NCBI GenBank assembly: GCA_036245525.1
Contig: BTPG01000003.1
Coordinates: 192,368,164 to 192,432,163 of the forward strand
Direction of reading: 5' to 3'
Source: Semisulcospira habei
Taxonomy: Eukaryota > Mollusca > Gastropoda > Semisulcospiridae
DNA: 64,000 bases
Positions within the stretch are counted from its first letter, which is position 1; each line of letters begins with the position of its first letter. The notes beneath the pieces were generated by a model that was not told where the DNA came from, searched no databases, and was given only the letters and a program-made list of their open reading frames with translations. A program made the translations under genes and the position numbers. Below are positions 1-64,000 of this stretch, piece by piece.

Positions 1-1674
1 ACACATTTGGACCATGTTCGATCCAAATATGAGTGTTGAAGAATGTGTCGCGTGCGTTCATTTCATGCAGCTAGGTAAAGGAGGACGACCAGCAAAGGGT
101 GCACATGGGAAGAAACGACCGTTTCGATCTGTGGAATGTCACAGTGACACTCATAACACTGACACTAATAACAGCACTAATGAAGGTGATAGTGGTATAC
201 AAGTTTTCATTCCCCCGATGTCTACTCCCCGTAAAACGCCATGCAAAGTTGATGCTCAAACGTCGCCGTTACAAAGAGTGTGGACCCCATCTCCACCAGC
301 CAAGCGGATGCATGAAATAGCCATATCACCCATTGAAAAAAACGGGTGTCGATATAGCCACATCTCCACATATCAAACGACCCAGCCTTCAACCTGTCCA
401 GGAACTGCAGATGCCATTGACAAAGGAGGAAGAAAAATATCAGACAGCACTAAACCGCACAATGCTTAATGAATCAGCTGATGCCACAATCCGTTGCAAG
501 CCTGGAGGGCAGCCTTTGTATTTTATGCACATACCAAAACCAAGAAAACCAACAAGAGGGGCATCATCAGCCGTAATACGAAGAAGGTCAAAGGTATTAG
601 CCCGTGCTAGAGCAAATATGTCTGGCGGATCAGAAGTGGACGAAGCTGAACAAATAACTGACAAGTTAAGACGAGAAAGAAATTAAAAAAATGACTGCAA
701 TATTAGACAGAGCAGGCCATAGGCGATCCGTGTATGTCTGTAGAAAACAGGGTATTGCTCTGAGAACCAATCTAGTATTAAGCTGGTCCAAGTACAGAAC
801 ATACAAACGCTTCATGAGAAGTATTGGTGTCAAACTTGAAAGTGAAAGAAAGGAAAGACAGACCCAGAAAGAAGCGCTCTGTGGCACAGTGACCATTGAA
901 CAAAAGAATCTGACCTTTGAAAACAAAGTCACAAACAAGAAAGAAAGCCAGAAAACGCCTGTCGCCTACATAGAGGATCTCACACATTTTGTTCCTGAAC
1001 TGCTTGACAAGTTTGAAGCTGCAAATCTTCTTGAATGGCATGAACAAATACCAAATGATGAAATTTGGATAAAACTAGGAGGAGATCATGGCGGTAACAG
1101 TTATAAAACAATGCTTCAAGTTGCTAATCTCCAAAACCATAACTCTAAACACAATACGTTTTTGGTGTGTATGGCTAACTGTAAAGACAGTCATGAAAAT
1201 CTTCAAACAATTTTGCAGCCGTTTAAAGAGCAGGTGTCACTTCTCCAAACCATGAAATGGAAAGAAAAACAGATACGTGTATTTCTGTTTGGTGATTACG
1301 ATTTTCTCGTCAAACTCTTTGGTCTCTCAGGAGCACAAGGGGTCCACCCTTGTCTCTGGTGTACTGCTTCGAAAAGTCAGCTACAAAGAGCTCCACATGA
1401 GTGAGTACAAGTGAAACAGAGAACGCTTAACATCAAGCGGGATTATAGGCGATACATCCGTGCAGCAGGAGACAAAAAGAATGCCAAAGGTTACAACAAT
1501 GTTGTACATGAACCAATCTTTGATGTTGAGGTTTCGCAAACTGCACCACCATACCTCCATCTTCTTCTAGGTATAGTAGAAAAAAATCATTCCCTCCTAG
1601 AGCAAGAATGCCACGAACTCGATAAAGTCATTGCTGAAAGACTGGCCGAGGGAAAGGAGGCACATGATGGAAAC
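1..1674 (+). pseudogene. 5' part of RAG1-core-like DDE transposase gene, decayed
   Basis: The reading runs from before base 14 to 1674 in successive frames. It changes frame in the A run at 336-342, again in the A run at 685-691, and meets an in-frame TGA at 1402-1404. From 691 the protein holds a GGDHGGNS motif (Asp codon 1084-1086), then a segment DSHENLQTIL, then FGDYDFL (Asp codon 1294-1296), then a CLWC zinc pair (Cys codons 1351 and 1360). The order Asp, DSHExLxxIL, Asp, GL, CxxC matches the RNase-H-fold core of RAG1/Transib-type transposases, where vertebrate RAG1 has SDHETLTAIL and GYDEKL before its CxxC. The catalytic Glu should follow, and a candidate lies beyond the inserted retrotransposon, at 8529 or 8541. 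The N-terminal part is basic and has a Cys pair near residue 11 (ECVAC). The gene sits antisense in a HUWE1 intron. The RAG1-like reading is motif-level inference; Chapaev-like or another DDE superfamily is possible. Confidence 0.5.
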
Positions 1675-1893
1675 ATTCATTTTTCTTTAAAAGGTATTTT
1701 TTCGAAAAATACTTACCGATGACATGACTACCAGGAGTGTCTACTCCTTGCTCAATTCTAGCCTAAGAACCCGTTGTGTAAACACAACCCGGGAGGCACT
1801 CGGGGAACCCCCAGAGGGACCGAGAGTTGTCTCCCGCTCCTACCCACCAGCCCTATTCACCTGTGAACTCCAGTCACGAAATTAGGCTCACCA
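1675..1893. repeat. DIRS copy 1 left inverted terminal repeat
   Basis: Reverse complement of 7808-8005. The shared core includes the tract ending in CTTACCGATGACATGACTAC and the CCCGGGAGGCACTCGGGG segment near 1788-1805. The outermost bases (1675-1706) match the left half of the internal complementary region, which fixes this end. Confidence 0.9.
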
Positions 1894-1927
1894 GCGGCAA
1901 GCGGGGCAGGTGGGAGGGTCCTTCGAG

Positions 1928-2030
1928 TCATGTCATCGGTAAGTATTTTTCGAAAAAATACCTTTTAAAGAAAAATGAATTTGTTTCTTCAAAAACATTA
2001 CCGATGACATGACTACCAGGAGAATGCCGA
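1928..2030. repeat. DIRS copy 1 internal complementary region
   Basis: It contains the reverse complements of the left end (about 1928-1974) and the right end (about 1975-2030) fused back to back. In the DIRS family this region templates the circular junction. The junction falls at about AATGAA/TTTGTTTC (1973-1985). Confidence 0.88.
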
Positions 2031-2124
2031 ACAGGAGGAGGGTGCCGCACCCCCAGATGGTTTTCTCTAGGCTCATGGCCCCCTCCTCTCTTCCGACACT
2101 CTGCACTCCCTAATAGGTGCATAC

Positions 2125-3230
2125 CTACGGCGCCTGTGGCGCCGGGAGGGAGTGTTGTGCCGCCGTGACGTCCCCCACCAAGGCGAGGTTGTCTCGCTGC
2201 CCTGCCAGATCCCGTAGATAGAAGCGGGCGAAAGTAGATTCTGATCGCCAGCCCACCGCAGCCACGATGTCCTTGACAGCGCAGTTCCTGTCGAAGGCTA
2301 CGCTCGTGGCCATGGCCCGTACTTCGTGCGCCCGAATCTTTAGGCTCTTCGCTCCCTGAGGGGAGAGATCGACATATGCTGAGCGAATCACCCAGCGAAG
2401 CCAGGAAGAGACTGTCTGTGCTGTAATGTCGTTTCTTCCTGTTTTTAAAGGTAGGAAGAGGCGTGAGCGTCCCCTCCGGACGGCTCTGGTTCGTCGCAAG
2501 TACACTCTGAGGGCTCGTACGGGATCTTGTTGCCTGGTCTCTCTGGGGAAGTCTTTCCCGCGTAACGGTCGTAAGGTGATAACCTGTGGCGCCGTCAGTG
2601 GACCTAGTCTTGGCAATGAAGGCAGGGTCGGTCACCAGTTGGATCGAGTGATCAGCTCGAAATTGCAGGCATGTAGGCCGGACTGATAGAGCGTGTATCT
2701 CACTTACTAGTGCCGCGGTGGCGAGCGCCAGCAGGAAGCAGGTCTTCCGCGTCACATCCGCAAGACTGGCCAGCGGTAGTGGTTCGAAACGTGGTGAGTT
2801 TAGCCAGGTAAGAACCCATGGTAAATCCCAGCGGGGAAGAAGTGAGCGAGAGGCAGGCCTTTGTAGTCCGAAGTGTGACATAAGATCTGCCAGGTCCTTA
2901 CACGCGCCGGGGTCCGCGCGGCCGAGATGCCGGTAGGTGTCGGCAATCGAGAGATATCCCCGAATGGTAATAGGGGCCAGTCCTTGGTCTCCGAAGAGCC
3001 AGAGGAAGAAGCCCGCAAGTTGGGGGTTTGTCAGTTCGGTGGGGGAGAGACGACGGTCGCTGCACCAGGTACAGAGTACCCTCCATTTCCCCTCATAGAT
3101 ACGTCTAGTCGAGGGCTTGCGAGCTGTAGCGATCGCTTCCACTGCAGCATCCGAGAAACCTCTAGCTGAGAGGGCTTGCCGCACAACCTCCAGGCGTGTA
3201 GCAGTAAGCGTTCCGGACAGGGGTGGAACA
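2125..3230 (-). pseudogene. DIRS tyrosine recombinase
   Basis: The last domain of the element, used to integrate the circular DNA. An N-terminal SAM-like part (ATARKPSTRRIYEGKW, then WLFGDQGLAPITIRGYLS) is followed by the catalytic core. The core changes frame near 2620. HxxR is present as AHEVRA (about 2330), the Trp position as VGWRSE, and the nucleophile Tyr as FARFYLRD (about 2220). The first catalytic Arg is expected two residues before VSEIHAL, but the codon there is CTA (Leu) at about 2710, giving TAALVSEIH. With the frameshift this predicts a dead recombinase. The second copy (12680-13930) aligns to the same protein. Confidence 0.85.
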
Positions 3231-3239
3231 GCGCCTGAC

Positions 3240-5353
3240 GTGGCTGCTTGAGCATAGTGCGGGGCGTGGGGAGCGGTAGGGGAGGGTGCGTGGCGAGGCT
3301 GATCAGGTAGGTGGACCAGGAACGAGTCCAAGCGAACGGGGCGACCTGGAGCAGAATCGCATTGGTTCCTCGCAGCTTTAGGAGGACTTTGGGGACAAGG
3401 ACTGTCGGGGGAAAGGCGTACGCTATGAGTCCGTCCCAGGGAATGGATAAGGCGTCGACCGCCCAAGCCAGGGGATCCGGTACTGGGGAAACGAAGAGGG
3501 GAAGCTGGTGATTCCACCTCGTGGCGAACAGGTCCACCATCGGGGTCTCCCAGTGAGAGCAAATCATCCGGAAAATGTCCTGGCGTAGCGTCCATTCCGT
3601 GTGAATGAGCTGTCCTCGGCGAGAAAGGGAGTCCGCTAAAACGTTCAGGCGACCGGGAATATGGCGAGCGCTGAGAGTCAGATCGCGGTCCTCGCACCAT
3701 CGCCTCAATCGGAAGAGTAGCATGCATAGATCGGGTGAATGAGTTCCTCCCTGCTTCTGTATATACGCTACCACTGTCGAGTTGTCCGAAAGGACGAGAA
3801 GATGCTGGTGTCTGAGTTGCTCTTCCCAAACGATGATGGCCTGCCACACCGCTTGCAGTTCCAACCAGTTGCTGTGTTTGTCCGCGAACTCCGGAGGCCA
3901 GAGGCCGGACGTCGTGGTGAACTGAGGAAGCAGGTGGGCTCCCCAACCAGCCCGACTCGCGTCGACACACAGGGAGAGGTGCGGGGATGGAGAGGAAATG
4001 GGGACTCCCAGAGCCAACCAGGCTCTGTCGGTCCACCGTAAAAGGTGGGGGCGTACCAAAGGGGACACGGGGACGATTGTGGTCAAGTCGCCCGAGGAGG
4101 GACGCCAGATCAGTAGAAGATGAAGTTGTAGCGGTCGGGAGTAGAGACGCCCGAGGGGGATAAGATCCGCCGCTGCGTTGATCAGGCCCAGAAGCTGAAG
4201 CCAGACCCTGGCGGGGGCTGCCTGTTGCTGATCTACCAACGCGGCGAGAGCGGACAACTTCACAATCCGTTTCTCTGGCAAGAGTACCCTGTTGCGGTCC
4301 GTGACAAACTCCATGCCTAGATGGATGAAGTGGCGCGCCGGGGTGAAGTCCGACTTTCCGGTGTTGACCAGGAAACCCAACCGGTAAAGCAGCTGTAAAA
4401 GAGCGTCCCTGTCTGCCGCAAGCGCGGTCTCCACCTGATTTCTCAAGAGTAGGTCGTCGAGATAATTCGAGGTCGGACTTGACGACGACTGCCTCGCCTT
4501 GGCCACTACAGCATCCATGATGCGGGTGAAGGCCCAGGGGCTGAGGTTGAGACCGAACGCCGAACGGCAGGGCGCGAAACTGGTAAATCACTCCTTCGAA
4601 CGCGAAGCGCAGGTACTTCCTGGCAGAAGCGTGCGTGGGGACATGTAGGTAGGCGTCGGACAGATCTAAACTGACCGCGTAGTCCATGGGTTGAACTGCC
4701 GCACGAAGAGCCCTGGTCGTTTCCATCCGAAAGGAAGGGGCCGCGATGAAGGCGTTCAGCGCCGACAGATCTATGACTGGCCGCCACTTGCCGCCGGGCT
4801 TGGGCACCACAAACAGTCGGCTGTAAAAGGCGGGCGAGTCCGGACGCTGCACTATCTCTGTGGCCTCCTTCGAAAGGAGACCCGCGACTTCTCCTCGCAG
4901 AGCGGCGGCCTTGAGGGCATCGGACGGAACCTCCGTCCAAAGAGGAATGGAGTGCAAGGGCGGAGGAGAGCGGAACGAGATCCGTAATCCTCTGGTGACT
5001 ACGTCCAAAACCCAGGGCTCGTCTCGAAACAGCGAGCGCCACTCCTCGCTGAATCGTGCTAGCCTCCCGCCGACTGGAGCCCCGACGACGGTCGGCGGGG
5101 GCGGAATTGGGGACAAGTCAGGTGGCCCGCCCGCGCCCAGGGCGACGGGCGGGACGGGGCCAGGCGGGGGCAGGGGCGCTAGCTGGGCCAGGGCGACGGA
5201 AGGGCGGGCGACGGCGCGGCGCAGCTCGAGGTGGGGCAGACGGGTCCGAGGTGACACGTTTCCGGGCCCGCAAAGAGCGCCCCAGGGCCGTGCGGGCGGG
5301 AGGAAAGCGCTGCTTGACAGCTTTGCGAGGCCAACGGTCGGAGTTGGAGTCAT
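3240..5353 (-). pseudogene. DIRS reverse transcriptase, RNase H and methyltransferase-like region
   Basis: Two minus-strand frames meet near 4510-4540. The first (from 5353) holds the RT fingers and palm, with KPGGKWRPVIDL, a catalytic-Asp motif VSLDLSDAY and ALPFGVRS. The second (from 4518) continues with the YLDDLL catalytic motif. RNase H follows, with acidic residues in LCVDASRAGW, NWLELQAVW and VLSDNSTV and a late ARHIPGRLN...ADSLSR. A region VDLFATRWN...YAFPP comes next, at the position of the DNA N6-adenine methyltransferase-like domain known from DIRS elements. The polyprotein makes cDNA and removes template RNA. The frame change between the two palm motifs breaks this copy unless it is an assembly error. 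Confidence 0.88.
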
Positions 5354-7198
5354 TCACCGTCTGCCAAGTATCCCCGAAGAGCAGAGGCCCTCCCAGAGGG
5401 GCCCGACGTAGCTGAGTACTCAGGTCGACCGGCATTCCACTGCAAGCTTGTAGGACGGCGTCTCGTCGCATGAGGTCGCAGTTAGCCGCAGCCGCCATCG
5501 CGTTGACCGATGAGTGATGAGCAGCGCGGTTACCAGCCTCCGCCATGAGTAGTAGGTCTCCCAGGAGGGGAGACAACGCAGGTTGCCAAGCTTCCTCGAG
5601 ACGACGGATGAAAGCCTGAGTCAGCAAGTCCAAAAAACAGGAGCAGGCGAGCGTGTTCCGGACCAGCGACGCCATCCTATCCAGTCCCCGTGGGAAGGAC
5701 CGTACCAACATAGAAGCCCCTCCGGCTTGCATCAGAGCGGCGGGATCCACTGGAGGAAGCGGGCAGAGGAACGACTGCGAATGGCCGGCGTACCAGTCCT
5801 GTTGAAAAGCGATGTCCAGAGCGGAAGGCCATCTCCCGTCCGCGAAAAAGTCCGAGTTCCGAGTCTCCGAAAGCAGGTGAGACGAGAAGGCGTCCCGCAG
5901 ATCCAAAAAACTAGCCGGCTGTGGGAGGGACTTGAACCTCTTAACCGTCCTATCCGCGTCCACGAAGGCGGAAATCTTCCTCTTCACAGGCGGTGAAGTC
6001 GGACAAACATCCTCCGGTAAGGCGGCGGCGATGAGCTTGGCCGCTCCGTCCAGCGCCAGCCGCGTGTCCATCCGGGAAGAAGAAACCTGTCTGACGGAAG
6101 CTGACACACTGGAGGCCGAAGAGGGAGAAGCTGAAGAACGGCTTAGACCTCCAAGTAACCAGTCCGAAGCATCCTCCGGCACCAAACTGAGGTTGTCGAA
6201 GTCCCGCTGTCCAGAAACTGGCGACCGAAGAGGGCGACGAGGGCTCCGAGGCCGGGAATCCCGTCGGAGAACCGCAGCGGACGAAGACTCCCTCCGCAGC
6301 GGAGAGCGGTAGTCTGAACGATGCGGTGAGGACCTCCTGCGTGCCGAAGGCGGATCCCGACGAGGAGAACGGCTGCGACGAGAGGGAACGGAGCGGTGAG
6401 TACGAGGAGGGGGGGAAGTGGCCGGTCGCTGGGAAGAGGGACGGGACGAACGGGAGTCCAACCGAGAGGGGGAACGCGAAGAAGGTGAAAACCGTCTGCG
6501 GCGAGGGGAGTCCCGGTGCGACGAGCGATGAGGCGAGAAGTTCCTCCTACGATCGTGCGAAGGAGAGCGGAAACGTCGAGCAGAACCCCTGTATCTACGT
6601 TCTTCACCACCAGGAGGCTCCGGACGAGTGCAAGTATGTCTCTCTGAACCAGGCTCTTGGGAGATGGCGGGTTACTGGCCGGCCAGGGGACCTCCAGCGG
6701 GATCCCGGCGGCTTCCTCAGAGACGAGTGGGGAACGACGGTGGAGGAGGGACGCCACGAGCGTCCCACCAAACCAGGCTCTTGGGAGAGGCGGGTTCTTT
6801 CCACCAAATGTGTCCGGGCGCGCTCTCGAACGGAGGCGGTCTTGACGGTCGAACTCCCACTCCGTGCACTAGTCCCTTGATTACTCAGTGGCGTTATCTG
6901 CGTCGGATCCCGTTGGTCTCGCACGTCCGGTGCCGGGGGCACAGCGGAAGGCGTCTCGGAAATCTTCAAGGTACCCGCGAGGGTAGGAGGCTCCCTCCTA
7001 TAAAAGTTCCAGAGATTAGGCCACCGCAGTTCCGGCCATGAAGCACAGACGTCGCACGTATGGTCGGACGCACACCCAGCGCAGGAGACAGACTGCATGT
7101 TTATCCGACGGCCACTGGAAGCCTCCGCATTTTGTGCATGTCATCAGTAGGCCACTGCAACACACAAAACATGAAGGCACTCGGCGAGTGTCCACCAA
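5118..7198 (-). pseudogene. DIRS gag-like ORF
   Basis: The first ORF of the element, read leftwards. Its N-terminal part (about 7198-6604) has a cluster of Cys and His spread over two frames: CTKC in one frame and CAGC...CDVC in the other. This suggests a treble-clef-like zinc motif broken by a frameshift near 7100. From 6461 an open frame of 447 codons begins with an Arg/Ser dipeptide-rich segment. It continues through a helical, Leu-rich region (SWxx-free, with motifs such as LIAAALPEDV and ALDIAFQQDW) and ends in a Pro/Arg-rich basic tail. This is the composition expected of a nucleic-acid-binding Gag, and its 3' end overlaps the pol frame by about 230 bases. Similar Gag remnants occur in the second DIRS copy at 16875-17500. 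Function is inferred from position and composition. Confidence 0.65.
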
Positions 7199-7807
7199 TC
7201 ACCCCGTTAAGCTTTAGGCCCCCAAGCTACTGTGGTGTTATGCACCCAATTAACCAACGTACGGTCACCTGCCATCAACATTTAATTAAAACCACGGCGG
7301 AGGGAAAACAAACCCTGCCGGGACAGGTGAGCATCCAAGCCTTCGTCATAACGCGGGGCGTCTAAACCGAAAACCGAAAAACGTTAGGTATGGCCTAGAT
7401 ACAGTAACGTGACTCACCGCTCGCATCTGGCAATGGCACGAAAAGCCCGCCAAAACCGGCGCCAAACATTCTTCAGCTAATCAGGCAACCAAACAGAGGT
7501 TAAAAAACCCCAAACGAGGGAGAAGCGACGCAAAAAGCAAGCTGCTCGTGCCTGTGCCCCGCCCGGGCAACCAGCCGAGGGCCCTCTAACTACCTTACCT
7601 GTCAGTCGGAGTGGTACGAGAAGGAGAAAGTTCCATGACACCCACAGCCCGACCGGCAAAGCCAGAGAGGGAACCCTTGAACAAGACCGAAGCTGCAGTC
7701 GACCAACGTCGCACGCGTAGAATCCCAGGCCGGCGAAGACGAAGCAAGCAAGGCAGACCGAACCGGTCGAAAAAAACTTCTAAGTCCAGAGACAACACGT
7801 CTGAACG

Positions 7808-8005
7808 CGTGAGCCTAAGAAGTGTGACTGGAGTTCACAGGTGAATAGGGCTGGTGGGTAGGAGCGGGAGACAACTCTCGGTCCCTCTGGGGGTTCCCCG
7901 AGTGCCTCCCGGGTTGTGTTTACACAACGGGTTCTTAGGCTAGAATTGAGCAAGGAGTAGACACTCCTGGTAGTCATGTCATCGGTAATGTTTTTGAAGA
8001 AACAA
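7808..8005. repeat. DIRS copy 1 right inverted terminal repeat
   Basis: Inverted partner of 1675-1893. It ends at GAAGAAACAAA (to about 8005), which matches the right half of the internal complementary region at 1981-2000. The boundary is uncertain by 1-3 bases. Confidence 0.88.
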
Positions 8006-8705
8006 ACACCTTTTGAAAAAAAGATTTCAGAAGTAAAAGTCATCAAAGAACTTGAAAAAAGAAAACAGCTGACCAAGGGTATTGCAGTGTTCAGCGACAA
8101 GAGACACAATGAGAGTGTGAAGCATTTTGATGAACGATGTGAGCAGAAGATGCAGCGGGTAGCAGAATTCGAGGACAAAATAGAAGCTCTGAGAGAAGAG
8201 ACAAAGTTGCCATTTCTGTGCGGACCTGTCACTTCATACCATGAAGCTGACAGATGATCCTAAACTTCATGCAGCAGCGCATTACATATCCTTAAAGTTC
8301 CGAATTCTGAATGACCTGTACTCACAAGTCCATACTAATGTTTCTCACAAAATGCCGGTGAAGAGCAGAAATGAATCAATACAAGACATCAATGACAAGA
8401 TTGCAAACTACATGCGTTTTTTTCGAAGTACTTTTCCAGCCAGTAGCATCATTCCGAAACAACATATCCTGGAATGTCACTGCGTTGACTTTATGACCAA
8501 GTGGGGATTTGGTTTGGCGCTTCATGGTGAGCAGGGAGGTGAAGAGAGTCACGCTACCATTAACATTTTAAAGAGTAGGACATTTGGCTTGCAAACAGAG
8601 GAGGAAAAACTCAGACTGCTCATGACCGAGCACATGACACTCGTGTCACTGGTCCTCCATGCCGTCATTCCTCCAGTAGTAAAACAGAAAAAAATTATCG
8701 TATAA
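8006..8705 (+). pseudogene. 3' part of the RAG1-core-like transposase gene
   Basis: This continues the gene interrupted at 1674. Reading resumes in frame at ACA (8006) with a Lys/Glu-rich helical stretch (KVIKELEKRKQ). There is one frame change near 8240, and the reading then runs to the stop at 8703-8705. The final part holds PKQHILE, a Trp, and HGEQGGEESH (Glu codons 8529 and 8541), which fits the third acidic residue of a DDE triad. RAG1 has SEGNESGN at the equivalent place. Joining the two halves keeps the frame across the insertion, which supports their being one gene. The frame change and the upstream stop make this copy inactive. No downstream terminal inverted repeat was recognised, so the element's ends are not defined. 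Confidence 0.5.
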
Positions 8706-9273
8706 CGCTGTTTAGCCGTCGTTGGTCTTGTGTATCTGTGAACAGAAACTCAGTATTGTTATTATGTCTAGTGTGTCAGCAAATGTGCTGAACCGCAAGG
8801 TATATTTAAAAACACTGTTGAATACTGTGACGGACTAATCGGATTTTAGTACACGGAGGGCATTAGCAGTCTGTGGAGTACCGGGACTACGGGCGAGAAA
8901 TGCCAGAACGCGACCTGTCAGTGACCTCATTAACCACCCTCCTGCTTCCGCCCCCCAGCACGTAGCGAAAATCCGGTAAGTGATACTTACTGTAGGCATG
9001 CTGACCCTTATGCATGCAAGTGTGTTTCGTTGGGAAAAGTTACGTCTTCATGTTATAGCTGTGGGAACTTTGTCAATTTCACAACAAACACCGACATCGT
9101 ACATCAACAAATTCTCGTTCTCTTTATTTTCACCATAATCTGCTACACAAGTGTAAGTCGTAATGTTGTCATGTTTGGTATCGGTGTGTAGATAAGAATT
9201 TCAACTTTTGAACGATGCTACTTTCACAACAGTCACTTTAGGCTGAGATGTGTTATGAATACAAACGTGTAGG
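8706..9273. other. HUWE1 intron sequence, no gene seen
   Basis: No exon, terminal repeat or long open frame was recognised. The stretch may include the unmarked 3' end of the RAG1-core-like element. Confidence 0.4.
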
Positions 9274-9275
9274 TA

Positions 9276-11283
9276 CAGTGGAGTCCAGTTAACACGAACT
9301 CGCTTTACACGAATTTCCGGTTAACACGAACCGATTTTGCATTCCCAGCCGACGGCCTTCTTATTCTGTAATAAAATTTCACTGATAACACGAAATGCTT
9401 AACACGAAATTTCGCTTTACACGAAGCTTGTTTCGGTTCCCAACCAGGGCAATTTCACTATTATTCACCTGTTTAACATGAACACGGATTCCATTCACCG
9501 AAAACCAATTCATGTTTCGCTCTTGCGCTGTAGTACACGACAGATCAGAGCAAACTCTAGTCTGTGATTGGCTGAATAGCCTTCGGTTGTTGTAATCCGT
9601 CTTCTCATTGGCTAGCATTTCTGAACTGTATTCATGTTGTTTGCATCATTCGTGTACCAACACAACCCTTTTACCGATGCAGGATTGTACTTCAGCCTGT
9701 GCGTTGCTTTTACCTGATGAAATGTAACTTACTATGGATTTTACCTGATGGATTTTACATTAAATACGCGAGCTGAACACGTTTCCGCGTTTTCCTAGCG
9801 AGCTGAAGGTATGCATATAACGTACGATAATGTGCCCACTGTTAACCTCGTACTCATTCACGCACACATCTCTTACACTTTCTCCTTGAGGGCCGCGATC
9901 AATTTTGAGGCCATATTGGTTAACACGAAATACGTTTAAGGGGAGACATGGTAGTCAAATAATGAATTTTTTTGTTTCAGAAACTGTTGGTTGTTTGTTG
10001 TCATTTTATGATGTAAAATAACTGCTGGATTATATATAGACTTTGAAAAATGTCAAAAAAAATATTTTTGTGACTTTAATGCATCAAAAACTGGGAAAAA
10101 CCTTGCAAAATTAGCTAATTTCAAAATGTTCTTGTGTCTGAACTAATGCTTATATTCTCTCACTTCTTTTTGTTTTTTAAATCTATTTATGTGCTAAACA
10201 GACCTGTGCATGGAAATTGCATTCAGTACATCAGTAATTTTATAATGAGCACTAGAAATAATCATTATAAATTGCAGTCATCAAGAGACCGAAAACAGCA
10301 ATTCACATGGTCACCAAACACAAACTAATACACTAAACTCATATTCCATGCACAGAAATATTGCAACACATGTTACAAATATCATATCCAAATATGAAAT
10401 GGATCGGTCAAGCCATTCAAAAGATACAACCTTTTATTTGGTCGAAAAATCACATTTTGAGAAAACGGTCCCCAAAGATTGGACAAGCAAAACGGAGTAC
10501 TGTGCCATAACAAACACCTATGGGATAAAAAAACAAAACAAAAAAACAACAAAAAAATTGAATAGCCACATATAGAAACATATTTCTCATGAGAAAATGA
10601 AAAGCAAAAGGTTTCTCAGTCTTGGATATATGCACACGTTGAAAATGCGCGATCTGAATGAGCGATTCTCGTATTTTGATCGAGTTGTACGCCATGCGTA
10701 ATGGTGCATTGTGGGACAGTCGGAAAGACCCGAAGCCGTTCGGAGCCTGGTCGGAAAAACCCGAAGTCATCCAGAACACTCGGCGCGCTCTGCTCATTGG
10801 TCGGTTTCCGAAAATAGTATTATCTCATTAGCATAACGTTCGTATAAGGAAATCTCCGGTCGTTCGTGACGTCGGTTTTGCGCCAATAGCTATTTATAAA
10901 GCCTTTGTAACCTTTAGCTGGTTGGTGAATGGGAAAGTAGAGACGGAACCGGTTCGAATGAACCCAAACATGGCGGCATTCGTCGCTCGCAAAGCGGTGT
11001 TGTCAGGGTCCAAACATTGGATGTTTTCGAGCAAAAGACGTCGCAAATGCTTGAAACATTGAGCAGGTGCTTCACTTTATTTATTTTTTTACAGTAAATA
11101 AAAGGTATTTTGTGATATTTTATGGTTGTGGCCGGGTTCTAGGGGGTTCAAACAACCCAAAAATCCAGTCAACCCAAAAACACTTCGGACACCAAAATTG
11201 ACGTTTTTGCGGTACCGTGTCTCCCCTTAAACACGAAGTGATTTTCCGTGTCCCCAGAAATTCGTGTTAAGCGGACTCCACTG
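9276..11283. mobile_element. Pogo/Tigger-like non-autonomous element, interrupted
   Basis: The ends are inverted repeats beginning CAGTGGAGTCC (9276) and ending GGACTCCACTG (11283), flanked by TA on both sides (9274-9275 and 11284-11285). A CAGTG-type terminus and TA target duplication fit the pogo/Tigger branch of Tc1-mariner. The interior repeats short AACACGAA units and has no transposase. Without the 1.3 kb element nested at 9936-11230 its length is about 0.7 kb. Confidence 0.8.
9940..11226. mobile_element. TTAA-flanked 1287 bp element, copy A
   Basis: Bounded by TTAA (9936-9939 and 11227-11230) and by terminal inverted repeats GGGGAGACATGGTA and TACCGTGTCTCCCC, with one mismatch. Exactly the same length as the copy at 18198-19484; by eye they differ at about five places, all transitions. 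TTAA duplication is typical of piggyBac and Kolobok transposons. Three short open frames (64, 75 and, on the minus strand, 115 codons) occur in both copies, but none resembles a transposase. Probably non-autonomous and recently mobile. Confidence 0.85.
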
Positions 11284-11479
11284 TAGTTGTTATAGCGCAG
11301 AGCGCCGGACACGCTGTGTACTGCTCAGTTGCAAGTGCGATATAAATAGAATGAGCGAGCGAGAGAGGAATTTGACCTCGCCACGCCTTATCTCTCTGGC
11401 AGCCTGAAGCGAACTAAGTGCTACGCGCAAGAACTGGCTGGTAAAGCCGTGGGACGGAAGAAAGATTGTGGTGCATTAC

Positions 11480-11640
11480 CTAAAGACATAAAGTAGGTTG
11501 AGGACAGCAAGGACAACGGTCATGTTACAGGAGGCGAGTAATGTGGCCAGGTGCTCCATGGAACTGTATAGGTGCCGTGAAAAACTGTGCTCGATCAGCA
11601 ATGCTGTGAAGCGCAACACCTCCAGCAACAGCTGCTTTAA
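11480..11640 (-). CDS. huwe1: HUWE1 exon 4 of the coding sequence (53 codons + 2 nt)
   Basis: The acceptor ttgctacag precedes 11640. It encodes [18 protein letters not shown], then [17 protein letters not shown], then [12 protein letters not shown], and ends AG|GTAATG at 11480. The split Ser codon matches the vertebrate YVFS. This is the most conserved HUWE1 piece in the window. Confidence 0.95.
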
Positions 11641-14600
11641 CTGTAGCAACAGAAAAAAATCACCAAGTAATAACAGCAACTTTATTATCAACTATGGCAA
11701 CAGAAACACCACCAACAACTATCAGCAATGTTGTAAATCCAACAAAACAAAAAAAAGAATTTTTTTTAACTGATGCAACAAATTTGCTACACTGTTTTAA
11801 CCCTCATATGCATGTAGCCAACCTTACAGTTTACAGTACCAGTGGCTGAATACACACAGGGATTAACTCATTCAGTCCCAACGCCTTAACCAGGACATTA
11901 ACGGTTACTAACTAGCTTCAGGAACACAAGTCAAAGGCAAATTCCTCTCCTGTAAATGCAGGGTTTTTTATAATGGGGGGGGGGGGGGGGGGGGGGGGGG
12001 GGTGTGTGAGTGGGGGGTTTCAAGTAAAAGAAATTCAACAAGCCTGCTCATCCAAAGCCTACCTGTTCATTTCCTGGAAGGTCACAAGCCATGGTCCATG
12101 ACTTTTCTGTTCCATGCGCACATGCGCTCTCCAACACCCCATCAAACAGGTCGAGCACATCTGCCCAGTGGTATAGCTCACACTGTCGCAGTAAAAAAGA
12201 AAAATGAATTTTTCATTAAAATGCATTTTTTTAAAAAATACTTACCGATGGTATTACATATAGGAAAAAGCCCTTGCTAGCATAAATTTTAGCCAAATTT
12301 TGGTTGTGTCCATATAAGGGAGTGTTGGCAGGAGTGGGGCGCCATAGACCATGCCAAACCCGAATAGCCTCCCCTTACTCCCATCCGGTACAAGATTACC
12401 CAGCATACACCAGTTTAGTTTCTTAGCGAACTGGCGGCAAGCGGGGCAGGTGGGAGGGACCTTCGAGTAATACCATCGGTAAGTATTTTTCAAAAAAATG
12501 CATTTTAATGAAAAATTCATTTGTTTTCTCAAAACACATTACCGATGGTATTACATATAGGAAGAATCCCAAAGAGGAGGTGGGTGCCGCTATAGCGCCC
12601 CTACTGCCAACAACACTGCCCACAGAACCGCCCTCCTGCAGCAAACTCCCGATAATTTTAGCTAAGATACCTGCGGCGCCTAGGGCGCTGGGAGGGAGTG
12701 TTGCGCTGCTGCGATGTCTCCCACCAGTAAGAGGTTCTGCCGCTGGGTGGAGCGGTCCCTCAGGTAGAAGCGGGCGAAAGTGGTCTCCGCTCGCCATCTC
12801 ACAGCCGCCACAATGTCTTTGACTGCACAGGTGCTGTCGAAGCGGGACTTGCGGCCATGACTCTGACCTCGTGCGCCTCGATGTTCAACATGTGGCTGCA
12901 TCAGGTCGAGGTCCTGGAAGGCCGGGCGGATCACTCCCCGGAACCAGGAGGAGCAGGTCTGGGCTGAGATGGCACGTCTACCTGGGGACAAAGGGAGAAA
13001 CAGGTGGGTGCGTCCTCTGCGCAAGCTTGGTCCGGCGCAGGCACACCCGTAAGGCTCTCATCGGTTCCTATGTCTGGTCTACCGAGTGGAGTCTGTAAGG
13101 GCGGAAAGTCATCAACTGTAGGGCAGCCAAGGCGACCACGACTTGGCCCTGAAGGCTGGTACCGTAAGCAGTTGCACGGCGCCTTCTGTCTGTAACTGCC
13201 AGCAATCTGTGTGTGACAACAGCACGTACATTCACTGACCCTGGAAGAGGTGGCTAGGACCCACGTAAGGGTCTCACCGGGTTCTGAAGTCTGTTCTCCC
13301 AGGTGGAGTCCGTATACGCGCAGGGCGAAACATCTGTCGCCGTCAGGGAGGCCGCGTCTCGTCCAGGAAGATGTTTCAGGTAGCAGTAGCATGAAGCCGG
13401 TCGTCTGGCACTGCAAGCAATCTGGGTGTGTGGACAGCGAGCGTAGTTTACTGACCCTGGAGGTTGAGTCAAGAACCGCCAGGAAGCACCCTTCCTAGAT
13501 ACATCCGTCAAGCGCGTCAGGTGCAGGGTTCCAACTGACGGGGTTGAGACCACGTAAGCCCCCATGGTAGATCACTCTTGGCCCACGTGAAGCAGTGCTG
13601 GGCATTCCACACCGAAGAGAGCCTCCGAAATGCGAGGTCTTGCAGCTACCCGGGTCTGATGAGCATAGTCGCCTGTAGGTGACGGCGGTCATGGTAGATA
13701 GTCCTGAAAGGTAAAAGGAGACCGTCCCTGGGCGTTGAATAGCCAGAGGAAGCACTCCGTCAGCTGGGGCTTCGTGAAGTCCGGAGAGAAAGAAGGCCGT
13801 CATCAGTCCCGTCACACAGCGCTCGTCGTCTTCCCTCGCAACTCGTCTGGTTGAGGGTCTGCGGGTTGTCTCGGTAGTATCCACGGCCGCCCTAGGGAAG
13901 CCTCTGTGGTAGAGGGCTTGCTGCACAATCTCCGGGTGTGGCGGAGGACTTCAGGGCCCGGCTGTTATGGCGGCTGTCCCGGTTGCTAGAGCATCATGCA
14001 AGTAGTGGAGAGCTGCAGAGGGGGGCATGTGGTGACGAGCTGACCCCGACTGGTGAAGAAACAAAGCGCCCCGAGCCAGGAATTGCCCACCTACCTCCGC
14101 AAGCCTGTAACAAAGGGAATGTCGGACAACCAAGCGTGTAACTCAGCATTCAATCTCGATGGCGAGCAGTGAAGTTGGAAGATCCGGCCACAGCGACGCC
14201 TCCCCGCGCCGCTGGCCTCAAGCGCACTAGCATCTCCCATAAGTACGCCCTTTTTCTCCAAGCAGAAAAGGTGTCAGGCTGAACGGCGATCCACTAGCAT
14301 GTCCTCAGTCCTAAGAGAACTGAAGAAGGTACTGAGTGTCGCTCCTACTCTGGCTTGCTCTCGTCCTACTGGGAGTCCCACTCGAACAGGACGACCACGC
14401 ACTCCATCCTCGACGGAATCCACGCGAAGAACCACGTAGTACCTGTCCCGTAGCATAGGCAGCCTAATCGACGGCGAAGTGGGCAGGACCCCAGCCTACC
14501 GCCCGGCTTGCCAACTGGTTACGACGTCGAACCTCGAGTTGTCCCAAAGTCCTGGAGACGCACCGCTGCTCTCAGGCCCTTGTCTAGCATCTGCCAAGAC

Positions 14601-17600
14601 GTCGAGGCACTTGTGTCGAGTCGAAAGGACGAAGATCGTGCGCCATCTCCACCGTCTAGTGTACGAGAAGAGTCGACAATACTGCTGCGGAACTGAGCGC
14701 AACCACCTCTCGGGAAACTAATTTGTCGTCACGTCTAACTCCCGTTACTTGCGCCCACGGCCGCAGGAACCACAGCTCCGAGCGGGTAACTTCACAAAAG
14801 GGCTATCAAGGGCAAGTCCATCCGCTCCGGTCAGGCGCCGCAGAACGCCGGAACTCCAAGTCGTCTCCACCCAGGCAAGCGAATCGCTTCCGCTAGGTCC
14901 CGAAGCTGTCGTCGTAGAAGAAGACAGTAGTGCTTGGTCGCCGCCGACCACCGCCAGGCCAATGCGAAGTGGGGGGTAGCACCCCGCCGGGAGAAGGATG
15001 CGACGAGCCGAGAACTCGTCTCAGCAGGCGCTTAGTCTGAACTGTGTGCGTTACCCCCGATGTAGACCGAAGTCGGCCCCCGCAGTGAGGTCGGTCAGAC
15101 CAGTCCTCAACCCGCGCTGACCTCTATGAAGGTAGACTGCTACCTGCTAGTCATCAATCGCACGCCTGGAGTATGCTGCCACTGACGTTCCCGGGACTGT
15201 ACCGTCGGCGTCACAAAACGTCGCCTCCGTCCCTCGGAAGTAAGCCACAAATTCCGGTTGTAACGACGGTGTTTTTAGTGTACTACTGAACTAAATTGTT
15301 ACATTATATAAACGTTTATGGAATGAGTGTGTGCGTGGGCTTTCTGCCAATCTGTATAAAGGTGGGTGTTCTATCTCTGTTTACTAGACTCTTTCATCCA
15401 CCACACACGCGCTTACAAACAAGGACAAAGGCCACACAGTTATTTCTCTTTGCCCTCTTTAACTATTTCTCATACACTCATAACATACATTAAACCACAC
15501 AATTCACATCATATAAACCAATCTACACAAATAACAATTCACATCATATAAACCAATCTGCACAAATAACAAACAAGTGGCATATAGGTTATTCACAACT
15601 TCAGCGCTCACGCATTCACTCGCTACCGTAGAGGTCGTTGTCTCTCTCGAGAGACGTCACTCGACTCCTCTTTATACTAGTGTCGACACAGTCAATATCA
15701 CATTGACGACTTGACGGAGATTCCCGAACTGAATATTACTATTCAATGACTACTCACAGATTTAGAACATTCCTAGGCGTGAAATTAACGGCGCTAGGCG
15801 ACAATAGCTACACTGACGGAACACTGCATGTGGTCCTGTAGCACGAATCTGTGGCTTACTTCGCTACCGTTGCTGCTCGTAGCACCAGTGATGGTAGGAC
15901 GAAGGATAGATGAAGGCTTGATGTCCGCACCTGGTCACGTACGTGATGCCTTCAGGACAGCTTCATCGGCCCTACACCAGGGGTGTCCGCTCCGTACCGG
16001 CCCCCGCTGTACACAACATTTATACACTCATAAATGTTCGCTCTTATACCCAAAAGTCTAAATGTGTCTTCGACACATTATTATTCTTCAGAGCGCTCTA
16101 GATCATTTCCTCTGAAAAATGTCTTCTTTATGCCACCATACCACAGTCACTATTGTCATAATTCTTATGACAATTCCTATAGCCACTTTAACACTGTACA
16201 CACAATTCCTATAGCCACTTTAATACTTTACACACATTTTACGTACCTACACCCAATGGATTATGAGCCAAATATTACAATCACAGCTCACCTCCAATTC
16301 GTAACATATTACTGCACATTTCATCATTAGGTATACCTAAATATATACTGACTTCAATTCCTATTTCAGTCCCACATCTTCACATATGAATGAATACAAC
16401 ATGACATCCTAGTTATAAACTATATCACATAATTACATGACTAAACAAGTATTGACACGAGCCATCGCATTTCCTTCAAACATGGCTCTTCTGCACTCTA
16501 ATAATAATTCATAAACAATACTTTCTTTTTCATCTGAATAGCGTTATAGATTATAAATACCGGTAATAAAAGAATAAATACCTGTATTCAATATACAGCT
16601 ATCGAATTCTCTAGCCAGAATTCTTCCTCAGAGCCCTAGCGAAAACGACCGCTCGGCTCGACTGGTGTAGCATCTCTAACTAGCAATTATTCCCGAACCC
16701 ACACTGTCACACGTGAACATCGCTCACCTACATTACCGCACGTGAACATGGCTTATCTGTACATTACCGCTCGTGAACAATGCTTATCTCTACATTATTC
16801 GCATGTGTACATTCGGTCCAACTGCTAATGACGTCACACCATCGTCCGACCGAAACCTGCACTAAAGGCGTTCGTTACACCGGTGCAGCAGACGAACTGC
16901 ATATACGCGGAAGAGTGGTCCCTGCCAATCCCGTCCGACGGTCTGCGATGACTGCGCGCCTGTCCTGCATCAGTGTTGCTGGAAGACTGCTACATCCAGC
17001 GGTGTCAGCAGCTTGAAACGGCTGTGTCACCGTCCTTGTTAGCCTCCTTGCCGGTCTGCCAGGGGGGCCCAATGAAGTTCTCCACCGCGCGGTGCCCTGA
17101 GTGGCCGGCTCTTCAACTCTGCTGGCCGCGAAAAAGCGTGCAGGACGGTATCTCGAATCATCAGATCGCAGTCTGTAGCTGCAGCGAAGCGTTGGCAGCG
17201 GAAGAGAAGTAGGATCACAAGTTGAAGCCACCAGTGCCTCCCCCCGGCGCCCTAAAGTGGAGACAGAAGCCGGCGACAAGGACCCGGCACCGACTTGAAA
17301 AGCTTGGACGCGATGAGAGGACCTGTTTCGTCCAAGGCCCAAGGAGACTCCCTCCTCTATCTCCACGCAGATGGCGGCGAATCCAAGACCTCTCGGAACT
17401 GCGAGCGTAGCGACGCGGAGTAGCTATCATCGCCCAGCCACGGCGAACGACGTCCTCTGGAGTCAAGCGGAATAAGCCGTCTGTCCCGCAGGCAGTAGAA
17501 GGGAAGTCTAAGTGCTCCGAAGCCCGGGGAACCCCGGGGGTGGCGATCCAACGAAGGTGGACCCAGCACTTGGAAGGAACAGCGTAGTCTCAGAGGGCCT

Positions 17601-20600
17601 GTCCCATGAACTCGAACGGCGACGAAGATACTTCGGAGCGCCTGTCTTCCCATTGCGTAGCGACCCAATGGACCTGGGACGTCGTCTCCTGTTCCTCTCG
17701 TACCCCTGGTCTCTGTGTAGTGAGCACATGCTTCCGAAGTCAGGCGAACTGTAAGACCGTGACCGTTTCCGGGAACAGGGTCCCATCGTGGGGTCGTCTC
17801 TCTGCACTGCATCTAGAGCGGGCTCTCGTCTGCACAGTCGGGGCGAGGGCATGGCCCAACATCACTGAGCCGGGATCTTGTCGTGTGAAGTGCAGCGGTC
17901 CTGTAGCACCTGCGGTCGCCGCAAGCAGTAGTAAGTGCCGGTGTAACCCGCGACGGGAGATGGCGCCAACGCATGTATAGCCCGGGCGAGGGCGCCCAAA
18001 ATAATCATAATCATAATAATTAATTAATCAATGCTTATTGAAAGAGTTTTATTTGATTGTAATTGCCCTTTAAGCGATAAATCAAGTTATTTGAATTAAA
18101 TTGAGCTATGAGAGTCAGAATACCACTCTGTTTCTCATCTCCATTTTCTCAAAACTGAAGTAATCGGTTCAGTGGTTTCAGGATTATAGCCTTTTAAGGG
18201 GAGACATGGTAGTCAAATAATGAATTTTTTTGTTTCAGAAACTGTTGGTTGTTTGTTGTCATTTTATGATGTAAAATAACTGCTGGATTATATATAGACT
18301 TTGAAAAATGTCAAAAAAAATATTTTTGTGACTTTAATGCATCAAAAACTGGGAAAAACCTTGCAAAATTAGCTAATTTCAAAATGTTCTTGTGTCTGAA
18401 CTAATGCTTATATTCTCTCACTTCTTTTTGTTTTTTAAATCTATTTATGTGCTAAATAGACCTGTGCATGGAAATTGCATTCAGTACATCAGTAATTTTA
18501 TAATGAGCACTAGAAATAATCATTATAAATTGCAGTCATCAAGAGACCGAAAACAGCAATTCACATGGTCACCAAACACAAACTAATACACTAAACTCAT
18601 ATTCCATGCACAGAAATATTGCAACACATGTTACAAATATCATATCCAAATATGAAATGGATCGGTCAAGCCATTCAAAAGATACAACCTTTTATTTGGT
18701 CGAAAAATCACATTTTGAGAAAACGGTCCCCAAAGATTGGACAAGCAAAACGGAGTACTGTGCCATAACAAACACCTATGGGATAAAAAAACAAAACAAA
18801 AAAACAACAAAAAAATTGAATAGCCACATATAGAAACATATTTCTCATGAGAAAATGAAAAGCAAAAGGTTTCTCAGTTTTGGATATATGCACACGTTGA
18901 AAATGCGCGATCTGAATGAGCGATTCTCGTATTTTGATCGAGTTGTACGCCATGCGTAATGGTGCATTGTGGGACAGTCGGAAAGACCCGAAGCCGTTCG
19001 GAGCCTGGTCGGAAAAACCCGAAGTCATCCAGAACACTCGGCGCGCTCTGCTCATTGGTTGGTTTCCGAAAATAGTATTATCTCATTAGCATAACGTTCG
19101 TATAAGGAAATCTCCGGTCGTTCGTGACGTCGGTTTTGCGCCAATAGCTATTTATAGAGCCTTTGTAACCTTTAGCTGGTTGGTGAATGGGAAAGTAGAG
19201 ACGGAACCGGTTTGAATGAACCCAAACATGGCGGCATTCGTCGCTCGCAAAGCGGTGTTGTCAGGGTCCAAACATTGGATGTTTTCGAGCAAAAGACGTC
19301 GCAAATGCTTGAAACATTGAGCAGGTGCTTCACTTTATTTATTTTTTTACAGTAAATAAAAGGTATTTTGTGATATTTTATGGTTGTGGCCGGGTTCTAG
19401 GGGGTTCAAACAACCCAAAAATCCAGTCAACCCAAAAACACTTCGGACACCAAAATTGACGTTTTTGCGGTACCGTGTCTCCCCTTAAGAGGTGTTGCGC
19501 CCCAGCGGTCTGGCGAAACCGCTGCGCAGCTGGGAATGCAACCTTTTAACACCTGTGGCAAAAGGGTTAAAACGCCTACCTGGAACGAAAAAGGCCCTAC
19601 GTGCCGTACCACGACAAACTCACATACCCAAATCTTGCATGCTACCGTGCAACATGCTCTCACATAGACACTCGACACTGACCTGAGCCCGAGAAGCCGA
19701 ACAGTCACTTCTGCATGTCCTGTCTATAATTTGTCGCCTGGCCCGAGACTGGAAGCGTCGTAGGTTCGGTTGCCGACGCCAGCCCGGCAGAAATAATTGG
19801 TCTTAGCCATCCCAAGAAGGGGGGTTGCCAGCTACCACTCCGGCTGGCAAGAGCTCAAGATATGGTATCTTGGTCGCCACGGTCAGGGAACCTTAGGAGG
19901 ACCCTCCGCGAAATTGCGACTACAAGCTTACTGGACCGGGACGTCTAGGTCACTGCCGCTGACTTATGTCCCACCTTGTTACTCTGGCCGGCTCTGTCAA
20001 TCTGTCGCTTGTCCACTCTGGCCTGCGGACGGACAGTGGAGCGGTCATCTCTCAAGGCCGGGTCCCGTGAGTGTATGGGTCTCGCTGTCATGTCTATGAT
20101 CCGCCGACTGAGCCAGGCCTGGGAGCGTCGTATGGTCGGAAGCCGACGCCAGTCCGGCGGAAAATCATTGGTTTAGCCACTAAAGCAGAGTTTGTCAGCT
20201 ATCCCTCCCGCTGACAAGAGCCCAGGAAAAGGTATCTTGTGCTTTACTGGTCCGGGACCACAAAGTCACCGACTTGGGTCCCACCTTGTTACTCTTGGGC
20301 GTCTCTGTCCGGCGATCTCTGATAGCCGTCGTACTCTCTCTGTGGGCCAACAAGCCACTGCTTCTGACTTGGGTCCCACCTTGTTACTCTTGTGCGTCTC
20401 TGTCAGGTGTTCTCTGATAGGCGCCGTACGCTCTCTGTGGGACAACGAAGCCACTCCTTCCGACTTGGGTCCCACCTTGTTACTCTTGGTCGCCTCTGTT
20501 AGGCGATCTCTGGTAGGCATCATACGCTCTCTGTGGGACAACAAAGCCCCTCCTTCTGCCTTGGGTCCCACCTTGTTACTCTTGGGCGTCCCTGTCAGGC

Positions 20601-23507
20601 GAACTCTTATAGGCATCGCACGCTCTCTGTGGGACAACAAAGCCACTGCTTCTGACTTGGGTCCCACCTTGTTACTCTTGGGCGTCTCTGCCTGGCGATC
20701 TGTGACAGGCGTCGTGCGCTTTTTGTGGGACAACAAAGCCACTGCTACTGACTTGGGTCCCACTTTGTTACTCTTGGGTGGCTCCGTCAGTCGTCGTTGA
20801 TAGTAGTCGGACGCACTCAGCCGTAAAACCCCACAGCTGTAACCATCTCACAAGCGTGGGTCGATTCGCATCCTGAACAGGGAAGGCAGCCCGCATGCTC
20901 GTCAGAGGGCCCCTGAAAATCGCCACACATCGTGCAGATACGAACCTAGTAACTGCAACAAGAGGGTACAATGATGAATGATCGAGCGTGGCCTGTAAGG
21001 TCACGCAATAGTAACCCGACCTGCGCGCGATGGTGATAGAACATAATCGAATACAGTTGAATCAAACGAGTGTACAGCGCGTGCCGACGCTCGGCGCTCC
21101 TCCCCACCCCAGAGCGCCGGCCGAGGGCATTCACCGAGATATTACCTGGCCATGGCGGAAAAAAGGAGCAAATCCACGTATCACCCGTGAAGTGGAAACA
21201 CTGACAGGTCGTAGCAGCACGCCGCAAGGCACGACCGGGTAGGAACGCAGTGTCGAAGCAGCGACCGGTAAAGCCGCAAGTCCACAGTCCCCATGGCACA
21301 ATCCAGTCGGCCAGTAAAACCCCACAGGCCGACGAAGAGAGAACTGTCACAGGCGTGAGCACTAGTAACCAGTCACGCCACCGGCTCCAAAAGTTTTAAG
21401 TTCCAACGAACTAACCGTCAAGGTCGAAAGTCGACCGGTCCAAGTACAAAACGCAGAGCTCGAAACAGACACAACCTACTCAGCTGCCAGCTAAGAACTA
21501 AACTGGTGTATGCTGGGTAATCTTGTACCGGATGGGAGTAAGGGGAGGCTATTCGGGTTTGGCATGGTCTATGGCGCCCCACTCCTGCCAACACTCCCTT
21601 ATACGGACACAACCAAAATTTGGCTAAAATTTATGCTAGCTCAGGGCTTCTTCCTATATGTAATACCATCAGTAATGTGTTTTGAGAAAACAAAAACAGC
21701 ATTGAAAAGAATGTTATAACAGAGCTAGCATCTGTAACAATACATTTTTCACACACCTGTCAACCCCCCGTGACCTTTGTGATGAGTGGACTAATTACTA
21801 TGCATAGATAGGTCTTACCATCAGGTATTTCTGTACCAAATTTGGGTTTGAAGTTGTGAACAGTATTTGAGAAAAAACATCTTTTCTGAAAATATGGCTA
21901 TTTTTTTTTTTTACCTATTTCCTGAGCTCTCGTTACCCTTGACCTTTCTGAGGGATCAACCAAATTAGTGTGCATAAAAAGGTCTTCCCATCAGGTGTCT
22001 CTGAAGCAAGTTTAGGTTTTAAGTTGTGAATATTATTTGAGAAAGAACATCTTTTGTCAAAATATGGCCGTTTCGGACCTATTTCCTGAGCCCTTGACCT
22101 TTCCAAGGGGTCATCCAAATTAGTATGCATAGATAGGTCTTACCATCAGGCATCTCTGTAGCAAGTTTGAGTTTGAAGTTGTAAACAGTATTTTAAGAAA
22201 AACATTGTTTGTTAAAATATGGCTATTTTTCACCTATTTTCTGAGCTCTTGTGGCCCTTGACCTTTCCGAGGGATCAACCAAATTAGTATGCATAGAAAA
22301 GTCTTACCATCAGGCACCTTTGTACCAAGTTTGGGTTTGCAGTTGTGAATAGTATTTGAGAAAAAAATAAATTATGTCAAAATACAGCTATTTTGGACCT
22401 ATTTCCTGATCCCCCGTGACCTTGACCTTTGTGAGAGGTCACTCACATTGGTATGTTTAGAAAGGTCTTGCCACAAAGTATCCTTGGGCCAAGTTTAAAG
22501 ACTGTGGCTTGAATAGTCTCCGAGAAAATGCCAACGTTAAAGTTTATTACGGACGACCACTGGCCCAAAACATACTCGACTTTTGCTTTGCACGTGAGCC
22601 AAAAACTGCTTGAAATTTCAGGTGAGATGGTATTAATTTCAGATAAAGGATTTGGAAAAATATGTTGGCCTTTTACTCTATCTTGCCACTATTGATCATT
22701 TGACAGCTACCGATGTCACTCAACAAATGATACTCAGTGCTCATGGGAATTAACACTTAAGTACTCACACCCACCTTGCCATACGTCCACGTTTTGATGT
22801 CTTTTAACACCTGTAGTAGGTCAGCTTGTGCACATGTCTTCAGCTTCTCTATCAGCACCTTGCAATCTGCAGGCTGTCAACAAGAACAACAACATGACAT
22901 AGCCATGCACCCACCTGTACTGTTTACAGTATCGGTGGATGCATGCACAAGAGAGGGTGGTGGGGATAATCAAATCAAAAAACTACTAATATTATAAAAA
23001 GTCTCCTTTTCTATCAGTCTCCTTCTACTGTATGATCAAATATACTACTAAAATAAATTCCCACATGAGTCCGCACACTCAGAGGTAATGAGAAGGGTCG
23101 CCTAGCCCCCGAAGGTGACTTGAAAAAAACAAAAAAGTTTTGTTCAACAGTACAGCCTGGCTGGCAACCGTAAAAGTTGGAATTCAGTAGATCATTTTCA
23201 TTTGACAGGCAACAGAATTTTGTCTTGGGCTACTAATCTTTGTAATTCCCGTTGTCGGCTGGCAACCTAAAATTTAAGCTCCCATTACATGTGCGCGTCT
23301 CAAGCCAGGATGCAACATGTGCACATGCATCCATGCTTAGACTTATACATCCTTAAAAAAGCAAAGAGTTCTCACACCCCTTTGAACAGCTGAGATATCT
23401 TTATACTGTTAAAACACTGTACTCAACAAAATTGTACTTACCACCTCAGATGAGGATTTCTTTAATTTTGATCTGTCGATCTTCATGATGAAGTTCTAAT
23501 ACTGAAA
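11480..23507 (-). CDS. huwe1: HUWE1 E3 ubiquitin ligase, N-terminal exons (partial gene)
   Basis: Four exons join without a frame break into the first 141 residues of HUWE1, the giant HECT-domain ubiquitin ligase (about 4,400 residues in vertebrates). HUWE1 forms a closed ring and ubiquitinates nuclear and cytoplasmic substrates such as p53, MCL1 and histones. Diagnostic segments are [35 protein letters not shown] and [17 protein letters not shown], each nearly matching the vertebrate N-terminus. The order and phases (0, 0, 0, then AG|) are those expected, and all introns are GT-AG. Only the start of the N-terminal armadillo-like region is in the window; the rest lies beyond base 1. The intron between 22775 and 12182 is 10.6 kb and holds a whole DIRS element. 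The intron after 11480 is at least 11.4 kb and holds a second DIRS and other transposons. Confidence 0.93.
11797..11866. repeat. TTAA-bounded palindrome (TGCATGCAGCC family)
   Basis: TTAACCCTCATATGCATG at the left and a degenerate mirror copy ending GGGATTAA at the right, with loop CAGTTTACAG. It sits in the HUWE1 intron between exons 3 and 4, close to the acceptor of exon 4. Confidence 0.65.
11975..12002. repeat. Poly-G tract (28 G)
   Basis: An uninterrupted G run on the plus strand, about 60 bases beyond the HUWE1 exon 3 donor. It is C-rich in the HUWE1 transcript. Its length may be unreliable in the assembly. Confidence 0.9.
12063..12182 (-). CDS. huwe1: HUWE1 exon 3 of the coding sequence (40 codons)
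   Basis: It starts [18 protein letters not shown], aligning with the vertebrate CELYHWVDLLDRFDGIL, and ends GNEQ before donor GTAGGC at 12062. The acceptor ctgcgacag is preceded by only about 19 bases of non-transposon intron before the DIRS copy 2 terminus. The second half is more divergent than the neighbouring exons. Confidence 0.9.
12202..12436. repeat. DIRS copy 2 left inverted terminal repeat
   Basis: Reverse complement of 21481-21692. The outer end AAATGAATTTTTCATT is fixed by its mirror in the internal complementary region at 12505-12520. Confidence 0.85.
12465..12562. repeat. DIRS copy 2 internal complementary region
   Basis: It carries the mirror of the left end (from ACCATCGGTAAG) followed by the mirror of the right end (TGTTTTCTCAAAACACATT then ACCGATGG). 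This is the same architecture as 1928-2030. Confidence 0.85.
12680..13930 (-). pseudogene. Decayed DIRS tyrosine recombinase with internal duplication
   Basis: The N-terminal part at 13926-13500 ([34 protein letters not shown]) aligns with copy 1 recombinase. The C-terminal part at 13024-12680 keeps [18 protein letters not shown] and the Tyr in FARFYLRD, followed by QHSLPAP. The middle, about 13020-13370, holds two divergent tandem copies of the segment before the HxxR region. The HxxR region itself is scrambled ([11 protein letters not shown]). Many stops and frame changes show a dead copy. Confidence 0.75.
13931..15239. other. GC-rich DIRS-derived sequence, domains not recognised
   Basis: Composition matches the surrounding DIRS element. 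No RT or RNase H motif could be read in any frame. Probably eroded pol sequence. Confidence 0.4.
15240..16870. other. AT-rich segment inside DIRS copy 2
   Basis: A sharp drop in GC, with short direct repeats (ATATAAACCAATCTRCACAA twice near 15510-15565; CAATTCCTATAGCCACTTTAA twice near 16170-16230). No coding frame was recognised. Likely a separate insertion, but no terminal repeats were identified. Confidence 0.4.
16875..17500 (-). pseudogene. DIRS copy 2 gag-like remnant
   Basis: The nucleotide pattern around 17060-17190 (ggggggccc, then tgcaggacggtatctcg, then cagatcgcagt) parallels copy 1 gag at 5390-5490 (aggggcccgac, taggacggcgtctcg, gaggtcgcagt). The frame is broken and has mixed stops. 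Confidence 0.5.
18198..19484. mobile_element. TTAA-flanked 1287 bp element, copy B
   Basis: Same length and ends as copy A at 9940-11226, with TTAA at 18194-18197 and 19485-19488. About five transitions separate them by eye (for example AAACAG/AAATAG near 18458 and GGTCGG/GGTTGG near 19060). It is nested in DIRS copy 2, so it inserted after that element. Confidence 0.87.
20272..20800. repeat. 96 bp minisatellite
   Basis: About 5.5 units of a GC-rich repeat, each starting near GACTTGGGTCCCACCTTGTT, at 20272, 20366, 20462, 20558, 20654 and 20750. The period is 94, then exactly 96. Since 96 is a multiple of three and units lack stops, both strands stay open here (202 codons plus, 165 codons minus). 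These are not genes. Confidence 0.9.
21481..21692. repeat. DIRS copy 2 right inverted terminal repeat
   Basis: Mirror of 12202-12436. It ends near GTTTTGAGAAAACA. One base in the core differs (CATCAGTAATG here, CATCGGTAATG in the complementary region). Confidence 0.85.
21740..22530. repeat. Tandem array of about 165 bp units
   Basis: Five diverged units, marked by GGTCTTACCATCAGG-like words at 21811, 21981, 22136, 22300 and 22464. Each also has TGACCTTT and a TTTGAGAAAAAACAT word. It lies in the HUWE1 intron, 250 bases from exon 2. Confidence 0.85.
22775..22873 (-). CDS. huwe1: HUWE1 exon 2 of the coding sequence (33 codons)
   Basis: The acceptor ttgacag precedes 22873 and the donor GTGGGT follows 22775. 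Phase is 0 at both ends. It encodes [12 protein letters not shown] through KTWTYGK, the second segment of the HUWE1 N-terminus. Confidence 0.93.
22904..22952. repeat. Palindrome of the TGCATGCAGCC family, degenerate
   Basis: ATGCACCCACCTGTACTG, then TTTACAG, then TATCGGTGGATGCATGCAC; imperfect mirror arms beside HUWE1 exon 2. Confidence 0.6.
23442..23507 (-). CDS. huwe1: HUWE1 exon with start codon (15 codons)
   Basis: The acceptor ctgcag precedes 23507. 21 bases of 5' UTR lead to ATG at 23486-23484, with an in-frame TAG 12 bases upstream that fixes the start. The exon encodes [15 protein letters not shown]; vertebrate HUWE1 also has 15 residues before PADC. The donor GTAAGT begins at 23441. 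At least one non-coding 5' exon must lie further right. Confidence 0.93.
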
Positions 23508-24420
23508 CTGCAGTGACAAAAAACCCAGAATAAACAGTTAATACAATTAATTACAACACACTTTAACATTCATTTGCAACAATTTCAAGGACTGGTTTTG
23601 TTTTCCATTTATTCACACAAAAAGAAGAAAATGCACATCGCAACTTTTGCTCCGCAAAACACACACTGCCAAAGAAGGCGGTTCTTAGCATTAGCAGACA
23701 CATACATGAACTCGCACATGGTGTGCAAAATCTGCTCTTACAGTTGAAACTGCTTTCTGCAACCGCTTGTTGTCAACAGAAACAATGAGGACAAAGCAAA
23801 GGTGGTGTTCGAGGCGCGACCTAGAACACGTGGTTTTCATCGCATTGTGCATAACCACAAACTAAAACAACGATAGTAATTAGTACATATGCGCTTGTTC
23901 CGGAATCTAATAATCTCAAAATCACGCCCCAAACAATCATGAGAATCAGTCGGTTTGTTCAGAGCTATGGCGGACATGCACAAAGACTACGTCAGAAACA
24001 GGAATACCCCCCTTGTGATTCCGTTTTTCTACATCATTCTGCGTTGTCATCGTTTTATTAACAATTTAAATGGAACAGTACAGCGCAGGCACAGAAGGAG
24101 AATAAAATGCAAGTAATTGTTACCTCCGAATCGAGTATCCCCTACACTTCATAACATTACTGCGTAGATCTATTTAAGAAAGATAGTCTTCGTTTTGGAA
24201 TTTTGCCTCCAGACGGCTGCCATGTTTCCAAATGATGTGTGAAGAGCCCGGATGAGGAAAAGTAGGTGGAGGGAGGTAACTCTTACGACAAATCGAAAAG
24301 CACGTTCGTGATCCAAGATGGAGGCATGACAGGAAGCCTCAAGTGGAGAACATTGGCTGAAAAAAGTCTTCTTCTCAGGCATGTATAAAGGCTGTCATGT
24401 ACAAATTATGAGCAAGTGTT
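23508..24420. promoter_or_regulatory. Candidate promoter region of HUWE1 (minus), possibly bidirectional
   Basis: The stretch upstream of the HUWE1 start exon contains YY1-like words: CTATGGCGGAC at 23965-23975, AAGATGGAGGC at 24315-24325 and, on the minus strand, AACATGGCAGCC near 24215. YY1 sites are common at metazoan housekeeping start sites. No TATA box or exact start is claimed. The plus-strand zinc-finger gene lies to the right, so the region could serve both. Confidence 0.25.
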
Positions 24421-26780
24421 TTGATTAAACATTCAAGGTTTGCAGTTTTGATATTAGGATCCAAACGAAACACTTTTGCACGAAACAAATCGATGCCGGC
24501 ATGAGAGGGCAAGACACGAAAAATTGCACTGCTACTGCTAGAGATGGTCTTTTCGTAATTCATCGTCATTTTGCTTTTATTGCATTATTTTTGTGGGTGA
24601 TAAAATCGATTAGTGCACCCGATATTGTCATCTTGCCTTCTGCTTGAGTTTTGCAGTTAGTTTATTTACGGTGCTGACTTGCCAATCGTTCATGATAAGT
24701 TCTGCTTCTGGAATAAGTCAACATGAGTTGTATCATTTTAATTTTTGTCAGTATTCATGAGCATGCACATTTATTTTGTCCGGTGTTACTGATTGCATAT
24801 TCCAGACTTTGACAATATTGATATAATGGAATGTTTGGCATCCTGTCTCGGAAGACAATGGAGTATATGCGCTTGCTGGGTCAGTCACTGGAGTGGCCTC
24901 TCCAGGGCGCAAGCCTGGGATGCATGGTCAGAACTTTGACTCAACCAATCTGAATCTGTTCTTTTTTAATGTGGGGTATTGGCTACCAGGATTTCTGACA
25001 GCTTTCTTTGTGTGTTTTTGCATACCTGTCTGTCCTTTTGTTACACCACGTCAGATGGGCACTTTCTTATTTTGATCAGTAGAGTAACTGTCACAGTGTA
25101 AGTCCTTGTCATCCAGCATTGGATGTTGAGTACACTTATACATAAGCAGAGACTGAGAGCTAAGTCTGTTGAGAAAGGATTGTCTACCTTTAGATGGTTT
25201 GTGTTTTATAACAATATCAGTTTGGAGAAGAAATTAATAGCATCATTGTTGATAATGAAAAGTTGACGTAAATGAATGGTAGTATCGCTAATTTTAAGGA
25301 TAACTCTTAGTAAAAGTTGGATCAGATATGAGCAATTCTCAAAAGGTCAGACAGGAATTGAGGAAACATTACACATAGCTGAAATTTCATCTCTCATTTT
25401 GAAAACTGATTTTGATTTGATTGCTTGTATCTGACACTACTGAAAAAGTATCCAACAATTGTTTTATTTTTTTGTAACAATTTTAGGGAGTTAGAGAAGA
25501 ATTTGTATTGTGCTAAGCATGGTGTCATGCTACAGTCACGGTGGTGAACATTACAAATGGCCGGAATCATGATGCCTATTTTTTCCCCTGCTAAATAATT
25601 GTTTTGGACTCATTTTAATGGATAAAGCTTGTTTTCTGCAAAACAAATGCATTAATAATCATGTGGTTATGTTGCTTTTGTGATTATGTACCTTTAACCG
25701 TATCATCTGTTGTACTCAACTTTTGGACTACTATGACCATAGAGGTAACACACGACACTGTAACTTTCAAATTCAAATTATAAATTAGAAAAGAATCATC
25801 ATCAACCAAACACTTTGCCTTGTGCACATACTTTCATCTCTACGCAACACACAAATAAGATTTACTTCAAGTTGTCATTCGTTTCCATGCTGAAGCTTCC
25901 TTATCAGAAGTACCTATTCTGCATAATGTTTTTCTATGCCGAAATTCTTGTGGGTTTTTTTTTTAATTTAAAATCATCTCACAAACAAACGACTAAAAAA
26001 AATGACACGCAACGCGGTATAAAAATTCTTTATTCCATTCAGATTCGGCTGCAAAAAAAAAACAACAACATATTATTCTACATTTAGTGAGTCAATACAA
26101 ACTTATTTCTGAACAGGGTTCCAGACAAGTGACCTTTTGAGATTTGCTCATTTATGTATCAGTTCTTGTTCAGAGGTCCATACCACATTTTTATATTACC
26201 GGTATTTTGCTAACTTCAAATATAAAAGTGTACAAACTTCAAATATAAAAGCAAAGTGAAAGGTTGGTCGCCTAGCATTTTATTATATAAATTTCACTCA
26301 AGATTGAGTAGGAGGTCAGGCTGAGAGAAAACTGATACTTTCTGTGAACAGCAGGCCCGTTGCAGAGAGGGCAGTTGTGACCTTGATGGCACTTTCACTG
26401 TTCTTAGTATCAGTGGGCACAACCTGTCAAACTGGAAGTTGGTTAACTGGCTTGTGCATGCAGCCACTGGTACTGTAATCAGGGAAACAACCTGTCGGTG
26501 TAGTTTCTTTTAGTTGATGATACTGATGATTAGGAAGTTGGTTATCCTTTTGGCTGGCAGCAGGACATTTGTCAAAGTGATTCCTGCAGGAATTATCTTG
26601 AGTATAAGAGCTACGATAGCTGAAGAGATTACCCTTGTTTGCTTGCATCCAATGGTGTGCATGCATCCAATGGTACTGTAAACGGTACCAGTGAATGCAT
26701 ACGCAAGGGGGTTATAGGAAAATGTGTTGCACCCATCCACATGAAACATACTAATACTTGTTCGTGTTTTTATTTTACAG
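24421..26780. other. AT-rich intergenic or first-intron DNA upstream of the zinc-finger gene
   Basis: No exon was recognised. Two members of the TGCATGCAGCC palindrome family lie at about 26448-26480 and 26659-26717. A 5' exon of the zinc-finger gene is expected here, because its coding exon starts with a splice acceptor. Confidence 0.4.
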
Positions 26781-26807
26781 CTTGTGGCAGGATTGTGTTG
26801 GGCAGAA

Positions 26808-28163
26808 ATGGAGGACCGTGAGGATGGCTGTTTGGCTCTGGGTGCAGATATCAACCACGAGCTCCTGGCCAGCATCCTGGTGGAGGAACCACTCACGTCC
26901 CCTCCCCCATCCTCTCTCTTTGAGGAACTAACTTCCAGCCTCATGGACTCCTCCAACATCGATCTGTACCTTGAGTGCGAAGATGACAAGAGCTATGCTG
27001 TTCCCCAGCAGTCTGACGAACTGTCTCTTCACTCATTGTTGACATCCAACGTCAACATGCGTATCTCCTTCCCAACACCCCCATCAGATGTTGGATCAGA
27101 CGAGGGCAGTCTGTCATGCAAATACTGCAAGTGTAACTTTCTCAGCCAACATCATTTAGCTATGCACACTAGGACTGCGCATGGCGAGACAAACAACCTA
27201 AATGGACGGATACGAAAGTCTTCAAGTTTGGAGAGGGACTTTACAAATGGAGAGCAGAGTGATGATGAAGAAGAGGAAGAACAAGAACCTTCTCCTGCCA
27301 CTCAAAGTCCAGCGTTAGCAGCAGCTTTGGTTCCGTCTTTATTCTCAGCAGGTGTTGTGAAAAAAACAAAGACATTAAAACTCAAACGGAAGGCTGTGAA
27401 AGAGAAGATGAGAAATGGCAAGCATGCTCCTTTGATAAAGAAGTCAAAGTCGGATTCTGAAATAAAACCACCGGAGCCAGCTCTGCCCCCAGGCACAGAA
27501 GGCGGGAAAGTGAAATCAGAAACGCAATACGAGTCAACAAATGAGACAATAGATGTGGAGCATACCTCACCAGCCAGCTCTCCTAGCAGCATACAGATGA
27601 ATCTGGATCAGGCTTTAAAGAAGCACGTGGCAGGTGTCCCTTTTACGTGTACTATCTGCATGAAGACCTACGTGTCCAAGTATGCCCTCAAACGCCACAT
27701 AGCTACTCATAGCGATGAGCGCCCTTTCATATGCTCTTTTCCGGACTGCAAGGGGGCCTTCAAGCTTAAGTCACGTCTGACTGACCACATCCGCTATGTA
27801 CACAAGCGCAAGACGGCCAGAACATCTGCCCGCAGTAAATCTCTGCCAGCGTCCGCCACTCAGTCGCGGCAGGATGATGAGCAGTCAGTAGCAGACACCA
27901 TATCATCTCAAGGCAGCAATGGTTATGACAGTCATCCTCCTGAAACTGGAGGCAAGGGTTTGCCTGGTGGCAAGCCTGCACCCAAAAAAGTGAAGTGCAA
28001 CTTTCCTAACTGTAGTCGGGAATTTCGTGATGCATACAACATGCGGGCACACATGTATCTACACACAGGTCATCTTCCCCTCAAATGTCCCCAATGTGAC
28101 TATCGGTGTGCACAGAAAGCAGCACTGGACTGGCACCTGACTCACACCCATCCCTCATCATGA
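26808..28163 (+). CDS. C2H2 zinc-finger protein with five fingers
   Basis: An open frame of 451 codons from ATG 26808 (context GCAGAAATGG) to TGA 28161. A strong acceptor (tattttacag) at 26780 precedes it. The frame is open back to that acceptor, so extra N-terminal residues from an upstream exon are possible. Fingers: C104/C107/H120/H125; C281/C284/H297/H301; C309/C314/H327/H332; C397/C402/H415/H419; C427/C430/H443 with H446 or H448. Fingers 2-3 and 4-5 form linked pairs (HSDERPF and HTGHLPL linkers). The N-terminus is acidic and hydrophobic (EELTSSLMDSS, DLYLECEDD), like an activation region. A DDEEEEEQE run and a Lys-rich stretch (TKTLKLKRKAVKEK) lie between fingers 1 and 2. Probably a nuclear DNA-binding regulator. 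Family not recognised. Confidence 0.9.
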   Translation: MEDREDGCLALGADINHELLASILVEEPLTSPPPSSLFEELTSSLMDSSNIDLYLECEDDKSYAVPQQSDELSLHSLLTSNVNMRISFPTPPSDVGSDEGSLSCKYCKCNFLSQHHLAMHTRTAHGETNNLNGRIRKSSSLERDFTNGEQSDDEEEEEQEPSPATQSPALAAALVPSLFSAGVVKKTKTLKLKRKAVKEKMRNGKHAPLIKKSKSDSEIKPPEPALPPGTEGGKVKSETQYESTNETIDVEHTSPASSPSSIQMNLDQALKKHVAGVPFTCTICMKTYVSKYALKRHIATHSDERPFICSFPDCKGAFKLKSRLTDHIRYVHKRKTARTSARSKSLPASATQSRQDDEQSVADTISSQGSNGYDSHPPETGGKGLPGGKPAPKKVKCNFPNCSREFRDAYNMRAHMYLHTGHLPLKCPQCDYRCAQKAALDWHLTHTHPSS

Positions 28164-29221
28164 CCAGGCATTGTGACTAGCACTAAATGGAGACATTGTT
28201 TTTGTACTGTGAACATTAGATTTGTGTGTGTGTGTGGCCAATACCTGTGTAAATTATCCAGACTGAAGCATGTAAGGCTGGTTTTCCTTGGATGTTGTTT
28301 AATAGATCAAATATTTTAATGCTACTGTACAGACTGTGCACAAAAGAGAATTGAAATGTGCAAGATGAATTCATACTGCATTTTGTACGATGGAAAAACA
28401 TGGTGCATTTACTGTAATTGATCAAACTGTACCAACAATAAGTGCTTTTTTTCAGTTTGTTAACAAAGGAGAAACAGTAAATGTTTAGACTTTGCTTCTG
28501 AACATACTGTGACTTCCACTGTTGGCAAACTTATAGAAACACCAGAAAAGGGTTTTGCGTATGATCACTCTATTAGTGTATAGTAATTTGATAAAAGGAA
28601 AAAAAAAATTATAAAAAAATAAAAGGTGCTTAGCTTGTTTATATTTCTGGAATTGCAGTATATGTGAGTGTAATTTGTCCAGCATTTGGAATCATGCAAC
28701 CAGATTTCATTCATTTTGGAGGATATGCTATGCAGCACCAAAATGTCTGACATGGCAAATGACCCGCTCGAAACTTGTGCTGTTGTCTGCATTTTGCAAT
28801 GTACTGTGGTTTCAGCTTAAAACACACAGAAAGGTAAGGTCAGAATCCAAAATGTGGGAGCTACCTTCTGAAGACTGCATTATAATTAAGGTAATAGGTT
28901 AACTATGATAGTTTAAGAGAGGTGGCAGTATGTCTACAGGCACTAACTCACTCTAGCACCAACCTTGAACTACTTGCTATTGGTTAATATATCTCTTGTT
29001 GTAGAGCTGGTTGTAGTGCTTTTTGTTGAGGTGATTTCTTCAGGAATCATCTCATTAAAAAACTCTACTGACAGCCAAAGGGTTAGTAGTGCTACCTTAG
29101 CTTGTAAGTTATCATGGCTGTTTGCTTGAAGGACATGTAAGGGTCACTAAAATCACTCAGAACTTGGCATACACATGGTGCAGTAATTCAGCCTAAAATA
29201 AAAGACGCCAACTGCACAGAT
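28164..29221. other. 3' flank/UTR of the zinc-finger gene
   Basis: AT-rich, with no frame of interest. AATAAA words occur downstream (near 29196 and 29652), but which polyadenylation site is used cannot be told. A degenerate relative of the long-hairpin family may lie at about 28935-29085 (ACCTTGAACTA; unit ends AGGGTTA). Confidence 0.4.
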
Positions 29222-29435
29222 TTAACCCTTTTCATCCTGATACACTATTGCTTTCAATAACATTGACAATGATAGTTCAAGGGTGGTGCCAGAATAGCTT
29301 GGCGCCCGAGGCTATTCTGCTATTCTGGCACCACCCTTGAGCTATAATGGTTGATCTATCTCCTAGTCTGTAATGTAGTCCTCATTGGACAATAAGCAAC
29401 TTATAAAAAGTCAGCCTCCAGATGTAATGGGTTAA
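29222..29435. mobile_element. Long-hairpin TTAA element (CTTGGCGCC family)
   Basis: Bounded by TTAACCC (29222) and GGGTTAA (29435), length 214 bp. The centre is an inverted repeat with arms GTTCAAGGGTGGTGCCAGAA and its mirror around 29277-29340. Same family as 31195, 35815, 41409, 59042 and 62892. Confidence 0.8.
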
Positions 29436-29795
29436 CCATTAAAAAACAAATTGTCCACGTAAGCAGGACTCTACTTGTCTTGAATTGTTTCTCTTTTCTT
29501 TATTATCTTTGACATTTCCAAATCCCTTTGTCTGTTGGTAGGACTTTTTGTCAAAGTGATTTCTGCAGGAATCGCCCTAACAAAAAGCGCTAAGTGACGG
29601 CCAGATGGTTAATAGGCTGAAACCACTGTATATAACCATCACCATGACAGTGAATAAAAGTGCATCTGGGCGACAGCATTGATGTGCATGTGTTTGTAAC
29701 ATATTGTCAACACTGCCACTTGTTCAGCTATAATGCACTGTACATGTACTAGAACTTGCCGTTTTACTAGCAGTAGAGTTTGTATCAAGCTCTTT

Positions 29796-29854
29796 ATGCA
29801 TGCAGCCGCTGGTACTCTTTACAGTACCGGTGGCGGCATGCACAAGGGGGTTAA
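29796..29854. repeat. TGCATGCAGCC palindrome
   Basis: ATGCATGCAGCCGCTGGTAC, then TCTTTACA, then the mirror arm ending CACAAGGGGGTTAA. One of the best-preserved members. Confidence 0.75.
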
Positions 29855-30533
29855 GTATTATCACACTTCTCATTCACTTTTTCACTCGTCACGATTTGCA
29901 CATACTGTAAACTGATGTTTGTAATTTAATGTAATATAATTTATACTGTAGTGGCTTTTTAATACATGTATGTGGATGCCATTTTCATGATGTCTGCTCT
30001 TCAGCAGTTGTTTTATCAGACAGACTTTTGCTGATGAAAATTGTGATCTTTTGTACAGTAAGCATAGCTAGTGGTTATGTGTATTCCCGGCATTTCTACT
30101 TGACAGAACCTGTATTCATGTATCTGTTTTGTGTTGTTCTGTGTTAGCATCTGTTGATTACTAACAGCGCTGTTTCATGAATAGTGACATGTTTTGTATT
30201 TACTGTTGTTTATAGGTTTGTGCAAGTTGTTTTTATTTATTCAGCACATTGCTGCCTATGTAGATAGAATTTTAGTTGGATTATTTGTGTAGATTAGTTT
30301 TTCATCTGTGCATTGGACTAGGAACTCATTCGATTGTACAGGTCAGTCTCGGTATGACGCAGTACTTGCAAGCCATAATATCAGACTATGTAGATCATGT
30401 CTGTGGTGTTTGTTGTGCTAAATTTATATATAGGTTATGAAAAAGCAACCCAGTATATGACAGGTCGTCAAGCAGCCATCAGCATTGAGGATGTGTGCCC
30501 TGACCAACGAAGTCAGGCCAAGGACCTTTCGAT
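29855..30533. other. AT-rich DNA, nothing recognised
   Basis: No repeats or open frames that could be supported. Confidence 0.4.
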
Positions 30534-30925
30534 CACCTGGCACCCCACCTGGGTCTGCCCTGGAGGACTTGGGTGGGGTTAACTACTTTTTAGTTCCCAG
30601 GGTCACCCTGGTCAGCCCCACAGGGTGGGTTTTCCCCTCTATTCTGGGGCATGTGTTTGTCTACCCTTGGTCCATTCACCTGTATTTTCCTTTTTTAACT
30701 CTCCCTTCTGTATGCGCTGCCTGTAGCTCTTGATATTGGATGTGTGTTGCTAGATGGTCTTGGCTTTATTTAGGCCCCATGTCGTAGGTTTATTTAACGT
30801 ATTGGACTCGCTGGCGACATACATTCAATATTCTGTTTGTTTTTTTTCACATGCAGTGCAGGCATGTCCTGAGAAAGCCTTGTTGCTGTCAGGACATTAA
30901 ACAATGTGCAATCAATCAATCGATC
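30534..30925 (+). mobile_element. SINE-like 390 bp repeat, copy 1
   Basis: Begins near CACCTGGGTCTGCCCTGG, continues through AGTTCCCAGGGTCACCCTGG, and ends in a short (CAAT)n tail. Three other copies: 33948-34317 (+), 42955-43340 (-), 44644-45030 (-). Fixed 3' end and simple tail suggest an RNA-mediated SINE. No clear tRNA or 5S head was seen. Confidence 0.7.
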
Positions 30926-31194
30926 ACCAGGCATGGACTTAAAAGCCTAAAGCTTATCCTCTTCTACAATTGATTTCATGGTTTACTGGTGTGCGTAATA
31001 CTGAGTCTGACCTGTATTTCTATGTGTCTGGATCAGTACCACTGTTCGCCCCTAGTACTGGTAGTAATGTGTCGGTCCCATTTGGCAATGCCACTTTTAA
31101 TTCCACCATAATTATGTTTCTGCCCCATGTTATTGATTTATCCACAGAATGCCATGTGCTGTCAACAGTATATACATGATGTGTCTGAACATTG

Positions 31195-31426
31195 TTAACC
31201 CTTATCATTTGGAATACACCTGCGTGTGAAATAAGTTTGACTAAAATAGTTCAAGGGTAGTGCCAGAATAGCTTGGCGCCTAGAGGCGCCAAGCTATTCT
31301 GGCACCACCCTTGAACGAAAGCCATTGGTCTATATCCTTATCTGTAACAGTGTAAGTACAGTAATGTAGCTTGCATATGACAGTGTACAAATTTGAAGCT
31401 TTTAGCCTCAGTGTGATATGGGTTAA
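31195..31426. mobile_element. Long-hairpin TTAA element
   Basis: TTAACCC at 31195 and GGGTTAA at 31426. The arms meet at CTTGGCGCC/TAGA/GGCGCCAAG (about 31272-31295). Confidence 0.82.
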
Positions 31427-32230
31427 TCAGCACATGACATTCTGTAGATAAAACTAATGACATTAATGTGTAAAACCTAAGGCTAAACCAGACCATAAAT
31501 TATTTAGAAGTAGATTACGTAATTTGTCATTTTCGTTGCTTCACAGCAGGTTAGCTTTGGATTAAGGTCCTTAGTGTATTGCGATACCTGGCAGCCACAA
31601 GTCAGACTGTGAGCCATAAGTCAGTCTGTGGTGTTCACTAAATGTGCTGAAATTACATGGGCTTGTGAAGAAGGAAAAAAAACACCCAACAGGGTTGCAA
31701 AATGTCTTCAGGCTGGCTTGCTCAGGCCACTGCCCAAGGACCTTTTGCTCACTGGTAATTCACTTGGGAGTCAAAAACTGACCTCTTTATGTTATTTCGC
31801 GATATAATTATGGCACTTTATACTGAGTCTGATCTGTATGCCCTCTTTCTATTTTAAATGTAATATTTATGTGTTGGGTGGGATGTACGACCCAAGAGTT
31901 TAGTTTTCAGCAGAAACACTGGTTCATGTTTTTGTACATGAGAAAACTGTGTTTATTTGTAAAATCATGTGTGCAATTTTGTCAGGAAAAGCGTTTGGAT
32001 TGAAAACTCTTACAGTGGTTTTGGTTGTAATTCTTAATGGTATATTGCATGTCACATTTTCTGCAGTGTATTGTCTCCTGATTTGTTATTTGTTGAATAT
32101 TTCAACATACGTTATGGGTGTTGTAGCATTGTGTTTGTTGTGTTTTGAGTCAAGAACAAACATGTATGTACCATGCTTTAGTCACATCGAAAATGAAATA
32201 ACAGGCACACAGTGTTGTCAGCATTGCATA
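31427..32230. other. AT-rich DNA, nothing recognised
   Basis: Short open frames only, with no splice or family support. Confidence 0.4.
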
Positions 32231-32300
32231 TTAACCCTCTTTTGCCTGCAGCCTCTATTACTGTTTACAGCACTGGTGGCTGCACACACAAGGGGGTTAA
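32231..32300. repeat. TGCATGCAGCC palindrome, TTAA on both sides
   Basis: Exactly 70 bp from TTAACCCTC to GGGGGTTAA, with loop TACTGTTTACAG. Shows the full extent of the family. Confidence 0.75.
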
Positions 32301-32599
32301 AAAGTTGCAGAATGCTGTGATACCACGACTAACCTTGAAATGTTTTATGTTTATGGGGTTTGTGAGCAAGAAAATCGACTTTTTGGTGTGCGAAAATGTT
32401 CCTGAAAGTTTTGTTGCAAATAATATTTGCAAGAGAGGTATAATAATTTATCATAATGTGTAGGCTTCTGTTACTAATATCAGACTCAACAATACACACA
32501 AACAGCTCTGAAAAGAATGAAAATGCCGACAGAAGGTGCACATGAAATAAACTGGACACGGTGAAGGCAGCATTTTTCTCTCTCGTTTATTTAACTGTA

Positions 32600-32660
32600 A
32601 TGTGCATGCAGCCACTGATTTTTTTTTCCAGTACCAGTGGATGTACAAAAGGGGGTTAGA
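32600..32660. repeat. TGCATGCAGCC palindrome, loop replaced by T run
   Basis: GTGCATGCAGCCACTG, then a T run, then CAGTACCAGTGG and AAAGGGGGTTA. Confidence 0.6.
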
Positions 32661-32837
32661 ACACACTGGAACACAGTGCAAAAGCAAACATTGTACATAT
32701 CCACACACTTGATGTTTGCTTACCTCCGTGCACATCTCAAACCCCTTTACTGCCAACTGACACAGATTGTGCTCTGAAATCTTTATCTCAATGCCAAGGA
32801 GCCTCATCCATCCAAAGAACATGGATACAAAGTGGGG

Positions 32838-32905
32838 TCAGCAAGAGGCATTGATCTACATGAGCCCCTGCAACTGCAGGAGTTCATGAAGATCTGTGGA
32901 AATGC
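32838..32905. repeat. Short hairpin (TCATGAGCCC family)
   Basis: CAGCAAGAGGCATTGATCTA then ATGAGCCCCTGCAAC, mirrored by GCAGGAGTTCATGAAGATC. Related copies at about 33568, 39190 and 39590. Confidence 0.5.
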
Positions 32906-33438
32906 AGTCGTGGGGTTAAATGTATTAAGTTTGTTGCGGCTTCTGTTGCTGTCAGTTCTACTGCCACAGAGTCTGTTGTAACCAATCCAACTTTTCATCA
33001 AAGGAAAATAAAATCTTACAGTTGTGTGCTCTTACTGATGTTTTTTATTTTTTAGCAGCAAGTCTCATCATTAATTTAATGTTATCGGCGAAGATCATAA
33101 AATTAGATTATTTATGTATTTTGGGTTTTCCTGTGTGTATATGCATCTCCTATAGGCAGCTATAAAATCCTTTTGGTTGCGAAGGCAGATAACTCTGAAC
33201 TTGAAAGTTCAAAGTTACTTGCCTTGGAAACCAAGACGCTATAAAGGTAGTAATCACGGTATGTGATGTCCCATGTTTCTGCTGTTGTCATATACATTTT
33301 TTTTTGTATTCATGGTAGAACATGCAGTAGGTTTCTTAATTTTTTTTTTTTTTTTTTTTGCGGACACGCAAACAGGCCGTTTTGATCATATTTTGATTTG
33401 TGTTTGTGTAGAAAGCATTGCATGGCACATGCAGATGT

Positions 33439-33508
33439 GTGTGCTGATCTGTAATTTTGGACCCTGTGGCTGAATGCTGTAAGATCCACAATCACCGACT
33501 GGCACACA
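33439..33508. repeat. Hairpin of the GTGCTGGTCTGTGATTTTGG family
   Basis: GTGTGCTGATCTGTAATTTT, then GGACC, with a mirror arm through AGATCCACAATCACCG. Related copies at 35312, 36065, 46148 and 63761. Confidence 0.55.
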
Positions 33509-33667
33509 TGCCAGCCAACAGTCATAGCTCCCTCATTTTAGGGAATAAAGAAAATATTGGTGTGAATGTAGTCAGCAAGATGCATGGATTCTCATGAGCC
33601 CCCGCCATCACACTGGGCTTATGAGGATCTTTGCCTCATGTAAATGGGATTGGCTGGCTCTTGCATC

Positions 33668-33739
33668 TTAACGCCATTGTACATGCAGCCACCAGTATTG
33701 TTTACTTACAACAGTAGTGGATGCATGCACAAGGGGTTA
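33668..33739. repeat. TGCATGCAGCC palindrome
   Basis: TTAACGCCATTGTACATGCA, then GCCACCAGTATTG, with its mirror ending ATGCATGCACAAGGGGTTA. Confidence 0.65.
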
Positions 33740-33947
33740 CATTTTATTCTACTGAAAGCCATAGTTTTACGTGGATAAAAGTTCACTTTTGTAAGCATAG
33801 ATGTACACAAATGCGCGCACAGACAAACATGCGTGCACACACACATGCCATTAGTCATGGATGTAAATTGTGTATAAATACAATATCTGGAATGTGTGTG
33901 ACCTGAATTGTTATCTCTTTTACTTCCAGTGCCAATGCCCCCACCCG

Positions 33948-34317
33948 GGTCTGCCCTGGGGGACTTGGGTGGGGTTAGGTATTTTTTAGTTCCCAGGGTC
34001 ACCCTGGTCAGCCCCACAGGGTGGGTTTTTCTCTCTATTCTGGGGCATGTGTTTCTGTCTACCCTTTGCCCATTCACCTGTATTTGCCTTTTTAAAACTC
34101 TCCTTACTGTCTGCACTGCCTGTAGCTCTTGATATTGGATGTGTGTTGCTAAATGGTCTTAGCTTTATTTAGGCCCTATGTGTTAGGTTTATTTAATGTA
34201 TTTGACCGGCTGGCGACATACATTCAATGTTCTGTTTAGTTGGTTTTTTTTCACAAGCAGTGCAGGCACGTCCTGAGAAGGCCTTGTTGCTGTCGGGACG
34301 CTAAGCAATGTACAATC
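33948..34317 (+). mobile_element. SINE-like 390 bp repeat, copy 2
   Basis: Same family as 30534-30925. Starts ACCCGGGTCTGCCCTGGGG and ends CTAAGCAATGTACAATC. Confidence 0.75.
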
Positions 34318-34486
34318 CAGTGCCAATGGGTGGGGGGGGGGTGGGGGGGGGGGGGGGGAGTGTATTGCCTGATTACTTAATTAGGCAACAACAGGTTAAT
34401 CAGGTAACAACTACTCCTGATTTACCGTGATTGATCTACTCCGAGTTACTTGTACATTGTGCTTGGAAGGAAATGTTATCCCACTT

Positions 34487-34545
34487 ATGCAAACAGCCAT
34501 TGGTACTGTATACTGATGGCTGCGTGCACAAAGGGGCTATAGTAT
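34487..34545. repeat. TGCATGCAGCC palindrome, diverged
   Basis: TTATGCAAACAGCCATTGG and its mirror TGGCTGCGTGCACAAAGGGG. A long G-rich run lies just upstream (34330-34360). Confidence 0.55.
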
Positions 34546-34664
34546 CAACCCATTGGCCCTACAAGTGGAAAGCGTCTTATGATGGATATTGTTTGGTGAA
34601 CTAGTGTGGTCCCGTGTCTTGATATGTTGCTGTACGTCACGTACCATGCACATTTCTTTCGCTT

Positions 34665-34742
34665 TTAACCCCCTTTCTGTGCATGCAGCCACCAGTAGTG
34701 TGTACAATGCTGATAGCTTCATGCACAGCACAGAAGGTTTAC
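34665..34742. repeat. TGCATGCAGCC palindrome
   Basis: TTAACCCCCTTTCTGTGCAT, then GCAGCCACCAGTAG, with a mirror arm reading GATAGCTTCATGCACAGC. Confidence 0.6.
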
Positions 34743-35247
34743 TGTAAGCTTCAGTTGCAGGTGATGGATTGACTACTAAGGTGCTGGACTAATCAGACAC
34801 TGCCCTTGAGCGACAGGTTTGTGTTGAGAAACATGACTACAAGCAATAGTTTTGATTAGTAGTACAGTTGTATCAATCTCTTGGTTATTTTTATGATACA
34901 TGAGACACCAAGAGAGAGATCATGATAACCTGAGATCACATCAGTTGACCTAAGCCTGTTTCTTGACCCCTCACAGTTGACCCATCTCCTGTGACATTGC
35001 TTTTGAAGTCAGACGGATACAATAGCATGTTTCAGGCATTGCTTTGCCAGGAATCACACAAGTACGCATTCGAGTCTGTTATAATCGGGGAATCAGAGGG
35101 TGTGGTGAAACAAGCTTTTATGTGTATCTCGCGCTTTCTTGAATAAATGTTGTCTAATTTAGAAAGGTTTTGTGTTTTCATTTGGACATTGTTTCATAGT
35201 TTGTTTTTGCGGCAGGCAGTATGCCTTATTATCTGGCTGGCTGGCTG
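34743..35247. other. AT-rich DNA, nothing recognised
   Basis: No supported frame or repeat. Confidence 0.4.
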
Positions 35248-35309
35248 TAATCCCGATGCAGCCGTGGTACTGTTTACGGTACCGGTGGCTGCATGCACCA
35301 GAGGATTAA
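35248..35309. repeat. TGCATGCAGCC palindrome
   Basis: Left arm CGATGCAGCCGTGGTACTG, then TTTA, then the mirror arm CGGTACCGGTGGCTGCATGC ending in TTAA at 35306. Confidence 0.7.
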
Positions 35310-35311
35310 TG

Positions 35312-35365
35312 TGTCTGGTCAGCGATTTTGAACTTACGGTTTAAAATCACAAACCAGCAAACATT
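35312..35365. repeat. Hairpin of the GTGCTGGTCTGTGATTTTGG family
   Basis: GTGTCTGGTCAGCGATTTTG and its mirror TTTAAAATCACAAACCAGCA. A second diverged copy lies at 36065-36130 (GTGCTGGTCGGCGATTCTTA). Confidence 0.55.
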
Positions 35366-35814
35366 GTAATCTATCTTTGTTCAAACTTAGGCTGATAAGA
35401 ACCTTGCATTTTGTTGTTGATGTATGTAGGTTTATGACAATATGAGTGTATGCACACACTGGGACTAAACACAAAATTACAATCATCAGGACACATATCA
35501 CTATCAGACACAACCACATACATCACTAATGCATACATTACATACAGCAAATCTGGTAAATTTCTCCAACTGCTTGTTTCTTTGACTTGGCTATATGTCA
35601 TTATTTTCCATTGCATCATTTTTATTTTTGTAATGAAAGCACTTTACACTTTTGTTTAAGTCATCCCTGTTATTTCCAAATTACGCATCTGGTCGACCTG
35701 CAGCAACCAGCACTCTGACTGCACTGATCTCAGGCTTAATGTCATTTCCCAGTTGTATTCTGGCAACAAACAAAAACTCTGTTCATCCCCATGGAGCCAC
35801 AAGAAGCTCTAATG

Positions 35815-35966
35815 TTAAACCATAAAGCCCGGACACGCTACCAGGATGTGGATCGACCATGATAGTTTAAGGGTGGTGTCAGAATAGCTTGGCGCCTGTT
35901 GTCAGGCATTTCTGAACCCACCATTAAACTATCGTGGCCAATCTGTCTCCAGGGTATAATGAGCTG
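35815..35966. mobile_element. Long-hairpin TTAA element, partly eroded
   Basis: Contains GATCGACCATGATAGTTTAA and GTGTCAGAATAGCTTGGCGC; the mirror arm is damaged (TTTCTGAACCCACC). Confidence 0.65.
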
Positions 35967-36600
35967 AAATGCACAGAATATTATATAACCCCCACCATCC
36001 CAACCCTGCCACCTTCCCCCCCCCCACACCCCCACCCCCTATTGGAATGCTTAGCATGCATATAGATGAGTGCTGGTCGGCGATTCTTACGGTTCTCAGC
36101 TGTAAGGTCCAAACTCACAAACCAGCACAAACACCTTGATTATACACCATAATGGGAGACAGAAAACAACAGCATGCACTTACTGTTGTGTTCGTTTACC
36201 GTAGGGATTATCTGGCTGAGCCATTATGATTTTTCCCGGTCTGTGTCTCTTGTCACAGTATAGGGTCACAACCGTTTCCGGCAGATCCATCTGCAACAGG
36301 TTTGGCAGTATTCATATCGATGCAATACTGAACACGTCTCCCTCAATTCGCTACAGCTCTCAACGCGTAGCGCTCGTGAAACGTAGTGTTTACGGGATTC
36401 AGCCATGTAAGGGGAGAGGGGGTCCCGACAGGCACCATGCTAAAGTGACGCAATCCTCGAACTATCATGGTACATCCATGTTGTATCTAAGTGTATCTTG
36501 CTTCTATAGCTTGACTTACTCCCTCTGCCGACTGTGTGTCAAATACCGAGCTAGTGAGTGACGGACCCGCTCCGCTGAGTCATATTACTCCCCAGAATGA

Positions 36601-38040
36601 AACAAGATCAGGATTTTATCCCAAAGTCTACCGTATTGTTTGGAGTTCAGATGCATTTATCTTTTAGAAACATTCAGGGTTGTTCATATTTGTAGGCTTA
36701 TAATTTTTATCTTGATCCATTTCCCTCCTCTCTAAGCCAACAGCTGATCAACACACGTCGGCGCACACATGTAAAGACGGACACACGACGCTTCCCGCCA
36801 TTAGTATGCTCTGTGGGCTCGTGTAGCGACAGGAATCTATCTCCTTCTACTCTAACCCACCCTCTGATCCACACACACTGGCACACAGAAATAAAGACGG
36901 ACACAGGGCGATTCCCGCCATTCGTATGCTCCGTGGTCTGTCGTAGCATAGCTATTCTGAAGAAGAAGAATAGCACGAGCAGAGAAATGACTGACGTCAC
37001 TTCAAGTTCACGTCATGGCATCATTAGTTCCACGACGCTGTGTCCATAGTGACAACTCGATGTTATACGTCACTCATCGCAGTACTAACATTTGACGTAT
37101 CAGAGAACCAACTTTGCAATTCAATTTTCTTGCTGATTTTCACGCCTAGGGCTTACAGGTCACAGTTTGACCTAATCCTATCCCAGGGCTGGAACAAACA
37201 GAAGGCTTATGCAAACACTGTTATGAAAAATCATGCGGGTATTAATGAGAAGATATTTTTTTCATAAAAGAAAAATTAAAGTTATGTTAGCTGTTTTACA
37301 AATGACTCCTAAAAAGTGGTGCAGAACATTGTCTGATTTTCACACCTAGGGCATACAGGTCACAATTGACCTAATCATACCCGACAGCCGAGACAAACTG
37401 TACGCTTATGTAAATACCGTATACGTTTTTTTTTCATTAAAAAAAAAGATTCAATTGTTTTAAGATTAACCCATATAATTCGTGAAATTAATCCCAAAAA
37501 ACATGAAAATATATATATATTTTTTAAAAATATTTAATTATCACTCAAAAAGTTCTAGAGGTACAATGCTGGTTGACGAACTCATTCAATATCTCCCTTT
37601 TATCTAGCTATAAGCAAAATATCTAGTAAAAAATAAGAAAAATTACGGACTCCAGTGTGGATTAACAGGTTTTGTGAAACAGCATCTTAATCAAAAAATC
37701 GAAAAAAAGGGTCCCGAGATAATTCTTTTAGGGACAAGATCCTAAAATTTCAAGCTTGTCCGTCCTGAAACGCGGGCTCTAGTCGCTGTCACATACACAC
37801 ACTCATTCCTGTCGCTACTCCAGCCCTCAGAGTAGTAATGGCTGGAAGCGCCGTGTGTCCGTCAGTCTTTATTTGTGTGTGCCGGCGTGTGTGTTGATCA
37901 GAGAGTCAGGTTTAGAGAGTAAGGAAATGGATCAGAAGGATAAGCTTAAAAATATGAACAACTGTGAATGTTCCTGAAAGAAAAGCGCACGTGAGCTTCA
38001 ACCAATACGGTAGACTTTGCGATTAAATCCTCATCTTGTT
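36601..38040. mobile_element. Foldback element with about 240 bp inverted arms
   Basis: The left arm 36601-36840 reads AACAAGATCAGGATTTTATC, then GTCTACCGTATTG, then GTTGTTCATATTTGTA, then GATCCATTTCC, then a GACGGACACACG segment. The right arm (about 37800-38040) is its reverse complement, ending CCTCATCTTGTT. The left arm's inner part is followed by a second diverged copy of a 120 bp unit (GACGGACACAGGGCGATTCC). The AT-rich interior has two direct copies of CTAGGGCWTACAGGTCACA (about 37145 and 37345). No transposase. Confidence 0.75.
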
Positions 38041-38390
38041 AAATAGGAGATATTTCAACATCAGAATCAGGTCAAGGACAAAAGGTAGAGACCCTTGACA
38101 GCGAGGACAGCTCTCACATAGAAGGGACTTTGTGGGTTATGATTCATCCCATCTTGTTATGTTTCACGACGCACTCTTTTCCTTCACTGCCAGATTACGA
38201 AGATGACCGCGAAAAAATGCAATCTGACGGAGAACCGAAATAAACGCCATATACGCATCATTATTCTAGGGCATATCCCACCCTCTTGTCATCGGGCCCA
38301 CATCCACCGCCGTTGCCGCCCGGCGCACAGCAGACTACCGACATCGGCCCGATGACCTTTTAGCCTCACCGCAGGGAGGAAGTAGCTCAC

Positions 38391-38573
38391 CTCTGGCAGC
38401 CGTCTGGCTACTGGTCTGGGGTTTAAACAGTCCTCGATATGCAGCCGTTGCCATGGCCTCTTTCTGTCGAGCACCGTCAGCCCGTAGCGACCTCTATCGA
38501 CAATGGACACCTGGGTCAGCACCGACATGGGTGGTCGCACTGTACTTCGTTGGAAACTCATCCTGTTTTTGAA
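38391..38573 (-). CDS. Candidate exon, unknown protein (61 codons)
   Basis: Acceptor ccttttttgtag-like tract before 38573, donor GTGAGC after 38391, 183 bases open in phase 0. It contains ATG at 38561 and encodes MSFQRSTVRPPMSVLTQVSI, then a basic segment with DRKRPWQRLHIEDCLNPRP. It lies downstream of the stop of the gene ending at 38952, so it is either the start of another minus-strand gene or an alternative exon. No partner exon was found further left. Part of the flank (38290-38360) is a hairpin related to 46255-46325. Confidence 0.45.
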
Positions 38574-38620
38574 CTACAAAAAGGAGAACGATGACTGAGT
38601 ACAAGAAGAATGATTACCGC

Positions 38621-38746
38621 CATTGTACTATCATAGTCGATTTACCAAACTCCCAAATTTGTAAATTCGACCCCGCCGCCACTCAGCGGGTCGAATTTCA
38701 CAAATTTGTGAGTTGGCGGTAAATCGACTATGATGATAGTACAATG
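38621..38746. repeat. 126 bp hairpin
   Basis: CATTGTACTATCATAGTCGA (38621) mirrored at TCGACTATGATGATAGTACA (to 38746), with inner arms around AAATTTGT and CCCGC/GCGGG. It sits about 50 bases upstream of the 38573 acceptor. Confidence 0.85.
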
Positions 38747-38951
38747 ACTCACTCAGTCAACCCACTCTCATCAGCGCTATACTAATCCACCACCACCACC
38801 ACCACCACCACCAGCGACAATAACAAAACAGAACCCTCCACTGAACTGACTACACATCCAGTCAACAGCTCTAACCACATTTGAGGCGTGCTGCATTTGG
38901 CTGCTTTTACTAATGCCGCGTATCCGGATAGTGCAGCACGTCTCGAATGGG

Positions 38952-39116
38952 TTATTCTGTGCAGTAATAACGGAATGCCTTGGCTTTGAGCTCGTTTTCT
39001 CGGGCTTTTTGCTCCCTCTCCTGTCGCTCCTTAAACTCCTGCTCTGCTGTCTTTTTATTTGGCACCTTCTTTTTCGTCTTCTTCTGGCATTTGGTTCGAG
39101 CAGCCGTGAATATGAC
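38952..39116 (-). CDS. Last exon of the unrecognised gene
   Basis: Acceptor ctttttccatgtag before 39116. 54 codons and stop TAA at 38952-38954. It encodes VIFTAARTKCQKKTKKKVPN followed by a charged helix, EQEFKERQEREQKAREN. Confidence 0.7.
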   Translation of the reverse strand, partial: VIFTAARTKCQKKTKKKVPNKKTAEQEFKERQEREQKARENELKAKAFRYYCTE

Positions 39117-42100
39117 CTACATGGAAAAAGGAGACAAGACAAATCAGTAGAATTGTCAGGACCACAATAACAGTTTCGGCATGACATATGGGTGATCACG
39201 AGATCCTCATGTGCTGGCCCCTGCAACTGCGAGAGATGCACATAAGGATCTATACCTACTGCATTTCAGTGTTCCCTATTGTGTTCCGTCAGTGAAAGGG
39301 TTATCGCTACGTTTCGGTGGTGGATGAAGGCCGGGAATGGTAGATGCATGGGGCTTGTGAGGGCCTACGCCTCTAGTCTTTGAGTTGGGTAGCGTTCGCT
39401 GTGTTCTGGCGGTAAAGGGGTTAAAGGGGGTTATACATATTCTTCTTTGGTTTTTGGCAGAATAGTGAGGTTTTGTTTGAAACAAACGACTACCAACGAC
39501 GAACGAGAGCGCTTGATTGTCAGTCACAGCCTCACCGTGGCCCCAATAGCCGGCTTCTATCATAAGCATAGAAACACCCCAAACATCTCCAAGCGGCATA
39601 GATTCTCATGAGCCCTAAGGGCTCATGAGAATCTATGCCTCTTAGAGATGTTTAGGGTCAATTGTCTATGCGTATGGAACAAGCTGGTCATCCGCGGTGA
39701 CTTCGTTCTCGTTTCGGCGTTGTTCCGCAGTGGTACCAAATGAAACATCACTAATAGCAACCGCTTACACGTCATACTGTATAATGCGTGAACTAGCAGA
39801 CGGTCTTCGGCAATAGGAAGTACGGCAACGGCAAAACAACGTCACCTGTTTCAGTCGACGAAAAGCCGGAGTGGCGACTATGTTCGGACGGACACTAACC
39901 GGCAAGACAACGAGGTCGCCTTTTTTTTACTCCACCGGTTGTTGGGCGTCAAATGAGTGCCTTTGACCTACTTCTAGTCTGATTTGTGGAATATCTCTCT
40001 TACCGATTCATTGATGATAGTGCAAGCAGGACAGTCGCACCAAGGGTAAGCGGGTTTGCCCCTTCCGTCTATGATCTGCACGTGCATTTTGCGGGGAAGG
40101 TGCTCGTGCCACACCTTTTCTTCTGGCTTCATTGCGTGCGACGTCAGACTGTCTTCATTTTCAGACTGACACAAAAAAATGGGATTTAATTAACCCTTTT
40201 TTGAGTCAGTGTCGGTAGCGGTTGGAGTCGCGATGATTCCTACACAAATCATAGCGACTAAAACCGCTACCGACACGCTGCAAGGGTTAATTAACGTCTT
40301 GTAATACCGGTACTGAAATACATTCTAATACGAGTCAGTTTGCGGTTTTTGTTATAATATTTTTTTCCGTCCACTGCCGGATTACTTACTTACTTACGCC
40401 TGTCACCCCTACCCGGGTATAGGCCGTCGACGAGAGACCTCCAGCAACTCCTGTCCTGTGCTTCTCCTTCCATTCTACTCCAGGTGGTTCCCAGTCTCTT
40501 GATGTCTGCTTGGAGGTCTCGACGCCAGGAGTTTCTCGGCCTACCTCTTTTCCTCTTTCCCTGGGGGTTCCATGACAATGCCTGCCTAGTGATACTGGAA
40601 GCTGGCTTTCTCAGACTGTGACCGATCCATCCCCATCTTCTTCGCCCAATTTCATTCTCTGCTGTTATCTGCTCTGTTCTCTCCCAGAGTCTGACGTTGC
40701 TGATCTTCTCTGGCCAGTGGATTTTCAAAATTCTTCTAAGGCAACTGTTCATGAAGGTCTGTACTCTGTTGACTGTGGTTTTTGTCAATCTCCATGTCTC
40801 TGCTCCATATAGGAGAACTGCTTTTACATTGGAGTTGAAAATCCGGACTTTGGTGTGTTGTGACAGCTCTCTGGAACTCCACACTTTTTTCAACTGGAGA
40901 AAGGCTGCTCTGGCTTTACCGATTCGTGCTCTGACATCTGCATCAGTGCCGCCTTTTTTGTCTATGATGCTCCCGAGATAGGTGAAGGACTCCACCTCCT
41001 CCAACGGGGTGCCAGCAAGCAAGACTGGTTCTTCCCTGGTTGCGTTCAGCCTCATTGTCTTTGTTTTCTGTTTGTGGATGGTGAGGCCCACTTGGGACGA
41101 GATGTCAGCAAGCCTCGTGGTCTTGTCCTGCATTTGTTGATGAGTGTGGGACAGTAATGCCAAGTCGTCCGCAAAATCGAGGTCGTCAAGCTGTGTCCAC
41201 AGTGTCCACTGTATTCCACTTCGTCTGTGCTCTGTGGTCATCTTCATGACCCAGTCTATGGCCAGTAGGAAGAGGAACGGAGACAGCAGACACCCCTGCC
41301 TGACACCAGTTCTGACCTGGAGCTCCCTGGTGAACTGCCCCCACTGCCGGATAATTATAAAGAATTAGAACAGTTTGCCTGAAGGTACCAGAGTGAAATT
41401 AATTAATTTTAACACCTTGACTGCGGCCGTCTGGGACTTTTCATCTATGCACCAGTTGCAGGAGATGGATCGACCATGATAATTCAAGGGCAGTGCCAGA
41501 TTAGCTTGGCGCCGACACTGAGGCGCCAAGCTAATCTGGCACTACCCTTGAATTACTAATGGTCGACCCATCTCCTGCTGTAGTGCTGTAGTGCGTCTGG
41601 GTTGAATGGGTTAACGCCGCGTACTGTTGCTTCCGATAAATTTAATAACTATAAACCAGCCAAGAGAGTTGAAAATGTGTCATGTTCTTGTGATATCGCT
41701 ACTCTCAGTCAAACACATTCACGAGGATTTCCTTGTTTATCTGTGACGTCACTCACTCTTAAAACGAGTTGGAAGCCGAGAGCCAAACTAGCAAGTTTTC
41801 TTCCAGCTCTGTTCAATCCAGGGCACTTGGTTTTATTTCAAAGTAGCAGTTCAGGGCAACGTGTACACGGCCTGGGTTGTCAGATGCATTTGAAAGAAAT
41901 ATCACTTTGTCAACAAAATGTGTAATGTAGGTCTATACATGTACTCACAAGCAAAAGAAACGCCGCAACATTTTAGTGTTTCCGATGATTTAAGAAATGT
42001 CGCGAAAGTGTTTCCGATGATTCCAAAAAGGTCGCATTTCTGTTGCTCGTCAGTGTAGTATTGTTCAAGTTAAAATCAGTTGAGTTCTCCCGAATATATA

Positions 42101-45100
42101 GCCGACCTAATGACGCGCGTCACCGGTTGAGGCTGATCTGTACTTTTCAGGGACGGATCTGAGAGGGAAAATCCTAGGGGTTCCGGAACCACCACCACTA
42201 TCACCCCCTCCCCCCACCCCCACCCCCCTCCAAAAAAAAAAAGGTTTAAAATTCTATAACAAAGTCCCTTTTTGGGGTGTTTGGAACTACCCCCGCCCTC
42301 CCCGCTTGATATTTTGGCAAGTGGCGAGCGTGTTCACACACACTCACACGCCTTTTTCTTCTACCAACATCCCCCCCCCCCCCCTCTTTTTTCCCTCAAT
42401 GGAAGAAGGTCTAGCGTCGGGGAGGCCTTTTGTGTCAGGTCGAAGGTCCGGGGCACAAACAAAAAGTTGGAACCCCCCTCCCTAAACCTTTCCCCCCGAG
42501 GTTACTGATCCGCCCCTGCAAATAACACTGCTATCTTACCCGTCCGCTGACACTAGGCATGCGAGGAACGTGTCTAAACTCCGGAAGCCAGAAATCGTTG
42601 TAATCGGACGGGTGCGAACATGGACTGCCCGCCGAATGCGGACTATGCCTAACTTGTCCTTTCGGTCCAGCAGAGTCGCCGGTGCTTCCGCATGGCAGAT
42701 GTGAGATCCCACTTGCAGGTCCGTCTCGAGGCAAGATAAGGCAAGACTATGTAAGGCAATGCGAGACAAAGCAAACACAAGCGAACACGGCACGTTGTCT
42801 CCCGCCCTCAATTCGCCGCTGATCAGCTGAGAGAGTCCAGGGAGACAACCAGTGTAGGCAACTCAGTGAGATCAGTGATGCAAAGCAAAGAAAACAAGGC
42901 AAGGCAAACAGCAAGGCACGACACAGCACGGTGACGCGAGAAAACTTGAAAGAGATTGATTGTACATTGCTTAACGTCCCGACAGCAACAAGGCTTTCTC
43001 AGGACGTGCCTGCACTGCGTGTGAAAAAAAAAAAAAAAAACAGAATATTGAATGTATGTCGCCAGCCGGTCCAATACGTTAAATAAACCTACGACATGGG
43101 GCCTAAATAAAGCTAAGACCATTTAGCAACACACATTCAATATCAAGAGCTACAGGCAGCGCAGACAGTAGGGAGAGTTGAAAAAAAGGAAAATACAGGT
43201 GAATGGACCAAGGGTAGACAGAAACACATGCCCCAGAATACAGAAGAAAACCCACCCCGTGGGGCTGACCAGGGTGACCCTGGGAACTAAAAAATAGTTA
43301 CCCCACCCAAGTCCCCCAGGGCAGACCCGGATGGGGGTACTTGAAAGAGAGACATCTGGGCTCAGTTGCACGTCGGAGTGAGCTTAGTCCTGCGCCACTG
43401 AGCTTCTAAGCAAGGTGTTCCGCTATAGCGCAGCACCTTGCTTAGAAGCTGGCGCAGGACTAAGCTCACTCAGTCATGCAAATGGCCCCAGAAGACATGA
43501 CATCGTAAAGGTGGAAAAGACTGATATGGCGAGAAGAGACATGGATTCCGGGCGAAACACTGAAGAACTCACGAAGCTTGCAGTCCGTTCATCACAGTTT
43601 CATAAACTGTAGCAAGGTGAGACGTGACAAGTCAAGACTAACGAGAGTGATATGACAAGGTAAATGGCATGACAATACTGACATGGCGAGGCACGTCAGT
43701 CAAGCAAGATGAGATGTCAGTGAACAGACAAAGGTAGTAATCCGTACATTTCAAGTCGTAGGTTGCAACACAAGCCGGACAAGACAAAACGGCAGGATAT
43801 GATACGGCAGAGCAAGACAAGATACACAAGGCAGCTGTGACAGATGGTGTACGGACGAAAGGTTGCAGCAACTTCAGACAAGACGAGAAAATTACATGTA
43901 AGACAAGACAAGACACGGCAAGGCAAAGTATTGTATAACAATCAATAGCGATCAGTAGTCAGTACCTACGATCAAACATGATAATGCATCGAGCTAATCA
44001 GATAATACTCTGGTCAGTCCACATCTCGCTTCCGGTCAGTCAGTCAGTTCGCAGACATATTATGAATATGTCTCCAAACGGAATTGTCTTCGGAATTGTA
44101 CTCGTCACAACCAACTTCGCATTAGGCGGTTCCAAAATTTGACGGTATTGAAAATAGATTGGACTGGCCTGGATTGATTTAACTTGATTAAATTTGATTG
44201 ATGTGATGAAGTGAGATGCGATTCATATGGTGACGCGATTCCGGTGAAGTGATGTGATGTGATGTGATGTGAAGTGGTGTGGTGTGGTGTGGTGTGGTGT
44301 GATGTGGGTGTGGTATGGTGTGGTGTGGTGTAGTGTGGTGTGGTGTGGTTCGGCTCGGCTCGATTCGGATCCAGTTTGATATGATGCGATGTGGTCCGAG
44401 CTGAGACTGAGGTATGTCAGCCGCATCACTGATACCTGTAATGGTGGGACTTCTGGAGCCGACGCTGGCCATGTTGGAGAAAGCTGCCAAGTCGTCCTGC
44501 GCAGTTTCGGACCCCTCAGTCATGGAGTTTGGCGGACAGATGGATTCTTTGGCGCACCCTTCGCTCTCTGACAGGGCGGTGATGGTGACAGAGCGTGGCG
44601 GGTTTGCTGCTTCAGGATCTATGTTAAAATGAAGTTTGCGAAAAAAGATTGATTGTACATTGCTTAACGTCCCGACAGCAACAAGGCTTTCTCAGGACGT
44701 GCCTGCACTGCTTGTGAAAAAAAAAAAATAAACAGAACATTGAATGTATGTCGCCAGCCAGTCAAATACATTAAATAAACCTAACACATGGGGCCTAAAT
44801 AAAGCTAAGACCATTTAGCAACACACATCCAATATCAAGAGCTACAGGCAGTGCAGACAGTAGGGAGAGTTTTAAAAAGGCAAATACAGGTGAATGGACA
44901 AAGGGTAGACAGAAACACATGCCCCAGAATAGAGAGAAAAACCCACCCTGTGGGGCTGACCAGGGTGACCCTGGGAACTAAAAAATACCTAACCCCACCC
45001 AAGTCCCCCAGGGCAGACCCGGGTGGGGGCTGCGAAAAAAGACTTTGTGCACAAATCAGAAGGCGGTTAATATGCACTTTATTTCGACGGAAACAGTGGA

Positions 45101-46832
45101 TTAAAAGCCCGGACAAACATACGATATCGCATGTTTGTCCGGGCTTTTAATCCACTTTTTTCGGCTAAACACGTACAATTCTGCCCTACTTCTGACTTCC
45201 GGAAGTCTGCGTCTATTGTCACAATAAAGCTCGTGGACACTCCCTGGAATAACAATTGTGGTTGTCATTAAAACCGCTCGAGGAGACTCCACGAGCTTTG
45301 TAACAAATGTTACAAACAAAAGCTCTTGGTAGAGCTTTTATTTGTAACATTTTTACGAAGCTCATGGAGGCTCGCTCGTGCGGTTTTAATGACAACCAAA
45401 ATTGTTATTCCATGAAGATTCCCAAAGCTTTGTGACAAACTGTTACAAGGCCGTCAAGATTCATTTTTAGACGGGGTAGGAATCCCTTTATGGTCCTTTA
45501 TGTTACATTGTCGCAGCGACATTCGCTACAATATGACAGACCTTCGGGGACTGTCGTGGCTTCGGATTCCCTGGTGCATGTCAGTGTGCGCGGTTCCGCT
45601 GAAGTTTTCTGCCTGCTGGTACTGTCAGTCACATCATGTTCAGTTTTGGACACTTGCTTGCTGTCTTTTAGGTCAGCGGCGTCTTCGCCATCTGTTGAGG
45701 TCGTGGATTGTTGGCGAGCATCTTCATCTGTTGGGGTTGTATGTTCTGGAGTAGTATGCTCACTATTGTTGAAAGATTCGTTGGCAGCTGAAGACTTCTG
45801 CGGGTCTGCTTCTCCGGAACCTGGATCGTCTCTCCCTTCACCTGATGCAAGTGTGGGATTTTGTTTGTAACCTCCAGCATCAGCCAGAGCAGCGTAGTCA
45901 GGCAAGGCTGTGCTGGTCACAGTCTCTTCTTGGCGGAATCTTCTTTCGAGGATTGAAGCGCGGACGTCTGTGTCCGATGAACTGCCCTGAGATGACTCTA
46001 CAGGTTTGAGGTCGTCCTCGTTACCACAGTCTTTCCTCTCCATCAGGGACACTGGAACATCATCGTCAACATCGTTGTCATCGTCATCATCAACGTCATC
46101 AAGAGCAGCGTCATTCATTATCGTCGTCGTTGCATCCTCGTATTCTGGTTTGTGATGTTGGACCATTCGGCTTTCGGCCGATGAGGTCCAAAATCACTAA
46201 CCGATACACATCAGCAGCAGCACCACCAGTCAGTGCTAACAAATTTCCAGGGCGCAAAGGCCATCGGGCTGACGTCGGCCGCCATTGGCCCGCGCACGGC
46301 TGTGCGCGGGCCAACGGCGGCCAAAAGCAGCACTGAGCAGCAGCAACATTTTCGGGGCATCGGCAATTAGCATTGAAATAATATGATCGAGCGCTCAGTG
46401 TTCGATGCAATCATTTTCCCTTCCAGCGCCAACTGCCGCCGGAGAGTAACCATTAACCAACCATGATAGCCATATATTTCCTTCAGAAATTCAGAAAGGC
46501 CGGAGTCCCAGAACTTTGACAACGCTGACTTACCGGAACTCAGCCCCGTCGAAAAAAAAACAAAAACAAGCAGAACTGAACACAAGATCACCAATAGCGT
46601 GACACCATACGGGAACAGAAGACTGTCTCAGCAGCACACACATCTACGAAATTTCCGGACTACTTACGTCAGTCCGAATCAGGTGTGCTTCGCCGCCTCT
46701 GTATTGGTCCTGCGACACCGGCGTGTGAGGCCGGCAGCCGGCTAGCAGTTCTGCTATTCCTCCTGAAAAAGAACCGCCATGATCCGGAATCTGATTGTCG
46801 CTGGAAATCAACCCAGATCCGCCATGTGTCAC
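38952..46832 (-). CDS. Unrecognised multi-exon gene
   Basis: A minus-strand gene assembled from phase-consistent exons: 46668-46832 (start, 55 codons), a possible acidic exon within 45498-46166, 44436-44618, 42540-42724, 40004-40165 and 38952-39116 (stop TAA 38952-38954). From 44618 leftwards the phases agree at every junction (1, 0, 0). The protein starts MTHGGSGLISSDNQIPD and is Ser/Pro-rich in the middle. It has a Cys cluster, PWCDCPACT, in the exon at 40004, and ends in a Lys/Glu-rich probable coiled coil (QEFKERQEREQKAREN) before YYCTE. The CxCxxC cluster suggests metal binding. No family was recognised. Its introns hold a truncated LINE, three SINE copies and several hairpins. Confidence 0.55.
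39590..39660. repeat. Perfect short hairpin (TCATGAGCCC family)
   Basis: GGCATAGATTCTCATGAGCC, then CTAAGG, then GCTCATGAGAATCTATGCC. It is flanked by CATCTC and a GAGATG mirror. Confidence 0.8.
40004..40165 (-). CDS. Internal exon with CxCxxC cluster
   Basis: Acceptor tttttttgtgtcag before 40165, donor GTAAGA after 40004, exactly 54 codons. It contains KVWHEHLPRKMHVQIIDGRG and YPWCDCPACT. A TTAA-bounded hairpin element (40190-40290) ends 24 bases upstream of the acceptor. Confidence 0.72.
40190..40290. mobile_element. 101 bp TTAA-bounded hairpin
   Basis: TTAACCCTT (40190) and AAGGGTTAA (40290), with arms GTGTCGGTAGCGGTT and AACCGCTACCGACAC. Next to the acceptor of the exon at 40165. Confidence 0.82.
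40383..41340 (-). mobile_element. 5'-truncated RTE-like LINE, copy 1
   Basis: Flanked by the exact 12 bp target duplication CCACTGCCGGAT (40371-40382 and 41341-41352). The tail next to 40383 is (TTAC)n, which is (TAAG)n on the sense strand, as in RTE-clade elements. The open frame 41340-40390 covers the RT palm from RTGVRQGCLLSPFLFLLA-like sequence, the catalytic FADDLALLS and the C-terminal thumb region to GRGDRRK. Endonuclease and RT fingers are lost by truncation. It lies in an intron of the unrecognised gene, in the same orientation. Confidence 0.88.
41409..41614. mobile_element. Long-hairpin TTAA element
   Basis: 206 bp between TTAA at 41409 and GGGTTAA ending 41614. The arms include GCTTGGCGCC and its mirror GGCGCCAAGC, separated by GACACTGA. 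Confidence 0.82.
42540..42724 (-). CDS. Internal exon of the unrecognised gene
   Basis: Pyrimidine-rich acceptor ttatcttgcctcgag before 42724, donor GTAAGA after 42540. Entering in phase 1 gives GPASGISHLPCG through DYNDFWLPEFRHVPRMPS. Another frame is open, but only this one meets the phase of both neighbours. Confidence 0.6.
42955..43340 (-). mobile_element. SINE-like 390 bp repeat, copy 3
   Basis: Minus-strand copy. The tail GATTGATTGTACATTGC is at 42955, and the head GGGCAGACCCGGATGGGG is near 43320-43338. Confidence 0.75.
43379..43468. repeat. 90 bp near-perfect hairpin
   Basis: TGAGCTTAGTCCTGCGCCA and AGCTTCTAAGCAAGGTG mirrored by CACCTTGCTTAGAAGCT and GGCGCAGGACTAAGCTCA. Loop TTCCGCTATAGCGCAG is itself partly palindromic. 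Confidence 0.88.
44225..44350. repeat. Pentanucleotide minisatellite (GTGAT/GTGGT)n
   Basis: Repeated GTGAT then GTGGT units. The minus strand reads as His/Thr/Pro-rich frames that are not genes. Confidence 0.9.
44436..44618 (-). CDS. Internal exon of the unrecognised gene
   Basis: Acceptor ttttaacatag before 44618, donor GTATCA after 44436, phase 1 on both sides, 60 full codons. Ser/Thr-rich (PPRSVTITALSESEG, AQDDLAAFSNMASVGS). Confidence 0.62.
44644..45030 (-). mobile_element. SINE-like 390 bp repeat, copy 4
   Basis: Tail GATTGATTGTACATTGC at 44648, head CAGACCCGGGTGGGGGC near 45029. Very close to copy 2. Confidence 0.78.
45096..45155. repeat. 60 bp perfect hairpin
   Basis: GTGGATTAAAAGCCCGGACA, then AACAT, then loop ACGATATCGC, then the exact mirror ending TTTTAATCCAC. 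Confidence 0.92.
45220..45415. repeat. Inverted repeat of about 90 bp arms
   Basis: AATAACAATTGTGGTTGTCA (45249) and TTAAAACCGC are mirrored by GCGGTTTTAATGACAACCA and AAATTGTTATTCC (about 45380-45412). The inner part repeats TTTGTAACAAATGTTACAAA. Confidence 0.8.
45498..46166 (-). CDS. Acidic open frame, probable internal exon
   Basis: 222 open codons, very rich in Asp, Glu, Ser and Thr (DDVDDDDDNDVDDDVP, then TTPEHTTPTDED). The frame is open at both ends beyond any convincing splice site. A donor giving the phase needed by the next exon exists at GAAG|GTCTGT near 45540 but is weak, and the upstream acceptor is unclear. Compositional bias alone could produce such a frame, but it lies exactly where an exon of the minus-strand gene is required. 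Confidence 0.5.
   Translation of the reverse strand: MVQHHKPEYEDATTTIMNDAALDDVDDDDDNDVDDDVPVSLMERKDCGNEDDLKPVESSQGSSSDTDVRASILERRFRQEETVTSTALPDYAALADAGGYKQNPTLASGEGRDDPGSGEADPQKSSAANESFNNSEHTTPEHTTPTDEDARQQSTTSTDGEDAADLKDSKQVSKTEHDVTDSTSRQKTSAEPRTLTCTRESEATTVPEGLSYCSECRCDNVT
46148..46200. repeat. Hairpin of the GTGCTGGTCTGTGATTTTGG family
   Basis: GGTTTGTGATGTTGGACC and its mirror GGTCCAAAATCACTAACC, with a CGGCTTTCGGCCG loop. A GC-rich hairpin (TGGCCCGCGCAC/GTGCGCGGGCCA) follows at about 46285-46313. Confidence 0.75.
46668..46832 (-). CDS. First coding exon of the unrecognised gene
   Basis: ATG at 46832; 55 codons ending in frame at a perfect donor (GAC|GTAAGTAG). It encodes MTHGGSGLISSDNQIPD through PHTPVSQDQYRGGEAH and LIRTD. 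Confidence 0.65.
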
Positions 46833-46939
46833 TCATAGAGCTGACGAAGTGAATTCTGATGTCATACAGATGACTGAGGTCATAGAAACGCGTATCAGTC
46901 TCTTGACGTCAGTCTTCAAATAAGTGACGTCGTCCTCTC

Positions 46940-46976
46940 TCTCTCTCTCTCTCTCTCAGTCAGTATGTACGCGTGC

Positions 46977-47021
<45 letters not shown>

Positions 47022-47050
47022 AATGTGTATGTCTCTCTCTCTTTATTTCT
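46940..47050. repeat. (CT)n and (TG)n microsatellites
   Basis: CT repeats at about 46938-46958 and 47034-47052, and TG repeats at about 46979-47020, just upstream of the LINE copy at 47088. Confidence 0.95.
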
Positions 47051-47087
47051 CTCTCTTCTTTTCAGTTACTTTAGTTTGTTTATTTGA

Positions 47088-48783
47088 AAGACCAGTAAAA
47101 GACAAAGAAGGCAAGCCTATTGCAGACAGAGTAGACCAACTCGACAGATGGGCCGAGTATTTTGAAGAGTTACTGAACAGACCTAGCCCACCCGACCCCC
47201 CAGACATCCAGCCGGCAGAGACCGACCTACCCATCAGCTGTGACAGACCCAGCCGGGAAGAGATCAGAAGAGCAGTGGCATTTTTGAAGAACGGCAAAGC
47301 AGCAGGCCCAGATGGCATCCCAGCGGAGTCTCTGAAAGCAGACCTAGAGACAACAGTGGAGATGCTGTACCCACTGTTTGGAAAGATCTGGGAAGAGGAG
47401 GTGATGCCGGCTGACTGGAAGGAGGGGTACATAATCAAGCTTCCCAAGAAAGGCGACCTCAGCAAGTGTTCCAACTACAGAGGAATCACCTTGCTGTCAG
47501 TACCAGGAAAGGTCTTCAACAGGATCATCCTGGAAAGAATGAAGAGCTCCGTTGACCCCCAGCTGAGAGACCAGCAAGCAGGATTTAGGAAGAACCGATC
47601 ATGTACAGACCAGATCGCCACTCTCCGCATCATCGTGGAACAGTCTCTGGAGTGGAGCTCCCCGCTGTACGTCAACTTTGTGGATTATGAGAAAGCATTT
47701 GACAGTGTGGACCGAGAGACTCTGTGGAAACTCCTACGACACTACAGTGTACCCACAAAGCTCGTCCGCCTGATCAAGAGCAGCTACGATGGCATGACAT
47801 GACATGTCGCGTGATCCACGAAGGGCAGTTCACCAGGGAGCTCCAGGTCAGAACCGGTGTCAGGCAGGGGTGTCTGCTGTCTCCGTTCCTCTTCCTACTG
47901 GCCATAGACTGGGTCATGAAGATGACCACAGAGCACAGACGAAGTGGAATACAGTGGACATTGTGGACACAGCTTGACGACCTCGATTTTGCAGACGACT
48001 TGGCATTACTGTCCCACACTCATCAACAAATGCAGGACAAGACCACGAGGCTTGCTGACACCTCGTCCCAAGTGGGCCTCACCATTAACAAACATAAAAC
48101 AAAGACAATGAGGCTGAACGCAACCAGGGAAAAACCAGTCTTGCTTGCTGGCACCCCGTTGGAGGAGGTGGAGTCCTTCACCTATCTCGGGAGCATCATA
48201 GACAAAAAAGGCGGCACTGATGTAGATGTCAGAGCACGAATCGGTAAAGCCAGAGCAGCCTTTCTCCAGTTGAAAAAAGTGTGCAGTTCCAGAGAGCTGT
48301 CACAACACACCAAAGTCCGGATTTTCAACTCCAATGTAAAAGCAGTTCTCCTATATGGAGCAGAGACTTGGAGATTGACAAAAACCACAGTCAACAGAGT
48401 ACAGACCTTCATGAACAGTTGCCTTAGAATAATTTTGAAAATCCCCTGGCCAGAGAAGATCAGCAACGTCAGACTCTGGGACAGGACAGAGCAGATAACA
48501 GCAGAGAATGAAATTGGGCGAAGAAAATGGGGATGGATCGGTCACAGTCTGAGAAAGCCAGCTTCCAGTATCACTAGGCAGGCATTGTCATGGAACCCCC
48601 AGGGAAAGAGGAAAAGAGGTAGGCCGAGAAACTCCTGGCGTCGAGACCTCCAAGCAGACATCAAGAGACTGGGAACCACCTGGAGTAGAATGGAAGGAGA
48701 AGCACAGGACAGGAGTCGCTGGAGGTTTCTCGTCGACGGCCTATACCCGGGTAGGGGTGACAGGCGTAAGTAAGTAAAGTAAG
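47088..48783 (+). mobile_element. 5'-truncated RTE-like LINE, copy 2, with reverse transcriptase
   Basis: Flanked by the 12 bp duplication TTGTTTATTTGA (47076-47087 and 48784-48795), with tail TAAGTAAGTAAAGTAAG. The open frame begins after the endonuclease. RT motifs include FLKNGKAAGPDGIPAE, LPKKGDLSKCSNYRGITLLS, QAGFRKNRSC and VDYEKAFDSVDRETL (the first catalytic Asp region). A 5 bp tandem repeat (CATGA, about 47793-47806) then breaks the frame. Reading resumes in another frame with TGVRQGCLLSPFLF, the FADDLALLS catalytic pair and the C-terminal GRPRNSWRRDLQ region, to the stop near 48775. RTE clade is inferred from the tail and RT style. It is inactive here: truncated and frameshifted. Confidence 0.9.
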
Positions 48784-48839
48784 TTGTTTATTTGATTCTT
48801 CGCACATCTAACTGCACTGTGACGCCCTCGGCAATGTCA

Positions 48840-48846
48840 GCATTGT

Positions 48847-48897
<51 letters not shown>

Positions 48898-48942
48898 CGT
48901 GTGTGTGTGTGTTTATTCCTGTACATAGTAACTTTTACCCCG

Positions 48943-49002
<60 letters not shown>

Positions 49003-49278
49003 GTGTGTGTGTGGCGCGCGTGAGCAAGGACATGATTGAAAACAGTTCTATGGCCTAATCATTTATCCTTGGAAAATAAAGTTTCATTTCATTTCATCTC
49101 TCTCTCTCTCTCTGCTCGATATGTTGGGCGCGCGCTCGCGTATGTGTGTGTGTGTGTGTGTACTGTATGTGTGACTCTGTGTGTGTGTGTGTGCGCGCGC
49201 GCGTGCGTGCATGCTGTGTGTGTGTATGTGTGCGCGCGTGCGTGCATGCTGTGTGTGTGTGTGTATGTGTGTCGGCGT

Positions 49279-49309
<31 letters not shown>

Positions 49310-49516
49310 GAGAGAGAGATAGCACCTGCATACATATTTGCCCTTGCTGTATGAACTTTAATGTACTTAATGATTTTTTGTTTATTGCTTTACTTTGCAT
49401 TTTTACTCATTTTATATTTTTGTGCGTACGCGTATGCGCGGGTAGGTATGTCTGGAGTGCGTGTCCGTGAGCGTGTGTTTGTTTTTGTGCGTATGTGCCT
49501 GAGTGCGTGCGTGTGT

Positions 49517-49559
<43 letters not shown>

Positions 49560-49740
49560 AGTGTTCGTGCGTGTGTGCATGCGTACTGAATTGCGGTGTA
49601 CATGAGTGTGTGTGTGTGTGTGCGTGCGTGCATGCGCGAGTTGTGATGTGCATGCGTGCGTACCTGAGTGCGTGTGTGGGTATGTGTGTGTGTATGTGCG
49701 TGGTGCGTGCGTGCGTGCGTGAGCGAATGCACGCATGCAG
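48840..49740. repeat. TG/CA-rich microsatellite region
   Basis: Several long TG tracts (48847-48915, 48942-49012, 49141-49265, 49515-49560, 49600-49720) with GA runs and a G run at 49301-49310. Two diverged units end in GGAAAATAAAGTTTCATTTC (49074) and GGAAAATAAAGGTTCATTG (49848), which look like tails of a retroposed repeat. Open frames here are artefacts of the repeats. Confidence 0.9.
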
Positions 49741-49869
49741 CAGTGTGTGGTATCGATGTGTATGTTTATGTTGTCTGTCACTTATGTAGTAGATGTAGCA
49801 ACGGCAAGTTTGAAAACTGGTCCTGTTACCAATAACTTCTACCGTTGGAAAATAAAGGTTCATTGTTCA

Positions 49870-50500
49870 TTGTTCTCTCTCTCTCTGTCTGTAGTACTTT
49901 TCCTTCCATCTCAGTATTTTTTCCCCCATTAGATGATCAATGATATCATAGTGGAGATCACGATCAGATGTTGGAATGGCTACGATAAATTCCGGACTTT
50001 ATGGGGAGAACTACAAACTACCACCGCTGAATTTCCAGTGAATAAAGTTGGACTGTTACGCCAAATGAAAGGACGAACAAACAAACAAACAAATGAATGC
50101 ACAAACTGATGTACGTCAGTAAAAAAAAAAAAAAATACTGATGCTAAGAAGCTGTCTCGCTCCAGCCCCTCCAGTAGACTGGCGGTGAAGACTGAGAACC
50201 AACGAAAAGGAAGTTGGGATGACCCAATCGAAAGACAGTATAATGTATTGCCTTTGCCCATACGGCACAAAGTCTCCTCTATATGAGCTTGCATGCATTT
50301 TCCAACTATTTGCACAACTAAATACGCTCGCAGATATCGTAACAAAGATAGAGACTGTCTTCCTAAATCAAACTGAGAGATAGATACTGGAGGGAGAGTA
50401 TTGTGTGAATTCATGTATAACACTGACGTAATGGTGCTTTGCTTGTCTCACTTTTACGTCACCGTCACTTTCGGATTCTTCTCCAGAAATCGAGGAATTT
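49870..50500. other. Mixed DNA, nothing recognised
   Basis: No supported exon or repeat, apart from an A run near 50120. Confidence 0.35.
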
Positions 50501-50640
50501 TCTTTTTCGAAAAGGTTGAAAAGCCTGTACAAGGCTGGCTAACGAACTCATCCAATGTCTTTTTCAAACTAGCTATGTCCAAAACTTAACGTGAATATAA
50601 CGAAAATTGCAGAGTCTAATGTGGGTCAACAGAATTTGCT
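50500..50640. mobile_element. Fragment related to the foldback element interior
   Basis: AACGAACTCATCCAATGTCT and the later TGTGGGTCAACAGAATTTG parallel GACGAACTCATTCAATATCT and TGTGGATTAACAGGTTTTG at 37577-37675. Confidence 0.6.
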
Positions 50641-51094
50641 ATAAATGGTCACTGATTTAACTCATTAATGAGACATCAAATTTCAATATGATCAGAGGCC
50701 CTACTGAATAGACACACCTGAATGATGTATTTCCTTTATTTCAAGCACAAACCAGTTCGCAGATTTTCATGTTAGCGCGCGCGGGTGTGGCGCGCACACA
50801 CACACACTGACATACACCGCCAGGCGCGCGCGCACATACTGTACGCGGCTTCGCGTCAAAGATATGACGTTCATCAGCGAGGTTAGCGTAACTAGACATG
50901 ACGTATTTTTTTTATCACTCTTGTTACTCCTTTCTCTGTCAGGGATTAAGGTCTGCCCACCTGTTACCAAAGATCCTAAATAGTAATCTTTGCTGTTAGT
51001 CGCGTGCGTGCTATTGAAAGCGTCCCACCCGAGCCCCCTCCTAACGTGTCTATTCTATAAATTGACTGAAAGAGACTTATAAACTGGCAATAGC

Positions 51095-51242
51095 ATGTCC
51101 GTTGAAAGGTTCTGGTAAAGTGCCACAGTTGGAGCACCTGAATTGATCAGTGTTCAGGTCGTACTCCATAGGCAATAGATTTCCCTGTCCCCCATGATAA
51201 CCCGCCCGTCAGGGCCGTCCATTATCACTTCGGTGCCGTGTA
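51095..51242 (+). mobile_element. Solo 3' tail of the LINE/SINE family
   Basis: Carries GCATGTCCGTTGAAAGG, GATCAGTGTTCAGGTCGTAC and CCCGCCCGTCAGGGCCGTCC, the tail shared by the SINEs at 54878-58826. It lacks the tRNA-like head. Confidence 0.75.
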
Positions 51243-51269
51243 TGTATGTATGTACGGTATCTCCAAGGC

Positions 51270-51657
51270 GCACATATCCATCTAATTAAAGATGCGCACA
51301 TATTCATCTAATTAAAGATGCTCAAGGCGCCGCCGTAGGGATGGAAGCTGAAGCTTTGAAAGCCTGCTGCTAGTTAAGCACTACTTCGGTGCATGTGAAA
51401 TATTTATGTTTCCATTTCACCCTACCGGGCCTTCTCTTTTCGATTAGTGGTAATGGGATCTTTAACGTGCACACTTGATGATTATGCGTGCTGTGCACAC
51501 GAAGGCGAGACAGGCAACCGTAAGCCGAGTCTGTACGTAAATTTGACTTAATGGGAATGAGGAAAAGTCCACATCCCATTCCTGCCCACCAGGGGATTCG
51601 AACCCGGGATCTTACGACTGCCAGCGCAGTGTCTTATCCACTAAGCTACGTCCCGTG
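51270..51657 (-). mobile_element. tRNA-derived SINE, different family
   Basis: On the minus strand, from 51657: an A-box-like TAGCTTAGTGGATAAG, then a B box GGTTCGAATCCCC, then a body to about 51270 that includes a duplicated ATCTAATTAAAGATGC segment. The tRNA-like head and internal promoter support a Pol III SINE. Confidence 0.75.
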
Positions 51658-51714
51658 GACGTAAAAAACCCGGAACCGCTTACTAATCAATCATTAAAAA
51701 CTGGCCGGCTTTAA

Positions 51715-51900
51715 CAAAATCGTGACACCCCCGCCAAAAAAAAAACAACAACAAAACAAAAACAAACAACAAAACCAAACCAAAAACAACAACAAACAAA
51801 TAAACCACCACCACCCCAAAACAAAAAAACAACAACACTGAACTTACTCCAAAAACAAAAAACAACAACAAAGAAACAAACTGTAGCAGGGGAGATAATT
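51715..51900. repeat. A-rich/CAA simple repeat
   Basis: Dominated by AAAACAACAA-type words; the minus strand gives a spurious Val/Phe-rich open frame. Confidence 0.85.
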
Positions 51901-52020
51901 TGGCTCAGTGTTTTAGTACAGTAGTACCAATTTCCCCCAGCACGCCCAGTAGTCAGCAGTCCTGCTAGTGTCAGAGCGTGTAAGTACCAAGCCAATCAGC
52001 GAGAGGTTGTTTTTTTACCG

Positions 52021-52674
52021 GATCACACGGCGGTCTTCACAGCCGAACTCACGGCAATCCTAGGAGCCATCAAAGTAATAAAAGCAGACCTGAATGCAGC
52101 TAAACAAATTCTCATAGTCACCGACTCCCTATCAGCGATCCAGGCGATCCAAAACTTGGACTCCTCCCGAGAAGACCTAACATATCTTATTAGACTCAGA
52201 GTAGCGGAACTCACAGAATTAGGCCAGGAAATTAAGTTCATTTGGGTTCCCTCCCATGTAGGGATCCCAGGTAATGAGAAAGCAGATAAAATAGCGAAGA
52301 AAGGCCTCGACCAAGAATCGACCTTCTTCGACCTACCCCTGTCGGCAGCCAAAAGATCAAACGCCCTCCGGCCAGCCTTCCAAAATCTATGGGAAAAAGA
52401 ATTTCATCACGCAAAAAGAGGTAGACGTAAAGGCCTCACGAGGGTCCTAAACAACGTACCCATCCTACTCTCAGGCAAAAGGAAAGACCAAACCCGACTA
52501 ACAAGAATCAGACTAGGGGGCGAGAGATACCTGGTCCACCCCAACCCAGTCATATGTACATGCGGCCACACACTCACAACAGAACATATACTGCTAGACT
52601 GCCCTACCATAAACCACGCCAGAGCTAGACTAGAAGACATACTAACCCACCTCTCACACTGGAAGGTCTCATAA
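52021..52674 (+). pseudogene. LINE RNase H domain and C-terminal zinc knuckle (5'-truncated)
   Basis: Open from 52021 (reading DHTAVFTAELTAIL) to TAA at 52672-52674. RNase H motifs are AELTAI (Glu), IVTDSLSAIQAI (Asp) and WVPSHVGIPGNEKADKIAK (His and Asp). The first catalytic Asp is missing because the element is truncated. The C-terminus has CTCGHTLTTEHILLDCP, a CCHC-like motif typical of I/Jockey-group LINEs. RNase H in a LINE points to the I group (I, Nimb, Ingi and relatives). The 3' UTR to about 53312 carries the same tail as the downstream SINEs, so this looks like their mobilising partner. Confidence 0.85.
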
Positions 52675-53312
52675 ACCCCACCCCAGACACTTGGCACACC
52701 ACCGCAAACCAGACAATACAACTACTTAACAAACACCCCCTGATCCAACACATCTAAACAAACGACCCGTCACTGACGACAAGAACGAAGGAGACCCCCC
52801 CCCCCCCCCCCCTTACGACTCGACCCCCCATAGGGCGCGGGCAGCCATGATGCAAGATTGTAAAACTAGCGATGCGCGAGCACCAGCGACAGACAGCCAG
52901 AACTAAACTCCCTTCTCCCCCCCCCCCCACCCCTTGGCCCATCCCCCCCCCCCCCCCCCGGACGAAATCAGCGCCAACTGGAAGTCCTTGTCCCTTCAAT
53001 AATAGCATAGCATAGAGAGGCACGCCGAACACACCCTTAGGGGTGAGAGTATAAATAGCGGTGTCTAGGAGGCAATAGATTGGAGTGCGCCTGAGTTGAT
53101 CCGTGTTCAGGTCGTACTCCATAGGCAATAGATTTCCCTGTCCCCCATAACCCGCCCGTCAGGGCCGTCCATGATCACCTCGGTGCTGTGGACGTTAAAC
53201 CCGAACTAACCAGCCAGCAATAGATTTCCCTGTACCCCATAACCCGCCCGTCAGGGCCGTCCATGATCACCTCGGTGCTGTGGATGTTAAACCCCAACTA
53301 ACCAACCAATCC
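52675..53312 (+). mobile_element. LINE 3' UTR with repeated tail
   Basis: Contains two C runs (52797-52812 and around 52920-52960), the word GGACGAAATCAGCGCCAACT, then GTTCAGGTCGTACTCCATAG and CCCGCCCGTCAGGGCCGTCC. The last 65 bases are repeated (53145-53215 and 53222-53310), ending AACTAACCAACCAA. Confidence 0.75.
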
Positions 53313-53316
53313 CCAG

Positions 53317-54845
53317 TCAAGCGATCAAGACAAGCAAGCCAGCCAGCCAGCCTCCACGCCGCAGTGCCCAGCGCAGCCACAGCCCGAGCATGACAAGCAA
53401 GAAACACAAACTCCAGGGCGAACAGAAATCGCCGACAGACCAACCAAGAGCAAGCGGAAGACTACCTGGCCCACCACCCACAGCTACGGCCTCAAAATAC
53501 ACCGAAGCCACCAAGAGAGACCAGAAGACCGAACCGACCCATGTCACCACATCAACATCGCCTCAACAACGGCGCAGCCAGAAGTATTCTGGGCGCCAGC
53601 GCCAGCGCCAGCACCTGAGTACAATGTGCAAGAAATGCTTGCACGCCACCCAATGCCCCTACCACCAGTGGGGATGTTTCCAAAACTGGACGCTCTTCTC
53701 CTTAGAGTCCCAAACTCTCAAAGCCACGCAAATGCGCCAATGCATGAACAGGACGACGACTACTACCACGAAGAGGACGCGCCCCCCGCCGGCCCCCGGT
53801 CGCCACCCCCGCAGGAGGAGGAGTCAGAGGACTCATCGGAGCCCACGTCGGGGCCGGGTTCCCCGCCCTTCCCACCGCCGGTCACAATCCCCGAATCACT
53901 TACTCGGGAAAGGCCGGCATCGTCCGAGGAGGAGGGGGGGGGGGGGGGGACCAGGCTCCGGGCCATGGATTTTGATGACCTGGTACTACTCCTGCAGGAC
54001 GCGATACCCGCGATACCCGCCATCGTAGCAGTTGCCGGAGACACCTACAACCGGGCGCTTGTCACCGCCCGGTGGCTGGTGCATACGGGGACGCTGCAAG
54101 ACCTCTGCCCCCCCCCCCCCCCCCCAAGACAAAGTACAGGGCAGCCAAGCAGCCCCTCTAACAACATCTACAGAGACTGGCACCGCCCCAGTCACCACCG
54201 AACATAGAGGCTGCGGGAACACAACCCCACCAACCCAAGAAGCCGGAACGGACGCTCCCCCAGCTCCAGCCCCAGCCACCGAAAACAAGGGAACAGAAAC
54301 CAGCCTAACACAGCAGGAAGCCGGCACCACCACAAGCCCACCGCCGACTAACAAGCCAACCCCCGACCCACGGAAGCGTCAGAGACCACCCAAGCGCTTC
54401 CGAGAACAGACACGCCGGCCACTACTCCCCACGCCGCCACCTCACCTCCGACTGCCACCCCAACATCGCCACCCACCCCGCTCAACTCAACGCCCGACAC
54501 CCAGACCCAGGCTCCACTGGCCACCACCACCGCCACCCCAACTCCCTAGACCCCTCCACAGCCAGCGACGGTACCTCCGGCCAGCACCACCACCGCCACC
54601 ACTCATGCAAGACTTTTTTTTGAGGGGCAGGCATATCAACACCCCCCAGCCTGGTACTAAGAAGCAACGGTTCACCGGCCACACCACCCGCCTCCTCCAC
54701 CACCAACCACCCGGCCCCGGCGATACCACCAGCCGCTGTGCGACAGACAGACAGCGAGACGACCTCCCCCCCCCCCCCCTACCCTGGCCACCCCCCCCCC
54801 CCCCCCGGACGAAATCAGCGATAGCTGGAAGTCCTTGTCCCTTTC
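53317..54845 (+). mobile_element. Proline-rich ORF block A (possible LINE ORF1)
   Basis: An open frame 53626-54207 has an acidic/proline stretch, then MDFDDLVLLLQDAIPAI, then GDTYNRALVTARWLVHTG, then a poly-C run read as prolines (54108-54126). A second frame, shifted +1 (54032-54889), continues with a Pro/Thr-rich basic region including RKRQRPPKRFREQ and LLPTPPPHLRLPPQHRHPP. The block ends in a C run and GGACGAAATCAGCGATAGCT. Block B (56393-57872) repeats the whole plan. Position next to an RNase H LINE and basic Pro-rich composition suggest an ORF1-type protein, but no known domain is visible. Confidence 0.55.
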
Positions 54846-54877
54846 AAATTTTCACTTGCACTTGTCCCCATTGCCAG

Positions 54878-55190
54878 AGTCCGAAATAGCTCAGGCGGTT
54901 AAACGTCGGAGCAGGAGAGCGAAGGGAATCGCCGGGTCGTGGGTTCGAATCCCGTTCCGGCCCCGGTAGCTGGACTCACAATCCAGGGGGAAAAAACGGA
55001 CTTGTTCAATAACATGTCCGTTGAAAGGTCCTGGTAAATCAAAGTGGCACAGTTGGAGTGAGCCTGAGTTGATCAGTGTTCAGGTCGCACTCCATAGGCA
55101 ATAAATTTCCCTGTCCCCCATAACCCGCCCGTCAGGGCCGTCCATGATCACCTCGGTGCTGTGGACGTTAAACCCGAACTAACCATCCCC
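54878..55190 (+). mobile_element. tRNA-derived SINE, copy 1 of the array
   Basis: Head with A-box TAGCTCAGGCGGTTAA and B-box GGTTCGAATCCCG, body from GGACTCACAATCCAGGGGG, tail CGTTAAACCCGAACTAACC. The tail equals the LINE 3' end at 53100-53210. Confidence 0.9.
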
Positions 55191-55202
55191 ATTGCCAAAT
55201 GA

Positions 55203-55503
55203 GTCCGAAATAGCTCAGGCGGTTAAACGTCGGAGCAGGAGAGCGAAGGGAATCGCCAGCTCGTGGGTTCGAATCCCGTCCCGGCCCCGGTAGCTGGACT
55301 CACAATCCAGGGGGAAAAAAAGGATTTGTTCAATAGCATGTCCGTTGAAAGGTCCTGGTAAATCAAAGTGGCACAGTTGGAGTGCGCCTGAGTTGATCAG
55401 TGTTCAGGTCATAGGCAATAGATTTCCCTGTCCCCATAACCCGCCCGTCAGGGCCGTCATGATCACCTCGGTGCTGTGGACGTTAAACCCGAACTAACCA
55501 ACC
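55203..55503 (+). mobile_element. tRNA-derived SINE, copy 2
   Basis: Same head, body and tail as copy 1. It lacks a short piece after GTTCAGGTC (55411). Confidence 0.9.
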
Positions 55504-55518
55504 ATCCATATTGCCAAG

Positions 55519-55826
55519 AGTCCGAAAGAGCTCAGGCGGTTAAACGTCAGAGCAGGAGAGCGAAGGGAATCGCCGGGTCGTGGGTTCGAATCCCGTCCCG
55601 GCCCAGGTAGATGGACTCACAATCCAGGGGGAAAAAAACGGATTTGTTCAATAGCATGTCAGTTGAAAGTCCTGGTAAATCAAAGTGGCACAGTTGGAGT
55701 GCGCCTGAGTTGATCAGCGTTCAGGTCGCACTCCATAGGCAATAGATTTCCCTGTCCCCCATAACCCGCCCGTCAGGGCCGTCCATGATCACCTCGGTGC
55801 TGTGGACGTTAAACCCGAACTAACCA
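55519..55826 (+). mobile_element. tRNA-derived SINE, copy 3
   Basis: Same family; A-box changed to AGAGCTCAGGCGG. Confidence 0.9.
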
Positions 55827-56016
55827 TCCCCATTGCCAACTCCGCCATTGCCGGTCCCAAGCCCGGATGAGAAAGGAGGAGAGAAAACCCACGTCAAATA
55901 TACAAACCACCATGCTACAATTGCTGTTAACTACGCCAAAACTACTAGTCCCCGATCACTTCAGTGCCAGTGGGACAGTAAACTGGAAAGAACAACAACA
56001 ACATCCGAAATAGCCG
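55827..56016. other. Unique spacer between SINE copies 3 and 4
   Basis: No recognised feature; ends in ATCCGAAATAG, a stub of another SINE head. Confidence 0.45.
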
Positions 56017-56342
56017 AGTCCGAAATTGCTCAGGCGGTTAAACGTCGGAGCAGGAGAGCGAAGGGAATCGCCGGGTCGTGGGTTCGAATCCCGTCCCGGC
56101 CCCGGTAGATGGACTCACAATCCAGGGGGAAAAACGGATTTGTTCCATAGCATGTCCGTTGAAAGGTCCTGGTAAATCAAAGTGGCACAGTTGGAGTGCG
56201 CCTGAGTTGATCAGTGTTCAGGTCGTACTCCATAGGCAATAGATTTCCCTGTCTCCCTTAACCCGCCCGTCAGGGCCGTCCATGATCACCTCGGTGCTGT
56301 GGACGTTAAACCCGAACTAACCAACCAACCAACCAACCAACC
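56017..56342 (+). mobile_element. tRNA-derived SINE, copy 4
   Basis: Same family; A-box TTGCTCAGGCGG. Tail (AACC)n. Confidence 0.9.
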
Positions 56343-56392
56343 TCCGAAATAGCGATTCGAGCCACGGACAGCGTAGCGTACGGACCTCCGCG

Positions 56393-57872
56393 CTGCGCTC
56401 TACAGCCCCGCCGGCCCGCTTTTTACGGCGTCTCAGTAGACGGAGGTCAAACCAGCAACAAGCAGCGGACTATGCAACCCACCACCCGCCGCAGCATCAA
56501 CAAGGACCCAAGACCAGAAAAGGGACACGGCAGTACAGACCACCCCTGCCCCCTCCAATACAGAGAGAACAAGCAACGCGGTGGGAACCCTCCCAACAGC
56601 AAGAGATCCGCCGCGGGTGGACACCACCACCCATACCACCCTCACCATATGGACCAATCCCGAAATAAATCGAGGATATGTTCATGAGAGGTTTCGAGAG
56701 CTTTAAAATCCGGACGGCCCAAACTGCCAACGCCGGACCAACGCGGTCTACACCAACGACAGAGACAGAAGAAGATGAAACATCAGAATTTTCATCCGAG
56801 CCGGAATCTTCCCCCGCGACCCCTGCAGTCGTCATTCCAGAACACCTCTCACAGGAGAGGGAGTGGGCTGAACAGGAGAAAGAGGTCCGTATCCGAACCA
56901 TGGACATAAACGACCTCCTACTACTACTAGAAGAAGTAGCGCCTGTCATCCAAGCCGCAGGTGGAGACCCAAGCCACAGAGCCCACGTCGCCACAAGGTG
57001 GTTATTGGAGACAGGCGCATTGGCTGAACTTAGCGCCCCCCCCCCCCCCCCCCCCCATGACAGTAAGCAGTGAATGCCAGGCAACCCCCTCGACGCAAAA
57101 CGGAGAGTGTCAAGCGACAACCGCCACGGCCAATAAAGAAACTTCAGCAGCCCCGACTCAGAACAACAAAAAGACCGGAACTCCCACAACCTCCACCAGA
57201 GATGCAGGGAGCGCCACCCATCAACCACCAGCCAAGGAAACCAAGGAGACCAATACAGAGACTCCCCTAGCGGACACCGACCAGAGCCAACACCCACCAC
57301 CGAAAAACGGCCATGCAGCAAACACAGCGACCCCCACCGCCAACAAGTCAACAAGTACCACACGCCAGCGCCACCGACCCCCCAAAAAGTACAGAACCCA
57401 GCAAAGTCCACCACTGCTCCCCACACCACCACCTCACCTGCGCCTGCCGCCGCACCATCGCCACCCCCCTCAACCGTTCCAACGCCAAACCCCAAGACCC
57501 AGGATTCGCTGGCCACCACCGCCCCCACCAAGATTCCCCTCACCCCAATGCCATCAGCCTCAGCCCCAACAAACCACTTCATCCCCACCACCAGAAATGC
57601 GACGGTCCCACCGGTCACCACCTCCACTCATAGAAGGACTGCTCCAGTGGCTGGTCTACCAGCTATCTTCAGCCTGGCGCTACTAAGCAACGGTTTTTCC
57701 GGCCACACCACCCGCCTTCACCACCAACCGCCCGGCCCCGGCAACACCACCAGCCGCTGCGCGACGGGGCGACTGACAGACAGCGAGATGACCCCCCCCC
57801 CCCCCCCCCCCTGCCCCCCCCCCCCTTGGACGAAATCAGCGAGAGCTGGAAGTCCCCATCCCTTTTTTAAAA
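56393..57872 (+). mobile_element. Proline-rich ORF block B (possible LINE ORF1)
   Basis: First frame 56678-57073: Ser/Glu-rich, then MDINDLLLLLEEVAPVI, then GDPSHRAHVATRWLLETG, then a poly-C run (57039-57056). The second frame is +1 shifted (56961-57686), Pro/Thr-rich and basic, with RQRHRPPKKYRTQQ and LLPTPPPHLRLPPHHRHPP. The ending GGACGAAATCAGCGAGAGCT matches block A. The two blocks are clearly homologous at protein level in both frames but well diverged. Confidence 0.55.
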
Positions 57873-57876
57873 TCGC

Positions 57877-58187
57877 AATCCGAAATAGCTCAGGCGGTTA
57901 AACGTCGGAGCAGGAGAGCGAAGGGAATCGCCGGGGCGTGGGTTCGAATCCCGTCCCCGGTAGCTGGACTCACAATCCAGGGGTAAAAAACGGACTTGTT
58001 CAATAGCATGTCTGTTGAAAGGTCCTGGTAAATCAAAGTGGCATAGTTGGAGTGCGCCTGAGTTGATCAGTGTTCAGGTCATACTCCATTGGCAATACAT
58101 TTCCTTGTCCCGCATAACCCGCCCGTCAGGGCCGCCCATGATCACCTCGGTGCTGTGGACGTTAAACCCGAACTAACCAACCAAAGC
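57877..58187 (+). mobile_element. tRNA-derived SINE, copy 5
   Basis: Same family; a short deletion after the B-box (CCCGTCCCCGGTAGC). Confidence 0.9.
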
Positions 58188-58196
58188 GAGCAGGTG

Positions 58197-58494
58197 AGTC
58201 CGAAATAGCTCAGGCGGTTAAACGTCGGAGCAGGAGAGCGAAGGGAATCGCCGGGTCGTGGGTTCGAATCCCGTCCCAGCCCTGGTAACTGGACTCACAA
58301 TCCAGGGGTAAAAAACGGACTTGTCTGTTGAAAGGTCCTGGTAAATCAAAGTGGCATAGTTGGAGTGCGCTTGAGTTGATCAGTGTTCAGGTCGTACTCC
58401 ATTGGCAATAGATTTCCCTGTCCCGCATAACCCGCCCGTCAGGGCCGTCCATGATCACCTCGGTGCTGTGGACGTTAAACCCGAACTAACCAAC
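58197..58494 (+). mobile_element. tRNA-derived SINE, copy 6
   Basis: Same family. The junctions to copies 5 and 7 both read CCAAAGCGAGCAGGTGAGTC, so copies 6 and 7 probably arose by tandem duplication. Confidence 0.9.
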
Positions 58495-58508
58495 CAAAGC
58501 GAGCAGGT

Positions 58509-58826
58509 GAGTCCGAAATAGCTCAGGCGGTTAAACGTCGGAGCAGGAGAGCGAAGAAAATCGCCGGGTCGTGGGTTCGAATCCCGTCCCGGCCCCGGTA
58601 GCTGGACTCACAATCCAGGGGTAAAAAAACGGACTTGTTCAATAGCATGTCCGTTGAAAGGTCCTGGTAAATCAAAGTGGCACAGTTGGAGTGCGCCTGA
58701 GTTGACCAGTGTTCAGGTCATACTCCATAGGCAATAGATTTCCCTGTCCCCCATAACCCGCCCGCAGGGCCGTCCATGATCACCTCGGTGCTGTGGACGT
58801 TAAACCCAAACTAACTAACTAACTAA
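58509..58826 (+). mobile_element. tRNA-derived SINE, copy 7
   Basis: Same family; tail changed to (AACT)n. It is followed by another C-run and GGACGAAATCAGCGAGAGCT box at about 58850-58920. Confidence 0.9.
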
Positions 58827-59041
58827 GGGAGCAGGTGACCCCCACCCCCACCCCCCTTGCCCCCCCCCCCCCCTCCCCTGGACGAAATCAGCGAGAGCTG
58901 GAAGTCCCCATCCCTTTCAAAATTGAACTTGAAAGCGAGCAGGCTTTCCCGCAAGAGAAGACTGTTCTGTAGAGAGCATTAGTAAGTTAGAACCCCTTTA
59001 GTTTAAGGAACACTGTCCAGCAACGGACATACTGTAATTAT

Positions 59042-59266
59042 TTAACTCATTCTACCCCAGACACACCAAAGCAAGATAAGGATCGACCATGATAGTTCAA
59101 GGGTGATGCCAGAATAGCTTGGCGCCCATAGGCGTTAAGCTATTCTGGCATATAGTCACCCTTGAACTATCATGGTCGATCTGTGTCCTTAACTGCAATG
59201 CAGTCTTCAGAGAACAACGGCAAAATTTGGACTGAGATTTCGTTGTTGGGGTAGAATGAGTTTTAA
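59042..59266. mobile_element. Long-hairpin TTAA element
   Basis: Arms GATCGACCATGATAGTTCAA and AGAATAGCTTGGCGCC, with mirror; TTAA at 59042 and 59263. Confidence 0.8.
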
Positions 59267-61242
59267 AAGTAGATAATTTAAGTACTTAGTTAAGTGAGTT
59301 AGGGACCTATAGAACTTGTCCTTAGAATCTAGTTTTTACTTGTGATTATTTGTTACGTGTAGTGTGTAGGCTAGCATAGTTTTGGGTGCTTCAGTAGGGT
59401 CTAATGAGTAGGTAAGCATAGTCACGTTATGATTTCAGGTGTCTTATGAGCGTCTGTATTATTGTGTTTTGTTTTATTGTATAATAAATGGCTTAAGTGA
59501 TATGTAGTCTGATATGATGATTGATAATGAATGTATGTACTGGAAATAAACCTAAAGCACTTATACTACTTATAGAAATCTCATCACTGAGAGTCAGAGG
59601 TTGATGCGGAATGCGAGGATGCGAGTCAGTACTGATGTCTGTACGTTCACAAGAGTGTGTGTATGTGTGTGTGTGTGAGACTGAGAACATGCTGAGAGTT
59701 TGTTGAGGTACTTAGATTATCAGTTCAGTGTGGCACACATGGCAACGCACGCACAGTCACTACTCGATCATATAGGGTTTCTCTGGATACTGTGGTAGGT
59801 CCATTGCGCGATTTGATATCTTGAACACAACGCGACACACACATTTTGTGAGTGCGCATGCGAGACCAGTGTAAAAGACTTGAAGATAGACAAAGACAGT
59901 AGTTGAATTACACTCCACAGCAATCTCCAACCCTTCCCTAAACCGAAAAAGGGATACGGACTAAAAAGTAGTTACAAAACTAGACTGCCACTGAAGTCTG
60001 ACCATCTGATAACAAGTCAGCCAGGCTAGTAGAAGCTACTGAGCTAGTCAGTCCGGTTACACAAACAAACTACAACAACAACAACACGTGAAACAAACAA
60101 CCAAATCAACCCTAACGAAACCAAACAAAAAACAACATAGATTTCTTTTTATTTCCAGTTTTTAACCAAAGATAATTTGCAGGTCTACGGTACGCCTCTA
60201 TCAGTGACTTTCGTCTGCACTGATGAGTGATGATTGGAACGCCGGTCAATTGACAAGAAAATGCAGGCAAAAATAAATGTATCAAAGACGCATGCACACT
60301 ACTTTATAACCAAACAGTCAACTAAGCAAAAAAAAAAAAAACCCCAAACTTACTCTCTTCTCCCCACCCCCTCCCCCTCACCCCGCCCCTATCTCCCTCC
60401 CTACCCCCCGTTTTCGACATGGATGCTTACCAGGCTTACCATTCAATCCATGAAAAACTTTTTCGAACCCACAGTCCAGACCATCTTTTAATACTAATAG
60501 CAGCCAATCAAATCAGTCGTAAAATTTGGTCTGTTATGGCGGCCTAAACGAAAGGAAGTGATTGGTTTTTTTTCACAAAAATAGTGATGTCAGGCAAAAA
60601 CAAACACGGTATGTTTATTACAGCCAGTAGGAAGTGATCGACAAAGTTTCTGTTTGCTATTAAATGCAATGCGTTCGTCTCCTTTTTGCATACTTGTTTG
60701 TGTGTCTATTTTGAGGTTTTAACCCGAAATATTGATAAATTGTGTTGTGTATTTTTAAAGCGTGTTTCTTTCATCGTTGGGTTCTAATCAACATTTAAAA
60801 CACTATGTAGACTATGAATCTATGTAGGCGCTCGTTGTAGGTGTGTGCGTGTTGTCAGAACAATAATACAAATGTATTATGCAAAAGCGATTTTCATCAA
60901 ATCAGATCACTGTGGGTGTGGCTGTAATGGGGCAGCAGTACACTAGACCTCTGTTTATGTGTCATTTGAAAGGAACTAGTTACTGTACATAAAATTGTTC
61001 TACTTTTAGATTCAGACTTTTAAAAAAAAAGAGGTAAAACCCCTCGTGCATGCAGCCAATGTACAGTTTGTGCTAACACAGTAGAGTACGAAAATATTTT
61101 TCATTTTGTGGTCATGGGAAAAAGATATGCAAGGCGATGTCCCCAGTCATGCAGCCTCAAACACATCAGCATAAAAACGGTACAGTTTTTGCTAGCACAG
61201 TAGAGTATGAAAATATTTTTCATTGGAGTGGGGGTGGGGGGC

Positions 61243-61310
<68 letters not shown>

Positions 61311-61849
61311 TTTTTTTGTTGGGGGGGGGGGGGGGGGGGGAGTCCAGAGAGAATGATATGCAGGGTGACAGTCATGCAGCCTCAAAGAAACACATCAATA
61401 TAAAAATCCAAATCTTGAAATTTGTCTCCTCTCCCAAAATTATTCCCTCCCCCCCCCCCACCCCCACCCCCCAAATTGTTCTAAAAAAATATTGGGGTTT
61501 GTAGGGGTGTGGGACCCCCTCCACATTTTTTCATTGCAATGGGGGGGGGGGGGGTGCACCTCCCTGGCTCAATTGGTTTCTACATCACTACTAAGGTACT
61601 AAATCCAGTGGCTGCATACACCATACACAAGGGGGTTAAAGGGTCAGTTTGGTAGGTACACCAACTACAGCCACAGCAGAGTATGCGGCACTGTGCTTTC
61701 CTGCTGAAGGCTAGGGTTAAAATGACATCAGGACTGCTTAAGCATTATACGCATGGTTTAATAATTTCCATGTTTGCTTAATTTCAGTATCAGAACTGCT
61801 TGAGCGTTATACGCATGGTTTAATGATTTCCATGTTCGCTTAATTTCAG
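59267..61849. other. AT-rich DNA with simple repeats, no supported gene
   Basis: Contains an (AT)n tract (about 61248-61312), a G run (61321-61340), C/G-rich runs near 61450 and 61542, and two related segments with GTACAGTTTKTGCTARCACA (about 61062 and 61180). A YY1-like ATGGCGGCC at 60537 and a short open frame from 60420 could mark a start region for the gene at the right edge; evidence is weak. Confidence 0.4.
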
Positions 61850-63735
61850 CAGAAGTTGCATCTGCACGATCCAGGCTTGGGGCAACCTTGCAACATCTAG
61901 TGGAGAAAAAAGATGATGGGTAAGCAGTTTAATCTCATTTAGCATTTAGCGGTATTTATCGACCAGGATATTATAATAAATTTGTCAAAGCAATCTGCTG
62001 CATGGCTGGACTTTGATTGCTTTAAAAATTTGTCGATACAAATACATTGGGTTATCAATGTTGTCTTGCCTCAGCTAACACTTTTCTAGCCCTGTTTTCA
62101 TAATGCATATGAGTAGGCACACATTTCAGTGGTTTTCCACTGCTTTTTGAGCGTTACGGGAGTAACTCTCCCACATGCAAGGGAGAAGAAGTCTTTCATT
62201 TTATGACATGTACACTTCATAATTTTGTCCAGCATTATTGTGAGACATTTATATGAATTGCAACACAAATAGTACAGACTAGCACACACCTTGCCTTCTA
62301 CAGGTTCTTGATCCATTGCATTATTGGAGGCAAGTGCAAAAAAGTATTTTTGTAGATTAGTTTGAATACTTTGAAAAAGGTTGGTAGCATATGTACCCTT
62401 GATCTGAGCAAATTAAACTTTATACTTTATAACTTTATACTGAGTTGTGACTTGTGTGTCCTCATTTTATGATGGAGCAATTGAAATAATGTACTGAGAA
62501 TTTGAAAGAGGTACTTGTTTTAATTGCTGTTTATACCCTGTAAAGTTATGGCCTGTGAAAGCAAAAGACCTGAAGTTCATATTTCTGGAAAGCAAGATTT
62601 TTTTAACTGTATTACAAATTTTACAAAAAAAATGGACTGATACTGGTGACAGAGTTCTGTAACAACAGTCACTTGGTAAGCACCTCTGTCTGAAATACAA
62701 AATTTGTGATGAACTCTTGCATTCTGCTTGGGTTAACGAGAATCTATGCATCTTCCAGGTAGACATTGGCTTGAGTTACTTTTTAAACAGGGGAAATAGT
62801 TCAGGTTTAACCCCCTTGTGCATGCAGCCACAGGCACTGTGAACAGTACAGCAGAACTTGTTTTGAGTGATCATCCTTAGATCACATGTCATTAACCTTT
62901 TCACCCGGATACACCCATTGCTTGAAATAAATCTATGAAAGTTCAAGGGTGGTGCCAGAAAAACTTGGCACCTGAGGCGCCAAGCTATTCTGGCACCACC
63001 TTTGAACTAAAATGCTTGATGTATCCCCTAGTCTGTAATATAGTCTTCATAGGACAATAAGTAAATTTTAAAAAATCAGCCTCAGGATGAAATGGGTTAA
63101 AGACCATCATTTAGATGGATGTATAAATGCTAGTCTTTCCATAAATGTGACACTTTTTACCCTTTGACCTTGAGAGAGCACCTATCTTTTAAGACTTTTC
63201 TTGCAAAAAGGGTGGCTGCTCAAAACAAGTTCTGCTGTACTGGTGGTTGCATGCAAATGGGAGTTTAGTGTACAACTATTTGCTGTGGTATATTGGTAGT
63301 AAATGTTTTTTATTTCAATTTAGTGTCAGTGATTTTGTTCAAACAGAAGTGGCACAGCCAGTGACGGAGAGAGCAGCAATCTTCAGGCTGACTTTGGGAG
63401 GTGAGTAAATCAGTCACACTGTAAAATAAATGAAATACTAAACTTACCTCTCCTGGTAAAATATTAAGGATGGGTTAATTATTCGTGTAAATTTTGAAAA
63501 TGGTGTGGGTAAATATTTAAAAAAGGTAAAGGAGCAAGTCATGATTTTGGGGGGTGGGGACCCCATTTTGCGAGTTGTTACTGAATGTTAAGATTGCTGT
63601 CAATGCTACATCAGTCATGTTATCTCTTTATCTTTAGTTCCATGTCACCAATGCAGTCTCCCCGGAAACTTGGTAAAGGCAGAAAGCGGAAACGTAAAGA
63701 CGATACCCCGGACAAGCATTCAGGACCTCAGCAAC
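61850..63735 (+). CDS. Partial gene, three exons, MEAF6-like fragment (uncertain)
   Basis: Exons 61850-61919 (acceptor taatttcag, donor GTAAGC), 63347-63400 (acceptor gttcaaacag, donor GTGAGT) and 63638-63735 (acceptor tatctttag, donor GTATGT). They join in one frame and encode EVASARSRLGATLQHLVEKK, then DDGSGTASDGESSN, then SPMQSPRKLGKGRKRKRKDD. The last part is basic and nuclear-like. The run LVEKKDDGSGTASD resembles MEAF6 (LIEKREPGSGTESD), a small subunit of MYST-family histone acetyltransferase complexes. The match is short, and the conserved N-terminal MEAF6 exons were not found upstream. Both ends of the gene lie outside these exons. Confidence 0.5.
62807..62855. repeat. TGCATGCAGCC palindrome, partial
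   Basis: TTAACCCCCTTGTGCATGCA, then GCCACAGGCACTG, then a short mirror GAACAGTACAG. A right-arm-like piece lies at 63236-63266 (TACTGGTGGTTGCATGCA). Confidence 0.6.
62892..63100. mobile_element. Long-hairpin TTAA element
   Basis: TTAACC at 62892 and GGGTTAA at 63100, 209 bp, closest in its flanking parts to 29222-29435 (CACTATTGCTTSAAATAA-like and GTCTTCATAGGACAATAAGT words). It lies in an intron of the right-edge gene. Confidence 0.82.
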
Positions 63736-63760
63736 GTATGTAGCTTGTCTTGTTAAAAAA

Positions 63761-63831
63761 TGTGTGCTGGTCTGTGATTTTAGACCATATAGCTTCATGT
63801 CAGAAGGTGCAAATTTGCGGACCAGTGCACA
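63761..63831. repeat. Hairpin of the GTGCTGGTCTGTGATTTTGG family
   Basis: TGTGTGCTGGTCTGTGATTT, then TAGACC, then a mirror arm TTTGCGGACCAGTGCACA. It starts 26 bases after the donor at 63735. Confidence 0.6.
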
Positions 63832-64000
63832 ATGTTTTGAACTGGTCTCTGCATTTGTTGCATTCGTTATTGTGGTGCATCTCATTTGGCTTATTTGCTT
63901 ACGTTGACCAAGTTTTCAAACCTGAAACAGCGTTGGCATACATGAAATGGGCATGCTTGACCTTGATATTGAAATCTGGCTGTTTCCTAGATATGTTTGA

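Follow-up and report, generated by a model that had tools for sequence, protein, structure and literature searches.

The window, the 64-kb stretch of DNA analysed here, contains a fairly young yet broken copy of a Chapaev transposon next to an exon of HUWE1. The initial annotation had confined the transposase gene to 1..8705, an extent that proved too narrow, as the element begins 1004 bp beyond the window's left edge (L011 6996) and ends at 11451. Its first part, 1..1683 (+), corresponds to positions 1003-2686 of the reference copy L012 and holds the last part of the Chapa domain (from nt 2), a linker, a region like the nonamer-binding domain (NBD) and the start of the catalytic core. The coiled-coil region follows at 7999..8235 (+; L012 2673-2907), and the third part, 8236..9275 (+; L012 3042-4088), carries the C-terminal coding sequence up to the stop at 8703-8705 and then the inner 3' inverted repeat. 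The outer end of this repeat, 11283..11451 (+), terminates in GTG and contains a subterminal TTAGTT at 11412..11417 (−), nt 35 from the 3' end (the long end). The 4-bp target duplication GGAC lies at 11452..11455, with its partner left of the window at L011 6992-6995. In long stretches, the pieces are 96.6-97.9% identical to L012.

A broken transposase gene within HUWE1

Every RAG1-like motif that had been claimed for this gene was found, in the claimed order: GGDHGG (1078-1095, +; first putative catalytic Asp at 1084..1086), KDSHENLQTIL (1183-1215, +), FGDYDFL (1288-1308, +; second Asp at 1294..1296), CLWC (1351-1362, +) and GEQGGEESH (within 8520-8552, +). CLWC and an H-x4-H at 8463..8480 (+) would form the two halves of a C2H2 zinc site. 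These motifs are not due to chance, because they are conserved across 62 aligned relatives: with gaps set aside, the two Asp are kept in 61/61 and 62/62, the zinc-site Cys pair in 62/62 and 60/62, and the two Glu of GEQGGE (8529..8543, +) in 55/55 and 55/56. The Glu at 8541-8543 is the likelier catalytic residue of the two.

The location in HUWE1 was supported by minus-strand matches to a HUWE1 probe sequence, at 22873-22775 (E 3e-6), 12185-12021 (E 2e-10; the last part extends past the exon) and 11619-11482 (E 8e-17), while a weak match at 23486-23445 (−, E 0.8) fits the protein start. For the next part of the probe, no convincing match was present within the 64-kb window. The exon at 11482..11619 (−) is defined by the probe match and by a donor read from the sequence, and this apparent splice donor lies about 24 bp from the Chapaev target duplication. 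A position inside a conserved gene would be in keeping with a transposase taken over by the host as a gene of its own, but we consider this scarcely credible, as the gene is broken and belongs to many near-identical copies with target duplications. The interruption noted initially has several components: the frame shifts near 340 and again near 675, a stop lies at 1402-1404, the conserved QAYH..NHC segment is lost at 8235/8236 through a deletion of 134 bp accompanied by a frame change, and insertions add to the damage.

The largest insertion is a retrotransposon at 1684..7998 (−; junctions ambiguous by about 14 nt) with inverted terminal repeats of 201 nt (92%) and a reverse transcriptase on the minus strand. 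From this anatomy we take it to be DIRS-like; a tyrosine recombinase was not detected in it. It landed in the equivalent of residues about 605-712 of the relative P0019, a long helical region that lies between CxxC and H-x4-H, resembles a coiled coil, matches coiled-coil proteins of many kinds and is probably an insert relative to RAG1. Stretches at about 12430-14025 are 65-68% similar to the retrotransposon. The 3' inverted repeat of the Chapaev element is in turn split by a TA-flanked element at 9276..11282 (strand undefined) with the ends CAGTGGAGTCC/GGACTCCACTG, perhaps a non-autonomous element of Tc1/mariner or pogo type. This element itself hosts one copy (9935-11230) of a 1.3-kb TTAA-flanked repeat with inverted ends (GGGGAGACA..), which may be a non-autonomous element of piggyBac or Kolobok type; the second copy (18193-19488) is 99.6% identical, and the repeat has perhaps moved recently. 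Elsewhere in the window, a 471-aa open frame with C2H2 zinc fingers was observed at 26745-28157 (+).

Family assignment and intact copies

Pfam assigned the translated piece 670-1401 to DUF1280 (PF06918; E 4.9e-19, 69.2 bits, cut-off 25). The window fragment as query retrieved 16 relatives, with Elysia among the named sources, and a profile search retrieved 122 (120 listed) from sources including Littorina, Nucella, Haliotis, Plakobranchus, Hydra and Branchiostoma. DUF1280 was matched in all 35 relatives scanned (of 130); at E up to 1, these 35 also matched 'RAG1 importin binding' (8, best 2.6e-7), zf-AD (11) and a RING finger (4). A RING finger lies ahead of the core in P0079, P0081, P0097 and P0111, and the first two also have a Cys-rich N-terminus, a RAG1-like arrangement. 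The family is already known, because the available text of PMC3985635 describes DUF1280 as Chapaev transposases in one clade with RAG1, and that of PMC12730594 describes the CMCT grouping with its C(2)C and H(3-4)H motifs. Chapaev has been described as only distant kin of other Transibs.

In the 1.98-Gb host genome (507 contigs), 150 of 897 candidate matches to the window fragment were scored, and 18 of the 150 had stop-free open frames of at least 943 aa. We took 19 other copies, picked for long open frames, and located both ends in 18. L012 measures 4254 bp and has a single 940-aa frame at 689-3511 and arms of about 500 nt. With two longer copies left out of the comparison, the remaining copies fall into two subfamilies of 8, A with internal identities of 98.75-99.74% and B with 99.23-99.91%, and A and B are 93.3% identical to each other. 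The search for terminal repeats proposed at the outset thus yielded inverted arms of about 500 nt and CAC..GTG ends in 18/18 A/B copies, and the same ends were found in all 11 copies of families C, D and E. CAC..GTG ends are a hallmark of Chapaev in the accessible part of PMC4079192.

The 5-bp target duplication that the initial annotation had proposed to look for was found in 0/18 A/B copies; instead, 17 of the 18 have an exact 4-bp duplication, L028 being the exception. Crossed flanks of these copies agree in 0/306, and the joined flanks of L026, L027, L029 and L030 match window repeats across the junction (best match 89-98%). With families C (3/3), D (2/4, one further copy being off by one base) and E (4/4), the 4-bp duplication is present in 26 of 29 copies, within the 3-4 bp of Chapaev. 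The duplications vary in sequence and do not show the 3-bp TWA by which Chapaev3 is defined (PMC4079192, as far as its available text goes). The N-terminal Chapa domain of Chapaev is likewise present, in that relatives match the RAG1 N-terminal profile and an intact copy has a Cys-rich N-terminus. The elements therefore share with Chapaev (Repbase; PF06918) the transposase family, the Chapa domain, the CAC..GTG ends and the 4-bp duplication, and differ in that the A/B family has long inverted repeats of about 500 nt.

Relation to RAG1, RAGL and Transib

The N-terminal Chapa domain is homologous to the N-terminal region of RAG1: a profile of the 62 relatives matched that region of mouse RAG1 with E 7.1e-7 (21wb) and 1.6e-6 (6oem). 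The 6oem alignment extends as far as residue 491 of RAG1 and places GGQP of the family opposite GGRP of RAG1; we take the stretch aligned up to this residue to be the NBD. For the core, profile-profile comparison with RAG1 was weak (hhalign E 0.058, probability 0.9%; a further comparison, E 0.072), and we therefore draw the link from the predicted structure, which matches RAG1 along some 460 residues of the core, a match that far exceeds those to the P element and ISCth4. Predicted fold and motif spacing together point to the RAG1-type core of the Transib/RAG superfamily, including its D, D, E residues and its C2H2 zinc site. An unrelated DDE family that had converged on the same motif order would account for the weak profile comparison and for a structural identity to RAG1 of only about 15%; it would not be expected to match RAG1 over so much of the core, to keep the RAG1 spacing between the second Asp and CxxC, or to have a homologous N-terminal domain, and we regard convergence as most improbable.

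Equally improbable is that the element is a RAGL/ProtoRAG or a Transib proper, close kin of vertebrate RAG1. Both its core and its N-terminal domain are of RAG1 type, and RAGL elements are known from protostomes (PMC7204232, available text), but the duplications are 4-bp rather than 5-bp, and L012 fits one gene only and holds no RAG2-like partner. Moreover, a RAG1-core query returned 42 proteins, none of them in P0001-P0130, among the 8000 candidates sharing most words, and the Pfam RAG1 core family was absent among the matches listed (in one case 25 of 64 families). Thus, where the initial annotation had left a RAG-like, a Transib-related and a convergent family side by side, its reading is supported in part: a RAG1/Transib-type core is predicted, and both membership in RAGL or Transib proper and convergence are disfavoured.

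Vertebrate RAG1 with its 12/23 recombination signal sequences (RSS) and the window family have in common the predicted core fold, CxxC and H-x4-H, the N-terminal zinc domain, the CAC end and two ends offset by about one helical turn. They differ in that no RING was found in the window family, which also has no RAG2 in L012, a 4-bp rather than 5-bp stagger, another subterminal motif and a long coiled-coil-like insert. RAGL, ProtoRAG and AanRAGL share the core fold and bipartite asymmetric ends but have two genes, 5-bp duplications and other spacer differences, whereas Transib has no N-terminal domain and makes 5-bp duplications, according to the accessible portions of PMC7204232 and PMC4411706. 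The molluscan N-RAG-TP of Aplysia resembles the present elements in bearing a RAG1 N-terminal-like sequence within a transposon, and the available description in PMC8355894, on which this likeness is based, has the transposon consisting of that sequence alone; our guess is that N-RAG-TP is a Chapaev relative.

Asymmetric ends and their possible pairing

Read inwards, the 5' end of L012 consists of CACGCCTTTACCA, 7 nt and CACTTAGTTCG, and the 3' end of CACGGCTTTACCA, 18 nt and CACTTAGTTCG, an offset of 11 bp; in the window copy, TTAGTT lies at 24 and 35. The same asymmetry recurs in families A/B, C, D and E of this genome, whose proteins are only 43.9-48.5% identical (C translated without its first part). 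TTAGTT begins at nt 24 of the short end in 4/4 families and at nt 35 (A/B, E) or nt 34 (C, D) of the long end, a difference of 1 nt between families; A/B have their long end on the 3' side, and C, D and E have theirs on the 5' side. Both ends are available for 29 copies (18 of A/B, 3 of C and 4 each of D and E), and in 27 of them TAGTT is at the expected places of both ends, L015 and L024 each being without one. TTAGTT is the only 6-mer common to the eight representative ends within nt 8-60, 0 of 20,000 shuffles had even a common 5-mer, and all four offsets fell at 10-11 in 24 of 2,000,000 random draws. As the families share descent in one genome, these statistics speak for conservation rather than function.

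The offset might be a functionless frozen accident, passed down from a single old indel close to one of the ends. One event could be common to four families of one genome, and in A/B the inner arm sequence is in any case shared by the two ends. However, the families are strongly diverged and the C, D and E arms dissimilar (long arms are absent there, with almost no arm similarity), yet the short-end position is constant; the long end has changed sides; and the outer ends escaped the homogenisation seen in the inner arms. When 7 copies of A are compared with 8 of B, outer end segments are alike between subfamilies (93.5-95%) and unlike between 5' and 3' ends (45%), while inner arms are about 94% alike within a subfamily and 85-89% across A/B, which suggests that homogenisation acted on the arms and spared the distinct outer ends. 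We consider an accident unlikely, if less so than the other alternatives weighed here.

We think it very likely that the element encodes a Chapaev cut-and-paste transposase with a RAG1-like N-terminus and core, which would bind CACGSC/TTAGTT and pair a short with a long end. The intact element is an autonomous Chapaev of about 4.25 kb with one frame of about 940 aa, comprising the Chapa zinc domain, the RAG1-NBD-aligned region and a predicted RNase H core of RAG1/Transib type (Asp, Asp, Glu, C2H2). The core would most likely contact the CACGSC terminus, and the NBD-like region most likely the subterminal TTAGTT. The enzyme would most likely bring together a short end, which has the motif at nt 24, and a long end, which has it at nt 34-35, in the way that RAG pairs a 12RSS with a 23RSS. 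In the RSS, the nonamer starts at nt 20 or nt 31 (heptamer of 7 plus a spacer of 12 or 23; PMC8289069, available text), an offset that is likewise of one turn, with distances close to those found here; TTAGTT differs from the nonamer. The spacers are 27/31 in ProtoRAG (same text) and 4/13 in AanRAGL, and Subgroup I Transibs are all asymmetric while Subgroup II is mixed (both from the accessible part of PMC9435367). Among the best hits of the literature searches, which did not extend to Repbase Reports and most subscription papers, and in the available text of PMC4079192 and PMC4411706, we found no report of a subterminal-TTAGTT asymmetry for Chapaev.

We tentatively raise the possibility, which we hold to be somewhat doubtful, that a 12/23-like rule predates RAG: an ancestor of Chapaev, Transib and RAG would have paired short and long ends with a one-turn offset through a RAG1-type NBD, and vertebrates would have kept this design. 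Four diverged Chapaev families that share a one-turn asymmetry would suggest a superfamily-wide trait and bear on the origin of the 12/23 rule, and the near-identical copies whose frames are intact provide an enzyme for tests of short-long pairing without RAG2.
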